DNA of 64,000 bases from contig CP136061.1 of the NCBI GenBank assembly GCA_032622095.1, positions 134,749,587 through 134,813,586 on the forward strand, in the 5' to 3' direction. Positions 1 through 64,000 of this stretch are shown here, one piece after another; the stretch's first letter is position 1, and each line of letters opens with the position of its first letter. The DNA comes from Siphonodentalium dalli. Taxonomy: Eukaryota; Mollusca; Scaphopoda; Gadilida; Siphonodentaliidae. Both the position numbers and the translations under genes were made by a program. Under the pieces are notes generated by a model that saw only the letters and a program-made list of their open reading frames with translations, made no database searches and had not been told where the DNA came from.

Positions 1-242
1 GAACACCCGATGCTAAAATAATTACATATACCTGCAAACTGCGCTCAGTGTATTCGAGTTGTTTCCATACAATCCTTATGCATTCACGAAGTTCATAAAT
101 AATGTTCATCAAACTCAACAGAGCCACCACATGCTGTATAGCGTGGTTTTTATTATTGTTAGACCCTGCGGTGGAGCATCTGTATATAGCATAATTATAT
201 AGTTAATATAGAACGGCTAGTTAATCTCAATCTTAAAAGCCT
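1..242. other. Unclassified AT-rich sequence
   Basis: I see no gene, repeat or hairpin here. The last 20 or so bases may be a further eroded part of the retrotransposon tail that begins at 243. Confidence 0.4.
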
Positions 243-672
243 GAATATCGCAGGATCAGTGGTGATTTGGTTGGGGTACTATTTAATCAGAAGACATTAC
301 AACCTAGATATAGATAGTTTGTTCCAAAGAGGGTTGTATACAAAAATTCGAGGACATTCAATGAAAATACAGAAACATAATGTGAACAAAAATATAAAGA
401 AATGCCCCTTCACACAACGCGTGATTAACGACTTCATAGTTCTAACCCCCTGCCAGATATGATAGTAGAGACAGTTGATCTATCTGAATTTAACACTTAT
501 CTGGATTCGTTCTTCTAAAGCAATGAATATCAATTTGAAGACCCTTAATTATCTGATTGATCATCACTTCGAGCTGCTATTTGATAAATTGTCACTAAAT
601 ATTATTGAATTGTTACCGGGACGAAAAGTCAAAAGATTTGTCCTGTAGATTGGTGATGATGATGATGATGAT
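243..672 (+). pseudogene. CR1/Jockey-like non-LTR retrotransposon, decayed 3' end
   Basis: This is the C-terminal remnant of a reverse-transcriptase ORF followed by a 3' UTR and a microsatellite tail. Visible blocks, in different frames because of frameshifts, are EYRRISGDLVGV at 243-278, TRGHSMKI with NIKKCPFTQRV near 340-425, and VETVDLSEFNTYLDSFF ending at a stop at about 518. These match the usual tail of CR1-type elements (YRRLRGDLIEVY, TRGH, FFxxRVVxxWNSLP, FKxxLD). The 3' UTR contains GGACGAAAAGTC (about 619-630) and ends in (GAT)n at 653-671. The same UTR motif and tail occur in the minus-strand copy at 22.9 kb, so both belong to one family. Dead on arrival by 5' truncation. The family-level call is an inference from motifs. 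Confidence 0.75.
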
Positions 673-755
673 ATAGCACAAACCGGATGTTGCGTTCTTC
701 ATTCAGCCCAGAATATGATTTTATGAAGCGCTTCTAAGGACATATCTATGCGCAA

Positions 756-1640
756 AAATAGAATTCTTCGGCCGCTAAGATCCCCCGATGATTCCCGAAC
801 ATCACTCGGTGCTAAGATCCCCCGAAGATTCCCGAACATCACTACCGAACCTGCGACGGAGATTCTTGGCACAAACACACTGTGATCCACTGTGCATGTA
901 ACACGTTATAACACGTAATCTACCATTCGTGTGACAGAATCCACCATACCGATTTCATTTTAAAAGTGTTTTTAAAGCCAAAATCGTTGGATTTGTGTCC
1001 GACGATTAGTTTTCTTGAGTAAATTGTCCCAACCTGCAAGTTTATTTGTGTCACACGATTAACTCGATTTGCTAAATTCTCCTAACCTGCAATGGCACGC
1101 GCATAATTATGTCTAACGAAATTTAAATTCAATGGACAAAATCTCCCACACCTGTGTTTTTTATATAACTAAATACTCAACATATATATATATATATATA
1201 TTAGGTACTTTCTGATATGTTTTACCATATTATCTACTATGGCAGGCAATCAAATAATGATACAAACTAGGAAATATTTTGTTATAGTGCGCATGAATAT
1301 ACGTTGGAATGTTTGCACGCGATTCCATGTGACGTCACAGTTCATTCATAAATGTTGTTTTGAAGCGCTCACATTGCGAATTTCAATTTCAGTCACTATC
1401 ACTACCAGTCTCTATTACTGCAATTCGTCTCCGTTTTCTCTATGTTGGTTGATCGGATTGAGGATTATAGTTATTAATGTATTGTACTGTGCAATCTCAT
1501 TTGATGTGAAACACGTGTCGAGGAAATGTTAAAACAATTTCAAAACTGCAGCGGCAATTTTTGTTGTTGTGTATTTCCGAAACATACCGAATGGCCTCGG
1601 GAATAATCGGGGGATCTTAGCGCCCGAAGAATTCTACTCT
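756..1640. mobile_element. Non-autonomous element with about 42-bp inverted ends (family T)
   Basis: The left end at 759-799 (TAGAATTCTTCGG then GCTAAGATCCCCCGATGATT) is repeated in inverse at 1595-1638. The left end also carries a direct repeat of about 38 bp (GCTAAGATCCCCCGA, ATTCCCGAACATCACT) at 773-809 and 811-847. The interior holds two to three degenerate copies of a 55-60 bp unit ending in AACCTGCAA (about 990-1150) and a short (TA)n at 1182-1200. There is no transposase ORF. No clear target duplication is visible, so the superfamily is unknown. Confidence 0.6.
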
Positions 1641-3281
1641 TGCTATCTATGCTAGTAACCATGTCGACATAATTTGACGCGGATAGCTACCAATCATGTT
1701 TTATAGTCAGTTTATAATCAGTTTATAATCAGTTTTATAATACAGTGTTGGTGTGCATTAATTAGCGAACGATGGATTACAAATATATATGCACCGAATG
1801 ATTCGTAGCCCATATATACAGTGAACAAATTAACGCCAGACCGCGAACACGTCACGCCGCGTCATATTCGCGGGTCATTATTTCCCCTTCCCATTTGAGG
1901 AGTGAGAATTTCAACCGACGACATGACGTCACCATGCTTGTGGAATTGTTCTTAGTGTTCGAATTGCCCAGTACTTAGTGTTAACCTGCAGATTGTGAAT
2001 ACTCAAGTTGAGTCAAGAACGCGAATTGAATACGCCCCAGACAGAAATACATCACCTGATCGAGAAACGCTGACAAAAGATGTGAACAATATACAAAAGA
2101 GGTCAGGGATCTTAGTGACCTATATATATTTCACAATTCTTGGTACGATAGACCTTAAATTTCCGCTACCACTGTCTATCAGTCGAAAAGTCGTAATAGG
2201 AAGTCGTCTGGACTTGCTGACGATTGCCATATATGACCATATACATCATTCATCAAAATTTACTTTACTTGTTTTACTATCCAAAACATTTGTGAGCGCT
2301 TCTTTGTCAAGCTCAGAAAGATATGTCACAAAATGATTGTCAGCAATTTGTATAAATGTGGAGCTTCATTCATAAATTACTTCATCAAAGCTATATATTT
2401 ATTATCAGACCTACCTATTTGTCTTGGCTGTAATGAATTTTGAATCTCAATAGAGGATAATGTTACCGAACCGTGACTGTCGTCTGCGCCGACAAAAAGA
2501 AACATACATAAGGAATATCATAGAACGTATGTTCAGTGCTCACCGTACGCGAGCGCATGACCCCACTCAAGTCAATCACCTGCGCGACTACATGCGTACC
2601 TTATTGTTCGATATTCGCTCAATTTTCATATCCGAATATTCTCCAGACCCAGAAGTTAAATTTCGCGAGAATACTCGAATAATTCATAAAAGGTTTGTCG
2701 AAAAAAATTGTGGAGACCTGTGTGTTTGGAGCTTCGAACCAGTTTGCACAAGAAATAATATCTCCCATGCAAGATATGCGACCAATCACACGATTATCTA
2801 TTTTCTGAAAACCTCATTGGCTTAGACGTCAAGGCGCATATTGCATCAGACCATTGTAAGCCGTATTTTTATAGTAACGTCAACGTCGGTTCGACTCCGA
2901 TAACCGCGGAATGGAACGAGGAAAAAGGAAAAAATAAAACCTTTACAAACCCGAAAAAATCGCGACAATTGTCGTTTAAGCACCAATAAACAACCGCTAG
3001 AAAAATCTATTTGCCATCTCAGGCTAATATATGGTGTAATTTGATTAGTGCATCTGGGACAGTTTGGAAGTTATTTATAGCTGGCGGGGTCGGTGGTTTC
3101 TACTATCAGTTTTGTGACTTCAATGCGAAATGTACCCTCTGTGTGGCCTTACGTCCATAAATAGAACAGACACCATAGTGATATGGTCTAACGACCAAAA
3201 CGACGACACAGTGTGACAAACCAAGCAATGAACCTGGTAGTTTATCCCATCAGGTAGTCACTAATGATCGTTTACTGTAGA
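1641..3281. other. Unclassified region with one uncertain ORF and a tRNA-like T arm
   Basis: There is no recognisable gene. An open frame at 2460-2825 (+, 121 codons) has an ordinary amino-acid composition, but I recognise no domain, there is no obvious splice or promoter context, and it may be chance or a decayed element. At about 2889-2910 a perfect pol III B-box-like string GGTTCGACTCC sits in a potential 5-bp stem with a 7-nt loop, but no matching acceptor stem is visible, so it is at best a tRNA or SINE fossil. A short triplication of ATCAGTTTATA lies near 1710-1740. Confidence 0.35.
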
Positions 3282-3735
3282 CAAGACTGAGTTTAGTGCG
3301 CCTGTCATTTGCAGAATGAGGTCCCCAGAGGGTGAATTTAGTGACGCTATCACGCATAACGGGCTAGCTTCACTAAATTCACCCTCTGTGGACCTCATTC
3401 TGCTTAAGCCTCATCTGCTATGGGAGACATAGACACAGATTGAAGTTCCCAAATGGTGAATATTGTGATGTACACCCATTGGGAACCTCGATTATGCAAT
3501 GTGTCGTCTGCCAATTTGGGGATATGGAAAAACTAACCTAAAAAAAATATAGAATCTATGTGAAGAAGTTTCTATAGAAATTTGATAACAAAGGAACGTT
3601 CCAATGAAGATGAGGCCTACGCTGAATGAGGTCCCCACAGGGTGAATTTAGTGATGCTATGTGTGATAGCGTCACTAATTTCACCCTCTGGGGACCTCAT
3701 TCTGCAAATGACAGACATGCGCTATAATCAGGCTA
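3282..3735. mobile_element. Double-hairpin element, family B (GAGGTCCCC), complete copy
   Basis: Each end is a hairpin of about 85-92 bp: 3311-3403 and 3621-3705. Both are built from GCAGAATGAGGTCCCC and GGGTGAATTTAGTGAYGCTA and their complements. Outside the hairpins the termini continue as inverted repeats (CTGTCATTTGCAG on the left, CTGCAAATGACAG on the right). The core between hairpins (3404-3620) is unique-looking, apart from an inner inverted pair around GCCTCATC. There is no ORF. Related copies lie at 21109-21362 and, as a single hairpin, at 55197-55284. Confidence 0.8.
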
Positions 3736-5651
3736 CAATGTATTGATTCAAATAGTGCTTATAATCCTTCGCCGCCACGATAAAGTGAAAGTATATAGTT
3801 TCGAATATACATTTAGACGCCTGGTTAGGATACCTTATTTTTTATAACTTGTTTGTTTGTTTGTTTTTGTCAGACGAAAATGCAATGTCTCAAAATTTAT
3901 CTTCGGCGATTGTACCACGCACGTGACTCTGCGTGGTAGATAATGACTTTTTTCACGAATAAACATATTGTACTTTTGTACATCTGATACGTTATTATTC
4001 ATTTAATTGATACTTTGAAGTTTCTGAAGGAGAAATTGTTGTCTAAGATGTGATGGTTTTTTACGCCTATAGCGTGCATTGAACACTCATGTCATTGACT
4101 TCGGACATGGACATCATGTTAACAACGAAATAGCTTCGATTTTCCACGTTATTTTGACTGCTCAATTGGACGTGAATTTCTTGGTGTCGCGTAGCTGTCA
4201 GCGGTCATTGAACTGATGAAAAAGGAGACATCAAACCATTGATAAAATATGACCCCGATCTAAATACCCGCTGTCCTTTTGTCTCTTGCTCTCTACCACG
4301 CGCGATACAATCGACAACTTGAGTCTAGACTTTAGAGACATGGTTATGGCCCCGATTCTGTATGTGCATTGTATTTTTGTTCACCATTATTTTGTCAATC
4401 CTATTGTATACGTACATGCTTTATCCAATACATTATTCAGTATGAGCACTCTTCTGCACGTAAATATGACCCGCCCGAATTGACACCAAATTTTTCAAAA
4501 CTATTTTCAGCAAGTTTCAATGGGAATAAACGCGAAACTTACTTGCAAACAAACGCCATTCGTAAGACATATATACATCACGGAGACCCCCACAAGAGTA
4601 TCTAACATAAAACAATTATAGAATAAGAAAAAAAGCTAATTTTTTCTCAAGAACGCTCTTTAGTGATCGCCGTTGATGGGCAACCGGATAAGTCTTCATT
4701 GTCATATGCGAGTGTTTGAGTCCTACACTGTAGGTAACCGGCGTGGTAAAATTTCCACTTATGAAAGCCGCTATATGATCGTCAAATCTCACCATGAATG
4801 GGTTACACGTTCAAAATAGTTTTACTGTGCAGGTTTTGACTTTTTGACGCCTGAAAGTCAAACATACGCCAAGGATTAAATATCAAACAATATCAAATCG
4901 CTGTTCATGATTAGATACCGATTGGTACAGGATTGTATTTCAAAATGAGTATTCTGATATAATCAAAGGGGGTTAACCGGATCTAACTTAGATGAATTCC
5001 TTTTGGAATGATAATATGGAGTAAATAACGGAGATATATGCTCAGAAATTAAAAACAAAATTAAAACAACATTTTTGAACCAGAGAAGTGTTCTTAAATA
5101 TATTTGTTAAACCGAAGAAGTGATTTACGCGCAGTAATGATTTTAACGATAGTTTTTTAACCAAAGAGTTGATTTTACGAAAGGTCATTCTTATAGGCAA
5201 GATTGTTCTTTTCTGTTCTTCGTGAATCGTCAGATCAAAGTTTTAAGTGATGAAGTGTTAAACGCAACAATGCAAACATTATAACCATGCACATGAATTT
5301 AGCTATGCCCTTGGATCTTGGTGTATACTATTGATCCTGCATAACAGAAATGGTTGTATCCTCGGCAACATTTTCTGATAGAGTGAAGCTCTGAAAAGGG
5401 TCCAGCAAGCTCTGGTGCTGCTTCATGTGAAGCAGTGTCGACTGAACTGACGTCATAGGAAGTGGTATAAATAGTTGTAGGTCATGATTAAATCGGTTGA
5501 AGTTGTAACCAAAACATATCTCAGTTATCTCAAGTGTTCGTTTCGAGATATCTTAAAAGAGGTTTATCAGTTTGACCCAGTTGTCCCATACCGAATGTGG
5601 TTTCGCCTACATGTTCCAATATGAAACTAGGACATTTAAAGTGCAGCAGCA
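3736..5651. other. Unclassified AT-rich region
   Basis: No gene or dispersed repeat was recognised. The short open frames at 4286-4605 overlap each other in different frames and have no domain character. A stretch of loosely similar sentences around 5040-5180 (ACC-AGAAGTG-TT-TT) may be a very old tandem repeat. Confidence 0.35.
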
Positions 5652-5879
5652 TTAACCCTTTCAGTGCCAAGTCAGATTTTTGTATCAACCCATATTTCCT
5701 TTATCATTTTTCAAATTTATTGATTATAATAATGTGATACATTGATGGAAAGAGCTCCAAGAGCTCTAAGAGCTCTTTCCATCAATGCATATATCACATT
5801 ATTATAATCAATAAATTTGAAAAATGATCAAGGAAATATGGGTTGATACAAAAATCGGACCTGGCACTGAAAGGGTTAA
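5652..5879. mobile_element. Full-length palindromic MITE flanked by TTAA
   Basis: This is an almost perfect hairpin of 228 bp. The left arm runs CCCTTTCAGTGCCAAGTC and continues to GATGGAAAGAGCTC. The right arm is its complement, ending GACCTGGCACTGAAAGGG. TTAA occurs at both edges (5652-5655 and 5876-5879). TTAA target duplications with CCC-starting ends are the signature of the piggyBac superfamily, so a piggyBac-mobilised MITE is the best inference. The loop is only AAGAGCTCTAAGAGCTC-like sequence near 5758-5776. High arm identity suggests a young or gene-converted copy. Confidence 0.8.
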
Positions 5880-5956
5880 ATATCCACGGCACGAATTTAC
5901 ACCAAAGTAGTCAAACATTCCTTTCAGCACACCATACAAAGGAACAAGACGTATAC

Positions 5957-6655
5957 TTAGGCCAAAGAAAAAAGATTGTATGTTTCCGGTAACATAGCGA
6001 AAAAATTAGGGTAGGTAGGTAGGGAATTTTTTTTATTTTTTTTTATTTTGATATTTTTTATCCAGCTGCAGAAATATTGAACTACCTCAACCAAAGTGAC
6101 ATAAAATGCCAACCCGTGCCATGGGGAAAGTATTACTTGATCAACACAGTGGAAATATACATTAAGATTGATAAAAAATCAAACTTACTTCATGCTTACG
6201 TATGTTTTTTATTATTCACATACCACATTTTCATAAATTTGGCTATAAACTTGGTACAAAATTGATGTCACTAACTTTTTATAAGAATTTTACCAATAAT
6301 ACCGCCATTATACCGTACATGTATTGTGACGATTACATCCCATTGTATGGGGGTAGCCAGTACGCCCACCGAGCATGCCTGGTTTTTGGAAACAGTAGCT
6401 ACATGTATACCCCTAATATATGCAGTGATAACCTCTTTACATGTATATATACAGATACACACCCACCATGTCTGTTGATAGTGTTCCATAAGTCCCAAAC
6501 AAGACATAAAGCAGGCAGGAGATCCACTCTCAGGAAATTAAAATTGCGAAAATTTTGACTTTTTCTCAAAATATCAATAAAAAGTTTAGGGTCGGCGGGT
6601 TATTTTTAGGGTCGGTCGATGTACGGAAACATAGTATCTTTTTTCTCTGGCCTTA
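5957..6655. mobile_element. Inverted-repeat element of about 0.7 kb (family P)
   Basis: The left end TTAGGCCAAAGAAAAAAGAT with TATGTTTCCG and a run of GGGTAGG repeats is matched in inverse at 6580-6655 (TAAGGCCAGAGAAAAAAGAT in the reverse strand, then TATGTTTCCG and GGGTCGG repeats). The interior carries overlapping open frames on both strands (6077-6558), none with a recognised domain. No convincing target duplication was found. Confidence 0.6.
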
Positions 6656-7120
6656 CACACAGTCACCATATGGTGTATGCCAGAAACATTGCAAAAAGCC
6701 ACACATCAGTTTACATTGAAAACGAGTACAAATGACCTCAATTGAGAACATGTTTATTTTCTACTGCCGAAACGAAAGCATGGATGCTCTTTATCAGAGA
6801 TAGTCATTATAATTTATTCTCGCTTGACAAAATTCAAAACGTTTTAACACTTCCCTTTATTAAAAGCCGATATATGACCATGCATCCGAAGCCTCACATC
6901 ACACGAGACTCATTGGCACGTTCTAACTATTTTCTTCTATAGAAAACGTACCCGTGGTAGTTTTATGGTGCAATGCAATTAGGATCGTGCATCTTTAAGT
7001 TAGTATTTCCAGATAACGTTCGCCTGTGCGACAATATACCGACGGTGCTAATTTGACTCATTTCCTTATAAACATTTGACGTATTGAATGGTGTAATTTT
7101 AATGAAATAAAATTTCAAAC
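6656..7120. other. Unclassified AT-rich sequence
   Basis: No supported gene or repeat was seen. A 66-codon frame at 6742-6942 has no domain character. Confidence 0.35.
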
Positions 7121-7300
7121 TACAGTAATGCCCTAATTAATCGACTTTTAGTCGGAAATATGGCTTGTTGCCATTAATCGGAAAGCTCTCGGCGAGAGCT
7201 TTTCGATGAATGGCAACAAGCCATATTTCCGACTAAATCCTGAAAAGTTACCCATAATTCAGCTGTGGTTAAGAAATCGATTAATTAGGGCATTACTGTA
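7121..7300. mobile_element. Tc1/mariner-like hairpin MITE (family J), complete copy
   Basis: The ends are TA-CAGTAATGCCCTAATTAA and its inverse GGGCATTACTG-TA, which fits a TA target duplication and the CAGT-type end of Tc1/mariner elements. Inside, an almost perfect hairpin is centred near 7192, where CTCTCGGCGAGAG forms the tip. Two further copies in the window (18548-18663, 40446-40562) contain only the right arm, each starting at the hairpin tip. No ORF is needed; a 130-codon frame over the right arm is incidental. Confidence 0.8.
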
Positions 7301-8427
7301 TATCAATACCAGTCGCAGACACCGATTCTTCTTCATTCCTCGTCCACCGATTTCGAATCACGTTTGCGCATCAAAATACATTTTGGTTGCACCTGGCACT
7401 ATTTCCTGTTATGCAATGACCGTTGCATATCATTATTATAGAATGGGTTTAATGAAGGGAATAAGGGGCGGATCATGCAACAGTTATTATATTATGTTAC
7501 CATGCAGACTGGGTATATTGCTCTTATATATATATAGTGTGAAAATGCACGTAAAAAGGCACCATGCATGTGTCCTCTCTGCTTCGGATATATACTAATA
7601 CAGAGTTAACACATGTTAGACTGGTTCCCATAACCCAGTATTCCAATGCCATTTCACTATATCAGTCCGTACGAGCACAACACTAAGATCTAGTTGCCCG
7701 TGAATGTATGGTGACCCAAGCCCCGTTCTACCCGTAACATATACAATTACACCAGTAATTAAATGGTCAGAATAATCAGTTAAGGTTCATTTGCATATCT
7801 GTACACGATTATGTGATTTGCATGTGTTAGTATACCCCGATATTTTCATATATGGTCGACTAAAATATGTTGTGCTGTAGACAGGCTCTTGTCCGCTGGA
7901 ACAGTCACTCCTCTCCGTCCATGGTGGAGAGCAAGAATGGCTGCTGTCTCTCATGGTCCGACGACCTGATCCTGCTGCTACAAACCCATTCGTTCTGATT
8001 CGTCAGTGAATGCCGCCCAACACTTCGACAAATTATAATATTGTCACCTGAATATGTCAAAATATTAACGGTGAGATTCATCATGTGTGTCTCCCCGACA
8101 TCAAATGGCCATCACCTTTCATTAATCGTACCAGGCGCTGGTATTCTCATTGTCAATCGATTGATGGTGGAAGTTTAAACCGCATCCGCCGGAAAACCAC
8201 AAGAAAAGTGAAAAGAGGTCAATATAAAATGCGCATAAATTCATTCATGATAAAATAGGTTTAGAAAAAATTGAGCAAAACCGTACATGCATGCCTCTCC
8301 AGACGTCATAATACACGCACGGTGGGGAATCACGTGGTTTCGATGTTGGTCAGTATACCACGCATTGAAAATGACCGAGGCGAGCGCAAACGTACACAAA
8401 CATAATTTATGAGGAACTGACACAAAA
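7301..8427. other. Unclassified region
   Basis: No gene, RNA gene or repeat could be supported. The base composition is less AT-rich than its neighbours around 7880-8000. Confidence 0.35.
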
Positions 8428-8705
8428 CGTAGCATTTTGACTGTTACGAGCTAGATTATTTTAAAAACAAGTTTATGCCTTATTTGTTTCGAAATACTCA
8501 GTAGTTTTCTATTGCATTCTGACAAAAGTTATCCGTCGGAGGTTCGTGTAATACACAAGTCCATATGCATTTAGCAAAATCCTTTGACTGACAACTTTTG
8601 TCAGAATGTTACAGCAAATAACTGTGAGTTTGGACACAAAAGAGGTATCAGCTTGTTTAAAAAATAGAATAGCATATGCTCGTAACTGCCAAAAATACTA
8701 TGTCA
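8428..8705. mobile_element. Imperfect palindrome, probable old foldback element
   Basis: The inner pair ATTCTGACAAAAGTT (8515-8529) and AACTTTTGTCAGAAT (8592-8606) is flanked by weaker but collinear matches further out: TTTTAAAAACAAG against CTTGTTTAAAAAAT, and ACTGTTACGAGC against GCTCGTAACTG. The whole structure spans about 280 bp. The ends are not sharp and no target duplication is visible. Confidence 0.5.
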
Positions 8706-10142
8706 TATATGTCGTATGTTAGTTTATGACCCTTTTCCTAGTTTCTGGTCGCGTTTGCGATAGCCTCGGCCATTTTGAATGCGTGATTCCAATCAACTCG
8801 AAACTATGCGATTCCCCAGCGTGATAAGATTGACTGTGCACATGGATCAAGGTGAAGCTGATCATAATACATTTTCAAGTGGGCCAACTGCACTCGCGGT
8901 GTTCGCAACAAAGAATATGTATGGAGTTATTCTTAGTGGAATGAGCTTTCACGACAAGTCACAACTATATGCAATACATTCTGTTAAGAAGAAAATAAAT
9001 ATTCTGGCATTAAAGAAATTTCGTTTTCAGAAGTGAAGACGGTATAATTTTCCTGGAAAAAAAATCAACTGAAAGCCACATTAGTATTTAGTTTACTCAT
9101 GTGGTTACTCAGTTCAGTGAGAAGCCATTGTCTTACCGCCCAATGATTTCGTTCAACCCACAAAAGAGAGCTATAGTGTGAACTAAGTCATATTCATATT
9201 TCATGTTGGGCTATTTCTGAGCTTACGTTTTTATAAAGTTGTTTCAGCTAAAGAAACTTATACATTAATCGAATTGATATGTGCCCCGCGTGAGTGCTTA
9301 TTCAATACTTGCCTAGTTTCGTGATGGAAATATCATGACAATAAGCTCTTGACTTTAACGAGAAGAGCGTAATTCAAGTCATACATGTATTATGCGGTTT
9401 TACACAATTATATTTGTATGTTAATTTCAATTGTGCAACTGTCATATCTTGGTGTATTGCAATACATATATCTATCTATCTATACTTTCTATATTCTGTT
9501 AGGATTTGTCGAAGAATAGTGGCCAGCATACGTGGCCCATTCAGGTGGAGGGACCGAATTACACGTTTCACAACTCACAAGTCATCTTCAAGGTGCATGT
9601 GATCTACCTTTCGACCACTCGTGTGCTATATGCCACCTGCCAGTGTCTGCTATAAGTAACCCACTCGTCATAGCACCCTGCTCCGTATTTATGTAATGGG
9701 GATCTTGTCAGGTAACATCAATGCCGCGACGACGCGTTAATAAACTTGAATCTCTAGTGACAACCGGTAATGATTACAACGCCTTCGTCATGTTATCGTT
9801 TACTCGATAGACGGTCGACGTATCAGGCAATCGCGGTGATAAACTTCAGAATATACTATTCTGTTTGATCAACTAAACATCTTGCTTATCACGTATAACA
9901 CGCGAATTAGTGAATTTTCTTGTACTACAAAACATTAAACTTGCTCTTCAAAAGAGACTCGATAGCTTTGGTAGGTGGTGGGAGACGCACTCCACTTCTC
10001 GTGTTGGGGTTTATCGCCGCTTCAAGCGTAATTTTTTTTAAGGCCATATCGTGGTAAGAAATAGGAAACTTCGCAGATACGCGCATGATGTTACCACCCA
10101 TTTGCGTAGATGACCAGTCTAATTAAAATACTATTACAAGCT
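8706..10142. other. Unclassified region
   Basis: There is an open frame of 85 codons at 8779-9036 with no recognised domain. A short (TATC)n lies near 9467-9482. Nothing else was supported. Confidence 0.35.
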
Positions 10143-10450
10143 ACAGTCTGAATCATTTCAACACTCTTTCTATTACCGCCGCTATAAATAGCTTTCACTG
10201 GCAATCCCACTGTATGACGTCACCGCGCACATTTCTCATTACAATAGTTTTACGATTGACAGATATCTGCTTTCGGTTTCGATCGTTTTCGCGAATAACA
10301 AATTTGCCTGGTAACTCTTGGAAAATCTTAATTCTATTCTCCTTTGTATGTATTATTGGTTAATTCTTGACTCTTGGTTAGACTCTTTTTAGTGTTTAAT
10401 TAGTTGTCGTAATCTAAATTTGTAAACACTGTGTGAAATTAGCAATGTGG
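10143..10450 (+). repeat. Dispersed repeat H, copy 1 (with TATAAATA)
   Basis: This stretch is collinear with 24010-24330: ATTACCG, TATAAATAGC, TTTCGGTTTCG, TTTTCGCGAATAACA, TTGGAAA, TAGTGTTTAATTAG and GAAATTAGCAAT occur in the same order and spacing. The TATAAATA box makes a promoter-like reading possible. The nature of the parent element is unknown. It lies directly upstream of the G repeat. Confidence 0.6.
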
Positions 10451-10477
10451 CCTCCTGGTTTACGTGAAGATCATCGC

Positions 10478-10725
10478 AGTATAGCAATTCCGACAATCAC
10501 CTGGTTTGTTTCATCGCTTTGCCGTGGAATATTGATTGGCTGACACTGACGTAATGCTTATTGATTGGCTGACACTGACGTAATGCTTATTGATTGGCTG
10601 ACACTGACGTAATGCTTATTGATTGGCTGACACTGACGTAATGCTTATTGGGAGTAATGGGATGCCCTGCTATTTTTTCAGACTATATAACGCGTAGCTT
10701 GTTCAATAGTTGACCGGTCGATGAC
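10478..10725 (+). repeat. Repeat G, copy 1, with four 29-bp CCAAT/CRE-like tandem units
   Basis: Units at 10531-10646 repeat exactly four times. Each carries GATTGGCT (inverted CCAAT box) and TGACGTAA (CRE-like). About 45 bp after the array comes CTATATAA and then ACGCGTAGCTTGTTCAATAG. A diverged copy at 33990-34140 has a single unit with CTGACGCTGGCGTGATGCTT and the same ACGCGTAGCTTGTTCAATAG end. The arrangement resembles a pol II promoter of a mobile element, but no transcript evidence exists here. Confidence 0.65.
10531..10646 (+). promoter_or_regulatory. Tandem array of inverted CCAAT plus CRE-like sites
   Basis: Four identical 29-bp units each place AGCCAATC (reverse strand) about 6 bp from TGACGTAA, and a TATATAA follows at about 10684. 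Identity between units implies recent expansion. A regulatory role is inferred from the motifs only. Confidence 0.4.
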
Positions 10726-10854
10726 TATATAACTATCGCTCTATGATATCAGAACATCCCAACACAGGCGATGGAGAGCAAACTATTCCAAGATTGAATG
10801 GGTTCATTCCTAACTGATTTGATACCATGAAACCACAATATGTACGTTTTCTAT

Positions 10855-10945
10855 ACCAGAACATAATTATATCGGGCTCATGAGGCCATTAATGTGAGCT
10901 TTTGATGGCCATGTATCGACTTTCAAATGAAGAAGTTTTAACACG
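10855..10945 (+). repeat. Dispersed repeat I, copy 1
   Basis: ATCGACTTTCAAA, GAAG and TTTGAATTTTTGTCAG recur in the same order at 50740-50825. A related nearby block at 11185-11260 (TTAGGAAATTTTGAATTA, GGTGTCAAATC) recurs at 42690-42755. They may all be pieces of one larger, broken element. Confidence 0.5.
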
Positions 10946-10989
10946 TTTTGAATTTTTGTCAGGATAGCAAAAATTCAAATGATCGTCTC

Positions 10990-11122
10990 CAGGGACGCCG
11001 GAGTAGGGGGCATGCGGGGGCACTTGCCCCATTGCCCTGACCCAGGGGAATCCAGTGGGTACCCGAAAAGTGCACTCCTGACTGGTTTGCCCAATTGCCC
11101 TTTGATGCTTCCGGCGTCCCTG
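10990..11122. mobile_element. Small foldback element, family U, copy 1
   Basis: The ends CAGGGACGCCGGA and TCCGGCGTCCCTG are exact inverses. The interior is GC-rich with CTTGCCCC and ATTGCCC runs. A longer relative at 59872-60209, inside the 59.5-62.6 kb element, has ends AGGGGTGCCGGA and CCGGCACCT and the same GGATGC/TTGATGC and CTTGCCC words. Confidence 0.55.
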
Positions 11123-11499
11123 ATTGCCTCTTATATCGTCTCTTCCGTCGTCCAGAAACCATTTAACGGTTGATACTATTTCTACTCAGTAAGCCGAAAA
11201 CTGGCTTAGGAAATTTTGAATTATTTGGTGTCAAATCGGACATGGATCTTTAAGTATTTTACATATAAGATTTTTAATTTTCCAGAAGATATTTGTAGTG
11301 AAACAGGTAGAAAGAACTAAAGTTCAAACAATGGATAAGACTTTTGACTCACAACCCTCGAAATAGCAACTTCAGTGACACCACTTTTGATGGCTGGCCT
11401 GAACTAAGACATCTAGGAGCAAGTTCTGAGGTACCCACTTCTTCAGCACTCGGCTATATTAAACAAACTGCAACTCTATTGTGTGATAACACAAAGCTC

Positions 11500-12165
11500 G
11501 TTGGTAATCCAAATACCATCAGCATACTTGGAAGATATAAATTCAGCTTGCAGATGGTCATTGAAGTGGCAGTTCCTATTGAATTCTGCAAAAATACACA
11601 TATCGTTCAGTAATTGTGAAAAAGATTTGGGTGTCAACATTGATGACAAACTTAAATATGGTGTACATATAATTTCGGTGTGAAGCAAGGTTTATTCAAT
11701 AGTGGGTCTAATTCAGACAAGCCGACTTGTATATAATGATTAAATTGAACTTGGTGTCTATAAAGTACAGCCGATTCAGAGATGATCTTACAGAAGTTTG
11801 TAAGAAACCAGTACAAATTGGACAGTCAACTTTACACTTTCAGAAATCACTGTATGACAGAACAATTAGACTTAATAGCCACGGATAGAAGGTGCAGATC
11901 GATGTCCCTTTCAGATAAGAAAGTTGGGAAGTACTTTTTACTCAAAGAGTTATCACACATTGGAAAAATTTACCGGACTTTATTATTGGAGCTGAATATC
12001 AAAACCAATTCAAAAAATTAATCGATGCTTACTTTTATATCATGAACTTTGATAATCAATCCTTAAATTAAGAAAAGATATATTCAGTTTGTTACATGCA
12101 AACTGAAGTGACCCGTAATACGATTTCGACTCGATGGAAGTCTCTTTGTCCACTCGCTCTTATCT
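11500..12165 (+). pseudogene. Non-LTR retrotransposon RT tail with TTATC-type 3' end
   Basis: Frameshifted fragments of a reverse-transcriptase C terminus read in order: DINSACRWSLKWQ, EKDLGVNIDDKLKYGVHI (about 11625-11680), YGRFRDDLTEVCK (about 11769-11808), and FTQRVITHWKNLPDFIIGAE followed by FKKLIDAYFYIM up to a stop near 12070. These match the thumb and C-terminal blocks of CR1-like elements. The 3' UTR ends at CTTATCTTATCTTA (about 12159-12172), the same pentamer tail type as the minus-strand fragment at 40.8 kb. Several stops and frameshifts show that it is dead. It is a different family from the copies at 0.2 and 22.9 kb, which end in (GAT)n. Confidence 0.75.
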
Positions 12166-12440
12166 TATCTTACCGGCCAGGAAGCGCAGGAATTTGATTG
12201 CGCATTTGCGTATATATATGACTTGAATGTGTTACTTCCACACGAACTCATTGAAAAACGGTCAAAATTAATCGATGCCTACTTTTATAGAATGAACTTT
12301 GATAATCAATCCGTAAATTAAGAAAAAATATATCCAGTTTGTTACATGAAAACTGAAATGACCTGTAATTTTATTGCGCATTTGCTTGCGTATGACTTGA
12401 ATTTGTTAACTTCCACACGAACTCATTGAAAAACGGTCCC
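12008..12440 (+). repeat. Tandem duplication of the retrotransposon 3' end
   Basis: The segment from AATTAATCGATGCTTACTTT (12012) to CACGAACTCATTGAAAAACG (about 12260) recurs, with a deletion, at 12268-12438. The duplicated piece covers the last codons and the 3' UTR of the retrotransposon. The second copy lacks the middle part with the TTATC tail. Confidence 0.75.
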
Positions 12441-13698
12441 AGCAGATGTCAATCAACAGTAGTTCTATATTTATCACTCAGTTTTGCGAATCTCTCCTTT
12501 TGCCTCTCTTTCTGCTCATCTCCTTGTTTCCTTTTCTTGATTCTTCATATTAAAACATTGTCACATTGATACCACATTTACACAGAAACACCCACAACTA
12601 CACACGTGTTTGGACAGATGCCAGCTTTTTTTAATTTCAATTGACCGACCAATGAAAATGAGGTTTATCTTCAACTAGATGCGTGATTGACACAGGTGCA
12701 TGGTCCGAAGACATAATTGTTGCACAAAAAATGTTATCTGATTTTATAGAAATATATCGGTGAAGCTAGACGTTTTTCCCAACAAAGGGATTACATCATA
12801 ATAACTCCTGTTTAGAATTATAACCCATGAGATTTGCTATATCTCGCCGCGTCTTCAAACGTTTCGGTATATAAATGCATACACTTAATCAAAACAAAAG
12901 TTATTTCTTAAATATCCACCATTGTTATTTCGTGGTACTCATCATGCAACTTTAAACCGCGTGATTTCTGACCGGGATAAATTAAGGAATGAAGCTAAAA
13001 TTAAACGAGGCAGACGTGAGCAGGTCAACGTCGCATTGTAAGCATCAAAGTGTATACGTTAAGTAGGAACAACTTCCAGTGCTAACTGTCAATTTGTAAA
13101 ATCTATCTTAATGTCAACCGTCAGTGGAAGACACATCGTAACAATACGATGTGTGCCAATACGGCGCCTTGCACTATCGTGTGAGAAATGGCGAATCGCT
13201 CCGAAGATTGTACGGGCAATGTGTCACGCATTTACACCCGGTCTTCTTGCTACTATGTATACAGCAGCTTTCATTCACAAATCCACAGCTCCTTCATTCA
13301 AGATTGCTATCTATCATTTTACTGTCAAATCCGATTTCTATTTGACAGGTTTACGCATACATGTGCCGACCTACCCGATTCATTATACGCTTTCGGAAAT
13401 GTGACGCATCCGCTCATTTCAGCTTTCCGTGGAACGTTTTGGTTTTTAACACCGCGGATCCATGTCTTAAATGATGCTTAGTTTCCAAGACATCACACCA
13501 GATCTCCAAAAACAGTCGCAACCTGGATGCCGGCCAATGCAGCGGAACAGTAGGAGAATAAGGTGCGACACTGCGCGGAAACGACACTCTTATAATACGC
13601 TATTCCGCTTTTTATTGCAACCAAATCAAGACGTCCGAAAATAGATGGAAGCCGTTGAATGTTGTTTGGCATTGAACAAGTTTTAGACGCCCATTTAG
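12441..13698. other. Unclassified region
   Basis: Three overlapping short frames at 13111-13481 lie in different frames over the same bases and show no domain, so they are not supported as genes. A tiny hairpin (ACACATCGTAACAATACGAT) is at 13131-13154. Nothing else was seen. Confidence 0.35.
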
Positions 13699-15516
13699 TG
13701 GGTGTGTCTTTTTACCGGATTACGGATCCCGGATTTCGACCCGGATTTCGACCCGGATTTAGGTGTCTTTTTACCGGATTTCGACCCGGATTCGGGTACG
13801 AAATTCATGCTTGTTTTATCACACATTTAACCCATTAAAAGCCGTTTCTGACAAGCGGAAACTGATTAGGAGGTGAGATTAAACCAATATAGGGCTGTCG
13901 TGCTCATTCAACCCGATTAATCGTATTTAAAGGTACATATCGTGCCCGGATCAGCATACTTCTTATTTTTTCATATAGACACGGCGGTTGGATTGATTTT
14001 ACGTGATCATGATGTCATTTAAGGGAACACAGCATGTCCGGATCCGAATTAATTATCTCGTAATTATTGATCATATTAAAGGTAGATATCATGTCCGGAT
14101 CCGGTTCCGGTTTTTTTCTCTCTCTTTGTTCAGTAATTGATAAATATCTGTTGTATATTTATTAAACAACCATGCGGTATATGGACAGTTTATATTTTCT
14201 ACTCTGTTCAAACCCAACCTGTGTCATGTTTCCGCGTGTCTGAAATGTCTTTCAATGTGTTAAATGTGGGATATAATAAACATAAAATGCAAACCCGGTT
14301 AGGGTCGAAATCAGCAAAAATAGACACATCAAATCCTGATTCAAATAGGGAAATAAAGTGTGTCTTTAAACGGACTAATTCTAAATCCTGGTTCCACGTG
14401 ACTCCGCTGGCATTTAATGTATTAAATAGGAGTTAATTTATAAGTGAAAGGAGAACAATCGGGATCCGGGCATAATCTGTACCTTTAAAAATGATTAATA
14501 AATACGCGATAATTAATTCGGATCCGTGCATGGCATGCACCTTTAAATGCGATCATCCTTCCGTGAAATAAATCCAACAGCCGGGTCTAACCTCTCAAAA
14601 TCAACTTCTAACTTCCTCTTAACTCAGCTGACATTTAATATATTAAATAGGCGTTAATTTATATGGAGATTTTTTTTTTAAACCGGATCCGGGCATGGTC
14701 TGTACCTTTAAACTAGATAATCACTGTATAAACTGTAGCTGGCTGCAACGGGATGGATATGCTAGCAGTGTTTTTATAACGATTCGGGCGGACAGACTAT
14801 AATCGGGAATGATCTGATCTAAACATCAACATCTATAACCTAGTTCCACGCGACTCAGTTTACATTTATTGTATTAAATAAGCATTACTTTATAAGAAGT
14901 AAAATCCGGATCCGGGCATAATCTGTACCTTTAAATATTATCAGTAAATACGTGGAAATTAATTCGGTTCCGCACATGGTGTGTACCTTTAAATGCGATA
15001 ATCATTCCGTGAAATCAATCCAACAGCCTAGTATAACGTCTCAAAATCAACTTATAACTTTGTTCCACGTGACATTTAATATATCAAAAAGACGATAATT
15101 TATATGGAAAAAAAAGAGAGAGAAAAAAAAACCGGATCCGGACATGATATCTACCTTTAAATATGATCAATAATTACGAGATAATTAATTCGGATCCGGA
15201 CATGCTGTGTTCCCTTAAATGCCATCATGATCACGTAAAATCAATCCAACCGCCGTGTATATATGAAAAAATAAGAAGTATGCTGATCCGGGCACGATAT
15301 GTACCTTTAAATACGATTAATCGGGTTGAATGAGCACTACAGCCCTATATTGGTTTAATCTCACCTCCTAACCAGTTTCCGCGTGTCAGAAACGGCTTTT
15401 AATGGGTTAAATGTGTGATAAAACAAGCATGAAATTCATACCCGAATCCGGTAAAAAGACACCTAAATCCGGGTCGAAATCCGGGATCCGGAATCCGGTA
15501 AAAAGACACACCCCCA
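13699..15516. mobile_element. 1.8-kb element with about 400-bp inverted ends and a motif array (family V)
   Basis: The left arm (13699-14120) and the right arm (15108-15516) are inverse copies. They begin TGGGTGTGTCTTTTTACCGG and end CCGGTAAAAAGACACACCCC, and both contain repeated CCGGATTTCGACCCGG words. Flanks TTTAG (13694-13698) and GTTAG (15517-15521) could be a 5-bp target duplication with one mismatch. A motif of the form TTTAAAGGTACA, four to six bases, ATGCCCGGATCC occurs eleven times, in the left arm forward and elsewhere in reverse. There is no transposase. The 99-codon frame at 14137-14436 spans the core and has no domain. Confidence 0.75.
13925..15310. repeat. Eleven-copy interspersed motif (GGTACAnATCATGCCCGGATCC)
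   Basis: Approximate starts are 13927, 14018 and 14075 in the forward sense, and 14461, 14518, 14683, 14904, 14960, 15130, 15189 and 15281 in reverse. Each joins a CCGGATCC-type palindrome to CATG and an AAAGGTACA-type half. Pairs are often 55-60 bp apart, and pairs recur every 165-225 bp. This may be a protein-binding array or the relic of an ancient tandem repeat; neither can be proved here. Confidence 0.6.
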
Positions 15517-17920
15517 GTTAGTCCTATACTTGCGTGCCAAAAAGACCAAGCACCGTAAATGCAATGTTACCTTACCACCCAAGCCATTATAGTTTAACCA
15601 AGATCATGTTCAAACCTTCCGGCCCATATAACTCATTGTGAACCAGTTTGACAGCATGAATCCTTTGCCGGCTTTGGTTCCGGTTTATCCAATTTGTTTT
15701 GGTATATAAGGTATTCGCATGCAAATTAGTCAAATAGCTGAATGTCATGCACGTATACACATACATGTGCCGACCTATGCATCCGCTTTTCCCAACTAAT
15801 GCCCAGCTTCCAATACATCGTTTGGTGATTGTCGGTGTGGTGGATCAAATTTTTGAATGATGGTTTCCATTACAACATATCAGACGTCTCGAACAGGAAA
15901 CACGCTATTCAACTACATGGTGTTTAGGCATTAATTACCCGCCAATATAGTAACATTTTCGTTTCGTGTGTCATATTTAAACTGTCGCTGCATATTTTTC
16001 TTTCGTTTTCGAAGCGAGTACATGCAGTGATGTAAAAATCTCCCTATATATACACATACATTCGCCTATATACACCGTATGGATTCCCTCTAACGCGATT
16101 CTTGTAAAAGTCGTAATTTCAATAACTACAACCAAGGGGGAGACAACAATATTGTATTTGGATAAAGTCTTGTAAACGCAAATGCAAAATACCTCGGTCT
16201 GTCAGCTACACAGAAAAGTTTTTAATTAATTCAATATTTCAGAATTTTTCGCTTTTTGTTGTGTAATTTATTCCATAGACTCGCATGCAGCTCCGGGCAT
16301 AGATGACGTTTTATAAGACTTTCATTTCCTATGGGAGGAACTATCAAGGCAACTCAATTTCAGTGTTGTTAAGAAGTAAACAGTTAATGGAATTCTTTGA
16401 ATATGTTTGAGATAGCGCAGCGCCCGCATTTATCCAGAGAATTATGGTCTCTTTGGTCTCGCTTCTATTCTTGAGTTTCTAATCTGTTCTCTTCATCGTT
16501 CTCGTTTGAACGACTAATAACTCTATAACTAAATCAGTCCTTCTATCAGGAAATATCCGTGTGTTGTTGTTCCATTTAGACCGCGATAGCTCTAATGCGA
16601 TATAAATATAGCCTGGAAGTTAATCCAATTTTTGTTTGATCACGGAGAATAAGAAAGAAACCAGAAAGGCTGATAGTTGCAAAATAAAGCAGATTCTATA
16701 CGTATTTAAAGCAACAAAGTAATTCAAAAGCATGTGCAATTGTCAATGGCATACACACAATTGCGTTGTCCACATCAGCTCTCAACCAACATATAGGACC
16801 CTGTAATGGTCAACAATCTACGCCACATGGTAACTTTATCGATCAGAAAACGGTGAATCGAATTAAAAAGTTCATTATGTAGTAAACAACCAGCATAATA
16901 TCGATTGTCTTCCAACACTTTAGATGTCAACATTTCTTGAACCAACTTTCTGCTAACCCCGCGAATAAAACATGAAAATTACAAAATATAATACGATGAA
17001 AATAATTATAAAATGTTATTATTAGTATTAGCCGTTAATTGGCAACGAAATCAAAATCGCATTTCACATTATGTGACTAAATATTTGGTCGAGAGAACGA
17101 CAGTAGAAACCTGCCTTTTTTGAAAATCGATGTCTGACCACAAACCCTCCTATACGAATGAGCTGATGAGTTGGATGTCACAATGTTGTTATATATAAAA
17201 CATACAAATATATTTAGTCTAGGCTGTGCTGGGGGGTGACCGTCGCACGTCGGGGGAATTTATGCGACCATCATTTTCTTATGGGAAAATTAATCTAGAT
17301 TTTCGGATTCAGAGGGCGCCTAGACTATTCACATGCACTAGGACGCGGATAATCGTCCATAGGCGAGATGAGTGAGTAGTTGTCAAACTGATTGCTATAG
17401 AAGGTCTTCTCTAATTGTGTATAGGTACGCAGAAATCAATAACGGTATCTGGCATTGTCTTAATGTCTGAGCACCAGAGGCGTCATTTGAACAAGGGGAT
17501 GGTGGACGAGACCATGATTGATAGAGGAAAAGTTGAGTGCCAGAAGAAAACATAAAGTACCGAATAAACGATCGACGATCAATAAAAAAAAACAATCTAA
17601 GGTATAAAGGGAATTGAGCTAGTCAATCCCATGTGTTTTAGTGGGTAAGTATATTTATTGCACACCCAATGGCTTATTTGTGCGAAATACAGCAAAATAC
17701 AGAAGAATTGAAACGTTCAATAAAAAAATGTGTATTGTTCTTGAACAATACAAACCTATTACGCCAACAACGTCACTGGCGACGTCAACTTTAAATAACA
17801 GAGAATGTCTTCGCTACATGATGGTGTTAGTCTACATTAAGCAAATGTTTGTTCAATTAAATACAACAATATCGATCTAAATGTTAATATGTTACAAGCT
17901 GCAATATTCAGAGTGTGCAA
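15517..17920. other. Unclassified AT-rich region
   Basis: I looked for genes, RNA genes and hairpins and found none to support. The frames at 17395-17595 (-) and 17641-17880 (+) are short and domain-free. Confidence 0.35.
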
Positions 17921-18086
17921 TAAACATAGAACAACACAGTTGTGTGAACATGTTAACGTTATTGCACTAGTTTGTCGTGCCGCGAGGTAAAACTCGAACC
18001 TCCGGTTCTCGTTTTACCATCGCGTCACAACAAACTCGTGCAATAACGTTAACCAGTTCACACACTTGTGTCGTTCTATCATTATA
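17921..18086. mobile_element. 165-bp near-perfect palindrome
   Basis: The arms read TAGAACAACACAG, TGTGTGAAC, GTTAACGTTATTGCAC, AGTTTGT and CGCGAGGTAAAA, then invert around CGAACCTCCGGTTC at about 18000. The inverted sequence restores every block in order out to GTTCTATCATTATA. The reverse strand contains GGTTCGAG near the tip, which resembles a pol III B box, but it is fully explained by the palindrome. No target duplication is obvious. Probably a MITE of unknown superfamily. Confidence 0.7.
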
Positions 18087-18284
18087 CAACCAGGACCCCC
18101 TCCACATCGCCACATCGACACACCACTGATCCCGACCGAATTCGAATATTTGCCTCCTGTCAGTTGGAAAATTTTCAACCACATGTGACATTGAGCTGAA
18201 ACTCGTTAAAGGTACTCAACCCGATTCCATGGTCCCCATATCATCGGATTCCAACAGCAACAACATTTTTTGAAATTCCGCTTC
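18087..18284. other. Unclassified spacer
   Basis: Nothing was supported between the palindrome and the next element. Confidence 0.3.
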
Positions 18285-19984
18285 AGTTATCAGAATCGTT
18301 TAATTGCCCAAAAATAATGCTAACCACAGTCAACTATAGTATAAAATTTCCCAAAATCTGATATTTATCAACATTTTGTTCAACGAAATTTTGCCGATTT
18401 ATCAAATATCTGACACAAAAAAACCCACTTTATTTTAGAGTTATCCCCATCTTCATTCGCAATTTGGTCCGAGACCGTCTTCACGTCGACTTTTACTGGG
18501 ACACTAACAGTTTTGGTGGTGAAAAATAATAGATTTAAAAAATTGATATCTCTCGACGAGAGTTTTCCGATGAATGGCAACAAGCCATATTTCCGACTAA
18601 ATCCTGAAAAATTACCCATAATTCTGCTGTGGTTAAGGAGTCGATTACTTAGAGCATTACTGTACATGAAATAATAAATTGACTTTCTTCTTATTTTCAT
18701 TATTAGTAACTCTCAAATAATGATATTTTCGCACATCAAGACCATTGTTATGTAAACATTACTGTTACAGTATAGAATTACCGATAAAAGTACAATTGTG
18801 CCAATAAGATAGCAAAGTTTATTCAAAACACGCGGAATTTTGTTAATGAATAATTAAGAATAATGAATATATAACAACAAAGTTTAATTATTTCTCCATG
18901 TTCTTTCAAGTGGTGGTGTTTTTACAGACTTTAATATTTTTTCACATGTACACGCTGCGAGTGCATCGGGTCCCTTTAACTGAGAGCTGAAGCCGCTCTG
19001 ATTTTTCGATGGTAATCCCACTGTACATGCAATGTAACATATTTTCTTGCAACCTTTTCTAGATTTGTATCACCGTCGCCTACGCAGCGCAGAATGAAAC
19101 CAGTCGACTCGATTTGGGTTTTCATTATATGAATCGATTTTATACATATATTATAACTCAGCGGGAAAACTCAGCGGGAAACATGAATGTCTATGGCATA
19201 TTAATTATGACGACCAATTGTCACCAAACTCCACCATAATAAATTGTCACACCTACTATGGCATCGCTAAGTACTGCGGTACGTGTGTCCGCAGCCAATT
19301 GATTACTCTCTATATATTACACATGGAGCGATCGGTTTACCTGTCTGTGCCGAAGGATAATCTACTTGCGTCGGTTACAGACACTGTAATTATAAGATCT
19401 TCTCTAATCAGCGACTCATCAGTTGACATCAGAGTGATAACATCAGTTATCTCAAAAGCGAGATAACATCAGTCATCTGGATGAATAACACGTCGCTGCT
19501 TCGACAGATATTAGCTGTATTCACTAATCTGCCACACGTTGTTATAGGTATGTTCCATATGTTGGTTAGAACTTCCTCGAAGGGAGAAGTTTGATTATTC
19601 TTAAAGATGCATAATCCGAATTAACGCTCACAAATTACTATTTGGCTTGGGGGGGGGGGGGGGTAAACATATTTGATACGAGTCGAGGAACCCACCCATC
19701 AAAGCTCAGCGTGATCAGATGTCGATCTTTGAAATCTATTATTTTTCACCACCAATATTTTAAGTGGCCCAGTAAAAGTCTACGAGAAGACGGTCTCGGA
19801 CCAAATTGCGGATGAAGATGGATAACTCTAAAATCAAGTGTTTTTTTTGTGTCAGATTTTATTTTGACAAACCCGCAAAATTTCGTTGAACAAAATTTTA
19901 AAGATTAACATATTTTGGGCAATTTTATACTATAGTTGACTGTTGTTAGCATTATTTTTGGGCAATTAATCGATTCTGATAACT
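18285..19984. mobile_element. 1.7-kb element with about 250-bp inverted ends (family W)
   Basis: The left arm 18285-18535 starts AGTTATCAGAATCG. It carries AATTGCCCAAAAATAATGCT, TCAACTATAGTATAAAATT, GGTCCGAGACCGTCTTC and GGTGGTGAAAAATAAT. The right arm 19738-19984 is the inverse in the same order, ending CGATTCTGATAACT. The interior contains a half copy of the mariner-like MITE (18548-18663), a 15-base G tract (19649-19663) and an 82-codon frame (19218-19466) without a recognised domain. No transposase and no certain target duplication. Confidence 0.75.
18548..18663 (+). mobile_element. Half copy of the mariner-like MITE (right arm only)
   Basis: It matches the right arm of the complete element at 7190-7300 from the hairpin tip (CTCTCGACGAGAG) through GGCAACAAGCCATATTTCCG to GCATTACTGTA. 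The left arm is absent. It lies just inside the left arm of the 18.3-20.0 kb element. Confidence 0.75.
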
Positions 19985-20635
19985 TTAACAGTGTGTGATA
20001 TTAGCATGCTGTTAGAATGGCACTGCCTTTGTCAAATTTGTATTATGGTGTTGTAAATACTAATGATATTGTGCAATGGCAACATCGATATCCTATAAAC
20101 ATCGCAGTCTTGAGCGTACGTAAAAGGAAGCCTTTCCACAGCAATATGGATGCAGACATAAAGAATCACTGAACTAAATGGGTTCCCATCACAGGGGCCT
20201 GTAACGCGCTCCGCTGTCCGCCCCCCCCTTTTGCACTGCCAATATACGCCGCTCTATATACGCTCTTAAAAAAACCTTCTCCAAATATGCCCGTTATTTC
20301 GTCAAAAACACTTCTTCAAATATCTCCGTTATTTAGTTAATAAAAATAATTTCTTATTTCATAATTCGCGCTATTTCGTCATTTCGATGCATTTTTTATT
20401 CCGCAATTTCGCTGTATTTTCCTATTTCGCTTTTTCGTGGTATTTCATATTTCGATAATTCGCTATATTTGACATATTATGGGATATTGGCATGCCTCAA
20501 CGGCTGGCGTGGCATGCCACATACCCTTTATCACTGAGGAATTTTAACTAATAGTTTTGTATTACTACAGAGTAACATTGGTCTGTATCAGGTGATATAC
20601 AACAGCTAGTTAAATAATGAGAGAGTAACTGTATA
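19985..20635. repeat. Degenerate TATTTCG-rich tract in an otherwise unclassified region
   Basis: Between about 20290 and 20470 the words ATTTCG, TTTCGT and ATTTCGC recur every 8-20 bases, which suggests an old short-period repeat. A C8 tract at about 20220 precedes it. The rest shows nothing. Confidence 0.4.
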
Positions 20636-20639
20636 GAGT

Positions 20640-20713
20640 GTGTCATAGAGAGAGAGATATATATAGAGAGAGAGAGAGAAAGAGAGAGATAGTGACCCAG
20701 ATATATATAGAAC

Positions 20714-20759
<46 letters not shown>

Positions 20760-20775
20760 GGCAGACAGAGGGAGG
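20640..20775 (+). repeat. Compound (GA)n / (GACA)n microsatellite
   Basis: GAGA runs interrupted by TATATA lead into eight to nine copies of GACA at about 20731-20767 and then GGGAGGGAG. Open frames on both strands here are repeat translations. Confidence 0.9.
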
Positions 20776-21021
20776 GAGATGATGAAGAAATGGAGAGAGA
20801 TACAGGTATTGTATGTGCATGGTGTCGACAGCTTTACTAAGTTCGATATATATTTAACAACAAGGGCGATATATCATCAATTATTGTTAATTCGCTTTCG
20901 CTTTCTTCGGTAAGCTCTAGGTCGGTCTCGACGATAAACTTGATGTGGTTAAAGTTTTCCGCCTGGCTATCAGTCTGATTGGAATACAGACGACAGAGCA
21001 AGCTACACTCTTAGAACAAAT
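20776..21021. other. Unclassified spacer
   Basis: No gene or repeat was seen between the microsatellite and the nested transposon cluster. Confidence 0.3.
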
Positions 21022-21108
21022 ATGTATAAATTCTATACACTATGTTTTAAATTTGATCTTATTCAAAATTGTGTAGAAATGACACATGACATAATGTGTC
21101 GGTGGAAT

Positions 21109-21362
21109 CAAGCCTTGAAATAGTGTGTCTGTCATTTGCAGAATGAGGTCCCCAGAGGGTGAATTTAGTGATGTTACCCCGCATAGCGGGCTAGCATCAC
21201 CAAATTCACCCTCTGGGGACCTAATTCTGCTTACACCTCAGCAGAATGAGGTTCCCAGAGGGTGAATTTGGTGATGCTAGCCCGCTATGCGGGGTAGCAT
21301 CACTAAATTCACCATCTGGGAACCTCATTCTGCAAATGACAGACACACTATTTCAAGGCTTG
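21109..21362. mobile_element. Family B double-hairpin element inserted in a foldback arm
   Basis: Two hairpins (21129-21230 and 21241-21333) are separated by only about 10 bp. They are flanked by terminal inverted repeats CAAGCCTTGAAATAGTGTGT and its inverse. The flanks GTGGAAT (21102-21108) and GTGGAAT (21364-21370) form a 7-bp direct repeat. The intact opposite arm of the host element shows a single GTGGAAT, supporting a true insertion. A 7-8 bp duplication would suit hAT-like elements, but the end sequence is not diagnostic. Confidence 0.8.
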
Positions 21363-21554
21363 TGTGGAATTTCATCAAAATTGAATATCAGTGAATATGT
21401 TAATGTATCATAGTTACTAGATGAGATGTGTTCTATTTGGGGACACAAAACGCGCATAGGCTACAACAGAACCAAACCATGGCAGCAGTTTAAAAATGTG
21501 TTATACACTGTTTGTGTCAAAAGTAAACAGCACATAATTGTGCAGCACAAAGTT

Positions 21555-21987
21555 TTAACCCTTTACCCAACAGAACGGCCCTGTGCCAATGCATTCTCTT
21601 ATATATGCGAGTCGACCATAGGTCGCCTCGCATATATAAGAGAATGCATTGACTTAACACATATTAAAAATGATTAAATTGTCAAAGAATGTAGAAAAAT
21701 ATTAGAATTTTTTTTTAAAAATGTAAGAAAAAATGGTAAAAAATGTTAAAAAAGAATTTTGTTAGGCCAATGCATTCTCTTATATATGCGAGGCGACCTA
21801 TGGTCGACTCGCATATATAAGAGAATGCATTGGCACAGGGCATAACTGTAAACATCACAATGTGGTCAATGAACCGGTTCCAATGATATCCATATGCGTA
21901 TGGTGTTATTGAGACAAACCGAAGATATTTTAGGCGGTTGAAGCTTTATTTGGGCGTTTTTGGCCGTTTTGTTGGGTAAAGGGTTAA
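21555..21987. mobile_element. TTAA-flanked double-hairpin element, family A, copy 1
   Basis: The ends are TTAA-CCCTTTACCCAACAGAAC and the inverse TTGGGTAAAGGG-TTAA. Inside are two palindromes (21586-21651 and 21766-21834) of about 66 bp that read CCAATGCATTCTCTTATATA, TGCGAGTCGACC and their inverse. An AT-rich spacer of ATGTAAGAAAAA-type units lies between them. The tip sequence GGTCGCC/GGTCGAC and the GTGCCAATGC and GGCACAGGG edges are shared with the other copies, but the outermost 20 bp differ from the CATGACGGGAGC version. Probably piggyBac-mobilised. Confidence 0.8.
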
Positions 21988-22190
21988 AGCTGCTGTGAGA
22001 TTTTGAATATGGTAGCTTTTACGAGTTTTGTGTCTCTAATAGAACATATCTCGTCTACTAACTATAATATATTCACATATTCCCTAATATTCAATGTTGA
22101 GAAAATTCCACCGACACATATGTCATGTGTCATTTCTACATAATTTTGTTTAAGATCAAATTAAAAACATATTGTGTAGAACTTATTAAC

Positions 22191-22403
22191 GCCCCCGGTG
22201 TATACTGTTCTACAGATTTTAGAATGCTGTGGTTCGCTGGGCATTTTATAAATAGACAATGGGTTTTCCCCGGTTATTTTTGGACGCATTAAAGTTGTAC
22301 TGCGACCCCGAGACCGGTAAAAGCTGTAATTGGAATTTCAATTTCGTTTATTGTCGTTGATTTTGGTTTGTGATAAGAAATGAAAAATATAATTTGTAAA
22401 ATG
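22191..22403. other. Unclassified spacer
   Basis: Nothing was supported here. Confidence 0.3.
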
Positions 22404-22816
22404 CGTATGTCAATTTATACGTGTTGTATGAGTGTAATCTGAGACAGCCGAATCAGCCACCGGTTCGTTAATTAGGTGCTGGTCGGCGTGACAGTTCGCA
22501 GTACGTCCCCTATTTGCGGAGACATTTGCGAAAGTTCCCGAATTCGCGGACGTCCCCTAAATTGGTCGAAATATGTTGATTTTAATGAGGGAACGGGTGC
22601 GTATATCTCAATTAATATGTATACATTTTAAAGATGTTAGTCGGATATAGTCGAGTCCGCCACGGTTCATTAATTGGTGCTGATCGGTGTGACAATTTGC
22701 AGTAGGTCCCTATTTGCGGAGGTCCCCGAATTCGCGGAGTTCCCCTAAAATGGTCGAAATATGTTGATTTTAATGAGGGAACGGGTGCGTATATATGTCA
22801 ATTGATACGTATTTTA
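22404..22816. repeat. Two-copy tandem repeat, unit about 190-205 bp
   Basis: GGTTCGTTAATTAGGTGCTG, TTTGCGGAG, CCCGAATTCGCGGA, CCCCTAAA, TGGTCGAAATATGTTGATTT and GAGGGAACGGGTGCGTATAT appear in that order in both copies (about 22455-22600 and 22655-22800). A third partial GTCAATTGATACGT edge follows. Confidence 0.8.
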
Positions 22817-22861
22817 AACAAATAACGACACGATCATCATAATAGTGGTTTGTTCTATCAA

Positions 22862-23590
22862 TCATATAATCATCATCATCATCATCGTCATCATCATCAT
22901 AATCATACGGAACAAGTCTTGCGACTTTTCGTCCAATAACATTATTTGCAATGTTTGTTTACAAATATATGTATCGTCATTCGATATTCACTTGTGAGTC
23001 ACTTGAACATCTTTCTAAAACTAATTCTTGTCGTCGAAATACGATAATAGAAGAATGAGTCTATGTGTATTTTGAATTGATCGAGTATTGGAGCCTCAAC
23101 AGCGAAGTCTGGCAGAGAGTTCCAGCTATTTACCACCCACTGCGTGAAGAAATATTTTCCTATGGCCTTGTTAACAATGGGCATCTGTATCTTGTTATAA
23201 TGTCCCCTTGTTCTTCCTGATGAATGTCTTTCACAGGCATTGATATTGTAATGACCATTCAACAGTTTATATACCTCGATTAGATCTCCTCTAAATCTTC
23301 GATATTTTAAAGACATCAGATTGAGTCTTATCATTCGATCTCGGTAGCATAGAGTTTTGATTTTACAAACTAGTTTCGTTGCTTTTCTTTGTATTTCTCT
23401 AACACAATGCTTTGATATTTGTGATGTGGGCCCCATGCAGAGTTACATTATTCGATGATAGGTCTCACCATGCTTATGTAGAGCGATTAGAAAGTGTCGA
23501 TGTCCAAGTTCGTGAAAGTTCTATTGACTATTCCGATGATATGAGAAGCTTTATTGTTTTAGGATATTATAGGAAGACTAATCTGGCCGT
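22862..23590 (-). pseudogene. CR1-like retrotransposon RT tail with (GAT)n end
   Basis: On the minus strand, blocks in order are KASHIIGIVNRTFTNLDIDT (about 23550-23490), LYISMVRPIIE then CNSAWGPH (about 23480-23420), IQRKATKLV, LKYRRFRGDLIEVYKLLNGH (within 23300-23230), TRGHYNKIQM, KYFFTQWVVNSWNSLPDF and FKIHIDSFF. The C-terminal 145 codons (22999-23436) are still open, while the upstream part has stops and a frameshift near 23430. The 3' UTR has GGACGAAAAGTC and the element ends in (GATGAT)n at about 22907-22870, as in the copy at the window start. Known role of the family: target-primed reverse transcription of its own RNA. This copy is 5'-truncated and inactive. Confidence 0.85.
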
Positions 23591-24009
23591 GTCAACTTGA
23601 GCTATAGCGATGGGATATCTCGCAGGACAATACATTTCGGTTTTTCGTGGGGTGTTTATTCGCTGGATGTCTTATATATGCAGTATGTAACTATTATGAC
23701 CGCTTACTTGCGTTCGATGTTTAGGTATGAACAATGGCTGGGCCATGCAAACTTGAAGATTTTATGGCGGGAACACAATTTTTGATCCGCATTTAGAAGT
23801 TTTCTGGTGTGATGAATGAGATGGTTGCAGCAATAAGACGTAGTTTTTTTTAATAACTTGAAGGATTAGTTGTTTTAACGGAATTCTGAGGCGGTGCATT
23901 CATGTAACCAATATATTTTATATTATAATTTATATTTATGGCTAATAATATGATCTTGAGGGCGTTACCATTTCTGACTCTGGTTTTCTTGTACACATTT
24001 GTTCTAAGA
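23591..24009. other. Unclassified region
   Basis: Possibly more of the upstream retrotransposon or flanking DNA. No motif was recognised. Confidence 0.3.
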
Positions 24010-24330
24010 GTGTACGACTTCCAGAGTCTGATCGATTTCACTATCAAGAATATTACCGTTGTTATAAATAGCTTCTCTGGAAATCCCTACAACATATGGA
24101 CTTCACCGCTTACATTTCGCATTAAAAATGTTTCGCGACTGACATATATCGCATTTCGGTTTCGTTTTCGCGAATAACATTCGGTGTTAACAGCGGAACA
24201 TCTTGGAAATATTTAATTCTTATCTTCTTGCTGGGTATTAATGGTCAATTTTGGACACTTCATAGACACTTTGTAGTGTTTAATTAGCTGTTGAAATATC
24301 TAACTTTATGAACACTATGAAATTAGCAAT
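24010..24330 (+). repeat. Dispersed repeat H, copy 2
   Basis: It is collinear with 10143-10450, including TATAAATAGCTT, TTTCGGTTTCGTTTTCGCGA and GTGTTTAATTAGCTGTTG. It lacks the adjacent CCAAT/CRE array seen with copy 1. Confidence 0.6.
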
Positions 24331-24779
24331 ATGACAGAAAAAACTATTACGCTATTTTAGCTATGTGGCGAGATCTACCAGATTCAGATTCATATAGTTG
24401 CCATTTGCCATACATTAGGCATAACAGGCATTTACATTATATCAAGTATGATGTATAAATGTACTTATAGTCATACAATACAGATAATAAATAAATATAG
24501 CTGAAAATAAGGTGCATAATAATGCATTATATATGGGATAATTAATTATACATCAAGGAAAATATCGGGGAAGTAGTTACATGTACATGTCTTAAAGAAT
24601 TGTCGGGGGGGGGGGGGGCGTTGGTAGTTACATATCAAAGAAAAATTCAAGTGTTATTGCCTGTATCAAGGAAAATTTCGGGGTGGGGTCTAGTTAAATG
24701 TAATAAAGAACATTTCGGGGAGAGGGTTTTCAATTTTCGGATTGCTATAGATAAAGGGTAAGTTATGTTGGGTGGTGAG
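24331..24779. other. AT-rich region with a 14-base G tract
   Basis: G14 occurs at about 24605-24618. Around it the words AAGGAAAAT(A/T)TCGGGG recur three to four times (24555, 24665, 24705), suggesting an old degenerate repeat similar in style to the G-tract region at 61-62 kb. Confidence 0.4.
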
Positions 24780-25490
24780 CGGTAGTACAGTTTTGTCATG
24801 GTAACGACTTAACATCACCGTTGGGTCTCGGGAGTGTTTCAATATAATTTGGGTCTTTTTTTATGAATATCGCTAGTTTCTGCGTCGTCCGCTCATAAGT
24901 AGAGTTAAACAGTTGTTTCAGCCTAAAAGTGTTGGGTCGTCTGTAGTAATAAGGTTGATAAATTGATCGCTGATAATATTCAGTTGTTGGCATTTCAGAA
25001 CTGAATGGAAATCGTCTCCCAATTCAGAATTTCATAAAGTGCATTTTGGTTTTTGTCCTGTAAGATTCTAATTGTTATCGGTCAAATTCCAAGTTCACCA
25101 TAAATACAAATAGTTGGGGTTGATTTCTTTAATTTCAGGACGAATTTTAGAAGCCATATTTCGAGTTTCTTAAAGCAAGAATGATTCTTGTATCCCCATA
25201 CTTCCGCCCCATAAATAACGATGGGTACCACATATGTTTCATATATGTCAAGGATGTTTGCTATATATGGTGAATCGGTTTGTACGGGCTTTATTCAGGA
25301 GTGCCTAAATATAGCCTTCTTTGCATTCTTGCATCTGATATTTATCTCTAGTGCAAAGGAATTATTCCTATGAAATGTTGTGCCCAGGTATTTGTAGCTG
25401 TTTACTGTTTCTAGTGATTGTCCCCAAATAGTGAATCTTTGCTTCGTGCTGTTATAGTCTAGTCGTAATTCTCAGAAAAGACATTTCTAG
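24780..25490 (-). pseudogene. Non-LTR retrotransposon fragment, RT thumb and C-terminal region
   Basis: Read on the minus strand from about 25440 downward: WGQSLETVNSYKYLGTTFHR, NNSFALEI, KNAKKAIFRH, ILDIYETYVVPIVIYGAEVW, KKLEIWLLKFVLKLKKSTPT, CIYGELGI and then IRILQDKNQNALYEILNW. The blocks YKYLG, VxPIxxYGxEVW and KxTPxxxxYGELG are the standard post-palm motifs of one clade of animal non-LTR retrotransposons. The reading frame is nearly continuous for 130 codons, with single stops, then degrades. The last open part is 24796-24993. It could be the downstream half of the same family as the palm fragment at 33.7-34.0 kb. Confidence 0.8.
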
Positions 25491-26133
25491 AAGCATTTCC
25501 ACGGAAAAGTGTCAAACCAACTTTTTTACCATAATTCGAAGGTGCCGAACACGAATAGACTGCCTGTCGCCCGATTGGATGAACATAGGGGTCAATAAAA
25601 GGCTTTTAAAATCTTCGTGTTTTCTTGTTGGGGGTTTGTTGATACGGCGCACCGTACAACGTAATATGAAATCACGTAACTGGCCTTGAACTTACTCAAA
25701 CTTATATACTCCTCGCGGAACGTTCAAAGCCGCGTTATATCATGATACTATCATCACAGTAATAATTCTGAAACATTAACATCATAGTAATCAGGTACAT
25801 ACGGTAAGACATTGCTGTTTTGTACATTTATCGACGATTCTCGTAAGAATTCTCTTATAGTCCGGGAGCCAACAGGGGTACCCTTGCACCCCCGGGACTT
25901 AACATCACCCCACTCATTTTTGTTCTGTATTATGTCCTTCAGCTTTTAAGCAATGTTAACAAGAAAAAAATGTGGCCGTGCAGACTCCAGACAAGATGGC
26001 GTCCATCCTGGCCGCCGTTTTTCAGATCAGACCCTCAGTCAGTTTTATGCAAATTATAGCGGGGAAATCTATTAAAATGTATACAGATGTATATATTTTC
26101 GTGAAGCTAAGACATAATGACACTTTTTTGATG
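25491..26133. other. Unclassified region
   Basis: There is a small GC-rich inverted pair around 25860-25905 (CCGGGAG and CCCCCGG). The words GATGGC and GGCCGCC near 26000-26040 resemble the end module of the satellite complex that follows, so its left boundary may lie a little earlier than I place it. Confidence 0.35.
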
Positions 26134-26297
26134 CAAAATTGAAACTCACCCTCGAAGATGGCCGCCAAAATGTACGCCGGAAGTTGGAAATATGATGTTT
26201 TTTCACAAATATCTTTTAGATCAGTTCATGTTGTTTGGAACTGGTTGAGTAATATGACTTTATTTTGTGTTTTGTATATTAACTGATCATTGGAGCG

Positions 26298-26788
26298 GCG
26301 TGTATGAGTACGGTATACAGTGAGTTGCTGAATTGTCACATGTGAGGTGTATATGCAAGTATGGAAGGTATAAGTGGTCATGTGTGTGGGTATTGGTATA
26401 TCTGGAAGGGCTCACCATTGGTGAGGTGTATATGTATACCTGGATTGACCCTATGGTCATGGGTATGGCGAATAGGTATACATGTAGTGGATGTATGGTC
26501 CATAGTGAGATGAATATGTATACACTGAGTGAATGTATGATCGTGAATGTGGTGAATATGAATACATATAGTGACTATATGGTCATGAGCCAGGTGTAGG
26601 AGTATACCTGGTGTTCATGTATGGTGAATCGTGGCTGTATCGTCATTTGTGGTATGTACGGGTATAACCAAGTATGGCTGTATGGTCAGGCGTACGTGTA
26701 TAAAGTGGGTGACTATATTGCCATTTGTGTGGTATTTGTGTACATATGGAGTGACTGAGGTAATGGGTGGGTTGTACATGTGTACCTT
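26298..26788 (-). repeat. Satellite tract, reverse orientation, copy 1
   Basis: About nine degenerate units of 50-58 bp are recognisable by TGTATAC, GTGACTATATGGTCATG and AGGTG words in the reverse sense. The same tract, almost identical, is at 30070-30560. Open frames of 60-88 codons here are satellite translations. Confidence 0.75.
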
Positions 26789-26919
26789 GGGTGGCTATCG
26801 CTTTCCACAATAACTGAAGGACATGTTAATCAATAGAGAGGTCATGTCAGAGAGTTCTCCATCTTGATGGTGTTTATGTATATGGGGGAAACATTAAACG
26901 TGGAAAGCGATAGCCACCC
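26789..26919. mobile_element. 131-bp inverted-repeat element Y1 at the satellite turn-around
   Basis: The ends GGGTGGCTATCGCTTTCCAC and its exact inverse are 20 bp long. It sits exactly where the satellite changes orientation. A second copy (Y2) is at 30561-30691. The word GGCTATCGCTTT is shared with the last bases of the 898-bp repeats in the composite insertion. Confidence 0.7.
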
Positions 26920-27024
26920 ATTATCACACAGTCATTCCATATATACATAAACACCACAGACGTAACAATATAGTGACCCAATGTATACACGTACACCTGA
27001 CCCATGACAACGGATGACCATACA
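26920..27024 (+). repeat. Satellite tract, forward orientation, interrupted
   Basis: Two units in forward sense end at TACA (27021-27024), where the composite insertion begins. The tract resumes at 29727. Confidence 0.7.
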
Positions 27025-27475
27025 GGTTACACTGGTGTAAATAAGGTTCGGAGAGACCTCTAGCGGATGCGGGGGGAATATATAGGAGAGAATAAAATAG
27101 ACACTGGGCCCTGATTGGTCAATAGCCTTGTGTGCTTTTTGCATAAAAAAATCATCACACCTCTTCCCTATGATTTCCCATAGGTAAGATAGCCATTGGC
27201 ACAGGAATTAACCCTTTGTAGTGAAGTTTGAATTTGTTGGTGTGGTCTAAAATATGACAGTATTTTTTTATGCGGATCTGACACTAGTTACGAAAACACA
27301 AGATTTAAAGGCGAATTCCCTGCTAGACAGATATGATTTTTTTGTGTAAAAAGTTTCCCGAAATGTCAATTTTTCAGATTAAAAAAAAAAATTGGACCCA
27401 TGGTTCATATAGCCAACAGCATACGCTAAAACGTTAGCACTGAGGCCTATGGAAAACATTTACACCAGTGTAACC
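27025..27475 (+). repeat. F1, 451-bp flanking repeat with inverted ends
   Basis: It begins GGTTACACTGGTGTAAAT and ends with the exact inverse. The interior is non-coding and AT-rich with an internal TTAACCCTTTG. It matches F2 (29276-29726) nearly base for base. Confidence 0.85.
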
Positions 27476-27479
27476 TATA

Positions 27480-28377
27480 GGGAAAAATGAGCTTTTTGGC
27501 ATTTTTGATTCCTGGGAGTCACTTTAAAGTATTTGAATGCATTTTTCACAGCCTGGTCTTTCAGTCCAATGAATCTCCCATGCATGGTGTGGCTATTCTT
27601 GCTGCTGATGTCTTCTTTCACTTACATCGGCCAAAAAAATGGTATGATTTTTCATAAAAAATGCCAATTTTTCAAGGTATTTTCAAAAAATTTCAAGGTG
27701 GTAATTGTCACATGATAATGCAAATTACCCATAACATGAGCATGTCAATGACACACAAACCAATTGTTATAAGAAGCTAATCTAACAAGTATTTTGGATT
27801 TTATAGCCAGTGATATACAGATATATATAATAAAAGTGTCTCATTTTCACTGGTGGGTATGGCCATTTGAAGGTTAATAGCACTAAAACTTGGACACATT
27901 TAAGAAAATGCTTCAGCATTTCAAAGAGAGCATATCTTTGTTCAACTAATTCAATATACACCCACATCCAGTTATCTTGGATCACCCTTGCAGACCTGAA
28001 AATGTCATATTTTAGTCTTCCATGTGCTGATAAAGTCATGTGCTTGATGCTCAGCTGATCAGATCTGGACTCAATGACCTCACATCACCAGAAGTTCTCT
28101 CATGGAAAGGATCTTGTACAGTCTTCCATAGCTGATCCAAGTTTGCAACACCAGACCCCAAAAACTGTGTGAAAATGGGGCCTGAATATGACTTTTGGTG
28201 GAAAACTGTGCTTTTTTGATGAATAATGTGTTACCGAGAGTGGGGTTAAATTGTGTGTGATAAATAAAGAACCACAGAAGTGATATTATTTTTGAACACA
28301 TTTTTTTCATTCATGGGCAATTCTGAAAAAATGTAGGGTGTTACAATTATTCCGCGAAAAAGCGGGCTATCGCTTTA
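27480..28377 (+). repeat. E1, first 898-bp tandem unit
   Basis: It starts GGGAAAAATGAGCTTTTTGG and ends with a small hairpin, CCGCGAAAAAGCGG, followed by GCTATCGCTTTA. It differs from E2 at only a handful of positions (for example CCAATGA against CCAATAA near 27571/28469). Short frames on both strands are identical between copies and show no domain. Confidence 0.9.
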
Positions 28378-29275
28378 GGGAAAAATGAGCTTTTTGGCAT
28401 TTTTGATTCCTGGGAGTCACTTTAAAGTATTTGAATGCATTTTTCACAGCCTGGTCTTTCAGTCCAATAAATCTCCCATGCATGGTGTGGCTATTCTTGC
28501 TGCTGATGTCTTCTTTCACTTACATCGGCCAAAAAAATGGTATGATTTTTCATAAAAAATGCCAATTTTTCAAGGTATTTTCAAAAAATTTCAAGGTGGT
28601 AATTGTCACATGATAATGCAAATTACCCATAACATGAGCATGTCAATGACACACAAACCAATTGTTATAAGAAGCTAATCTAACAAGTATTTTGGATTTT
28701 ATAGCCAGTGATATACAGATATATATAATAAAAGTGTCTCATTTTCACTGGTGGGTATGGCCATTTGAAGGTTAATAGCACTAAAACTTGGACACATTTA
28801 AGAAAATGCTTCAGCATTTCAAAGAGAGCATATCTTTGTTCAACTAATTCAATATACACCCACATCCAGTTATCTTGGATCACCCTTGCAGACCTGAAAA
28901 TGTCATATTTTAGTCTTCCATGTGCTGATAAAGTCATGTGCTTGATGCTCAGCTGATCAGATCTGGACTCAATGACCTCACATCACCAGAAGTTCTCTCA
29001 TGGAAAGGATCTTGTACAGTCTTCCATAGCTGATCCAAGTTTGCAACACCAGACCCCAAAAACTGTGTGAAAATGGGGCCTGAATATGACTTTTGGTGGA
29101 AAAATGTGCTTTTTTGACGAATAATGTGTTACCGAGAGTGGGGTTAAATTGTGTGTGATAAATAAAGAACCACAGAAGTGATATTATTTTTGAACACATT
29201 TTTTTCATTCATGGGCAATTCTGAAAAAATGTAGGGTGTTACAATTATTCCGCGAAAAAGCGGGCTATCGCTTTA
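28378..29275 (+). repeat. E2, second 898-bp tandem unit
   Basis: Head-to-tail copy of E1 with no spacer; the junction is CGCTTTA-GGGAAAAATG. Near identity points to a very recent duplication or to gene conversion. Confidence 0.9.
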
Positions 29276-29726
29276 GGTTACACTGGTGTAAATAAGGTTC
29301 GGAGAGACCTCTAGCGGATGCGGGAGGAATATATAGGAGAGAATAAAATAGACACTGGGCCCTGATTGGTCAATAGCCTTGTGTGCTTTTTGCATAAAAA
29401 AATCATCACACCTCTTCCCTATGATTTCCCATAGGTAAGATAGCCATTGGCACAGGAATTAACCCTTTGTAGTGAAGTTTGAATTTGTTGGTGTGGTCTA
29501 AAATATGACAGTATTTTTTTATGCGGATCTGACACTAGTTACGAAAACACAAGATTTAAAGGCGAATTCCCTGCTAGACAGATATGATTTTTTTGTGTAA
29601 AAAGTTTCCCGAAATGTCAATTTTTCAGATTAAAAAAAAAAATTGGACCCATGGTTCATATAGCCAACAGCATACGCTAAAACGTTAGCACTGAGGCCTA
29701 TGGAAAACATTTACACCAGTGTAACC
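29276..29726 (+). repeat. F2, second 451-bp flanking repeat
   Basis: Direct copy of F1 with the same GGTTACACTGGTGTAAAT inverted ends. It is followed by TACA and the resumed satellite. Confidence 0.85.
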
Positions 29727-29903
29727 TACAGCCATGAGTCACAATGGAGGCACACCGGGTATACTCCTAAACATGACCCATAGGGATACAGGGAGTGTAT
29801 GGCCAATGGTGAGGTGAATGTGTATACAAGGATTGACCATGATCATGTATGAATGTATTGAATAGGTACACACGGAGTGACTATATGGCCATAGGTCAGG
29901 TGA
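29727..29903. repeat. Satellite remainder, with an inverted copy of 31087-31203
   Basis: 29727-29779 continues the interrupted forward tract. 29780-29903 is the reverse complement of about 31087-31203 (GGGATACAGGGAGTGTATGG to GGTCAGGTGA). Confidence 0.75.
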
Positions 29904-30848
29904 CACAAAATTGAAACTCACCCTCGAAGATGGCCGCCAAAATGGCCGCCGGAAGTTGGAAATATGACGTTTTTTCACAAATATCTTTTAGATCAGTTCA
30001 TGTTGTTTGGAACTGGTTGAGTAATATGACTTTATTTTGTGTTTTGTATATTAACTGATCATTGGAGCGGCGTGTATGAGTACGGTATACAGTGAGTTGC
30101 TGAATTGTCACGTGTGAGGTGTATATGCAAGTATGGAAGGTATAAGTGGTCATGTGTGTGGGTATTGGTATATCTGGAAGGGCTCACCATTGGTGAGGTG
30201 TATATGTATACCTGGATTGACCCTATGGTCATGGGTATGGCGAATAGGTATACATGTAGTGGATGTATGGTCCATAGTGAGATGAATATGTATACACTGA
30301 GTGAATGTATGATCGTGAATGTGGTGAATATGAATACATATAGTGACTATATGGTCATGAGCCAGGTGTAGGAGTATACCTGGTGTTCATGCATGGTGAA
30401 TCGTGGCTGTATCGTCATTTGTGGTATGTACGGGTATAACCAAGTATGGCTGTATGGTCAGGCGTACGTGTATAAAGTGGGTGACTATATTGTCATTTGT
30501 GTGGTATTTGTGTACATATGGAGTGACTGAGGTAATGGGTGGGTTGTACATGTGTACCTTGGGTGGCTATCGCTTTCCACAATAACTGAAGGATATGTTA
30601 ATCAATAGAGAGGTCATGTCAGAGAGTTCTCCATCTTGATGGTGTTTATGTATATGGGGGAAACATTAAACGTGGAAAGCGATAGCCACCCATTATCACA
30701 CAGTCATTCTATATATACATAAACACCACAGACATAACAATATAGTGACCCAATGTATACACGTACACCTGACCCATGACAACGGATGACCATACAGCCA
30801 TGAGTCACAATGGAGGCACACCGGGTATACTCCTAAACATGACCCATA
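29904..30848. repeat. Second copy of the segmental duplication (empty-site copy)
   Basis: It repeats 26134-27024 plus 29727-29779 at a constant offset of 3772 bp with roughly one difference per hundred bases. It comprises the end module (29904-30069), the reverse satellite (30070-30560), Y2 (30561-30691) and the forward satellite start. At 30793-30796 it carries a single TACA, which is the pre-insertion state of the composite element. Confidence 0.85.
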
Positions 30849-32355
30849 ACCATATAGTCACTCCGTGTATACACATGCATTCACCTCACCATTGGCCATA
30901 CGGTAATCCCCTATATACCTATTCTCCACACACATGGTCAAATAGACATTCAATATACACATCAACACCACAACAATGACCATATAGTCACTACAGGTAT
31001 ACATACCTCACCAATTGCCACATAGCCACTCGCTTCATACACATACCCTCACCCATGCCACCTGGTATACTCCTTCACCTGACCTATGGCCATATAGTCA
31101 CCCCGTGTGTACCTATTCAATACATTCATACATGATCATAGTCAATCCTTGTATACACATTCACCTCACCATTGGCCATACACTCCCTGTATCCCTATGT
31201 GTCACACCATAGCCGAATAGCGACACTAGATATACTAAAACACCCCAGCCATGTCAGGAAAGTCACTCCATGTATGCATATGCACCTCATCCATGGCCAT
31301 ATATCCACTCGCTATATACACATACCCCTCGCCCATGACCATATAGCAACACGTGTGTATACCCGTATAACCTACACATGACCATATCGCCACGAGTCAC
31401 CAAGCAGGAACACCAGGTATACCCATACACCTGGCACATGACCATTTAGTCACCCCTGTATATATACTCACTACATTTATGATCATACAGTCACTCCCTG
31501 CATACCTACATGTACTCATCTCACCATTGACCATACAGTCACTACATGTATACCTATTCGACACACATAGTCATATAACCACTCGATATATACATATGCA
31601 TCCCACCATAGACCATAGAGTCACTCCAGGTATACATATACACCTCACCAACGGCCATTCAGCCCTTCCAGATATACAAAAAACCTGCACACACGACCAC
31701 TCATACCTTCCATACTTGCATATACACCTCACACATGAGAATTCAGCAACTCACTGTATAATCATACACGCCATTCATGATCATTCAGCTAATCCCTATA
31801 CACACACCAATGATAATACATTCACGAGATATATAAATATCTACCACAAGGACACTCCGTATATACCCACACGCTCGATAATGTCCACCAGCTTACTCCA
31901 GGTATGCATATACACTTCAAGCATGACCGTACAGTCATTCCATGTATACCTATACAATTTACTCGTAACCATAAAATAACTCCCTATTTATCCACACACC
32001 CATCCATGATCATACAGACAACAAATGTACATCCCACCCATGACCTTACAGTCACTCTATATATACATAATCAACACATAGATGACCATGTAGCTATATC
32101 CATACACCGCATCAATGTCCATACAGGCACATCGGGTTAACCCGTACTGGATAGACACAACCATACACCATACAGTCACTCCATTCATACCGATTCACCT
32201 CACACATGACCGTGACCTCTCCCTGTATACCTATGCATCTTACTATGGACAACCCACACGTAACCATATAGTCACTCATTGTATACCTATTCACATCATT
32301 CATGACATACAATAACTCCCCGTATACATATTCACCTCACTTATGATCATAGAGT
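30692..32355 (+). repeat. Satellite tract, forward orientation, about 1.65 kb
   Basis: Roughly thirty degenerate units of 50-58 bp carry ATGACCATATAGTCACTCC, GTATACACAT and CACCTCACC. Units have diverged strongly from each other, unlike the near-identical large blocks. Frames up to 166 codons (31479-31979) are rich in H, I, T, Y and P and are simply satellite translation. Confidence 0.8.
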
Positions 32356-33242
32356 AACTCCCTGACTACCATCTTGGCATCCACCCTGTATCCAGTTGAT
32401 ATTTTTAGTATCATAATGGACCAGAATAGCCACAGATTATGGTTCATCTCGGTTCCGTCTCAAAGTTCTGCCCATTTCCTTTCAATAATATGGCCAGAAT
32501 CACAAAAGAGGTTCTTGTCAAAATTCCATACTTTAAAATGAATTTGTCATGCCCCATATGGAACTGGGACAACCAGAATAGAACTAACTAATTAACTAAC
32601 ACGTATAATAACCAGGTGAGTCACAATTTACTACCTTTTCTGATAACACAGAGAATAATGTTCGGGATATATGTAAATAAAACTTTTTATAAATTTGGTT
32701 GCCATTTTGGAAGCCATCTATAAATACCGTAGTGTGACACATTTAAGATAGACCAAAACAATAAACACGTTTGAATCCAAAGACAGTTACATTTTACTTG
32801 AAAAAATGGTCCATATCTGAAAAGTTAATTTTTGCCGATATTTATGTCAAGTTTTTGAGAGAAAAGTACAATATTTTTGGTGGTGTCAGTGGTGACAATA
32901 GTGACAATTAACCATGGTGCATCAGACATGTTAGTATTCAATGTATATGAGGCATAATAGGAGGCCAATTTTATACATCAACCACAATTTGTAAGGGATT
33001 GCAGGACACGCTGGGGCAATATTTACCATTTTCCATATTTTGGCGGCCATTTTGAGCCAAATAAGAATTTTAGTTCCAATGAGTTGGAATATTCATAGGT
33101 AATGATATGCCTCACTTAGATTACAAAGTTCTGTTCATTTCTTGTTGAAATATGACTAGAATCCCAATTGTGATTTCTTGTGAAATTTTATACCGCGTTT
33201 TTGAGGGAAGGGGCTAGGACACCAATAATTGCATATTTTATT
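32356..33242. other. Unclassified sequence inside the right end of the foldback complex
   Basis: There is no gene. The words TTTTGGCGGCCATTTTGAG (about 33040) and TTTGGAAGCCATC (about 32705) resemble the GGCCGCCAAAATG of the end module, in inverse, so this may be a diverged extension of the right arm. Confidence 0.4.
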
Positions 33243-33358
33243 GCTCCAATGATCACTTAATATACAAAACACAAAATAAAGTCACATTACTCAACCATTC
33301 CAAACAGTATGAACTGATCTAGAAGATATTTGTGAAAAAACGTCATATTTTCAACTTA

Positions 33359-33689
33359 ATCCTGATTCACACAACTTTCAACCGGGTGTGATTTCATGAA
33401 GAGCGTTTACTTATTAAATAACATACTTGTCCATATGTGTATAGCAGATGATGAGATAGTTCTGACAGAAAGGTCTCGAGGGGTGATTCAAATAATAAAA
33501 TATTCCCATGTTCATGAGATTATATGTATAACGAGTGTGAAATATGTCTCGATATTGACTTACTGTATTTTCGTGGCAATAAAAACAGTATGTGACTTTA
33601 AGTTGATTTTATGGGTGAAATATGGGTCACAGGCAGCGACAGGCACCCTCATTGGATTCAGCATACTTGATTTATGCTAGAAAACTTAG
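33359..33689. other. Unclassified spacer
   Basis: A 94-codon frame (33396-33680) has no domain character. It may include eroded retrotransposon DNA. Confidence 0.3.
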
Positions 33690-33985
33690 TTTCATGCTTT
33701 TCCCCAAAAATGCCTCTAGGGTTCTAGTATTCCACAAATGTAGCTTTTCCGACCAGACTATTACGGTGTTTACGGCCAAAAATCAAGACTTTGGATTTAG
33801 AAATATTAATGGTTAGTTTCCTAGATGTACAGTATATATGCATAGAAACAGTCATGGAACCGTTGTAACCCACTAGAGGACTTTGCTAGGATAACAGTAT
33901 CATCAACATAAATTAAAATAAACAGTTTCAGGTAGAGGTCTGTGTCTAGTCCATTGAAGGTTCCGGAATCAAAGCAGGTGTATAG
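33690..33985 (-). pseudogene. Reverse-transcriptase palm fragment with YVDD motif
   Basis: On the minus strand the block FNGLDTDLYLKLFILIYVDD continues TVILAKSSSGLQR (about 33965-33875). Then, after a frameshift, comes KLTINISKSKVLIFGRKHRN with SLVGKATFVEY (about 33810-33715). YVDD is the catalytic motif C of the palm (usually YADD in this group), and the WKLxxNxxKTKxxxF block that follows it is standard for non-LTR elements. Only about 95 codons survive, with a frameshift and stops. On the upstream side it is cut off by repeat G. Confidence 0.8.
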
Positions 33986-33989
33986 CTAT

Positions 33990-34140
33990 TCCGACAATCG
34001 GCTGATTGGTTAATCGATTTTCCCTTAAATGTTGCGATTGGTTTAATTTGACTGACGCTGGCGTGATGCTTCTTGAAAGTAATGGGATTCCCTGTTATTT
34101 AGTTCAGAATCTGGAACGCGTAGCTTGTTCAATAGTATGT
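33990..34140 (+). repeat. Repeat G, copy 2 (single unit)
   Basis: CCGACAATCG, TTTGACTGACGC, GTGATGCTTCTTG, AGTAATGGGATTCCCTG and ACGCGTAGCTTGTTCAATAG match 10478-10725, with one CCAAT/CRE-like unit instead of four and a degraded CRE and TATA. Confidence 0.6.
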
Positions 34141-35055
34141 ATGTCTGGCTATATATAGGCCTAATGCAGCCTAATGCCGAAAAAAGTGGCCGACCGTTCA
34201 ATTTCAATAAAATAATTCAACTATTATCCAAAATGATTGAATAGGACAACATTCCAATCACATCAACTAGACGTGCTTTGCGCAATTACCTGGGTATACA
34301 ACCTAACAGTTTCAGTGATCCTGGGTAACAAACTATCAGTTTTGCGAACCTATGCAACGGGATAACAACCAATTCAGCCACATTACTGCTCTCTTAACGG
34401 AACACACATTGTGTATGTCGTCTGTGTCTCTCAAGTGGACGCACCCGCCCAGCGGACCACCCGCAAGAACAACCACAATAATAACGATCGCAACACAACA
34501 TGCGTCCTTCGCAAACAGGTTTCTCAAAGTTGGAGTTTTCTGATCGCCCAATTTGAACAGGGTATGTTTTAATCCATAATAACAAATTAGAAGTTTGTAC
34601 AGGCGGAGTTCTATAATAGCCCATAATGTTTGCCAATATGTCTGAAGTCAATGCGTGGATGCTATGTGATGAATTGAAACCGAAAGCGGCTTTATAATGA
34701 TCTAGTTTTGTGTGTTTTCTGTCAACCAACAACCAGTTATTACACACGAGGACTATGATAGGAAAACACTCCGGCGTGTTTATCGACGTGGTCTTTGAAT
34801 GCCATGTATGGGCTGACTGCGTGTTAGATATCGGTGGTGGTCTCTTCGTGTCGCCGCGGCCATTGACGCATCTTATGAAAAGAACATTTAAGGAGTTAAT
34901 AAGACAGGCAGAAAATAATTGTATGACAAAATTAAATATCAAAACTATTTATACTGGCATGATTCGAAACGAATTGGCTGAGTTAGATGTTTGATGATAA
35001 TTATTTATCATTTTGTGTGGACTAGAGTAGCAGAAGCTGCATGGGTTTTTTGAGA
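34141..35055. other. Unclassified region with the longest non-repeat ORF
   Basis: The minus-strand frame 34394-34942 has 182 codons and mixed composition with a cysteine-rich stretch near its C-terminal end (CCDRYYCGCSCG). The plus-strand frame 34710-34994 (94 codons) overlaps it. I recognise no domain, and the two cannot both be real as read. An unrecognised exon, a decayed element ORF and chance are all possible. Confidence 0.3.
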
Positions 35056-35131
35056 CAGTGCAAATGTTTTTTGGTTTTTGGATTGGGTGGGATTAGAACT
35101 CAGGCCCGTGACGCCGAGCGTGCCTCGCGTC
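35056..35131 (-). ncRNA. tRNA-like or SINE fragment (weak)
   Basis: The minus strand reads GCGAGGCACGCTCGGCGTCA then CGGGCCTGAGTTCTAATCCC, like the anticodon-to-T-arm part of a tRNA with an AGTTCTAATCC B-box variant. Stem pairing is poor and no A box or acceptor stem is convincing, so a tRNA-derived SINE relic is more likely than a tRNA gene. Confidence 0.25.
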
Positions 35132-35444
35132 TCAAAATCTGGCGTATACCATATAGAGTAGTAGAGAATATAAGATAAAACAAATGATAAAAATTGTTAT
35201 AGATTGTAAGAACAAATTATACAAAATGATAAAAGTTGTTAAATGAATGTAAGAACAAATTATAAAAATGATAAAAATTGTTAAAGAATGTAAAAAAATT
35301 GATAAAAATGATAACGAATTGTTAGGCCAATGAATTCTCTTATATATGCGAGGCGACCTATGGTCAACTCGCATATATAAGAAAATGGATTGGCACAGGG
35401 TTTTTAATGTTGCACCAGCGCTGCTCCCGTCATGAAAGGGTTAA
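35132..35444. mobile_element. Family A element, right half only (copy 2)
   Basis: An AT-rich tandem spacer (units of about 28-30 bp, ATGATAAAAATTGTTAAAGA type) leads to the right hairpin at 35326-35394, then CACAGGG and the terminal TGCACCAGCGCTGCTCCCGT with CATGAAAGGG-TTAA (35441-35444). The left hairpin and terminus are missing. Confidence 0.75.
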
Positions 35445-36890
35445 GGGTATCCTTGACGTAACCAAGATAGCTGTTGAGTTTGTATACACCTCACTCATAT
35501 GAATGCCGCCATTGCAAGACTACAACTGCAATTTATTTGAAATTTCACAAGCGCATATGAATATGAGTGAACAATTTGTTGGCATCAAATCGATATTTTC
35601 AGAACATATTTCATTTCACCTACAAAATTAACTGGAAAGTGAGCAAGGTACGCACGCCGGTCATTAATAGTGATAACTAATAAATAAAAATAAAATAAAA
35701 TTATTGTGGCAACTTTCACATAATAGCTCACTGTTTGAGCTATAAATCCATTGAATGCAAGGCACCCTCCATTGTTTAAACACAAGTATGTGGACATTTG
35801 CTTTTTGGAACTATCTTCTGGTATGGGAACAGCCAAGTTGGTAATGAAGTTATGTGATATAAAATCTCGTCTATTTTGATCTCACATTGTAACGATCTCA
35901 TTCAGTAATGGGACTTTTTTGTATATTTAAGCACAACATGTCATTTGTAGGCAATAGTTCATAGATTTCATGATACATCAAATTCAACCGTCGGATCATA
36001 AACTGTGACACCGGAGCATTATGGCAAAAATGGGCTTGCATATATTCATACTTTAGAGAATTTATAACTGAAACTTTATCAGAAAGTTGAGAAACAACAC
36101 AAAGAAGATAGTATATATTCTAATTTCATATAAGAATAGTATAATTATCCATTATATTTTGAATTCTTTACAGTCACCCATTGGACTAAAACGGAAACGA
36201 GCTTTCGAGTTTTTTTTTTCTTCTGAGAAAGGTTACACAACAATACAACAGTCATGACAATAAATTTGAATTACCGATCGTGTACCGATCTATACCTGCA
36301 TGAATTATAAATGTTGCAGAATATTTCCGTTGTGTATTTTGCGTTTAATTGAGAATAATTATTCACTGCAAATATGAGACCGCATGCAGCACTAAAAATA
36401 GATCCGGGGAACACCGGGAATTTATACTCTCTAAACATATATATATACATTTTTTTTCTTGAATTGTTTTTATATTTGTATACAATATCTTAGGTTGCCT
36501 GTCTTATGAATACTCAGGTGTTTATCCTGTATAAGACCAAAAGTTATTTAGAAATTCAATTTTTTAACACTTTGGGTGAGTTTACATTGGTGTGGATCTG
36601 TGTACATTTCTACATGCACACAAGAGTAAATGGTTATATACAGAAATGCACACAGAAAGAAAAAGGTAATCGTTCGTGTGAGCAAAACTCGTATCCGTTA
36701 TAATTAAATAAATTCATGGACAGGCAAATCGGATTTGATTAATCATTACTCGGCATATCGTATATATGTGCTTAATAATTGTCAGTTCAACACACGTATT
36801 ATAAGCTATGCCATGACATCAGATGGTTCGCTAATGTGATCACATTTAAGTACTTTGTATATATATGGAAAAGCAAACATCTGGGACATC
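35445..36890. other. Unclassified AT-rich region
   Basis: No gene, RNA or dispersed repeat was supported. Short frames at 35585-35836 (-) and 36506-36703 (+) lack domains. Confidence 0.35.
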
Positions 36891-37316
36891 GAACGGTCCA
36901 GAAACATGCCTATATGAGCGTATATGAGCGAGGTCAAGGTCAATGACCCGGACGCGCGTGAAATTGGACACGCCCATATTGTTCCCGGGATCAAAGTAGG
37001 CCTACATATATACCAAATTTGAGTCGGATCGGTCGAAGTCCAGAAACATACCTATATGAGCGAGGTCAAGAACACGATGGCACGTTAAATTGGACCCGCC
37101 TATATTGTTCCAGGGATCAAAGTAGGCCTACATACCAAATTTGAGTCGGATCGGTCGAGGTCCAGAAATTTCAGTCCGATATGAGCGTATATGAGCGAGG
37201 TCAAGGTCAAGGACACGGTTGCACGTGAAATTGGATCCGCCCATATTGTTCCCGGGATCAAAGTATAGGCCTACATACCAAATTTGAGTCGGATCGGTCG
37301 ATCAGTTTTCGAGTCT
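36891..37316 (+). repeat. Three-copy tandem repeat, unit about 122-145 bp
   Basis: Units start near 36891, 37031 and 37153. They share GGTCCAGAAA, TATATGAGCGAGGTCAAG, AAATTGGA(C/T)CCGCC, CATATTGTTCCCGGGATC, AAAGTAGGCCTACAT and CAAATTTGAGTCGGATCGG. The last unit ends ATCAGTTTTCGAGTC and is followed by a (CA)/(CATA) microsatellite at 37318-37351, a typical arrangement of a short-repeat-bearing mobile element. Confidence 0.85.
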
Positions 37317-37351
37317 ATAACACACACACACATACATACACACATACATAA

Positions 37352-38112
37352 GTTCCAAAATATATAATATATAATTATGGGTGAATTAAAGCAATCAAGC
37401 AACTAATTGTATGTTTCTCAAATTTCAAGGATTGACCATGGCTTGGAACGAACAGTGTCGGACACACCACCGGAAGGACGACCGTCTCTTCCCTTAAATG
37501 ACCCCGAGTGAAGATGAATATATTTGGAAGCAATGATTTGAATTTCTCTTTCAACAGTCTCATGACAGGTGTTCAAGTCGACACAAATGATTTCGATTTT
37601 CCAATTCGTATGATCCACTGGGCGAATTCTAGCCATGACTTCTACGGTGTTACCAAATCAGATTAGCTCTAATTCACAAATACTGTCGCATTCAACGGAA
37701 AGTCTCATTATCGGAGTTAGCATAATGCAAAAAGTCAGCGCGGACAAAGGACTGTCGCGCGAATTCGCCATTAATGATGTCGATGTGAGCATGATTTGAA
37801 ACAGCTTTATTCACAAACACAGTCCAATAAAGATGAAACAGACGTGCATTGGAAATAACGCCAAGCATGAACGTGTCACACTATTTTAGTGTGCAAGAGC
37901 TGAGATCAAGATACATAAAGCCATTACCCACCTGGGCAAGGGGTCCTGCTATGGTGTTGGTACAAGGGTCCAGCCGAATTGATATTATGTTGGTAGCGCA
38001 AACTGATGATGTTAAGACAAAGTGATTCGCGGTGTTCGGATAACATGAACCAAAGGTTTATATATAGTCATCTCAATTATTGACGGCTTGCAACAAACAA
38101 CCAACACATCCA
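37352..38112. other. Unclassified region
   Basis: Two minus-strand frames (37375-37563, 37418-37636) overlap each other with no recognised domain. Nothing else was seen. Confidence 0.35.
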
Positions 38113-38500
38113 TTATTAAAATGATGTGAAACACTCCGGCAGGGTGATCAAATAGAAATTGAGAATAATCTTCCCCAACGTAGTTATTTTTTTTACGATT
38201 ATTAATCAAAATTGACAACACACACCGTCATTCTTATATATTAATTAAATGCAATGACTCTCGATGGCGAAATCATTTGTGTTAGTTTGTCGCCGATTGT
38301 TGCGTCCCGAATCGAGATGTAAATATTTACAATTAAGAGTAGTTCAGACGATGTTTTCTATGGAGTGGTATGACCGATTTCGTTGAAATTTTCGGCGATG
38401 TTAGTAGAATGCTACATTCCCCAGGTTAGCATATAGCGCCTGCACTAACTTATCAATTTCAAGCACCCGAACAAGTCCATAATATGTCTTAAAATAATTT
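38113..38500 (+). repeat. Dispersed repeat L, copy 1
   Basis: It is collinear with 48531-48918 at roughly 80 percent by eye. Shared blocks include GTGAAACACTCCG, ACAACACACACCGTCATT, GACTCTCGATGGCGAAATC, GTTGCGTCCCGAATCGAGA, GTAGAATGCTACATTCC and CACCCGAACAAGTCCATAAT. No ORF or inverted ends were found in the shared part. Confidence 0.75.
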
Positions 38501-39028
38501 CACAATATTCATTGTTTTATACACACATGGCTTTTCCTCGATTTGTTCAGATCAACCAAACACTTACAAAATGACAACTTAAGAAAAAAATAAAGTTGCA
38601 ATTTCTTAACAGCATTGCCCTACCAGCATCATATCAATTCGATAAGACCGCCCAGCATCATAGGAAATTAGCAGAATCACTTATTCAGGTGTATACATGA
38701 CGGGTATGCGCCGTCTGTGTGAGCATTAAGACTTCTGAAATTCCACAAGTGATCATTTACACTTGATATTCGCCATTTAACATTAAAATATGTTACAATA
38801 ATCAATGTTATAACTCTGCGAACAATCTAAGGTAATGGTATAGACCTCCATAATTTCGAAATCAATCATTATTGTACATATAACATGCATCGTCAGCGAA
38901 GGGCCCGCAAAATGTATGATTTTTAAAATCAAAATGTTGAAAAACTAACACCGTTATAACATTCACCGGGGTATACCCCGAGTCACCATACCAACGGGAT
39001 GCTAGGATGAGGGCTGTATTTTCTATTG
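38501..39028. other. Unclassified region
   Basis: The end (38930-38990: AACACCGTTATAACATTC, CGAGTCACCA) resembles a block at 53510-53550, suggesting another dispersed repeat. Confidence 0.35.
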
Positions 39029-39272
39029 TTAACCCTTTCATGACGGGAGCTGCGCTGGCGCAACATTAAAGACCCCTGTGCCAATGCATTCTCTTATATA
39101 TGCGCGAGTCGACAATAGGTTGCCTCGCATATATAAGAGAATGCATTGGCCTAAGAATTGTTTATCATTTTTGTTTAAATTTTTCTTACATTCTTTAACA
39201 ATTTTTAATATTTTTTTAATAAATTTTCTTGCATTCTATACAAAATTTTATCATTGTTTCTTATATTTTCTC
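39029..39272. mobile_element. Family A element, left half only (copy 3)
   Basis: TTAA-CCCTTTCATGACGGGAGC leads to CGCTGGCGCAACATTAAA, then the left hairpin (39080-39150), then the AT-rich spacer, which stops near 39270. It is complementary in content to copy 2, which has only the right half. Confidence 0.8.
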
Positions 39273-39774
39273 CCAGAACAGAATGTGTTATATGGCGGTA
39301 TTCAAGAAGTCTGCGTCCTATGTGTCACCAATTAAATTCTGCTTGATTTATGAACAGTTTAGTGCTTGAAAGATTGAATATTAATGATAAAATTGGCCAT
39401 TAAGCACCACTTAACGGAATATCATGAAGCTCGCACCATTTCATTGTGTGTGATATCAAGCTGAGAGATGGATTCACTCAGACGCAAACTATATGACGAT
39501 TAAACTAGTGATCCGAGAGCGATTCGTTGGCTCGTCTGCATATCATCTTTTACATAAATGGCTTAAAAACTACACGATCTCACAGCGTGGTGGCATTCCG
39601 TAACCAGCGAGAGAACATAAAGTAGTATCATTGATGACATTTTCTCACAGATACATAATATGTAAGGTGTTTGAGCTCATGGGAGGCCAGCATTACACAG
39701 ACATTACTGTCTAACCGTAGCTTTTGTACATTTTATACCGATACCCGCGACTATAGAGTCGCTGCATAATCTCA
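39273..39774. other. Unclassified region
   Basis: Nothing was supported. Confidence 0.3.
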
Positions 39775-40245
39775 ATGAGAGGGAGAGGGAGAAGAGAGAC
39801 TGCGTGTGATGATGATCATATTATGATCATGTTGATTATGATGGTGATGATGATGATCATCATGGACGATGGTGATGATGACGACAATATGATGATGAAG
39901 ATGGCGACGACGATAATCGTGGTGATTATGATGAAGACGACGACCACGGGTGACGATGATGATGATTATGACGACGTCCACATGTGACGATGTTGATACG
40001 ATGACGACGACGACCGGACGACGATGATGATGATGTTGTTGATGATGATGTTGATGATGACGATAATGATGATGATGGTGATGTTGTTGTTGATGATGAT
40101 GATGATGATGACGACGATGATGATGATGATGTTGTTGTTGATGTTGATGATGATAATGTTGTTGATGATGATGATGATGATGATGGCGACGACGATGATG
40201 ATGTTGATGATGATGGTTATGATAACGATGATGATAACGCTCTAG
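39775..40245 (+). repeat. Long compound trinucleotide repeat (GAT/GAC/GTT)
   Basis: About 430 bp of GAT with interspersed GAC, GTT and GGT triplets. The 166-codon minus-strand frame across it is histidine-rich repeat translation. Trinucleotide order is scrambled, so it is old. GAT is also the tail repeat of the CR1-like family in this window. Confidence 0.9.
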
Positions 40246-40445
40246 AGCTAGGTCGCTGTATATTTTGTACATTCATGATTTCTTCATTCTGTGCATCTTT
40301 TGTAAATAATTTCGTTTTCTCATGTAAATTGGATCAGAGAATAAAGTAATTATTATTTGAAAGTGTGGGCAAAACAAGAACTTTGCATTGTCGTTTTGTT
40401 AGTTTGTTATATCTTTAATATAGCAATTAATCTACCAATGTGCTT

Positions 40446-40562
40446 TGAGCTCAGTGAGAGCTTTCCGATGAATGGCAACAAGCCATATTTCCGACTAAAT
40501 CCTGAAAAATTACCCATAATTCCGATGTGGTTAAGCAGTCGATTATTTGGGGCATTACTGTA
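40446..40562 (+). mobile_element. Half copy of the mariner-like MITE (right arm only)
   Basis: It starts at the hairpin tip (AGTGAGAGCTTTCCGATGAA) and runs to GGCATTACTGTA. It matches 7190-7300 and 18548-18663, and the left arm is absent. Confidence 0.75.
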
Positions 40563-40664
40563 AGACAAGGTTGAGCGAGAGCGTGTTATGCCCGCTATAT
40601 ATATGCACTCTGATTTGCCGAATTCAACTGGAATAATTAGAAAATTCGTGACATTCGCCTCAAA

Positions 40665-40671
<7 letters not shown>

Positions 40672-40738
<67 letters not shown>
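40672..40738 (+). repeat. (GA)n microsatellite
   Basis: An uninterrupted run of about 33 GA dinucleotides. Confidence 0.95.
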
Positions 40739-40740
<2 letters not shown>

Positions 40741-40777
40741 CTGCAGTTTACGGAGTTATGATTGCTTATTTTCACTA

Positions 40778-41160
40778 AGATAAGATAAGATAAGATAATT
40801 TTAATGCATGAAACACCCGTAAGTTAGGCAGTATGCATACAATGATTATATGATATAAATGAAGAGTAATGGTACAAAAAGAGTATAAAACATGAAATGT
40901 ATATATGAATTATCACGAACTTTTATTTTGTAAAAATATTGTTCGCTTGTCGAAGTATTGACGGATCACGTTGCAGATCTTTCCACAGTTTTCGTTCTCG
41001 TTTGTCATAATTTTAATGAATTTACCGTTTTCATCCAATGACACGAAGTTGTCACAATATTGTTTCATTAGCAAAAATAATTTATCCCTTAAATCTGAGT
41101 ATAATGGACATTCCATAATTACATGTAGTTAATTTTCAACCTTTATTGGGAGTGGAGTAT
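40778..41160 (-). pseudogene. Non-LTR retrotransposon extreme C terminus with TTATC-type tail
   Basis: On the minus strand, after VEN-stop-LHVIM comes ECPLYSDLRDKLFLLMKQY, then FVSLDENGKFIKIMTNENEN and CNVIRQYFDKRTIF. This matches the final Cys/His-ECPxYxDxR domain of several non-LTR families. About 115 bp after the ORF, the element ends in four TTATC-type pentamers (40778-40798). One in-frame stop and the lack of the rest of the RT show that it is dead. Confidence 0.8.
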
Positions 41161-41235
41161 GATGAACTCAATTCGTGAGTCATATTACATAAATTAATCA
41201 ACTATACTAGTATATATTTCAATCATGTTTTACGT
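41161..41235. other. Spacer
   Basis: Nothing was seen. Confidence 0.3.
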
Positions 41236-41428
41236 TTAACCCTTTCTATACTAAATACTCATTGACGAGTAGTCCCCTTTGGAAATGTTCAGATAATAAG
41301 TTCAACAAACTTGTATTATCTGACGTCTGATTATTTTCATGAACACCCATTCATATGAATAATAGACCAGTCCGTTATTTACTTTTATAACTGGATGGGA
41401 GAATCCATTTAGTATAGAACGGGTTTAA
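41236..41428. mobile_element. 193-bp TTAA-flanked MITE
   Basis: The ends are TTAA-CCCTTTCTATACTAAAT and the inverse ATTTAGTATAGAACGGGTTTAA. An inner hairpin CAGATAATAAGTT / AACTTGTATTATCTG is near 41290-41322. TTAA edges and a CCCTTTCT start relate it to the other CCCTTTC elements here, while the inner sequence is different. Confidence 0.65.
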
Positions 41429-42009
41429 CTGATATTCATTATTTCTCATATAAAGTAAAGTTTGATGTGTCAGATGATTTTGAAATACGTGTACAATTGT
41501 ATGGTCTATGATATAGGTTAATGGTTCAAGGTAAGATATACCTATATTTGGACATATCGATTTTAGTGGACATGCACGTGGTGTCTCGTGTAACAGTTTC
41601 TAGACAAAAACTATTTTACGACTGTATTATAGGCTCATAATCAGAATATTCATGGACGCAGTAAATCGCTTCTTGATTCGATAGTTCTCGCGTGAGTGCG
41701 TTTTTGTGCGAGATTTTGTCGGAAATATCAATGGGATTATCAACATAAAAATTTAATCGGAATAAAATTAGATATTAATATTGGCAACACTAACGCCCCA
41801 AATAGACTGTCGTTTTGTGTTGTAAAGACGAGGTGAATGTGCGTTATGCGCACGATTCGAGATTTATATTTCAGTGCCCAGTTATATATAATTATTTGCT
41901 TCGGGTCTATTCATGTTGTGTAATTGGTATACATGTCCAGTAAATAGCTCCCACCTTGATCGTTCCATCAACCGCGTCTCTCACAAAGAGCGTCCTTGCT
42001 TATGTTGCA
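41429..42009. other. Unclassified region
   Basis: Nothing was supported. Confidence 0.3.
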
Positions 42010-42577
42010 CAAAGCAACATTAAAAACCCTGTGCCAATGCATTCTCTTTATATGCGAGTCGACCATATGTCGCCTCGCACATATAAGTCAATGCATTGGC
42101 TTAAACAAAATTTACATTGGCCTAAACAAAATTTATCATTTTTTTTAAAATGTTTCTTACATTCTTCAGCATTCTTTAACAATTTTTATAATTTTTTCTC
42201 ACATTCCTTAGCAATTTTCAACAATTTATATATTTTTTTCTTACATTCTATAACAATTTTTATCATTTTTTGTTATATTCTTTAACAATATTATCACGTT
42301 TCTTACATTCTTTAAACAATTTAAAAAAATATTATATTTTTTCTTACATTATTTACAAATTTTTAGTACTTTTTCTTACATTCTTTAACAATTTTTATAA
42401 ATTTTTTATCATTGTTTCTTACATTCTTATTTTTAAAACTTTTTTATTACATTTCGTTAACAATTATAAAAATGATATAAAATTTGTTACGACCTGTGGT
42501 CTACTCGCATATATAAGAGAATGCATTGGCACAGGGTTTTCGCAAAAAATCAGGAATCCCCGTCATGAAAGGGTTAA
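42010..42577. mobile_element. Family A element with expanded AT spacer (copy 4)
   Basis: The left hairpin (42031-42100), a spacer of about 370 bp made of roughly a dozen 28-32 bp units (TTTTTCTTACATTCTTTAAC type), a partial right hairpin (42490-42530) and the right terminus CCCGTCATGAAAGGG-TTAA (42574-42577) are present. The leftmost terminal repeat is missing, although GCAACATTAAA remains. Confidence 0.75.
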
Positions 42578-42754
42578 TACAGAGCGTTCTCGATTAGGAG
42601 AAGTATTACTAATGGCTAATTTTGTGGATTCTCAAAACGCATGCATGTGTGACTGTTATTGCAAATATCTTTTTAATTTTCATTTGCCTGGTAACAGGAA
42701 AAGTGGCGTAGGAAATTCTGACTTATTTTTGGTGTCAAATCTGATAGGGCATCT
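42578..42754. other. Spacer between two family A copies
   Basis: 42690-42754 repeats words found at 11185-11260 (GGAAATT, TTTGGTGTCAAATC, ATCTTTAA). Confidence 0.4.
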
Positions 42755-43060
42755 TTAACCCTTTCATAGACGGGAGCTGCGCTGGCTCAACATTAAAGAC
42801 CATGTGTCAATGGGTCGCCTCGCATCTATATAAGAGAATGCATTGGCCTAACAATTTTTTATCAATTTATCTTACATTCTTTAACAATTTTTATCATTTT
42901 TTCTTACATTCTTCAACAATTTTTTAATGTTTTTATAATTTTGTTCTCACATTCTATAACAATTTTTATATTTGTTTTCTTATATTCTTTAACAATTTTA
43001 TCATTTTTATCATTTTTTTTCTTACAATCTTTATAAATTTTTATCATTTTTTATTAATTT
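42755..43060. mobile_element. Family A element, left part of a split copy (copy 5)
   Basis: TTAA-CCCTTTCATAGACGGGAG starts the copy. The left hairpin is reduced (about 42808-42846), and the AT spacer then runs to 43060, where foreign sequence begins. The missing right half appears at 46102-46355. Confidence 0.7.
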
Positions 43061-46000
43061 CCAGGCACGTATGATGGGGTGGGTGGGTGTCTCTCGAGTC
43101 CGAAAAGCAGGTTTTTCCTCCATTTCTGCTATTGAGTCTTATTTTGATGTGTTTTGAACAGAAACAGGTCATATATAGTTAATAGCAATGCGATCTATTA
43201 TATATTTTGGAAGATCTGTGTGTGTCTGTCTGTCTGTCTGTGTGATCGCGATGGACTCGAAGACCGCCGAGCCGATTTCGATGAAACTTGGTATGTGGGG
43301 GTATTTTCGGCCGGGGGGTGGCATGGGCCTATTAATTTTCAGATCCGATGTCAACTTTTCACGTGCCGAGGTCAAATCTGTTTTTACGCTGTGTTACGGG
43401 ACTTTCATTAGAGTTCGGTGCTTACAAATCGATTCGAAACAGCGCGAATAATAAAATGCCAGTCATAATAATGTCACTGTGAGAATCTTTCGTGTTTCCT
43501 CTTTCCAACGATATATAATGCGTATGTATCCGTTTTAGTTATCTGCCTCAATTATCAAGAAGAAGTGGTACTATCTTCCATCGGGATAAAAACAATGCGT
43601 AACTTCTATGACGTCGTTAGATGTCATAACGTTAGATCACGTTAACGCTTAACCGGCCGATGCATTTGACTGTTTCAGACGTCTTGGCGATATCTCTGGC
43701 ACCGATGGTAATTTATCTTTACGTTGAAACTTGATAATTAATGAGCGTGTGTATGACCTTCAAAATGATCAATTCAATGTCAAATCGGGTAAAACCGGAT
43801 GGATTTCGACGGGCACGTTTGTCTGGTACTTTTGTCCGGGCAGTGTTTTGGACTGTAACTTCTATGACGTCGTTAGAGTTCATAACGTTAGATCACGTTA
43901 ACGCTTAACCGGCCGATGCATTTGACTGTTTCAGACGTCTTGGCGATATCTCTGGCACCGATGGTAATTTATCTTTACGTTGAAACTTGATAATTAATGA
44001 GCGTGTGTATATGAGGCGCGTTTATATACTTGAGTGGAAATCAAATCGGGTTAAAAGGTCAAATTGGGTAAAACCGGATGGATTTCGACGGGTACTTTTG
44101 TCGGGTACTTTTGTTCGGGCAGTGTTTTGGACGGGTCAAATCGTGACCCCACTTGACCTTGGCCTTCAAAATAGACAATTCAAGGTCAAACCCCGGACGA
44201 AGTCGGGTCACCTTCTAGTCTATTATATATTTTGGAAGATCTGTTTGTGTGTGTGTGTGTAATCGATGAACTCGAAAACGGCCGACCCGATTTCGATGAA
44301 ACTTGGTATGTGGGGGGTATTTTCGGCCGGGGGGTGACATAGACCTATTGATTTTCAGATCCGAAATCAACTTTTCACGTGCCGAGGTCAAATCTGTTTT
44401 ACGGGACTTTCATTTGAGTTCGGTGCTTACAAATCGATTCGAAACAGCGCGAGTAATAAAATTCCAGTCATAATAATGACACTGTGAGAATCTTTCGTGT
44501 TTCCTCTTTGCAACGATATATAATGCGTATGTATCCGTTTTAGATATCTGCCTCAATTATCAAGAAGAAGTGGTACTATCTTCCATCAGGATAAAAAACA
44601 ATGCGTAACTTCTATGACGTCGTTAGAGATCATAACGTTAGATCACGTTAACGCTTAACCGGCCGATGCATTTGACTGTTTCAGACGTCTTGGCGATGTC
44701 TCGGGCACCGATGGTAATTTATCTTTACGTTGAAACTTGATAGTATATGAGGCGCGTTGTTTATATACTTGAGTGGAAATCAAATAGGGTTAAACTGGCG
44801 GATTTTTACGGACGAAATTTGATGCATAGGGTATCTCGGTATCCGCTGGGCCGATTTCCCGGTATCCGCTGGGCCGATTTCCACCATTTTTGGGGTGTTG
44901 GTGTTTGACCCCACCTGACCTTGACCTTCAAAATGGTCAATTCAAGGTAAAAGCCCGGACGAAGTCGGGTCACCTTCTAGTACTATATATAGAGGTTATC
45001 AGAAGTTGGATCAGTTGCACAATGGCCAACAATAACCCAAATTCAACTTGATAGAAAAAGAAACTGCGCTATTGGAAAAATAAAATTTAATCAGGGTTCC
45101 ATCTACTGATACAACAAAATAAGAATAACTATGCAGAACTCAGCTGAAAATAAGCGATAAAATGAAAGCACACTTGACCATATGTGACATGGAAATAAAG
45201 ATATAATAAATATTGGAATAAAATAGACTTTTGACAACGTAAAACATAAAATCTTAACATATAAATTGATGGCCAGCCAGGCCAGCTTGAACAATTTCAA
45301 ATTGTTTTCCAAGTTAATGTGGATCAGCTTGCAATGTTAATCACAGTAACAAAGATTTTATCTTCACTGATATCGTGATCAAAACAGATGTGAGATTGGG
45401 CTATCCATCCATATGTTATTACCAATTATTACGAAGCCTATATATTACTTCAGGCAGTGGCTACCAGCCTGCCATTGGTATATCATGGTTATGTTTGGTA
45501 TTTGTATTATTGTTCAAACTGGGATGAACTGGGATGAACAGTAGTATTTCCACATGTTTTGATAAACAATTTGGTTCAAGCAATATATCACATAGCAAAT
45601 ATAAAAATATCAAATAATCTGAAATGTGTTGTACCATGTAGTCTGTAGAATACTCAAATTTGATTATGTGACTAGATCATGTGACTATATATTATGAAAA
45701 TGAATAAATAAAATAAATATTTTGATAAAAACTTTGGCACTCTGCCTATCCCTAGAAATGTGATTATGTTGTCACATTTCTTGATTAATGACACTTATAT
45801 GATAAATTCAAATAGTATCGTTATCTTCATTATGCACTGTTCTATTAAAATATCGCGCAATAAACTATGATAATCAGGGATAATCAGCTATTTGGTTGGT
45901 CAATTTTTTCGCAAATTTAGGGGGGTGGGTGTCCAAAACTGACCGGAAAAAAATTCCTGAAACGGAAAAAAAGGGTGGGTGTCCAAAATTGCCTGGAAAA

Positions 46001-46080
46001 AAAGGCCGGAAACGGAAGAAATTGGGTGGGTGGGTCCCCCTAGGCCCGAAAACATAAAAATGATCATACGTGCCTGGAAA
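43061..46080. mobile_element. 3-kb insertion inside a family A element
   Basis: The edges CCAGGCACGTATGAT (43061-43075) and ATCATACGTGCCTGG (46063-46077) are inverse. Just inside, GGGTGGGTGGGT with CCGAAAA occurs in the same orientation at both ends. The first half is a set of internal direct repeats (43187-43757, 43853-44010, 44218-44765). The right end has two units of a roughly 60-bp repeat (GGGTGGGTGTCCAAAA, GGAAAAAAA). 45000-45890 is AT-rich and unrecognised. No ORF has a known domain. The edges fit an insertion, but no exact target duplication could be read because the target is itself repetitive. Confidence 0.6.
43187..44980 (+). repeat. Internal direct repeats with GTCTGTCTGTCTG and CCGATTTCGATGAAACTTGG words
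   Basis: Two long copies (43187-43757 and 44218-44765) and one partial copy (43853-44010) share AAGATCTGTGTG, GCCGATTTCGATGAAACTTG, TTTTCACGTGCCGAGGTCAA, TTCTATGACGTCGTTAGA, AACGTTAGATCACGTTAACG and CGTCTTGGCGAT. Each long unit closes with GACGAAGTCGGGTCACCTTC (about 44200 and 44960). This style is common in non-autonomous repeats of marine invertebrates. The element class is not clear. Confidence 0.75.
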
Positions 46081-46101
46081 TTTTTTCCGCCCCCCCCCCC
46101 T

Positions 46102-46355
46102 GCATTCTTAAGAATTTTTATAATTTTTATATCATGATTTCTTACTTTCTTTAACAATTATTTATCCTTTTTTTTTACTTCATTTTTTTCTTTACATTTT
46201 TTAACAATAATAAAAAATAATGTAAAATAATTTGTTAGGCCAATGCATTCTCTTATATATGGGAGGCGACCTATGGTCGACTCGCATGTATAAGATAATG
46301 CATTGGCACAGAGTTTTCGAAAAAATTCAGGAAGCTCCCGTCATGAAAGCGTTAA
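46102..46355. mobile_element. Family A element, right part of the split copy (copy 5)
   Basis: The AT spacer resumes at about 46102. It is followed by the right hairpin (46238-46306) and the terminus GGAAGCTCCCGTCATGAAAG with CG-TTAA (46352-46355). Confidence 0.7.
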
Positions 46356-46948
46356 TATATGAATTATTAAATTAGTGAATAATTTTCAACTTTCCGCCCA
46401 AAGGCTGTTTATTTTACTATATCAGGAAAATATGAGAACTATCGCTCGTTATCGTTGCACCCATTAGATTTTCAAAGCCTGACTTTCTTAGGCGATATAA
46501 TTCCTATCACTCTAATAAAGATATATTGTTGATATATATAGGCCTAAGTATTACATACGTGGACTTATATTCATATCCGAAATGTGATGATAACAAACAA
46601 CTACCAAGTCCAATTAGAGGACTGAGAATTATCATCCGTTTTAGAAGGCCATATTTTTTACAGACAGTTGGGGGTTTGAAATCTCTATTTTGTCACATCG
46701 TTGTCCGGTTTCGGGGGTCGGGGTATGGTCAAATAACGAGCGTATATTCAATTATGTGCGGGGTATTGAGAAAAGCTGATATATTTTTGTAACAGCGGTG
46801 ATTTGTGTCAGTATTTGCCTGTGTGTTTTAGTATTCATTTATTTAGTATTCATAAATGTCCGTCTAATGCGACATATTATCGTCAATGGTCAACATAAAT
46901 CATTCTTACTTGTCAAGTTCCCTGATCAGATTAAGTCGATTACTCTCT
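46356..46948. other. Unclassified region
   Basis: An 88-codon frame (46526-46792) has no recognised domain. Confidence 0.3.
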
Positions 46949-47060
46949 GACGATGATGATGATGATGATGATGATGGCAGAAATGATAACACGATGACAA
47001 CGACGACGATGAGCATGATGATAATGAAGTAGAAGGCGACATCGATGATGACGACGACGA
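46949..47060 (+). repeat. (GAT)n / (GAC)n microsatellite
   Basis: Nine GAT units (46950-46976) are followed by scrambled GAC/GAT triplets. It abuts the left flank of the next element. Confidence 0.85.
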
Positions 47061-47100
47061 ATATAAGTCAATTGGGAGGTCGCTGTACTATGCATAGGTG

Positions 47101-47428
47101 TATGGGAGGCCAAATTCACATTTATATCAGCGCAATTAATTTTCCATATATGGCTAAACCCCCAGTTAATTAATGAATAAATCCAATAGAAAATTAATTG
47201 CGCTGAAGCGCAATTATTTTCCCATATATGGGCACACCCAGTTAATTAATGAATAAATCCAATAGAAAATGATCTATTCAGTGGTGTAAGCTTGTAACAA
47301 TAATTGCGCTTCAGCGCAATTGATATGAATCAAGCTGGATTGCACTGAAGCGCAATTGAATTACGATGAAGCACAATTGGATTGCGCTGAAGCGCAATTA
47401 TTAATAAATGTGAATTTGGCCTCCCATA
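47101..47428. mobile_element. 328-bp MITE with internal AATTGCGCTGAAGCGCAATT palindromes (family O)
   Basis: The ends TATGGGAGGCCAAATTCACA and its inverse extend to about 25 bp. The flanks TAGGTG (47095-47100) and TAGGAG (47429-47434) look like a 6-bp target duplication with one change. Inside, an 18-20 bp palindrome ATTGCGCTGAAGCGCAAT or TTCAGCG variant occurs about five times (near 47200, 47301, 47339, 47360, 47381). An 80-bp segment with CCAGTTAATTAATGAATAAA is directly duplicated (47150-47205, 47222-47268). Confidence 0.8.
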
Positions 47429-47676
47429 TAGGAGTACATAGATGTATCTTCGTCGTTCTACTTTGAACATACTGTACTGTTTTCTGAATATCCTACAATG
47501 GAATGAGATAAAGTATATATAACGACATAACACACGCTGGCACTTACACACACCGATAATCAATAACATAAATAGCGTTCATTCTTAATTTCTTCCTGAT
47601 ATGGTAAAATAAAGAGCGATAGATGAAAATATCATGCCAGGAATCTCTGCTCTGACTACGCTCGTAAAGATGAAAA
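47429..47676. other. Spacer
   Basis: Nothing was seen apart from the target flank. Confidence 0.3.
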
Positions 47677-50233
47677 ATTTCACCAGTTGAAAACCTGGGA
47701 ACTTTTTGTTCTGACGAGGAACTTTCTAACTTTCACTGGGGGCCCACCGCTCCTGTTAACTCCCTCCGAAATCGCACAATGGTCCAGTGCGCATCGATAA
47801 ATGCTAAGTTGCCCTCTCTGAATTTTATTAAAATTAGCGGCAAGGCACTTAAAATGGTAAGTATTTTCTTAAAAATACAAATTATTCTTTCGAAATTGAA
47901 TTGTGATCTTTCAATATCACCGCCTGTATCTGTGTGAGTTGATTTTGATTTGTAGCGCTCATGGAAGATTGAACAATCGGGAGTTTGTCACTTCGTTTTC
48001 GACATTTTACCGTAACCTTCGATGATAAAGTTTGTTTTTAGACCAGAAATTGGACATTCCAATGGGCAAACCATAGTTTTCTGGTAAGTTTGTTATCTCC
48101 GGAGACCGGGACACGAAAATGCAAACATACACGGAAAAATCTGAACAGGTCTACAGGTGGCACATTAAAAGACAAGCACACATCGGGTCCAGTGCCGAAT
48201 ATTTATGGCTCCAGATCGAAAACGAGCAAAAATGTTAAGCTCCAGTGCGCACCCACGATAAATAATTTCGATATCGCCCATAATTAATCGAGAATTTTGT
48301 AGATTATAGGCATTATAGCCGAGCAAAATGACATTCTGTCTAATATTTGTCTCTGCGCTTTGCAGGGCTAATATAGATGTTACCATTGCAAAATATATAA
48401 GGCGGCTAAGTGTCAAATAGTAACAGATCCTTTAACTTTATGATGCAAACCTGACATTTGGCATGAATGGCTAGTGTATGTCAATTATAAAGACATAATC
48501 GAGGCTACCTTTGACTATGACCTGATAACAATACAATTAAAGTAATGTGAAACACTCCGATAGGGTGACCAAATATAAATGGAGGGTAATATTGCTCAAA
48601 GTAGTTATTTTTTACAAATATTAAATCCAAACTGACAACACACACCGTCATTATAATGTATTTTAATTAAATTTAGTGACTCTCGATAGCGAAATCGTGT
48701 TCGTTACTTTATCGCCGATAGTTGCGTCCCGAATCGAGACGTACATATTTACAATTGAGCGTAGTTCACATGATGTTTTGTATGGAGTGGTACGGTCGAT
48801 TTGCTTGAAATTTTCGATGATGTATAGTAGAATGCTACATTCCTCCTGTTGGCATAGTGCCTGAATACCAACTTAATAGCTTAACGCACCCGAACAAGTC
48901 CATAATATGTCTTTAAAGGCAAGACGTTTAAAGGCCCACTTAATTTTCGAACCCCCAGACAGTTTTATATAAAATACATGCCATATTATATACCATATGA
49001 AAGAGGATGCTCCAAAACATTGTAATATCAACTTATTCGGTGTAATAAACTGTGAACATGTTGTTTTTGTTGAGATACCGACTTGGTGTTCTGTGCTTAA
49101 GTTTCATTATTTTCAATGGAAGGGGAATACGATATAGAGTTATTCCCCTTCCTTTCTTTTTATGATTTCAGCTGTTTTCTATTTCTCTATGGGCATCTTC
49201 TGAGACACAGACGTTTCAAATGGTGATGAATTATTGTATTTTAATCATATGTTATGGCACATATTGTTATTAAAACCGTATATCAAGGCACTATAACAAA
49301 TATAATCGGTGACTCGAAAATTAAATGGGCCTTTGAGCACAAACTAATCACAAAAAAACTAAATCATATCACCTTTATGGTGGCAAGAAGTGTAAACGGC
49401 ACTAATTTCTCGCAAACGGATTCGTAGTCATCAATTCTGCGAAAAAGGTTTCTGGACCATACGAAAAATTTACTGCTATAAGCTATTCTTATTCTTATCA
49501 GTTGTAGTTCAGTATGCGAAAGGTGTCTAGTGATTTGATCACCGACGACGCAAAGCGAAACCGACTCACAATGATATAAATCATGCATGCATTCTCGAAC
49601 TGGAACCTTCACCTTCTGTGCTATACATTATTAAAGGTACGGTTGGCCTTGGCGGTGGGTATCCTGTAAAAATATTTCCACCCGTCAATCACCGCCACAA
49701 ACAGAAAGAACATCAAAATGTAGACAGACTTTGTCCGTATACAAATAGGAAATATCGCATAAACAGTATGTTATTGTCATTTGTTTGACCATTGTTATGT
49801 AAACAAAAGCATAAAAAGTTACTTTTCTGGTGTTTGTTTATATTATGATGGTAAACATAAAGAGCGTTCTTTGTTGGTGAATTCCTGATATGGAACAAAT
49901 AAAGAACGTTTATGCCATTTTTGTGTGATTAGCCAGTAGCATTGTGCTGTCTTCTGTAACACAATCAGGCTCTTGCTTAGGTAAAATAAAGTAGGTCTTT
50001 ATGATAACATGCTGTTTACGCGATAGTCATGGTATATATGAACGAAACTGTATGCATTTTTAAGTTTTTCTGTTTACGGTGATTGAAACAAATATGAATA
50101 TTTTCGACAACTAAGGCCTCACGTGCCTTTAAAGAACAGCTATTAACCAAAAAATATGCTACCCGCGTAATGTCCTAATAGTTATTAACAGTTATCCGTC
50201 AAAAAAAGTTCCCAGGTTTTTGACTGGTGGAAT
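47677..50233. mobile_element. Possible 2.6-kb element bounded by CACCAGT...CTGGGAACTTTTT ends (family K)
   Basis: Left CACCAGTTGAAAACCTGGGA with ACTTTTT (47681-47707) and right, in inverse, CACCAGTCAAAAACCTGGGA with ACTTTTT (50203-50229). The same end sequence occurs in two direct repeats at 53.1 and 54.6 kb. Inside are repeat L copy 2 (48531-48918) and several domain-free short frames (48090-49898). The matched ends are only about 35 bp, so a chance pairing of two family members is possible. Confidence 0.45.
48531..48918 (+). repeat. Dispersed repeat L, copy 2
   Basis: Collinear with 38113-38500, in the same orientation. The shared edges end at ATAATATGTCTTTAAA. Flanking sequences differ, so this is a true dispersed repeat rather than a long segmental duplication. 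Confidence 0.75.
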
Positions 50234-50963
50234 ATAATCACTGCACAGTATAGATTCATGACATGATCTTGCAAACTTGAGAGACCGAAAACACCTCAGT
50301 ATGTATTAGACATCCCGATTTTGTCCTACTTTGTTTGGTATAGTAACTACGCATGTTGTATGCCTTATGTCAGATATGTGTAACTTAATTCGATTCTATA
50401 TGATTTATAGCATTCCGGAATGCAGAAAATGTCATGACACCAAACATAAATTCCATTGAAAAAAATCTGTCTACATAACATTAAACTGCCGTTCAATGAA
50501 GTATCAAACCCGTTCTTGATTGTTAATGGGCGGCTATGTAGTTTTTAAATGGAAGTCGGGTTACATATTTTGCAGTTGTGCCAACTATGTCGAGCTTTTA
50601 CAACAGTTTGGGCGAACGTCGCTGAAATTTATGTCCTATCAATTTCAGGAGTTCATGGGTTAGTTAATATGGATTATGATTTTATGACGACATGACGATT
50701 ATGTAATAGGAAATTAAAGACATCCAAAAAAAATTAGATCGTTGCCGTGAGCCCGATGATTTGATGGTCGGATATCGACTTTCAAAAGAGGAAGCCTAAC
50801 CACGATTTGAATTTTTGTCAGCCCAGTGATCACCTTTTATAAAATGCGTCAGTGCTTCTGTCGCACAGAACCGGTAGATAGTAAAAAGTGTTCCATTTTT
50901 TTCTCAACATTTTACTTGATATGGATGATTTTGTGGATTATCACAATGTATGTGCCAACATAT
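50234..50963. other. Mostly unclassified, contains repeat I copy 2
   Basis: 50740-50825 matches 10855-10945 (GAGCCCGATGA, ATCGACTTTCAAA, TTTGAATTTTTGTCAG). The rest shows nothing. Confidence 0.4.
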
Positions 50964-51460
50964 CCTCATGCAAAATAGGTTCACAATGGATGTAAAATTT
51001 ACATAGGTTCACATTGGACTTATTTTTTTCTCAAATAAGCCCATAGTGAGCTTATACCAGTTATTATGTTGAATGGCGCGGGTCGCAATGAAAACACATC
51101 ATAAAGAGCGTGAATATGGTAAGTCGTGTTGAAAAAAAGGTAGATTAAATAGTGCCAATATGGGCTTGTTTCGTATTGAAATAAGCATTATACGGGCTTA
51201 TTTTAAACGCCGCGTTTTACACCCGTATACAGAGCGTATTTGTTCATCAAATACGCTCTATATGGGCTTAAAACTACAGGCTCCTGATTTTTTGTTTACT
51301 AAAATACCAATATAGACCAGTGACTGATATATTGGGATATTAGGCTTTCACTATACCAGTGACTGTTATATTGGTATTTTAGTACCCCCCCCCAGGAGCC
51401 TGTGCTTAAAACGCGACATTCAAAATAAGCCGATATTGTGCTTATTTTGACGAGAACAGG
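50964..51460 (+). repeat. Dispersed repeat M, copy 1, interrupted by a small MITE
   Basis: It is collinear with 58171-58518. Blocks: ATAGGTTCACA, AAATAAGCCCATA, GTGAAAACACAT, TATAAAGAGCGTGAAT, TAGTGCCAATAT, ACGGGCTTATTTT, CAAATACGCTCTATATGGGC and TTAAAA, then, after the insertion, ACGCGACATT and AAAATAAGCC. The sequence itself is rich in inverted GGGCTTATTT words and an AGAGCGTATTT/AAATACGCTCT hairpin. Confidence 0.8.
51274..51403. mobile_element. 130-bp hairpin MITE with 8-bp target duplication GCTTAAAA
   Basis: The ends ACAGGCTCCTG and CAGGAGCCTGT are inverse. The next palindromic layer TACTAAAATACCAATATA / TATATTGGTATTTTAGTA and the pair CCAGTGACTG complete a hairpin. GCTTAAAA flanks both sides (51266-51273, 51404-51411). 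The paralogous repeat at 58466-58476 has GGGCTTAAAATGCGAC, uninterrupted, which is the empty site. An 8-bp duplication points to hAT-type transposition. Two extra bases (CT) at the left edge are unexplained. Confidence 0.85.
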
Positions 51461-51500
51461 CTGGTATGATTGATGGTGATTGCAAGTATTTTTCATTTTT

Positions 51501-52226
51501 ATACGCCCGTTTTAAAAAAAACCTCTCCGTCCGTCCGTCCGCTTTGTTTCGAATTCGGGTTCCGCCCGCCAAATTTCACCAGAGTTACGGCCCCTTTTGT
51601 TGGAATTGGAAATTAATTTTGGTTTCCTGCTGATAACTTCAGTAAATCTGAACTGAATGGAATGAATTTTGGTATGAAAGTTAACTAGCCCAAAATACAG
51701 GTCAAGTTCGAATTTTGGGTTCCACTCGCAAATTTTTGCCGGAGTTATGGTCCTTGTCGACTTAGAATATGCCGATTATTTTGGTTTCCGGGTGATAACT
51801 TTAGTTTTAGTTGTCTGACTATTTGTATGTAGATTAGCCACATGAAAATACAAGTCAAGTTAGAATTTGGACTCGGTCCGCCCATTTTTCCGGGGTTATG
51901 GACCTTTTCGACTAAAACTTGCCGATTATTTGGTTTCCAGCTGATAACTAAAGTTTTAGTTATCTGAATGTTTTCAAATTTGGTATATAGATTACTCATA
52001 TATATGAAAATACAGATCAAGTTCGATTTTGGGTTCCATCCGCCAATTTTAACCGGATATATTGTCATTGTTGACTTATAATTTTGCGATTATTTTGGTT
52101 TCCGGGTGATAGCTTTAGTTATATTTATCTGTTAGTTTTAAAATTTGGCATATGGATTACTCGTTATGACCCTTTGTTGAAAATACCACGGGCGTATTTT
52201 GCCACGCGCTAGAGGTGCTCTTGTTT
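51501..52226 (+). mobile_element. Element with four tandem units of about 152-160 bp (family R)
   Basis: It starts ATACGCCCGTTTTAAAAA followed by CCGTCCGTCCGTCCG and ends CCACGCGCTAGAGGTGCTCT-TGTT. Units near 51550, 51705, 51857 and 52018 share GTTCGAATTTTGGGTTCC, CGCCAAATTT, CCGGAGTTATGG, CGATTATTTTGGTTTCC and GGTGATAACTTTAGTT. This head, tandem core and CTCTTGTT tail arrangement is a familiar type of non-autonomous repeat in marine invertebrate genomes, as I recall it. The mechanism is not evident here. Confidence 0.75.
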
Positions 52227-52299
52227 TGCCTTGTCAGTGGAAAGTGTTTCAGGAATTTATATCACAATTTCAGGTATAATTCACATGCAACATATAGAC

Positions 52300-52685
52300 C
52301 GGATTCGTCATCACAGGTTTAAACCTGGTCTTCGTAAATCGCCGTGACCGTAGGTCTAAGTGACGCATTCGTCATCTCTGGTTTAAGCCTGGTCCAGCCA
52401 GACCAATGGTTTAGCAGTAGTGTCCCTCTATCGTCGAGATAATTAATCGTACTTTCCTAATGCGGACCGCCTCGGGGATAAGTTTTTGTCAATTTCGATA
52501 TTTTTTGGCGTTTTATAAGCTTAAAGGCACGGGTAGCGTTCGTTGCAGAAATATTCATATGTGTACAGCATACCCACCGCCATCGCCGCCCGTATCTTTA
52601 AAACGGGAATTAAACCATCTAATTCGGAGGTCCAGCTAAACTCTAAACCAGCTTTTATCGAGGCTAAACTTGAGATGACGAATCC
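52300..52685. mobile_element. Inverted-repeat MITE with GGATTCGTCATC ends (family S)
   Basis: Left GGATTCGTCATCACAGGTTT-AAACC (52300-52325) with a second direct copy CATTCGTCATCTCTGGTTTA at 52367. The inverse GAGATGACGAATCC is at 52672-52685. Another inverse end, AAACCGGAGATGACGAATCC, lies at 54042-54061 and could pair with either left end, giving a 1.76-kb alternative. No ORF. Confidence 0.55.
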
Positions 52686-53051
52686 GTCTTTTCTTTATCC
52701 GGTTCAGAATTGTCAAACAATTAGTCAAAGGGTGGAGCTGTAAATAATCTCGAGTGAGGGCGTGTCTAAGTGGCGACTGCCGACTGGTGTTATCATGTCG
52801 CAGTTGACTCATTCGCACGCGAGCTTTGCTCAGATATGGACATGTTCCTTCAATATGATTTTTATAACTATATTGTGGGGTTTTTGTTTGGCTTGTTGCA
52901 ATCATAAATACTGGAGTTTTCTACGAATTAATTTTAAGGGTTCAACGTTTTAATTTTGAAACCAAAATGATGCTACTGCATGACCAGATTTGCAATCCTA
53001 AACTTATATTGCGACACATGTATGAGTCAATTTGAATATCTTATTTTAATG
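52686..53051. other. Unclassified spacer
   Basis: Nothing was supported. Confidence 0.3.
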
Positions 53052-53231
53052 TAGATCATGCCACAAAGCTCTACTAAATTCCCGTAATATTTCACCAGTT
53101 CAAAATTTGGGAACTTTTTGATTTTAAGCGTGACGGGAAATTTATGACATTGAAAAAAAAGCAACGCTTGTAATACATTTCTTTATTAAAAGATGTCCAT
53201 CTGCATGGTTGCCCACTTCCAACAGTTCAGA
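53052..53231 (+). repeat. Repeat K, copy at 53 kb
   Basis: GTAGATCATGCCACAAAGCT, AAATTCCCGTAATATTTCAC, GGGAACTTTTTGATTTT, TGACGGGAAATTTATGACAT, CATTTCTTTATTAAAAG and TGCATGGTTGCCCACTTCCA are shared with 54600-54778 at over 90 percent by eye. It contains the family K end sequence. Confidence 0.85.
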
Positions 53232-54599
53232 TGCCGCTTCTGGTGTGCACTCATAAGAAAATTGCCTTTACTTGACTAACCTCTTGGTCCAGGATTGACT
53301 CGATTACGTAGCCTTTATTCAGCGTCAGAGGGGCCTGCGGCTCCTTTGTTTGATCATTTGAACATTTTAATTAAAAAAAAAATTAATTACATTTAAAACA
53401 AAGAAATATTAATATCAATTAAAAAAAAAAAAATTCTTGTTAGATTCAAATCCTTAACAACACAATTATTTTTTTTTTAAATAATTTTTTTATTTTTAAA
53501 TCAAAATTTTTAAAACCTAACGCCGTTATACCATCCGAGTCACCACACCTAGTTTGGTTGAAATCGGTCCAGGGTATGGGAGAACAGTTGCGAACAGACA
53601 AACGAACATACAGATAGACAGCTCCTATATACCCTTTAATGTATACAGATATACATGTAAATACACCAAATTTTGTTTTTGCGGGTAAAGCATCTTGCAG
53701 AAAATCTATGACAAACAAAGTGATGAACAGAGCGGGAAACTCGTGTTGAGGGAATGCCCTTTGTCAGATTGATTTAAACCCAGAATGTGATAGGATTAAT
53801 GGTCCATCAGCGATACTTGTTTCTCAATGAATAAATCCAATGAGCGCGCACGCGTTCGCGATAATTTATGACGTGTCAATAACCATTATATCGGCCTGTC
53901 TTTTGGTCCGATTGGTATAAGAGGGTAGTTTGACTGCATCACCGAATCGAGTTGTCAATTAGTTGGCAATTGAACGACAAAAACGCCCGGTTTGGCTGGA
54001 CCGCCAATGTAGGTTTAAACCAGGTTTAAACTCGGAGGTTTAAACCGGAGATGACGAATCCAGCCAGAGACTTTAGCGGCAGAGAACGCAGCGGTTTAGA
54101 ACTGGTTAAAGAATCTTAACCCACGCAGGCTCTCATTATGTTTGTTCAAGAGCAGGGGTTGGACCAAGACCATCGATTGCTGAATGATAGTATAGTTGCA
54201 TTATATATGCATGCACCCACTATCTCAATTAGCTAATATCAGACATACTTATTCCAACATCTCGTCACATCGCATACTTTGTTATATATTTAACCATTCT
54301 ACAAAAATTGCAACATCCATTTATACACTATCATCTTATAAAATGAGGAAACTTATGAAATTGAATTTGTATTGATAATCAAATGGTATTAAACTTGCCA
54401 AGATAGGCTCCAAACTGTGTGGAAGTTGACACATTGCCATTTTGGAGACGAATTGTTAACGATGTTCATCATGGCTGCAGCCATCAATAATTGGACGACG
54501 CCCAGTCGTAACGAGCCTACTCGTAATAGATCATGTCACTTGTTGGCAAAATGGTTCAATTTCAGCGATCACCTGCCATGGACCCATGTCTTATTTTGA
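53232..54599. other. Unclassified region with A/T homopolymer tracts and an S-type end
   Basis: Long A and T runs occur at 53371-53490. 53510-53590 contains CGAGTCACCA-type words also seen near 38980. 54010-54061 has repeated AGGTTTAAAC and a family S end. No gene. Confidence 0.35.
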
Positions 54600-54835
54600 G
54601 TAGATCATGCCACAAAGCTCTACTAAATTCCCGTAATATTTCACAAGTTCAAAATCTGGGAACGTTTTGATTTTCTGCATGACGGGAAATTTATGACATT
54701 GAAAAAAAAGCAACGCATGTAATACATTTCTTTATTAAAAGCTGTCCCTGTGCATGGTTGCCCACTTCCAACAATTCAGTGGGTGTGCTGTTAAAATATT
54801 CACCTCCGTCAAAAACCGCCATAAACAGAAAGAAG
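54600..54835 (+). repeat. Repeat K, copy at 54.6 kb
   Basis: 54600-54778 matches 53052-53231. Its continuation GTGGGTGTGCTGTTAAAATA-TTCACC to AAACAGAAAGAA (54779-54835) matches 49656-49712 inside the 47.7-50.2 kb element, linking all three to one family. Confidence 0.8.
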
Positions 54836-55196
54836 ACAACAATATATATATCAAGTGTCACATGTCAACAACATTGGCAGATAGTCCACTTACGTTTACA
54901 CATTCCACTATTGGTGGTTCAGTTGATAAGGTGCAGTAGGCCGACAGAGGTAATCAAGCTATGCCGAAATTGGTTTAAATTTCAGTTAGTGGGGTTTTGA
55001 GATCGACTCAAATGGAAGGTAACTGTTCGTGTATCTGGGCAAATTTGTCAGTTTTCCAGGGGTTTGTGTTTTCTACGTGCAGTGGGATGATTTCCATAAT
55101 CATATATGTGGTCTTTCCTCCCCCATACAAAATGACAACATTGTATTATGGTCTAGTGATTGAAAGGACGATAAACACCAATAACGCCACACAAAC
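54836..55196. other. Unclassified spacer
   Basis: Nothing was supported. Confidence 0.3.
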
Positions 55197-55284
55197 ATGA
55201 GGTCCCCATAGGGTGAATTTAGTGACGCTATCCCGCATAGCGGGGTAGCATCACTAAATTCACCCTCTGTGGAGCTCATTCTGA
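55197..55284. mobile_element. Family B single hairpin
   Basis: One GAGGTCCCC hairpin (GGGTGAATTTAGTGACGCTA, CCCGCATAGCGGGG tip, then the inverse). Neither the outer CTGTCATTTGCAG end nor the second hairpin is present. Confidence 0.75.
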
Positions 55285-55354
55285 CATAGAGGTTCGATGT
55301 TGATCCTTCTCATCAACAAAATGTACCAATACTTAGTGTCACCTGTTCTTGTTA

Positions 55355-55607
55355 TTAACCCTTGCATGCCGGGAGCTGCGCTGGTGCAGCATTAATAACC
55401 ATGTGCCAGTGCATTCACTTAAATTGTGAGTCTCCAATAGGGAACCTCGCATATATAAGAGAATGTACTGGCTTACAAGGTCAAGTTAATATTGTTAGGC
55501 AAGTTCATTCTCTTATATATGCGAGGCGACATATGGTCGACTCGCATATATGAGAGAATGCAGTGTTTTCGCAAAATTTCAGGAAGCTCTAGTCATGAAA
55601 GGGTTAA
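55355..55607. mobile_element. Family A double-hairpin element, compact complete copy (copy 6)
   Basis: TTAA-CCCTTGCATGCCGGGAGC on the left and CTAGTCATGAAAGGG-TTAA on the right enclose two hairpins (about 55402-55471 and 55498-55562). There is only a short spacer instead of the AT tandem array, which shows that the spacer is dispensable and variable. Confidence 0.8.
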
Positions 55608-57189
55608 CATCGTAATGTCCGTCGCATTGACATATAGTCCATCTATGTTTATTCATTCTACTATTATAGTATAGTTCATAGAAAATCCACGTGCCGATAT
55701 CAACATAACTTGACAAAGATATTGTGTCACCAATTACCGATTCGCATAATCACATGTTATTAGAGATATCCTTACGTTGTTAAGATTTAAAGAAAAGTAG
55801 ATCCCGTAATTAACTTACTGATAAGATCGGCCAGATGACACGCTATGAAGGTGGTATCTTTGTGAGACTCAAGAAAAATAAAAGGGAAAACAAGCTGCCA
55901 TCGATTGAAGATACAACCCTTTGTCCATTGTCAATAATAATAATATCTTCTATGCAGTAAATCGTGGACAGTCGCCGAATCATCCAGGCCATGCAAATGT
56001 GAAGTATGATTTCTCTCATTGAATTCCTTTTGCAAATTTCTGGTATAATATTGTGCTATCGATATTTCCCATCATATATTGGGTGCAAAAATACATGCTT
56101 CATGCATGTGACCAAAATGAATGATGTGTGTACTTTTGCTTCAAAAAATGAGTAACTTATACGATTATATCTTGCTGACTTTCGGCCTTGCAACATCATT
56201 GACAAACAAGGCTGATTACCATGAATATGAATATGGAATTAAGGTATAATTATTTGTGAATGGGTATAATACCTACAAAAAACTGCATGACATTAACACC
56301 ACCTATATACAAATTCGCCGTAAGTTTTGATTGTAGATAATTCAACTATACAAATGATGTCATTAACGTCTGGAGATGTCAAATGTTGAATAACCTGCAT
56401 AATAATGCAAACATCAATCTCAAATATAGATAAGTAGATATATATGAACATGGTTCCATCCAAAACATTGGTGTCCTTCAGCAATTTTTTTTGTCTGAAG
56501 ATATATATAAGTAAAAGCATCCCACGCTAATGATGCGACATACTTTGGCCTTAAGTCATTCTCTATTCATATTGAAGTGGGAAAAAACCTTTGAAAAACA
56601 TCTTCAATAGAAGAATAATACCCGCTATCATTGAGCATCTTTTTTATGAAGTCATTTTAAAGAATATCGCGTGTATACGGACAATTAACTGATAAAGGTA
56701 TTTTTTGATTTGGTGAATTTGATAATTACGTGAATAGCTTTACATTCTATTGACAAGTGGGATATAACAAGGGCTGATATATACTTGGGCTCTTTTTTCA
56801 TTATAAAACACACGTACCAGTATAATTATCACAATTAAATGTCTATTGCAAAGCAACACAACGGAAGGATTGAACAATTATTAACTTGTCAAACAGTAAC
56901 TCGTCACATATACAATACATTATGGCATTACGACATCTGCCAGTGAGCCTCATATTCATACCCTTGGGTTCTTCCCTTTCATAATATGAAATGTTTTCTT
57001 CAGTTGGTGTATGCGAGTGAACGCCTGCTATCCATACACAGTTTGTACATCTTCAAATGTTAACGAAACAAGGTTTAGATGTCAAATGAAGCGTCAGCTA
57101 TTGTCGGATAAAATGAAACTTAAGTGCTTCGTGAAAATCCGCCTCAAAGTTTGTCATTGTGGACCAAACGATTTCCATACATATTATTT
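55608..57189. other. Unclassified AT-rich region
   Basis: I found no gene, RNA gene or dispersed repeat that I could support across this 1.6 kb. Confidence 0.35.
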
Positions 57190-57619
57190 AGTGTACGTTC
57201 GTAAACTGGCAAGTTTTCACGGCATTTTTTTTGCAGACATTTTCTCATAGAAAACCCTATGGCGCCAGAATATGAACGGCAACATGCATATCAAATGTAT
57301 ATTTACCAAAGCTAACGAAATGATAAGTAAAATGTCGGTAGTTCCAGTTGTAACGGTGCTACTAACACATTGCCTTAAAATACTTGTATGATTGATTCTT
57401 GCGAGATAATTGCATGCTATTTACAGACAAATTTCGATATCATCGCTACTAGTGGAACTATATACGTATAGTTTTTACTTCTCATGTCGTTAGTTAGCTG
57501 TAGTACAGGTGCATTTTATAAGCATTTTTGCATTCGGTTTCTGGTCGATTGTAGCTTTCTATACCGAAATGCCTGCAGAAGAATGCCTGGCAAATTTGCG
57601 ACTGTATGAACGCACCCTT
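57190..57619. mobile_element. Family D inverted-repeat element, complete copy
   Basis: The left end GTGTACGTTCGTAAACTGGC with AAGTTTTCACGGCATTTTTT is matched in inverse by the right end (57545-57619), giving ends of about 65 bp. An inner pair AGTTCCAGTTGTAACGGTGC / CGCTACTAGTGGAACT gives a second palindrome. Related copies: 60611-60905 (right end lost) and 62850-63166 (left end mostly lost). Confidence 0.75.
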
Positions 57620-58170
57620 ATGGCCCAGACGCATGTTTTGTATAAATACAGACAGGAACTGCAAGGCATTTTCAATAAATCTCTAGATATATCCAGCAAA
57701 TATTTCATACCATCGACAAGACCCAACAATGGATTTAAACCCATTTGAAATGTTAAAAATATAATTGTCTGTGTTTGTCTTATTAGGTAGCAAGAACATC
57801 TAGAATAATTAATAATTCAACAAACAGTGTATTGTCTTGGCTTCATTTGCATCAGAAGGTTGAGTTAACATTTGATAACATAATATAACATCATATATAT
57901 TACAATGGAGAATGCATCTGTAATATGTTTCTCAATAACTGGTAATGTGTCAATTGTCGACAATCTCACGAAATTTCAGTCTAGTTGTGGGTTGATGGAT
58001 GTGTAATAATGGCGCAAGCATTTGTTTATTTTCTCTGACAATATATCGTTCGTGCAAATTTGACATTTCCAAAACGTTTCCTAATTTTTTTCCTTCCAAG
58101 GTGAGTCTTATAAGCCACTGAGTGAGTGGGTGTACAAGGGTTATAATGAAGTTCAATTTAAGTTAGTACA
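57620..58170. other. Unclassified spacer
   Basis: Nothing was supported. Confidence 0.3.
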
Positions 58171-58518
58171 AATCCGCATGGAAATAGGTTCATATTGGAC
58201 GTAAATATTCACATAGGTTCAAATTGAAATTATTTTTCTGAAATAAGCCCATATTGACTTGCATACCCGTTGAATAACGCGGGCCGCAGTGAAAACACAT
58301 TATAAAGAGCGTGAATCTGGGAAGTAGTGTCGATGAAATACAGTAGATTAAAATAGTGCCAATATTATATGGGATTATTTCGTATTGTAATAAGAACTGT
58401 ACGGGCTTATTTTGTACGACACGTTTTACGCCTATATAGAGCGTATTATTTCCTCAAATACGCTCTATATGGGCTTAAAATGCGACATTTAAAATAAGCC
58501 CGTATTGTGCGAGTATTG
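58171..58518 (+). repeat. Dispersed repeat M, copy 2 (empty-site copy)
   Basis: It is collinear with 50964-51460 but lacks the 130-bp MITE; CTATATGGGCTTAAAATGCG is uninterrupted at about 58463-58482. Confidence 0.8.
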
Positions 58519-59077
58519 TGCAGGCTGAGAAATAATTGTTCTTCCCAACCACATGACACATATGTATGATTATAGCAGATTATAGAATGAAAAAACCTTG
58601 AGTGGACCAGGTGACAGGAATATTGTTCCGATTCTATTGAATGATTTGGAGATAAATACACGTGTCAGCTCCTAGTATGCCATAACACTTTGAAGACAGA
58701 GCTGTTAAACAATATATTTGTTCCACGTACATGACTATATTCTAGGGATTATCTGTGTTAGCCATTTTCTAAGACGGGCCTATTAAACCGACGAATACAT
58801 GATAAAAATGCCGATGTCAGCAATGGCGAGAATTGGTTGTGTATATATGTAATCTGCTTGATCACTTGTAAATATTAATTTCACATGTATGGTTGTTTTG
58901 ATATTTTATTTCAAATACTGTATAATATGCATGGTTTTTATTGAGATTAAACAAATTCAAAATTCAACAATGCAACTGCTATGGGTTTTCCACAATATAT
59001 AACGTGTCAAAATTCTACAATCTCAAGAAATATTGGACTATTTATTGGTTGATGGATGTGCAGTATACGGGGCCATC
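58519..59077. other. Unclassified AT-rich region
   Basis: Nothing was supported. Confidence 0.3.
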
Positions 59078-59203
59078 TCTTTATTCCGAAAGTTCATTAT
59101 TCCGAAGATTCTTTGTTCCGAAATTTCTTTATTCCGAGGTTCTTTATTCCGAAATTATCAAGAGGTTTCTTTATTTAGAAGGTTCATTATTCCGAAAATA
59201 CCC
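59078..59203 (+). repeat. Degenerate tandem repeat of TTCTTTATTCCGAAG
   Basis: Seven to eight units of 14-20 bp built on TTCATTATTCCGAA and TTCTTTATTCCGAA. The overlapping frame 58941-59219 owes its SLYSE/FLYSE repeats to this and is not a gene. Confidence 0.85.
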
Positions 59204-59499
59204 ACTTAGGACCTCATAGCTGTCAATAATAAACAACGTCGGTACACTGTTTTAAAATATGAAGTATAGGACTAATGTGGTATTGCATCCTTTAAAGGTA
59301 TCCCATTCTATTTAGCACCAAAATCAGTCATACAATTCCGATGTCATTTGTTCTCAAACCAAACAATATATTAAAAAAATGAAAAATACACATATAGATA
59401 TGCTTTATTCTCTGATCGAATGTACATAAATGTATATTGAGAAATATAAATGGAGAACCATATAAAAGATAGAGTGAAACATGGAATATGCATGTATGT
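59204..59499. other. Unclassified spacer
   Basis: Nothing was supported before the target duplication of the next element. Confidence 0.3.
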
Positions 59500-59534
59500 A
59501 CATAGTATGGAATCCTATTACGGCCACTTGCTAA

Positions 59535-59840
59535 TGGCGCTTTCGGCGCACTTTTTGTCGCTTTCGGCGCGCGCGCCGAAAGCGACAAAAAGTGCGCCAT
59601 TAGCGTTGTTTCGGCGCGCGCCGAAAGCGCCGAAAGTGCCGAAAGCGACAAAATGTGCGCCGATCGGCGCACTTTTTGTCGCTTTCGGCGCTTTCGGCGC
59701 GCGCGCCGAAAGCGACAAAAAGTGCGCCATTAGCGTTGTTTCGGCGCGCGCCGAAAGCGCCGAAAGCGCCGAAAGCGACAGAAAGTGCGCCATTAGCGCG
59801 GTGCGCCATTAGGGCATTCGGCGCGGTGCGCCATTAGCGC
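59535..59840. repeat. Left GC-rich palindrome array
   Basis: Modules GCGCACTTTTTGTCGC, TTTCGGCGC (one to three times), GCGCCGAAAGCG and ACAAAAAGTGCGCC follow each other as inverse pairs, with ATTAGCG words between. CpG density is far above the surroundings. Open frames of SAL, ARA and APKA type on both strands are repeat translation. Confidence 0.9.
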
Positions 59841-59871
59841 ATGTATACAATTAAGTATGTGATCAGCCCAG

Positions 59872-60209
59872 CAGGGGTGCCGGAAGAGGGGGCAGCTGAT
59901 CCCCTGCCCTTGACCAAGGGGGCAGGACTTGCCCTTTTTCTGGAGACAGAAAATGCTGTGTTTAATCTCGTGTTTTTATAGCAAAATGTAACTTTTTGGG
60001 TCCAAATACCACCAATTTCACAAGGAATATTAATTTTTTGTCAAAAACGGCCATAAAAACCGACAAATACCTTTAAAATAGGGATTTTTGCCACAATGAA
60101 TTTATGGTTGTTTTTTCCGAGTTTGCGGAGAAAATTCCCTTTTTTGGGCAGAAAAGTGCCATTTTGTAGGCTCTCCCCCCCCGATGCCCTTGGATGCTCC
60201 CGGCACCTC
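59872..60209. mobile_element. Family U foldback element, copy 2
   Basis: The ends AGGGGTGCCGGA and CCGGCACCT enclose CTTGCCC-rich sequence resembling 10990-11122. It lies inside the 3.05-kb element. Confidence 0.5.
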
Positions 60210-60610
60210 AGTGCAGATCGGACATGGCCATATGTGTACAATGTATAGGCCTATGTATCAATTTTAAAAGGGAGGGGCTGAATTTTGCTGTAGATACACC
60301 TCTAAATGCTATAATTTGTCATTATTCAGATTTAAAATTATTTATTAATATGGTACTTAACACATGTATGAATTTTCACTATAAATGAGTCTAAATATAG
60401 TCAAGTGATTAGTATGCATACATTTGAGCAACTTTTTAAGTGAGTGTTGCCGCATGTAATTAAATGTAATATAATGAAAAAGTCTGTTAATAATTGAACA
60501 CCACAACTGACTGTCACTAGCTGTGATAGACTTGCAGTGAATATATTGATTGAGTAATTGGCAATCATGAATATTTTTGTGGGACAAACCCCAGCTTCTG
60601 GCATGATTCA

Positions 60611-60905
60611 GGGTACGTTCATACGCTGGCAAGTTTGCAAGGTACATTTTTGTGGGCATTTCGTCATAGAAAACCACATGGTGCCAGAATATGAACGGAA
60701 ATATGCACCTAACATGCATCTTTACCAGAGCGAAAGACATCGGAAGTAACATTTATATAGTTCCACTTGTACTACCAGTGCTACCTCCAAATACCTGTAT
60801 GATTTATTCTTGTGAGATAATTTGCATGATATTTACAGGCAAATTCCGGTAGCATCGTTACCAGTGGAACTACAGAGATTTATTTCGCACGTATACTAGT
60901 AGTTA
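60611..60905. mobile_element. Family D element, left part, nested in the 3.05-kb element
   Basis: GGGTACGTTCATACGCTGGC starts the copy. The inner palindrome pair AGTTCCACTTGTACTACCAG / TACCAGTGGAACT is intact and the right end is missing. Confidence 0.65.
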
Positions 60906-62060
60906 GCCCCCCAACTTTGGTCAAAAGTATAACAGTTGGAAATTTCATACTTGCCAAAACATTAGTTGGAAATTTCACACCAACAATAGGTGAAATATGT
61001 TCTTGTAGTTTGATTATAAAACAATTTATTGGGGGGGGGGAAATGTTCCTATGTTTGGTAAAAACTTTGGACAGAAATGGTCATCAGTTGGAAATTTTCC
61101 AACCTTAGGGGGGGGTAACAGATTGGAAATTTCCAACACTTGGAAAGCTTGTGTCCTGGTCCCTCCCCCGTGGCCAGTCAAAAACTTCTAGTTAATTTAA
61201 GAAAACAATATTGTCACACATTTGGTCAACATTGTCATTGGAATTGTCATCAGTTGAAAATTTTCCAACCTAAGTGGGGGGTGTAGGGTTTAAATTTACA
61301 ACGGTAGGAAGGCTTGAGGCTAGTGTAGATGTTACGATTTCAAAATTTTCTTGTTAAGATTTCTAAATTTTCGCACACCGGATCGAACCATGGTCGGCCC
61401 GGTGTGTCATTGCCCCACATCCACATGGCCAATAACAAAACTGCTAATTAGTTTAGCAAAACAATATTTTACTACATTTGGTCAAATTTGTGGACAGAAA
61501 TGGTCATCACTTGAAGAATTTTCCAACCTGAGGGGAGTATGAGGTTTGAAATTTTCAAATAACTAATAAATGTTCAGGTTAAAATATCTGTCAATGTTCT
61601 CATACCAGGAATATAGAAATATAAAACCATGGCTTATGAATATATTAGAAATTAGGCCTGACTGAGGTTCAAGGGGGGGGGGGGGGGGGTGCAAATGGAA
61701 TTATTCAAAAACTTGTGTTGGTCTGATTCTGACTAAAGGGGGGATGCAGTTGGAATTTCCCAAGGTGGACACCCCCCCCCCAAACATGTAGTTGAAATTG
61801 AAGTCAGAAGAACCCCTCCCCCCAGATTGTGCCATGAAACTTTACTCTGCATAGTGCTTGTAGAGATATTATTCCATCAGTGCAAAACATGGGAACTTTT
61901 TTTATGTTCTAACATGGAACTTTATAACATTGAACAAACAAGGCAGAGAACATGTTGGACTCTCCGTTACCACATCCCTGCATCCATGCGAATGGGGGGG
62001 GGGGGGGGGGTTCAGGAGCTGTGGCTTTTGAAGTTCACTCACCTAATTGTAATTCCATAT
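60906..62060. repeat. Degenerate repeats with G tracts and GGAAATTTTCCAACC palindromes
   Basis: ACAGAAATGGTCATCAGTTG followed by GAAATTTTCCAACC and a G-rich run recurs near 61066, 61241 and 61491. G tracts of 10 (61031), 17 (61673-61689) and 17 (61994-62010) bases and C tracts near 61770 stand out. No coding signal. Confidence 0.55.
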
Positions 62061-62183
62061 TTCTGATAAAACTTATAGATAATTTCACGGTGTGTAAAAT
62101 TTAGAAAAAAATTGTCAACAATAAACGCCTCCATTTTAATGGCATACAGAAGTTACACCTCGTTACGCATGCCGGAAACGCTG

Positions 62184-62534
62184 CACTTTTTGTCGCTTTC
62201 GGCGCTTTCGGCGCGTTACTAACGGCGCATATTTTGTCGCTTTCGGCGCGGTGCGCCGAAAGCGCCGAAAGCGCCGAAAGCGACAAAAAGTGCGCCGTAA
62301 CGGCGCATATTTTGTCGCTTTCGGCGCTTTCGGCGCGCGCCGAAATAACGCTAATGGCGCACATTTTGTCGCTTTCGGCGCACCGCGCCGAAAGCGCCGA
62401 AAGCGACAAATAGTGCGCCGTTACGGCGCACTTTTTGTCGCTTTCGGCGCTTTCGGCGCGTTACTAATGGCGCACTTTTTGTCGCTTTCGGCGCTTTCGG
62501 CGCATCGCGCCGAAAGCGCCGAAAGCGCCATTAG
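62184..62534. repeat. Right GC-rich palindrome array
   Basis: Same modules as the left array, in inverse overall order, with more TTTCGGCGC/GCGCCGAAA reiterations and TAACGGCGCA joints. Confidence 0.9.
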
Positions 62535-62565
62535 CAAGTGGCCGTAATAGGATTCCATAACATAG

Positions 62566-62849
62566 TATACATCGACTCCCCAGTTGACATGCAGCCTGTT
62601 AGATCAATATGACTGAGTACAAATACTTGTGCAAAAACAATTCGTGTTCATGATCAGCAGCATTAACATTTTATACCACTACCATCATCGTCGATCACCA
62701 CCGCTACTACCACTCTCATCATCTCAATCATCAATAATCGCCATCATCATAATCATCATAATCATATATGTACTCATCATCATCATCAGTATACGCAATG
62801 AATCAACACCATTATAACACACATGCATACGCTATGGCGGCTGACAATT
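62566..62849. repeat. Spacer with an (ATC)n tract
   Basis: Scrambled ATC/ACC triplets run from about 62675 to 62790. Otherwise nothing was seen. Confidence 0.6.
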
Positions 62850-63166
62850 AAGGGTGTCCAGAACATGAACGGAAACATGGAATATTACATGCATCTTTAC
62901 CAAAGCTAACGACATGAGAGGTAAAATTTATGTGGTTCAACTTGTATAACCGAGCTATACTGGTATTTTTGCCTTCAAATACATATATGATTGATTCTTG
63001 AGAGATAATTGCATGCTATTTACAGGAAAATTTCGGCAGCATCGCTACAGGTGGAACTAATTTCTTCTCACGTAGTTAGTTGTGGTACAGATGCATTTTA
63101 TTTGCACGTTTCCGGTCATATATATTCTAGCACCGTGTAAACGTGCCAGCGTATGAACGAACCCTT
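62850..63166. mobile_element. Family D element, right part
   Basis: It starts AGGGTGT and then jumps, by deletion, to GAACATGAACGGAAACATGG. It keeps ATTGCATGCTATTTACAG, CAGGTGGAACTA and the right end CGTGCCAGCGTATGAACGAA-CCCTT. Confidence 0.65.
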
Positions 63167-63231
63167 CATATCTCGCGGTACTGGACAGCGGATTCATAAC
63201 ACTCTTTATCATGGACCGGTGTGACTAAACA
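63167..63231. other. Spacer
   Basis: Nothing was seen. Confidence 0.3.
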
Positions 63232-64000
63232 CCGCCCGGACCAGCCCGGACCAGCCCGGACCAGCCCGGACCAACCCGGACCAGCCCCGGACCAGACCGG
63301 AACAGCCCGGATCAGCCCGGGCCATCCCGGACCAGCCCGGACCCCCCATATGGACTATATGAGTGATTTTAAGGGCAATATAAGTGCAGGGGTGTCATGG
63401 AAACCCACTCAGGGTCGCTATTAACCCTCAAAATGCCGGCATCGGCGAAAATGTTCGCCGCGAAATGAAGCTAACAGCCCGGACCGACCCTGCTGCGTCC
63501 AGGTGTGAGTTTAGTATTCATATCTGTGCGAGGGTGTTAATGAAACCCAAATACGCACGAAGAGTGGTCAAGGTCAAAAGGAAGTGCCGCTTATTAACCC
63601 CTAAACTTCCCAGATTCAGCCAGAATTACAAAATTGCGCCCCCAATAAACAAACTCACAGCCCGGACCCCCTTAATGTCCTCGTACTTCTAATAACCCCT
63701 CACATATGTGTTGTGGAACTACCCTCGACTACACTCACGAAGATACAAGGGCGAGTCGCCCACGAATGCCTGGCAATTAACCCCCAAAATGCCGCCATCG
63801 CCGACTATGTTTACCCATAACGACGCTGACAGCCCGGACCAGCCCGGACCATCCCGGTCCAGCCCGGACCCCCCATATGGACTATTTGAGTGATTTTAAG
63901 GTCAATATAAGTACAGGGGTGTCATGGAAACCCACTCAGGGTGGCTATTAACCCTCAAAATGCCGGCATCGGCGAAAATGTTCGCCGCGAAATGAAGCTA
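63232..64000 (+). repeat. Satellite with 526-bp trimeric period and CCCGGACCAG runs
   Basis: It opens with about eleven copies of a 10-mer CCCGGACCAG (63235-63345). The block CCCCCATATGGACTAT to CGCCGCGAAATGAAGCTA recurs 526-527 bp later (63341 and 63868). Within one period, monomers of about 173, 183 and 170 bp start at TTAACCC (63422, 63595, 63778, 63948). Each carries AACCCC-AAAATGCCG-like words and then ACAGCCCGGACC. The array continues past the window edge. Short frames rich in P and G are repeat translation. Confidence 0.8.

Follow-up and report, generated by a model that had tools for sequence, protein, structure and literature searches.

The 3054-bp element at positions 59506-62559 of the 64,000-nt window (the whole stretch of DNA analysed here) is a copy of a real, well-delimited, young, and dispersed transposon family that has been recently active and is apparently non-autonomous. 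The explanation that we favor, as moderately probable, is that the family is of IS3EU type and that the CpG-rich palindromic arrays inside its ends are clustered sites at which the transposase or a helper protein binds.

Structure of the window element

The 6-bp sequence ACATAG directly abuts the element at both sides as a target site duplication (TSD), in agreement with the 6-bp duplication and the 3.05-kb unit proposed by an earlier sequence-only reading of this DNA (Table 1). That reading described exact terminal inverted repeats (TIRs) of 35 bp, which are indeed exact but are longer than it supposed; its alternative of a 9-bp duplication is rejected because the 9-bp repeat does not directly adjoin both ends. 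Just inside the two ends lie arrays of about 300-360 bp, close to the 300-350 bp of palindromes first described, in which 9-bp modules (TTTCGGCGC / GCGCCGAAA) and a 17-bp module (GGCGCACTTTTTGTCGC) each occur in both orientations. In the interior, a Pfam scan of six stop-to-stop frames gave no match over the curated cut-off.

Table 1. Features of the window element and of three miniature relatives
Feature	Positions	Strand	Remarks
Left TSD	59500..59505	.	ACATAG, 6 bp
Left TIR	59506..59549	+	44 bp, start TATGGAATCC; 100% complementary to 62516-62559
Left subterminal array	59541..59845	.	9-bp TTTCGGCGC/GCGCCGAAA and 17-bp GCGACAnnnnnTGCGCC modules, both orientations; inner boundary near GCGCATGTATACAATTAAG
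Interior	59846..62174	.	CpG-poor, apparently non-coding (Pfam scan of six frames)
Right subterminal array	62175..62530	.	Includes the 79-nt inverted repeat below
79-nt inverted repeat in right array	62259-62337 / 62384-62462		95%
Right TIR	62516..62559	-	44 bp, end GGATTCCATA; inverted repeat
Right TSD	62560..62565	.	ACATAG, 6 bp
Miniature element, 114 bp	L036 1501-1614		TSD CATATG
Miniature element, 263 bp	L045 1501-1763		Exact 6-bp TSD
Miniature element, 504 bp	L014 2004-2507		Exact 6-bp TSD

Other repeats are present elsewhere in the window. A GC-rich 10-bp minisatellite (GCCCGGACCA) occupies 63234-63343 and 63830-63870, just right of the element, where GC content per kilobase is the highest in the window. 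A second palindromic repeat family (GCCAATGCATTCTCTTATATATGCGAGGCGACC...) has seven copies listed in the window (21570-21838, 35311-35398, 39067-39154, 42447-42534, 46224-46311, and 55484-55571), and similar sequence also adjoins another copy of the transposon (L002). Within 26129-30745, long and nearly identical direct repeats recur at a distance of about 3772 bp, and further 300-nt repeats, at distances of 2251 and 898 bp, lie between them.

A young, dispersed family

Across the genome (2.2 Gb, 9 contigs), the exact first 34 bp of the TIR occurs at 537 ends (262 and 275 by strand), and the reversed sequence, used as a control, at none. Among the first 100 listed ends (contig C1, and C2 to 178.8 Mb) there are 37 inward-facing neighbour pairs, spanning 114-3345 bp, and 26 unpaired ends. 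Exact 6-bp TSDs adjoin the TIRs directly at 15 of 54 left/right end combinations, a set that includes ends that are not partners, where simple arithmetic gives an expectation of about 0.01; a further six of the 54 have an exact 6-bp TSD beyond a one-sided extension of 4-5 nt, with about 0.2 expected by similarly simple arithmetic over the offsets tried. By eye, TSDs were also recognized for four further pairs whose ends lie on separate loci (ATTTTC, CATGTT, GTTTAG, and GGCTTT), and none was seen for the pair L051/L052.

The main aligned block is 95.8-98.6% identical among four 3-kb copies (the window, L018, L024, and one unit of L012), and the family is therefore young. The fifth copy compared, the 4-kb L027, has only array matches (82-94%) to the other copies among the matches listed, so the interior is not common to every copy. 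Free-standing miniatures also occur, in which two TIRs have little or only array between them, each with an exact 6-bp TSD (Table 1). The sequence TATTAGGG is a variant of the TIR.

Arrays across copies

Arrays are found at most of the ends examined, in support of the earlier description of a transposon with array-bearing ends. Long arrays are present in 91 of 97 end rows (88 of 94 after removal of repeats), a sample biased towards arrays in that many rows came from a query containing the array start; in the flank-unbiased set, loci L029-L058, for which the search pattern lay within the TIR, they are present in 33 of 36 end rows and at 31 of 34 distinct ends. The sequence-only reading had named TIRs lacking arrays in most copies as evidence that would count against it, and the 91 of 97 rows with at least 166 bp of array run the other way. 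The six rows with short or absent arrays include both ends of the 114-bp L036 element, which has its own TSD, and long arrays are therefore not strictly needed for insertion.

Comparison of the arrays between copies, which that reading had called for, shows that their length varies widely (166-912 bp in the 91 rows) and that two sequences account for most inner boundaries: 68 of the 97 rows belong to a TTAAGTATG class and six, including the right end in the window, to a CAGCGTTTCC class, while 13 run into another TIR (the miniature elements) and 10 end otherwise. Nine pairwise array comparisons have 56-166 gap columns but only 2-18 mismatches. The 17-bp motif GCGACAnnnnnTGCGCC, counted in arrays read to at most 450 bp and with ends lacking the motif skipped, has 478 copies in 91 ends (mean 5.25 per end), in orientations of 306:172, and five core variants make up 458 of these copies. 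Spacing recurs as well. For one opposed arrangement of neighbouring motifs, the starts are 21-22 bp apart in 74 of 92 pairs; for the other, 99 of 131 pairs have start-to-start distances of 37-38, 46-47, or 55-56 bp, the steps corresponding to the 9-bp module.

The association between arrays and TIRs was followed with a 24-mer from the array, which has 388 copies genome-wide (control, 0). The part of the genome with complete lists of both contains 69 copies; an exact TIR end is no more than 700 bp away for 58 of them, where chance would give about 0.03%, and no more than 10 kb away for 62. The remaining seven have no exact TIR end within 10 kb, perhaps because the TIRs near them are mutated, and the largest cluster is of four. 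The arrays are therefore part of the transposon rather than a free satellite, and for the part of the genome listed we reject the independent satellite origin that the earlier reading had held up against itself.

CpG content and folding

Both arrays are CpG-rich, as first noted, with observed/expected ratios of 1.98 and 2.13, compared to 0.39 in the interior, 0.88 in the left flank, and 0.98 in the whole window. High CpG in the arrays next to a CpG-poor interior does not suggest that the arrays have long been methylated in the germ line. We regard it as very improbable that the arrays mainly serve or suffer silencing, as CpG-dense hairpins subject to methylation or acting as a source of small RNAs. 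A CpG ratio of about 2 would suit such a role, and hairpin-forming transcripts are plausible sources of small RNAs, but long germ-line methylation should have decayed the CpGs, as the interior ratio may reflect, and those of the arrays are undecayed; the youth of the copies could explain this last point either way.

Structure prediction bears out the proposed capacity of the arrays to fold; the sequence-only reading further predicted that such arrays would extrude cruciforms, attract CpG methylation, and stall replication. Folded as DNA, the left end reaches -147.6 kcal/mol (z -14.64) and the right end -184.2 kcal/mol (z -19.92), compared to means of -91.2 and -100.6 for their shuffled versions, with none of 100 shuffles as good in either case, whereas an interior stretch of similar length has a z of -1.13 and is equaled by 14 of 100 shuffles. 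Foldback elements have long inverted repeats made of tandem modules; in the element described here, each end has modules of both orientations, and certain arms of one end are paired with arms of the other. The arrays might act as DNA structures, with hairpins or cruciforms that are recognised themselves or, as in foldback elements, promote fold-back copying. Although the very strong folding at both ends, inverted repeats of up to 79 nt at 95%, and rapid change in array length are all in keeping with this explanation, we judge it distinctly unlikely: what recurs is motif sequence and spacing, as in the predominance of five core variants, rather than complementarity alone, and exact TIRs with a 6-bp TSD are the mark of ordinary transposase insertion.

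Self-insertion

Some copies are nested in the arrays or TIRs of other copies, with exact TSDs in L010 (AAAAGT), L015 (GATTAG), and L053 (ATATTT) and, by eye, CATTAG in L032. Genome-wide, 17 TIR ends lie no more than 12 bp downstream of TTTCGGCGC (reversed control, 0), and at eight of these the TIR follows TTTCGGCGCGTTAC at one identical site. We rejected this cassette as a hotspot of targeting, since it is indistinguishable from one event that has been amplified.

Self-insertion of this kind, along with the ends close to TTTCGGCGC, higher-order repetition of one array 24-mer at 121 and 130 bp, and variation of motif spacing in 9-bp steps, is what would be expected if the arrays were functionless, passive debris, formed where an end that was already rich in GC underwent slippage, hairpin-mediated deletion and duplication, and repeated self-insertion. 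We consider this origin unlikely, since 91 of 97 end rows keep long arrays, each of which has several cores and most of which stop inward at either of two boundaries, whereas frequent loss would be expected of pure debris. The force of this argument is weakened because the copies are young.

Superfamily assignment

Fungal IS3EU families are characterized, in the sections of PMC12730594 used here, by TIRs longer than 30 bp, ends of the form TAYGG..CCRTA, and a 6-bp TSD, and IS3EU elements in general, in the corresponding sections of PMC10045372, by TA..TA termini and usually a 6-bp TSD. The family described here shares all of these features: its ends are TATGG..CCATA, its TIRs are 44 bp long, and its 6-bp TSDs are exact and adjacent in the 15 end combinations given above. 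From these ends, TIR length, and TSD, we therefore read it as most likely a non-autonomous IS3EU-type transposon, one whose subterminal arrays are unusually well developed.

The genome contains many integrase-core frames of the rva_4 domain (PF24764), which we take to be the IS3EU transposase: 126 matches were found among 150 scored candidates, many without an internal stop, and none in 14 control genomes, and one candidate was confirmed as rva_4 at 2e-71. The frames lie at many places in the genome and include a group of similarly scoring 294-aa copies, one of them at L062 1566-2447. Two pieces were taken at places expected beside further copies; L063 matches L062 (98.7% over 625 bp) and L064 does not. 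In the 4 kb read around the 294-aa copy in L062, no matching TIR is recognisable. The family differs from described IS3EU elements in that a transposase with its TIRs was not recovered among loci L001-L061 and the window, where a tblastn search with one rva_4 protein gave no match; on C1 and C2, inspection by eye puts the rva_4 places about 280 kb or more away from the exact TIR ends listed (100 of the 537).

The lack of a cognate transposase in this one-protein search would also be expected if the element belonged to a different superfamily with 6-bp TSDs (hAT6, Dada, Polinton-derived, or GingerRoot), a placement that we think improbable. Dada elements can give a 6-bp TSD. Families of hAT with 6-bp TSDs are mentioned in the part of PMC12730594 used here, and Polinton and GingerRoot are given 6-bp TSDs in that of PMC10045372. 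Ends of TAYGG..CCRTA combined with a TIR longer than 30 bp, in contrast, match the fungal IS3EU families (PMC12730594, as excerpted), and GingerRoot would differ little as an assignment because the published tree treats IS3EU and GingerRoot together (PMC10045372, as excerpted). A literature search, covering sections of both papers, found no report of palindromic subterminal arrays for IS3EU.

Ends joined by a single base

Back-to-back exact ends with a spacer of 0-12 bp occur at seven sites genome-wide, with spacers of 1, 1, 1, 1, 6, 12, and 12 bp. With up to three mismatches allowed, there are eight sites at 1 bp, two at 6 bp, and none at 2 bp or 3 bp; spacers other than 1, 2, 3, and 6 bp were searched to 12 bp with exact ends only, and on that basis none is of 4 or 5 bp. 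A 6-bp spacer is what a shared target duplication would leave. Independent clean 1-bp sites are few, because two of the eight share one trimer and three carry three mismatches in the ends. Copies joined by one base are located at C1:252526393-252535245 (L012, L059), C2:54993533 (L060), C6:25781796 (L061), and C5:14937784 (L066). The C1 trimer is head-to-tail, as is the C6 pair, the left unit of which is truncated; the C2 pair is probably head-to-tail, judging from similar starting arrays, and the fourth locus is, as read, a copy carrying a nested element joined to a neighbour.

Junctions of this form resemble the bacterial minicircles of IS2 and the IS3 family, in which the two ends are abutted with a 1-bp spacer; for IS2, 1- or 2-bp spacers are given in proportions of 90% to 10% (PMC3299598, in the sections used here). 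Unlike those of IS2, the junctions are known here from the genome alone rather than as free molecules, and the two readable pairs of outer flanks, CTGATA/CCTACC at the C1 trimer and AGGATA/GCATCC at the C2 pair, have no 6-bp TSD. It is equally possible that a transposase joined two elements that had been separate and that the intervening DNA was lost, since this fits the TSD-less flanks no worse than a dimer insertion does, and perhaps better.

We entertain, as a tentative idea with a modest chance of being right, that the family moves by IS3-like copy-out/paste-in, in which the ends would be joined by a single spacer base before insertion, as in IS2 minicircles, the 1-bp junctions and extended insertions would be relics of this process, and the arrays would hold the transposase on the joined ends. 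In extended insertions, an intact TIR would then be separated from the 6-bp TSD by the spacer base together with 3-4 bases from the abutted end. Four of the six one-sided extensions match spacer plus end (L026, L028, L011, and L010), and the other two, in L027 and in L041 of the flank-unbiased set (which reads CATAC), do not; those in L002 and L004 match it as well but have one mismatch in the TSD. One-sided extensions with an outer TSD would fit such a route, with the qualification that both their frequency and their sequence are biased because most were found with a query containing CATAG. The control pattern, CATA followed by two bases and the TIR (TATGGAATCCTATTA), has 61 occurrences genome-wide.

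Function of the arrays

That no standard transposon family has this subterminal design, as the sequence-only reading supposed, does not hold, because palindromic subterminal repeats have already been described in CACTA elements: in the sections of PMC2613891 used here, the subterminal repeats of the soybean CACTA element Tgmt* form two palindromes in the 159 bp next to one end and 12 in the 732 bp next to the other. The CACTA elements covered there (En/Spm, soybean Tgm) likewise have hundreds of bp of short repeats with multiple palindromes inside their ends, and TNPA-like proteins bind the CACTA subterminal repeats (PMC2613891). They differ from the present family, which has palindrome-capable subterminal arrays but TATGG termini and a 6-bp TSD in place of the CACTA termini and 3-bp TSD (PMC2613891). 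The parallel is thus one of functional analogy and not of membership. Oyster non-autonomous Helentrons offer a further likeness as dispersed elements with short, satellite-like repeat arrays (PMC7492417, in the sections used here). Exact TIRs and 6-bp TSDs set the present family apart from them. Helentrons are rolling-circle elements.

By analogy with CACTA, we infer that the arrays of this apparently IS3EU-type family are bound by protein. The TIRs would be acted on in trans by a transposase encoded elsewhere, and this enzyme or a helper protein would bind the repeated 17-bp motif, a putative site. Several such sites in both orientations would raise the local concentration of the protein and ease pairing of the ends, as TNPA does on CACTA repeats, and opposed motifs starting 21-22 bp apart would be separated by about two helical turns. 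Array length would change by slippage, hairpin-mediated deletion, and self-insertion, and we propose that these changes are tolerated because enough sites remain. The capacity to fold would then be a by-product of packing sites in both orientations, and the palindromes need not act as structures.

If the family is of IS3EU type, the CACTA-like logic of dense subterminal binding arrays would extend to a little-studied superfamily, and its young copies, which differ in number of sites, would form a natural series in which to ask what number of sites an end requires. The 1-bp junctions are a more surprising feature than the arrays, and this side result may matter more. Given an IS3EU-type family, they would open to direct test the question of whether a eukaryotic relative of bacterial IS3 has retained the circular copy-out route.
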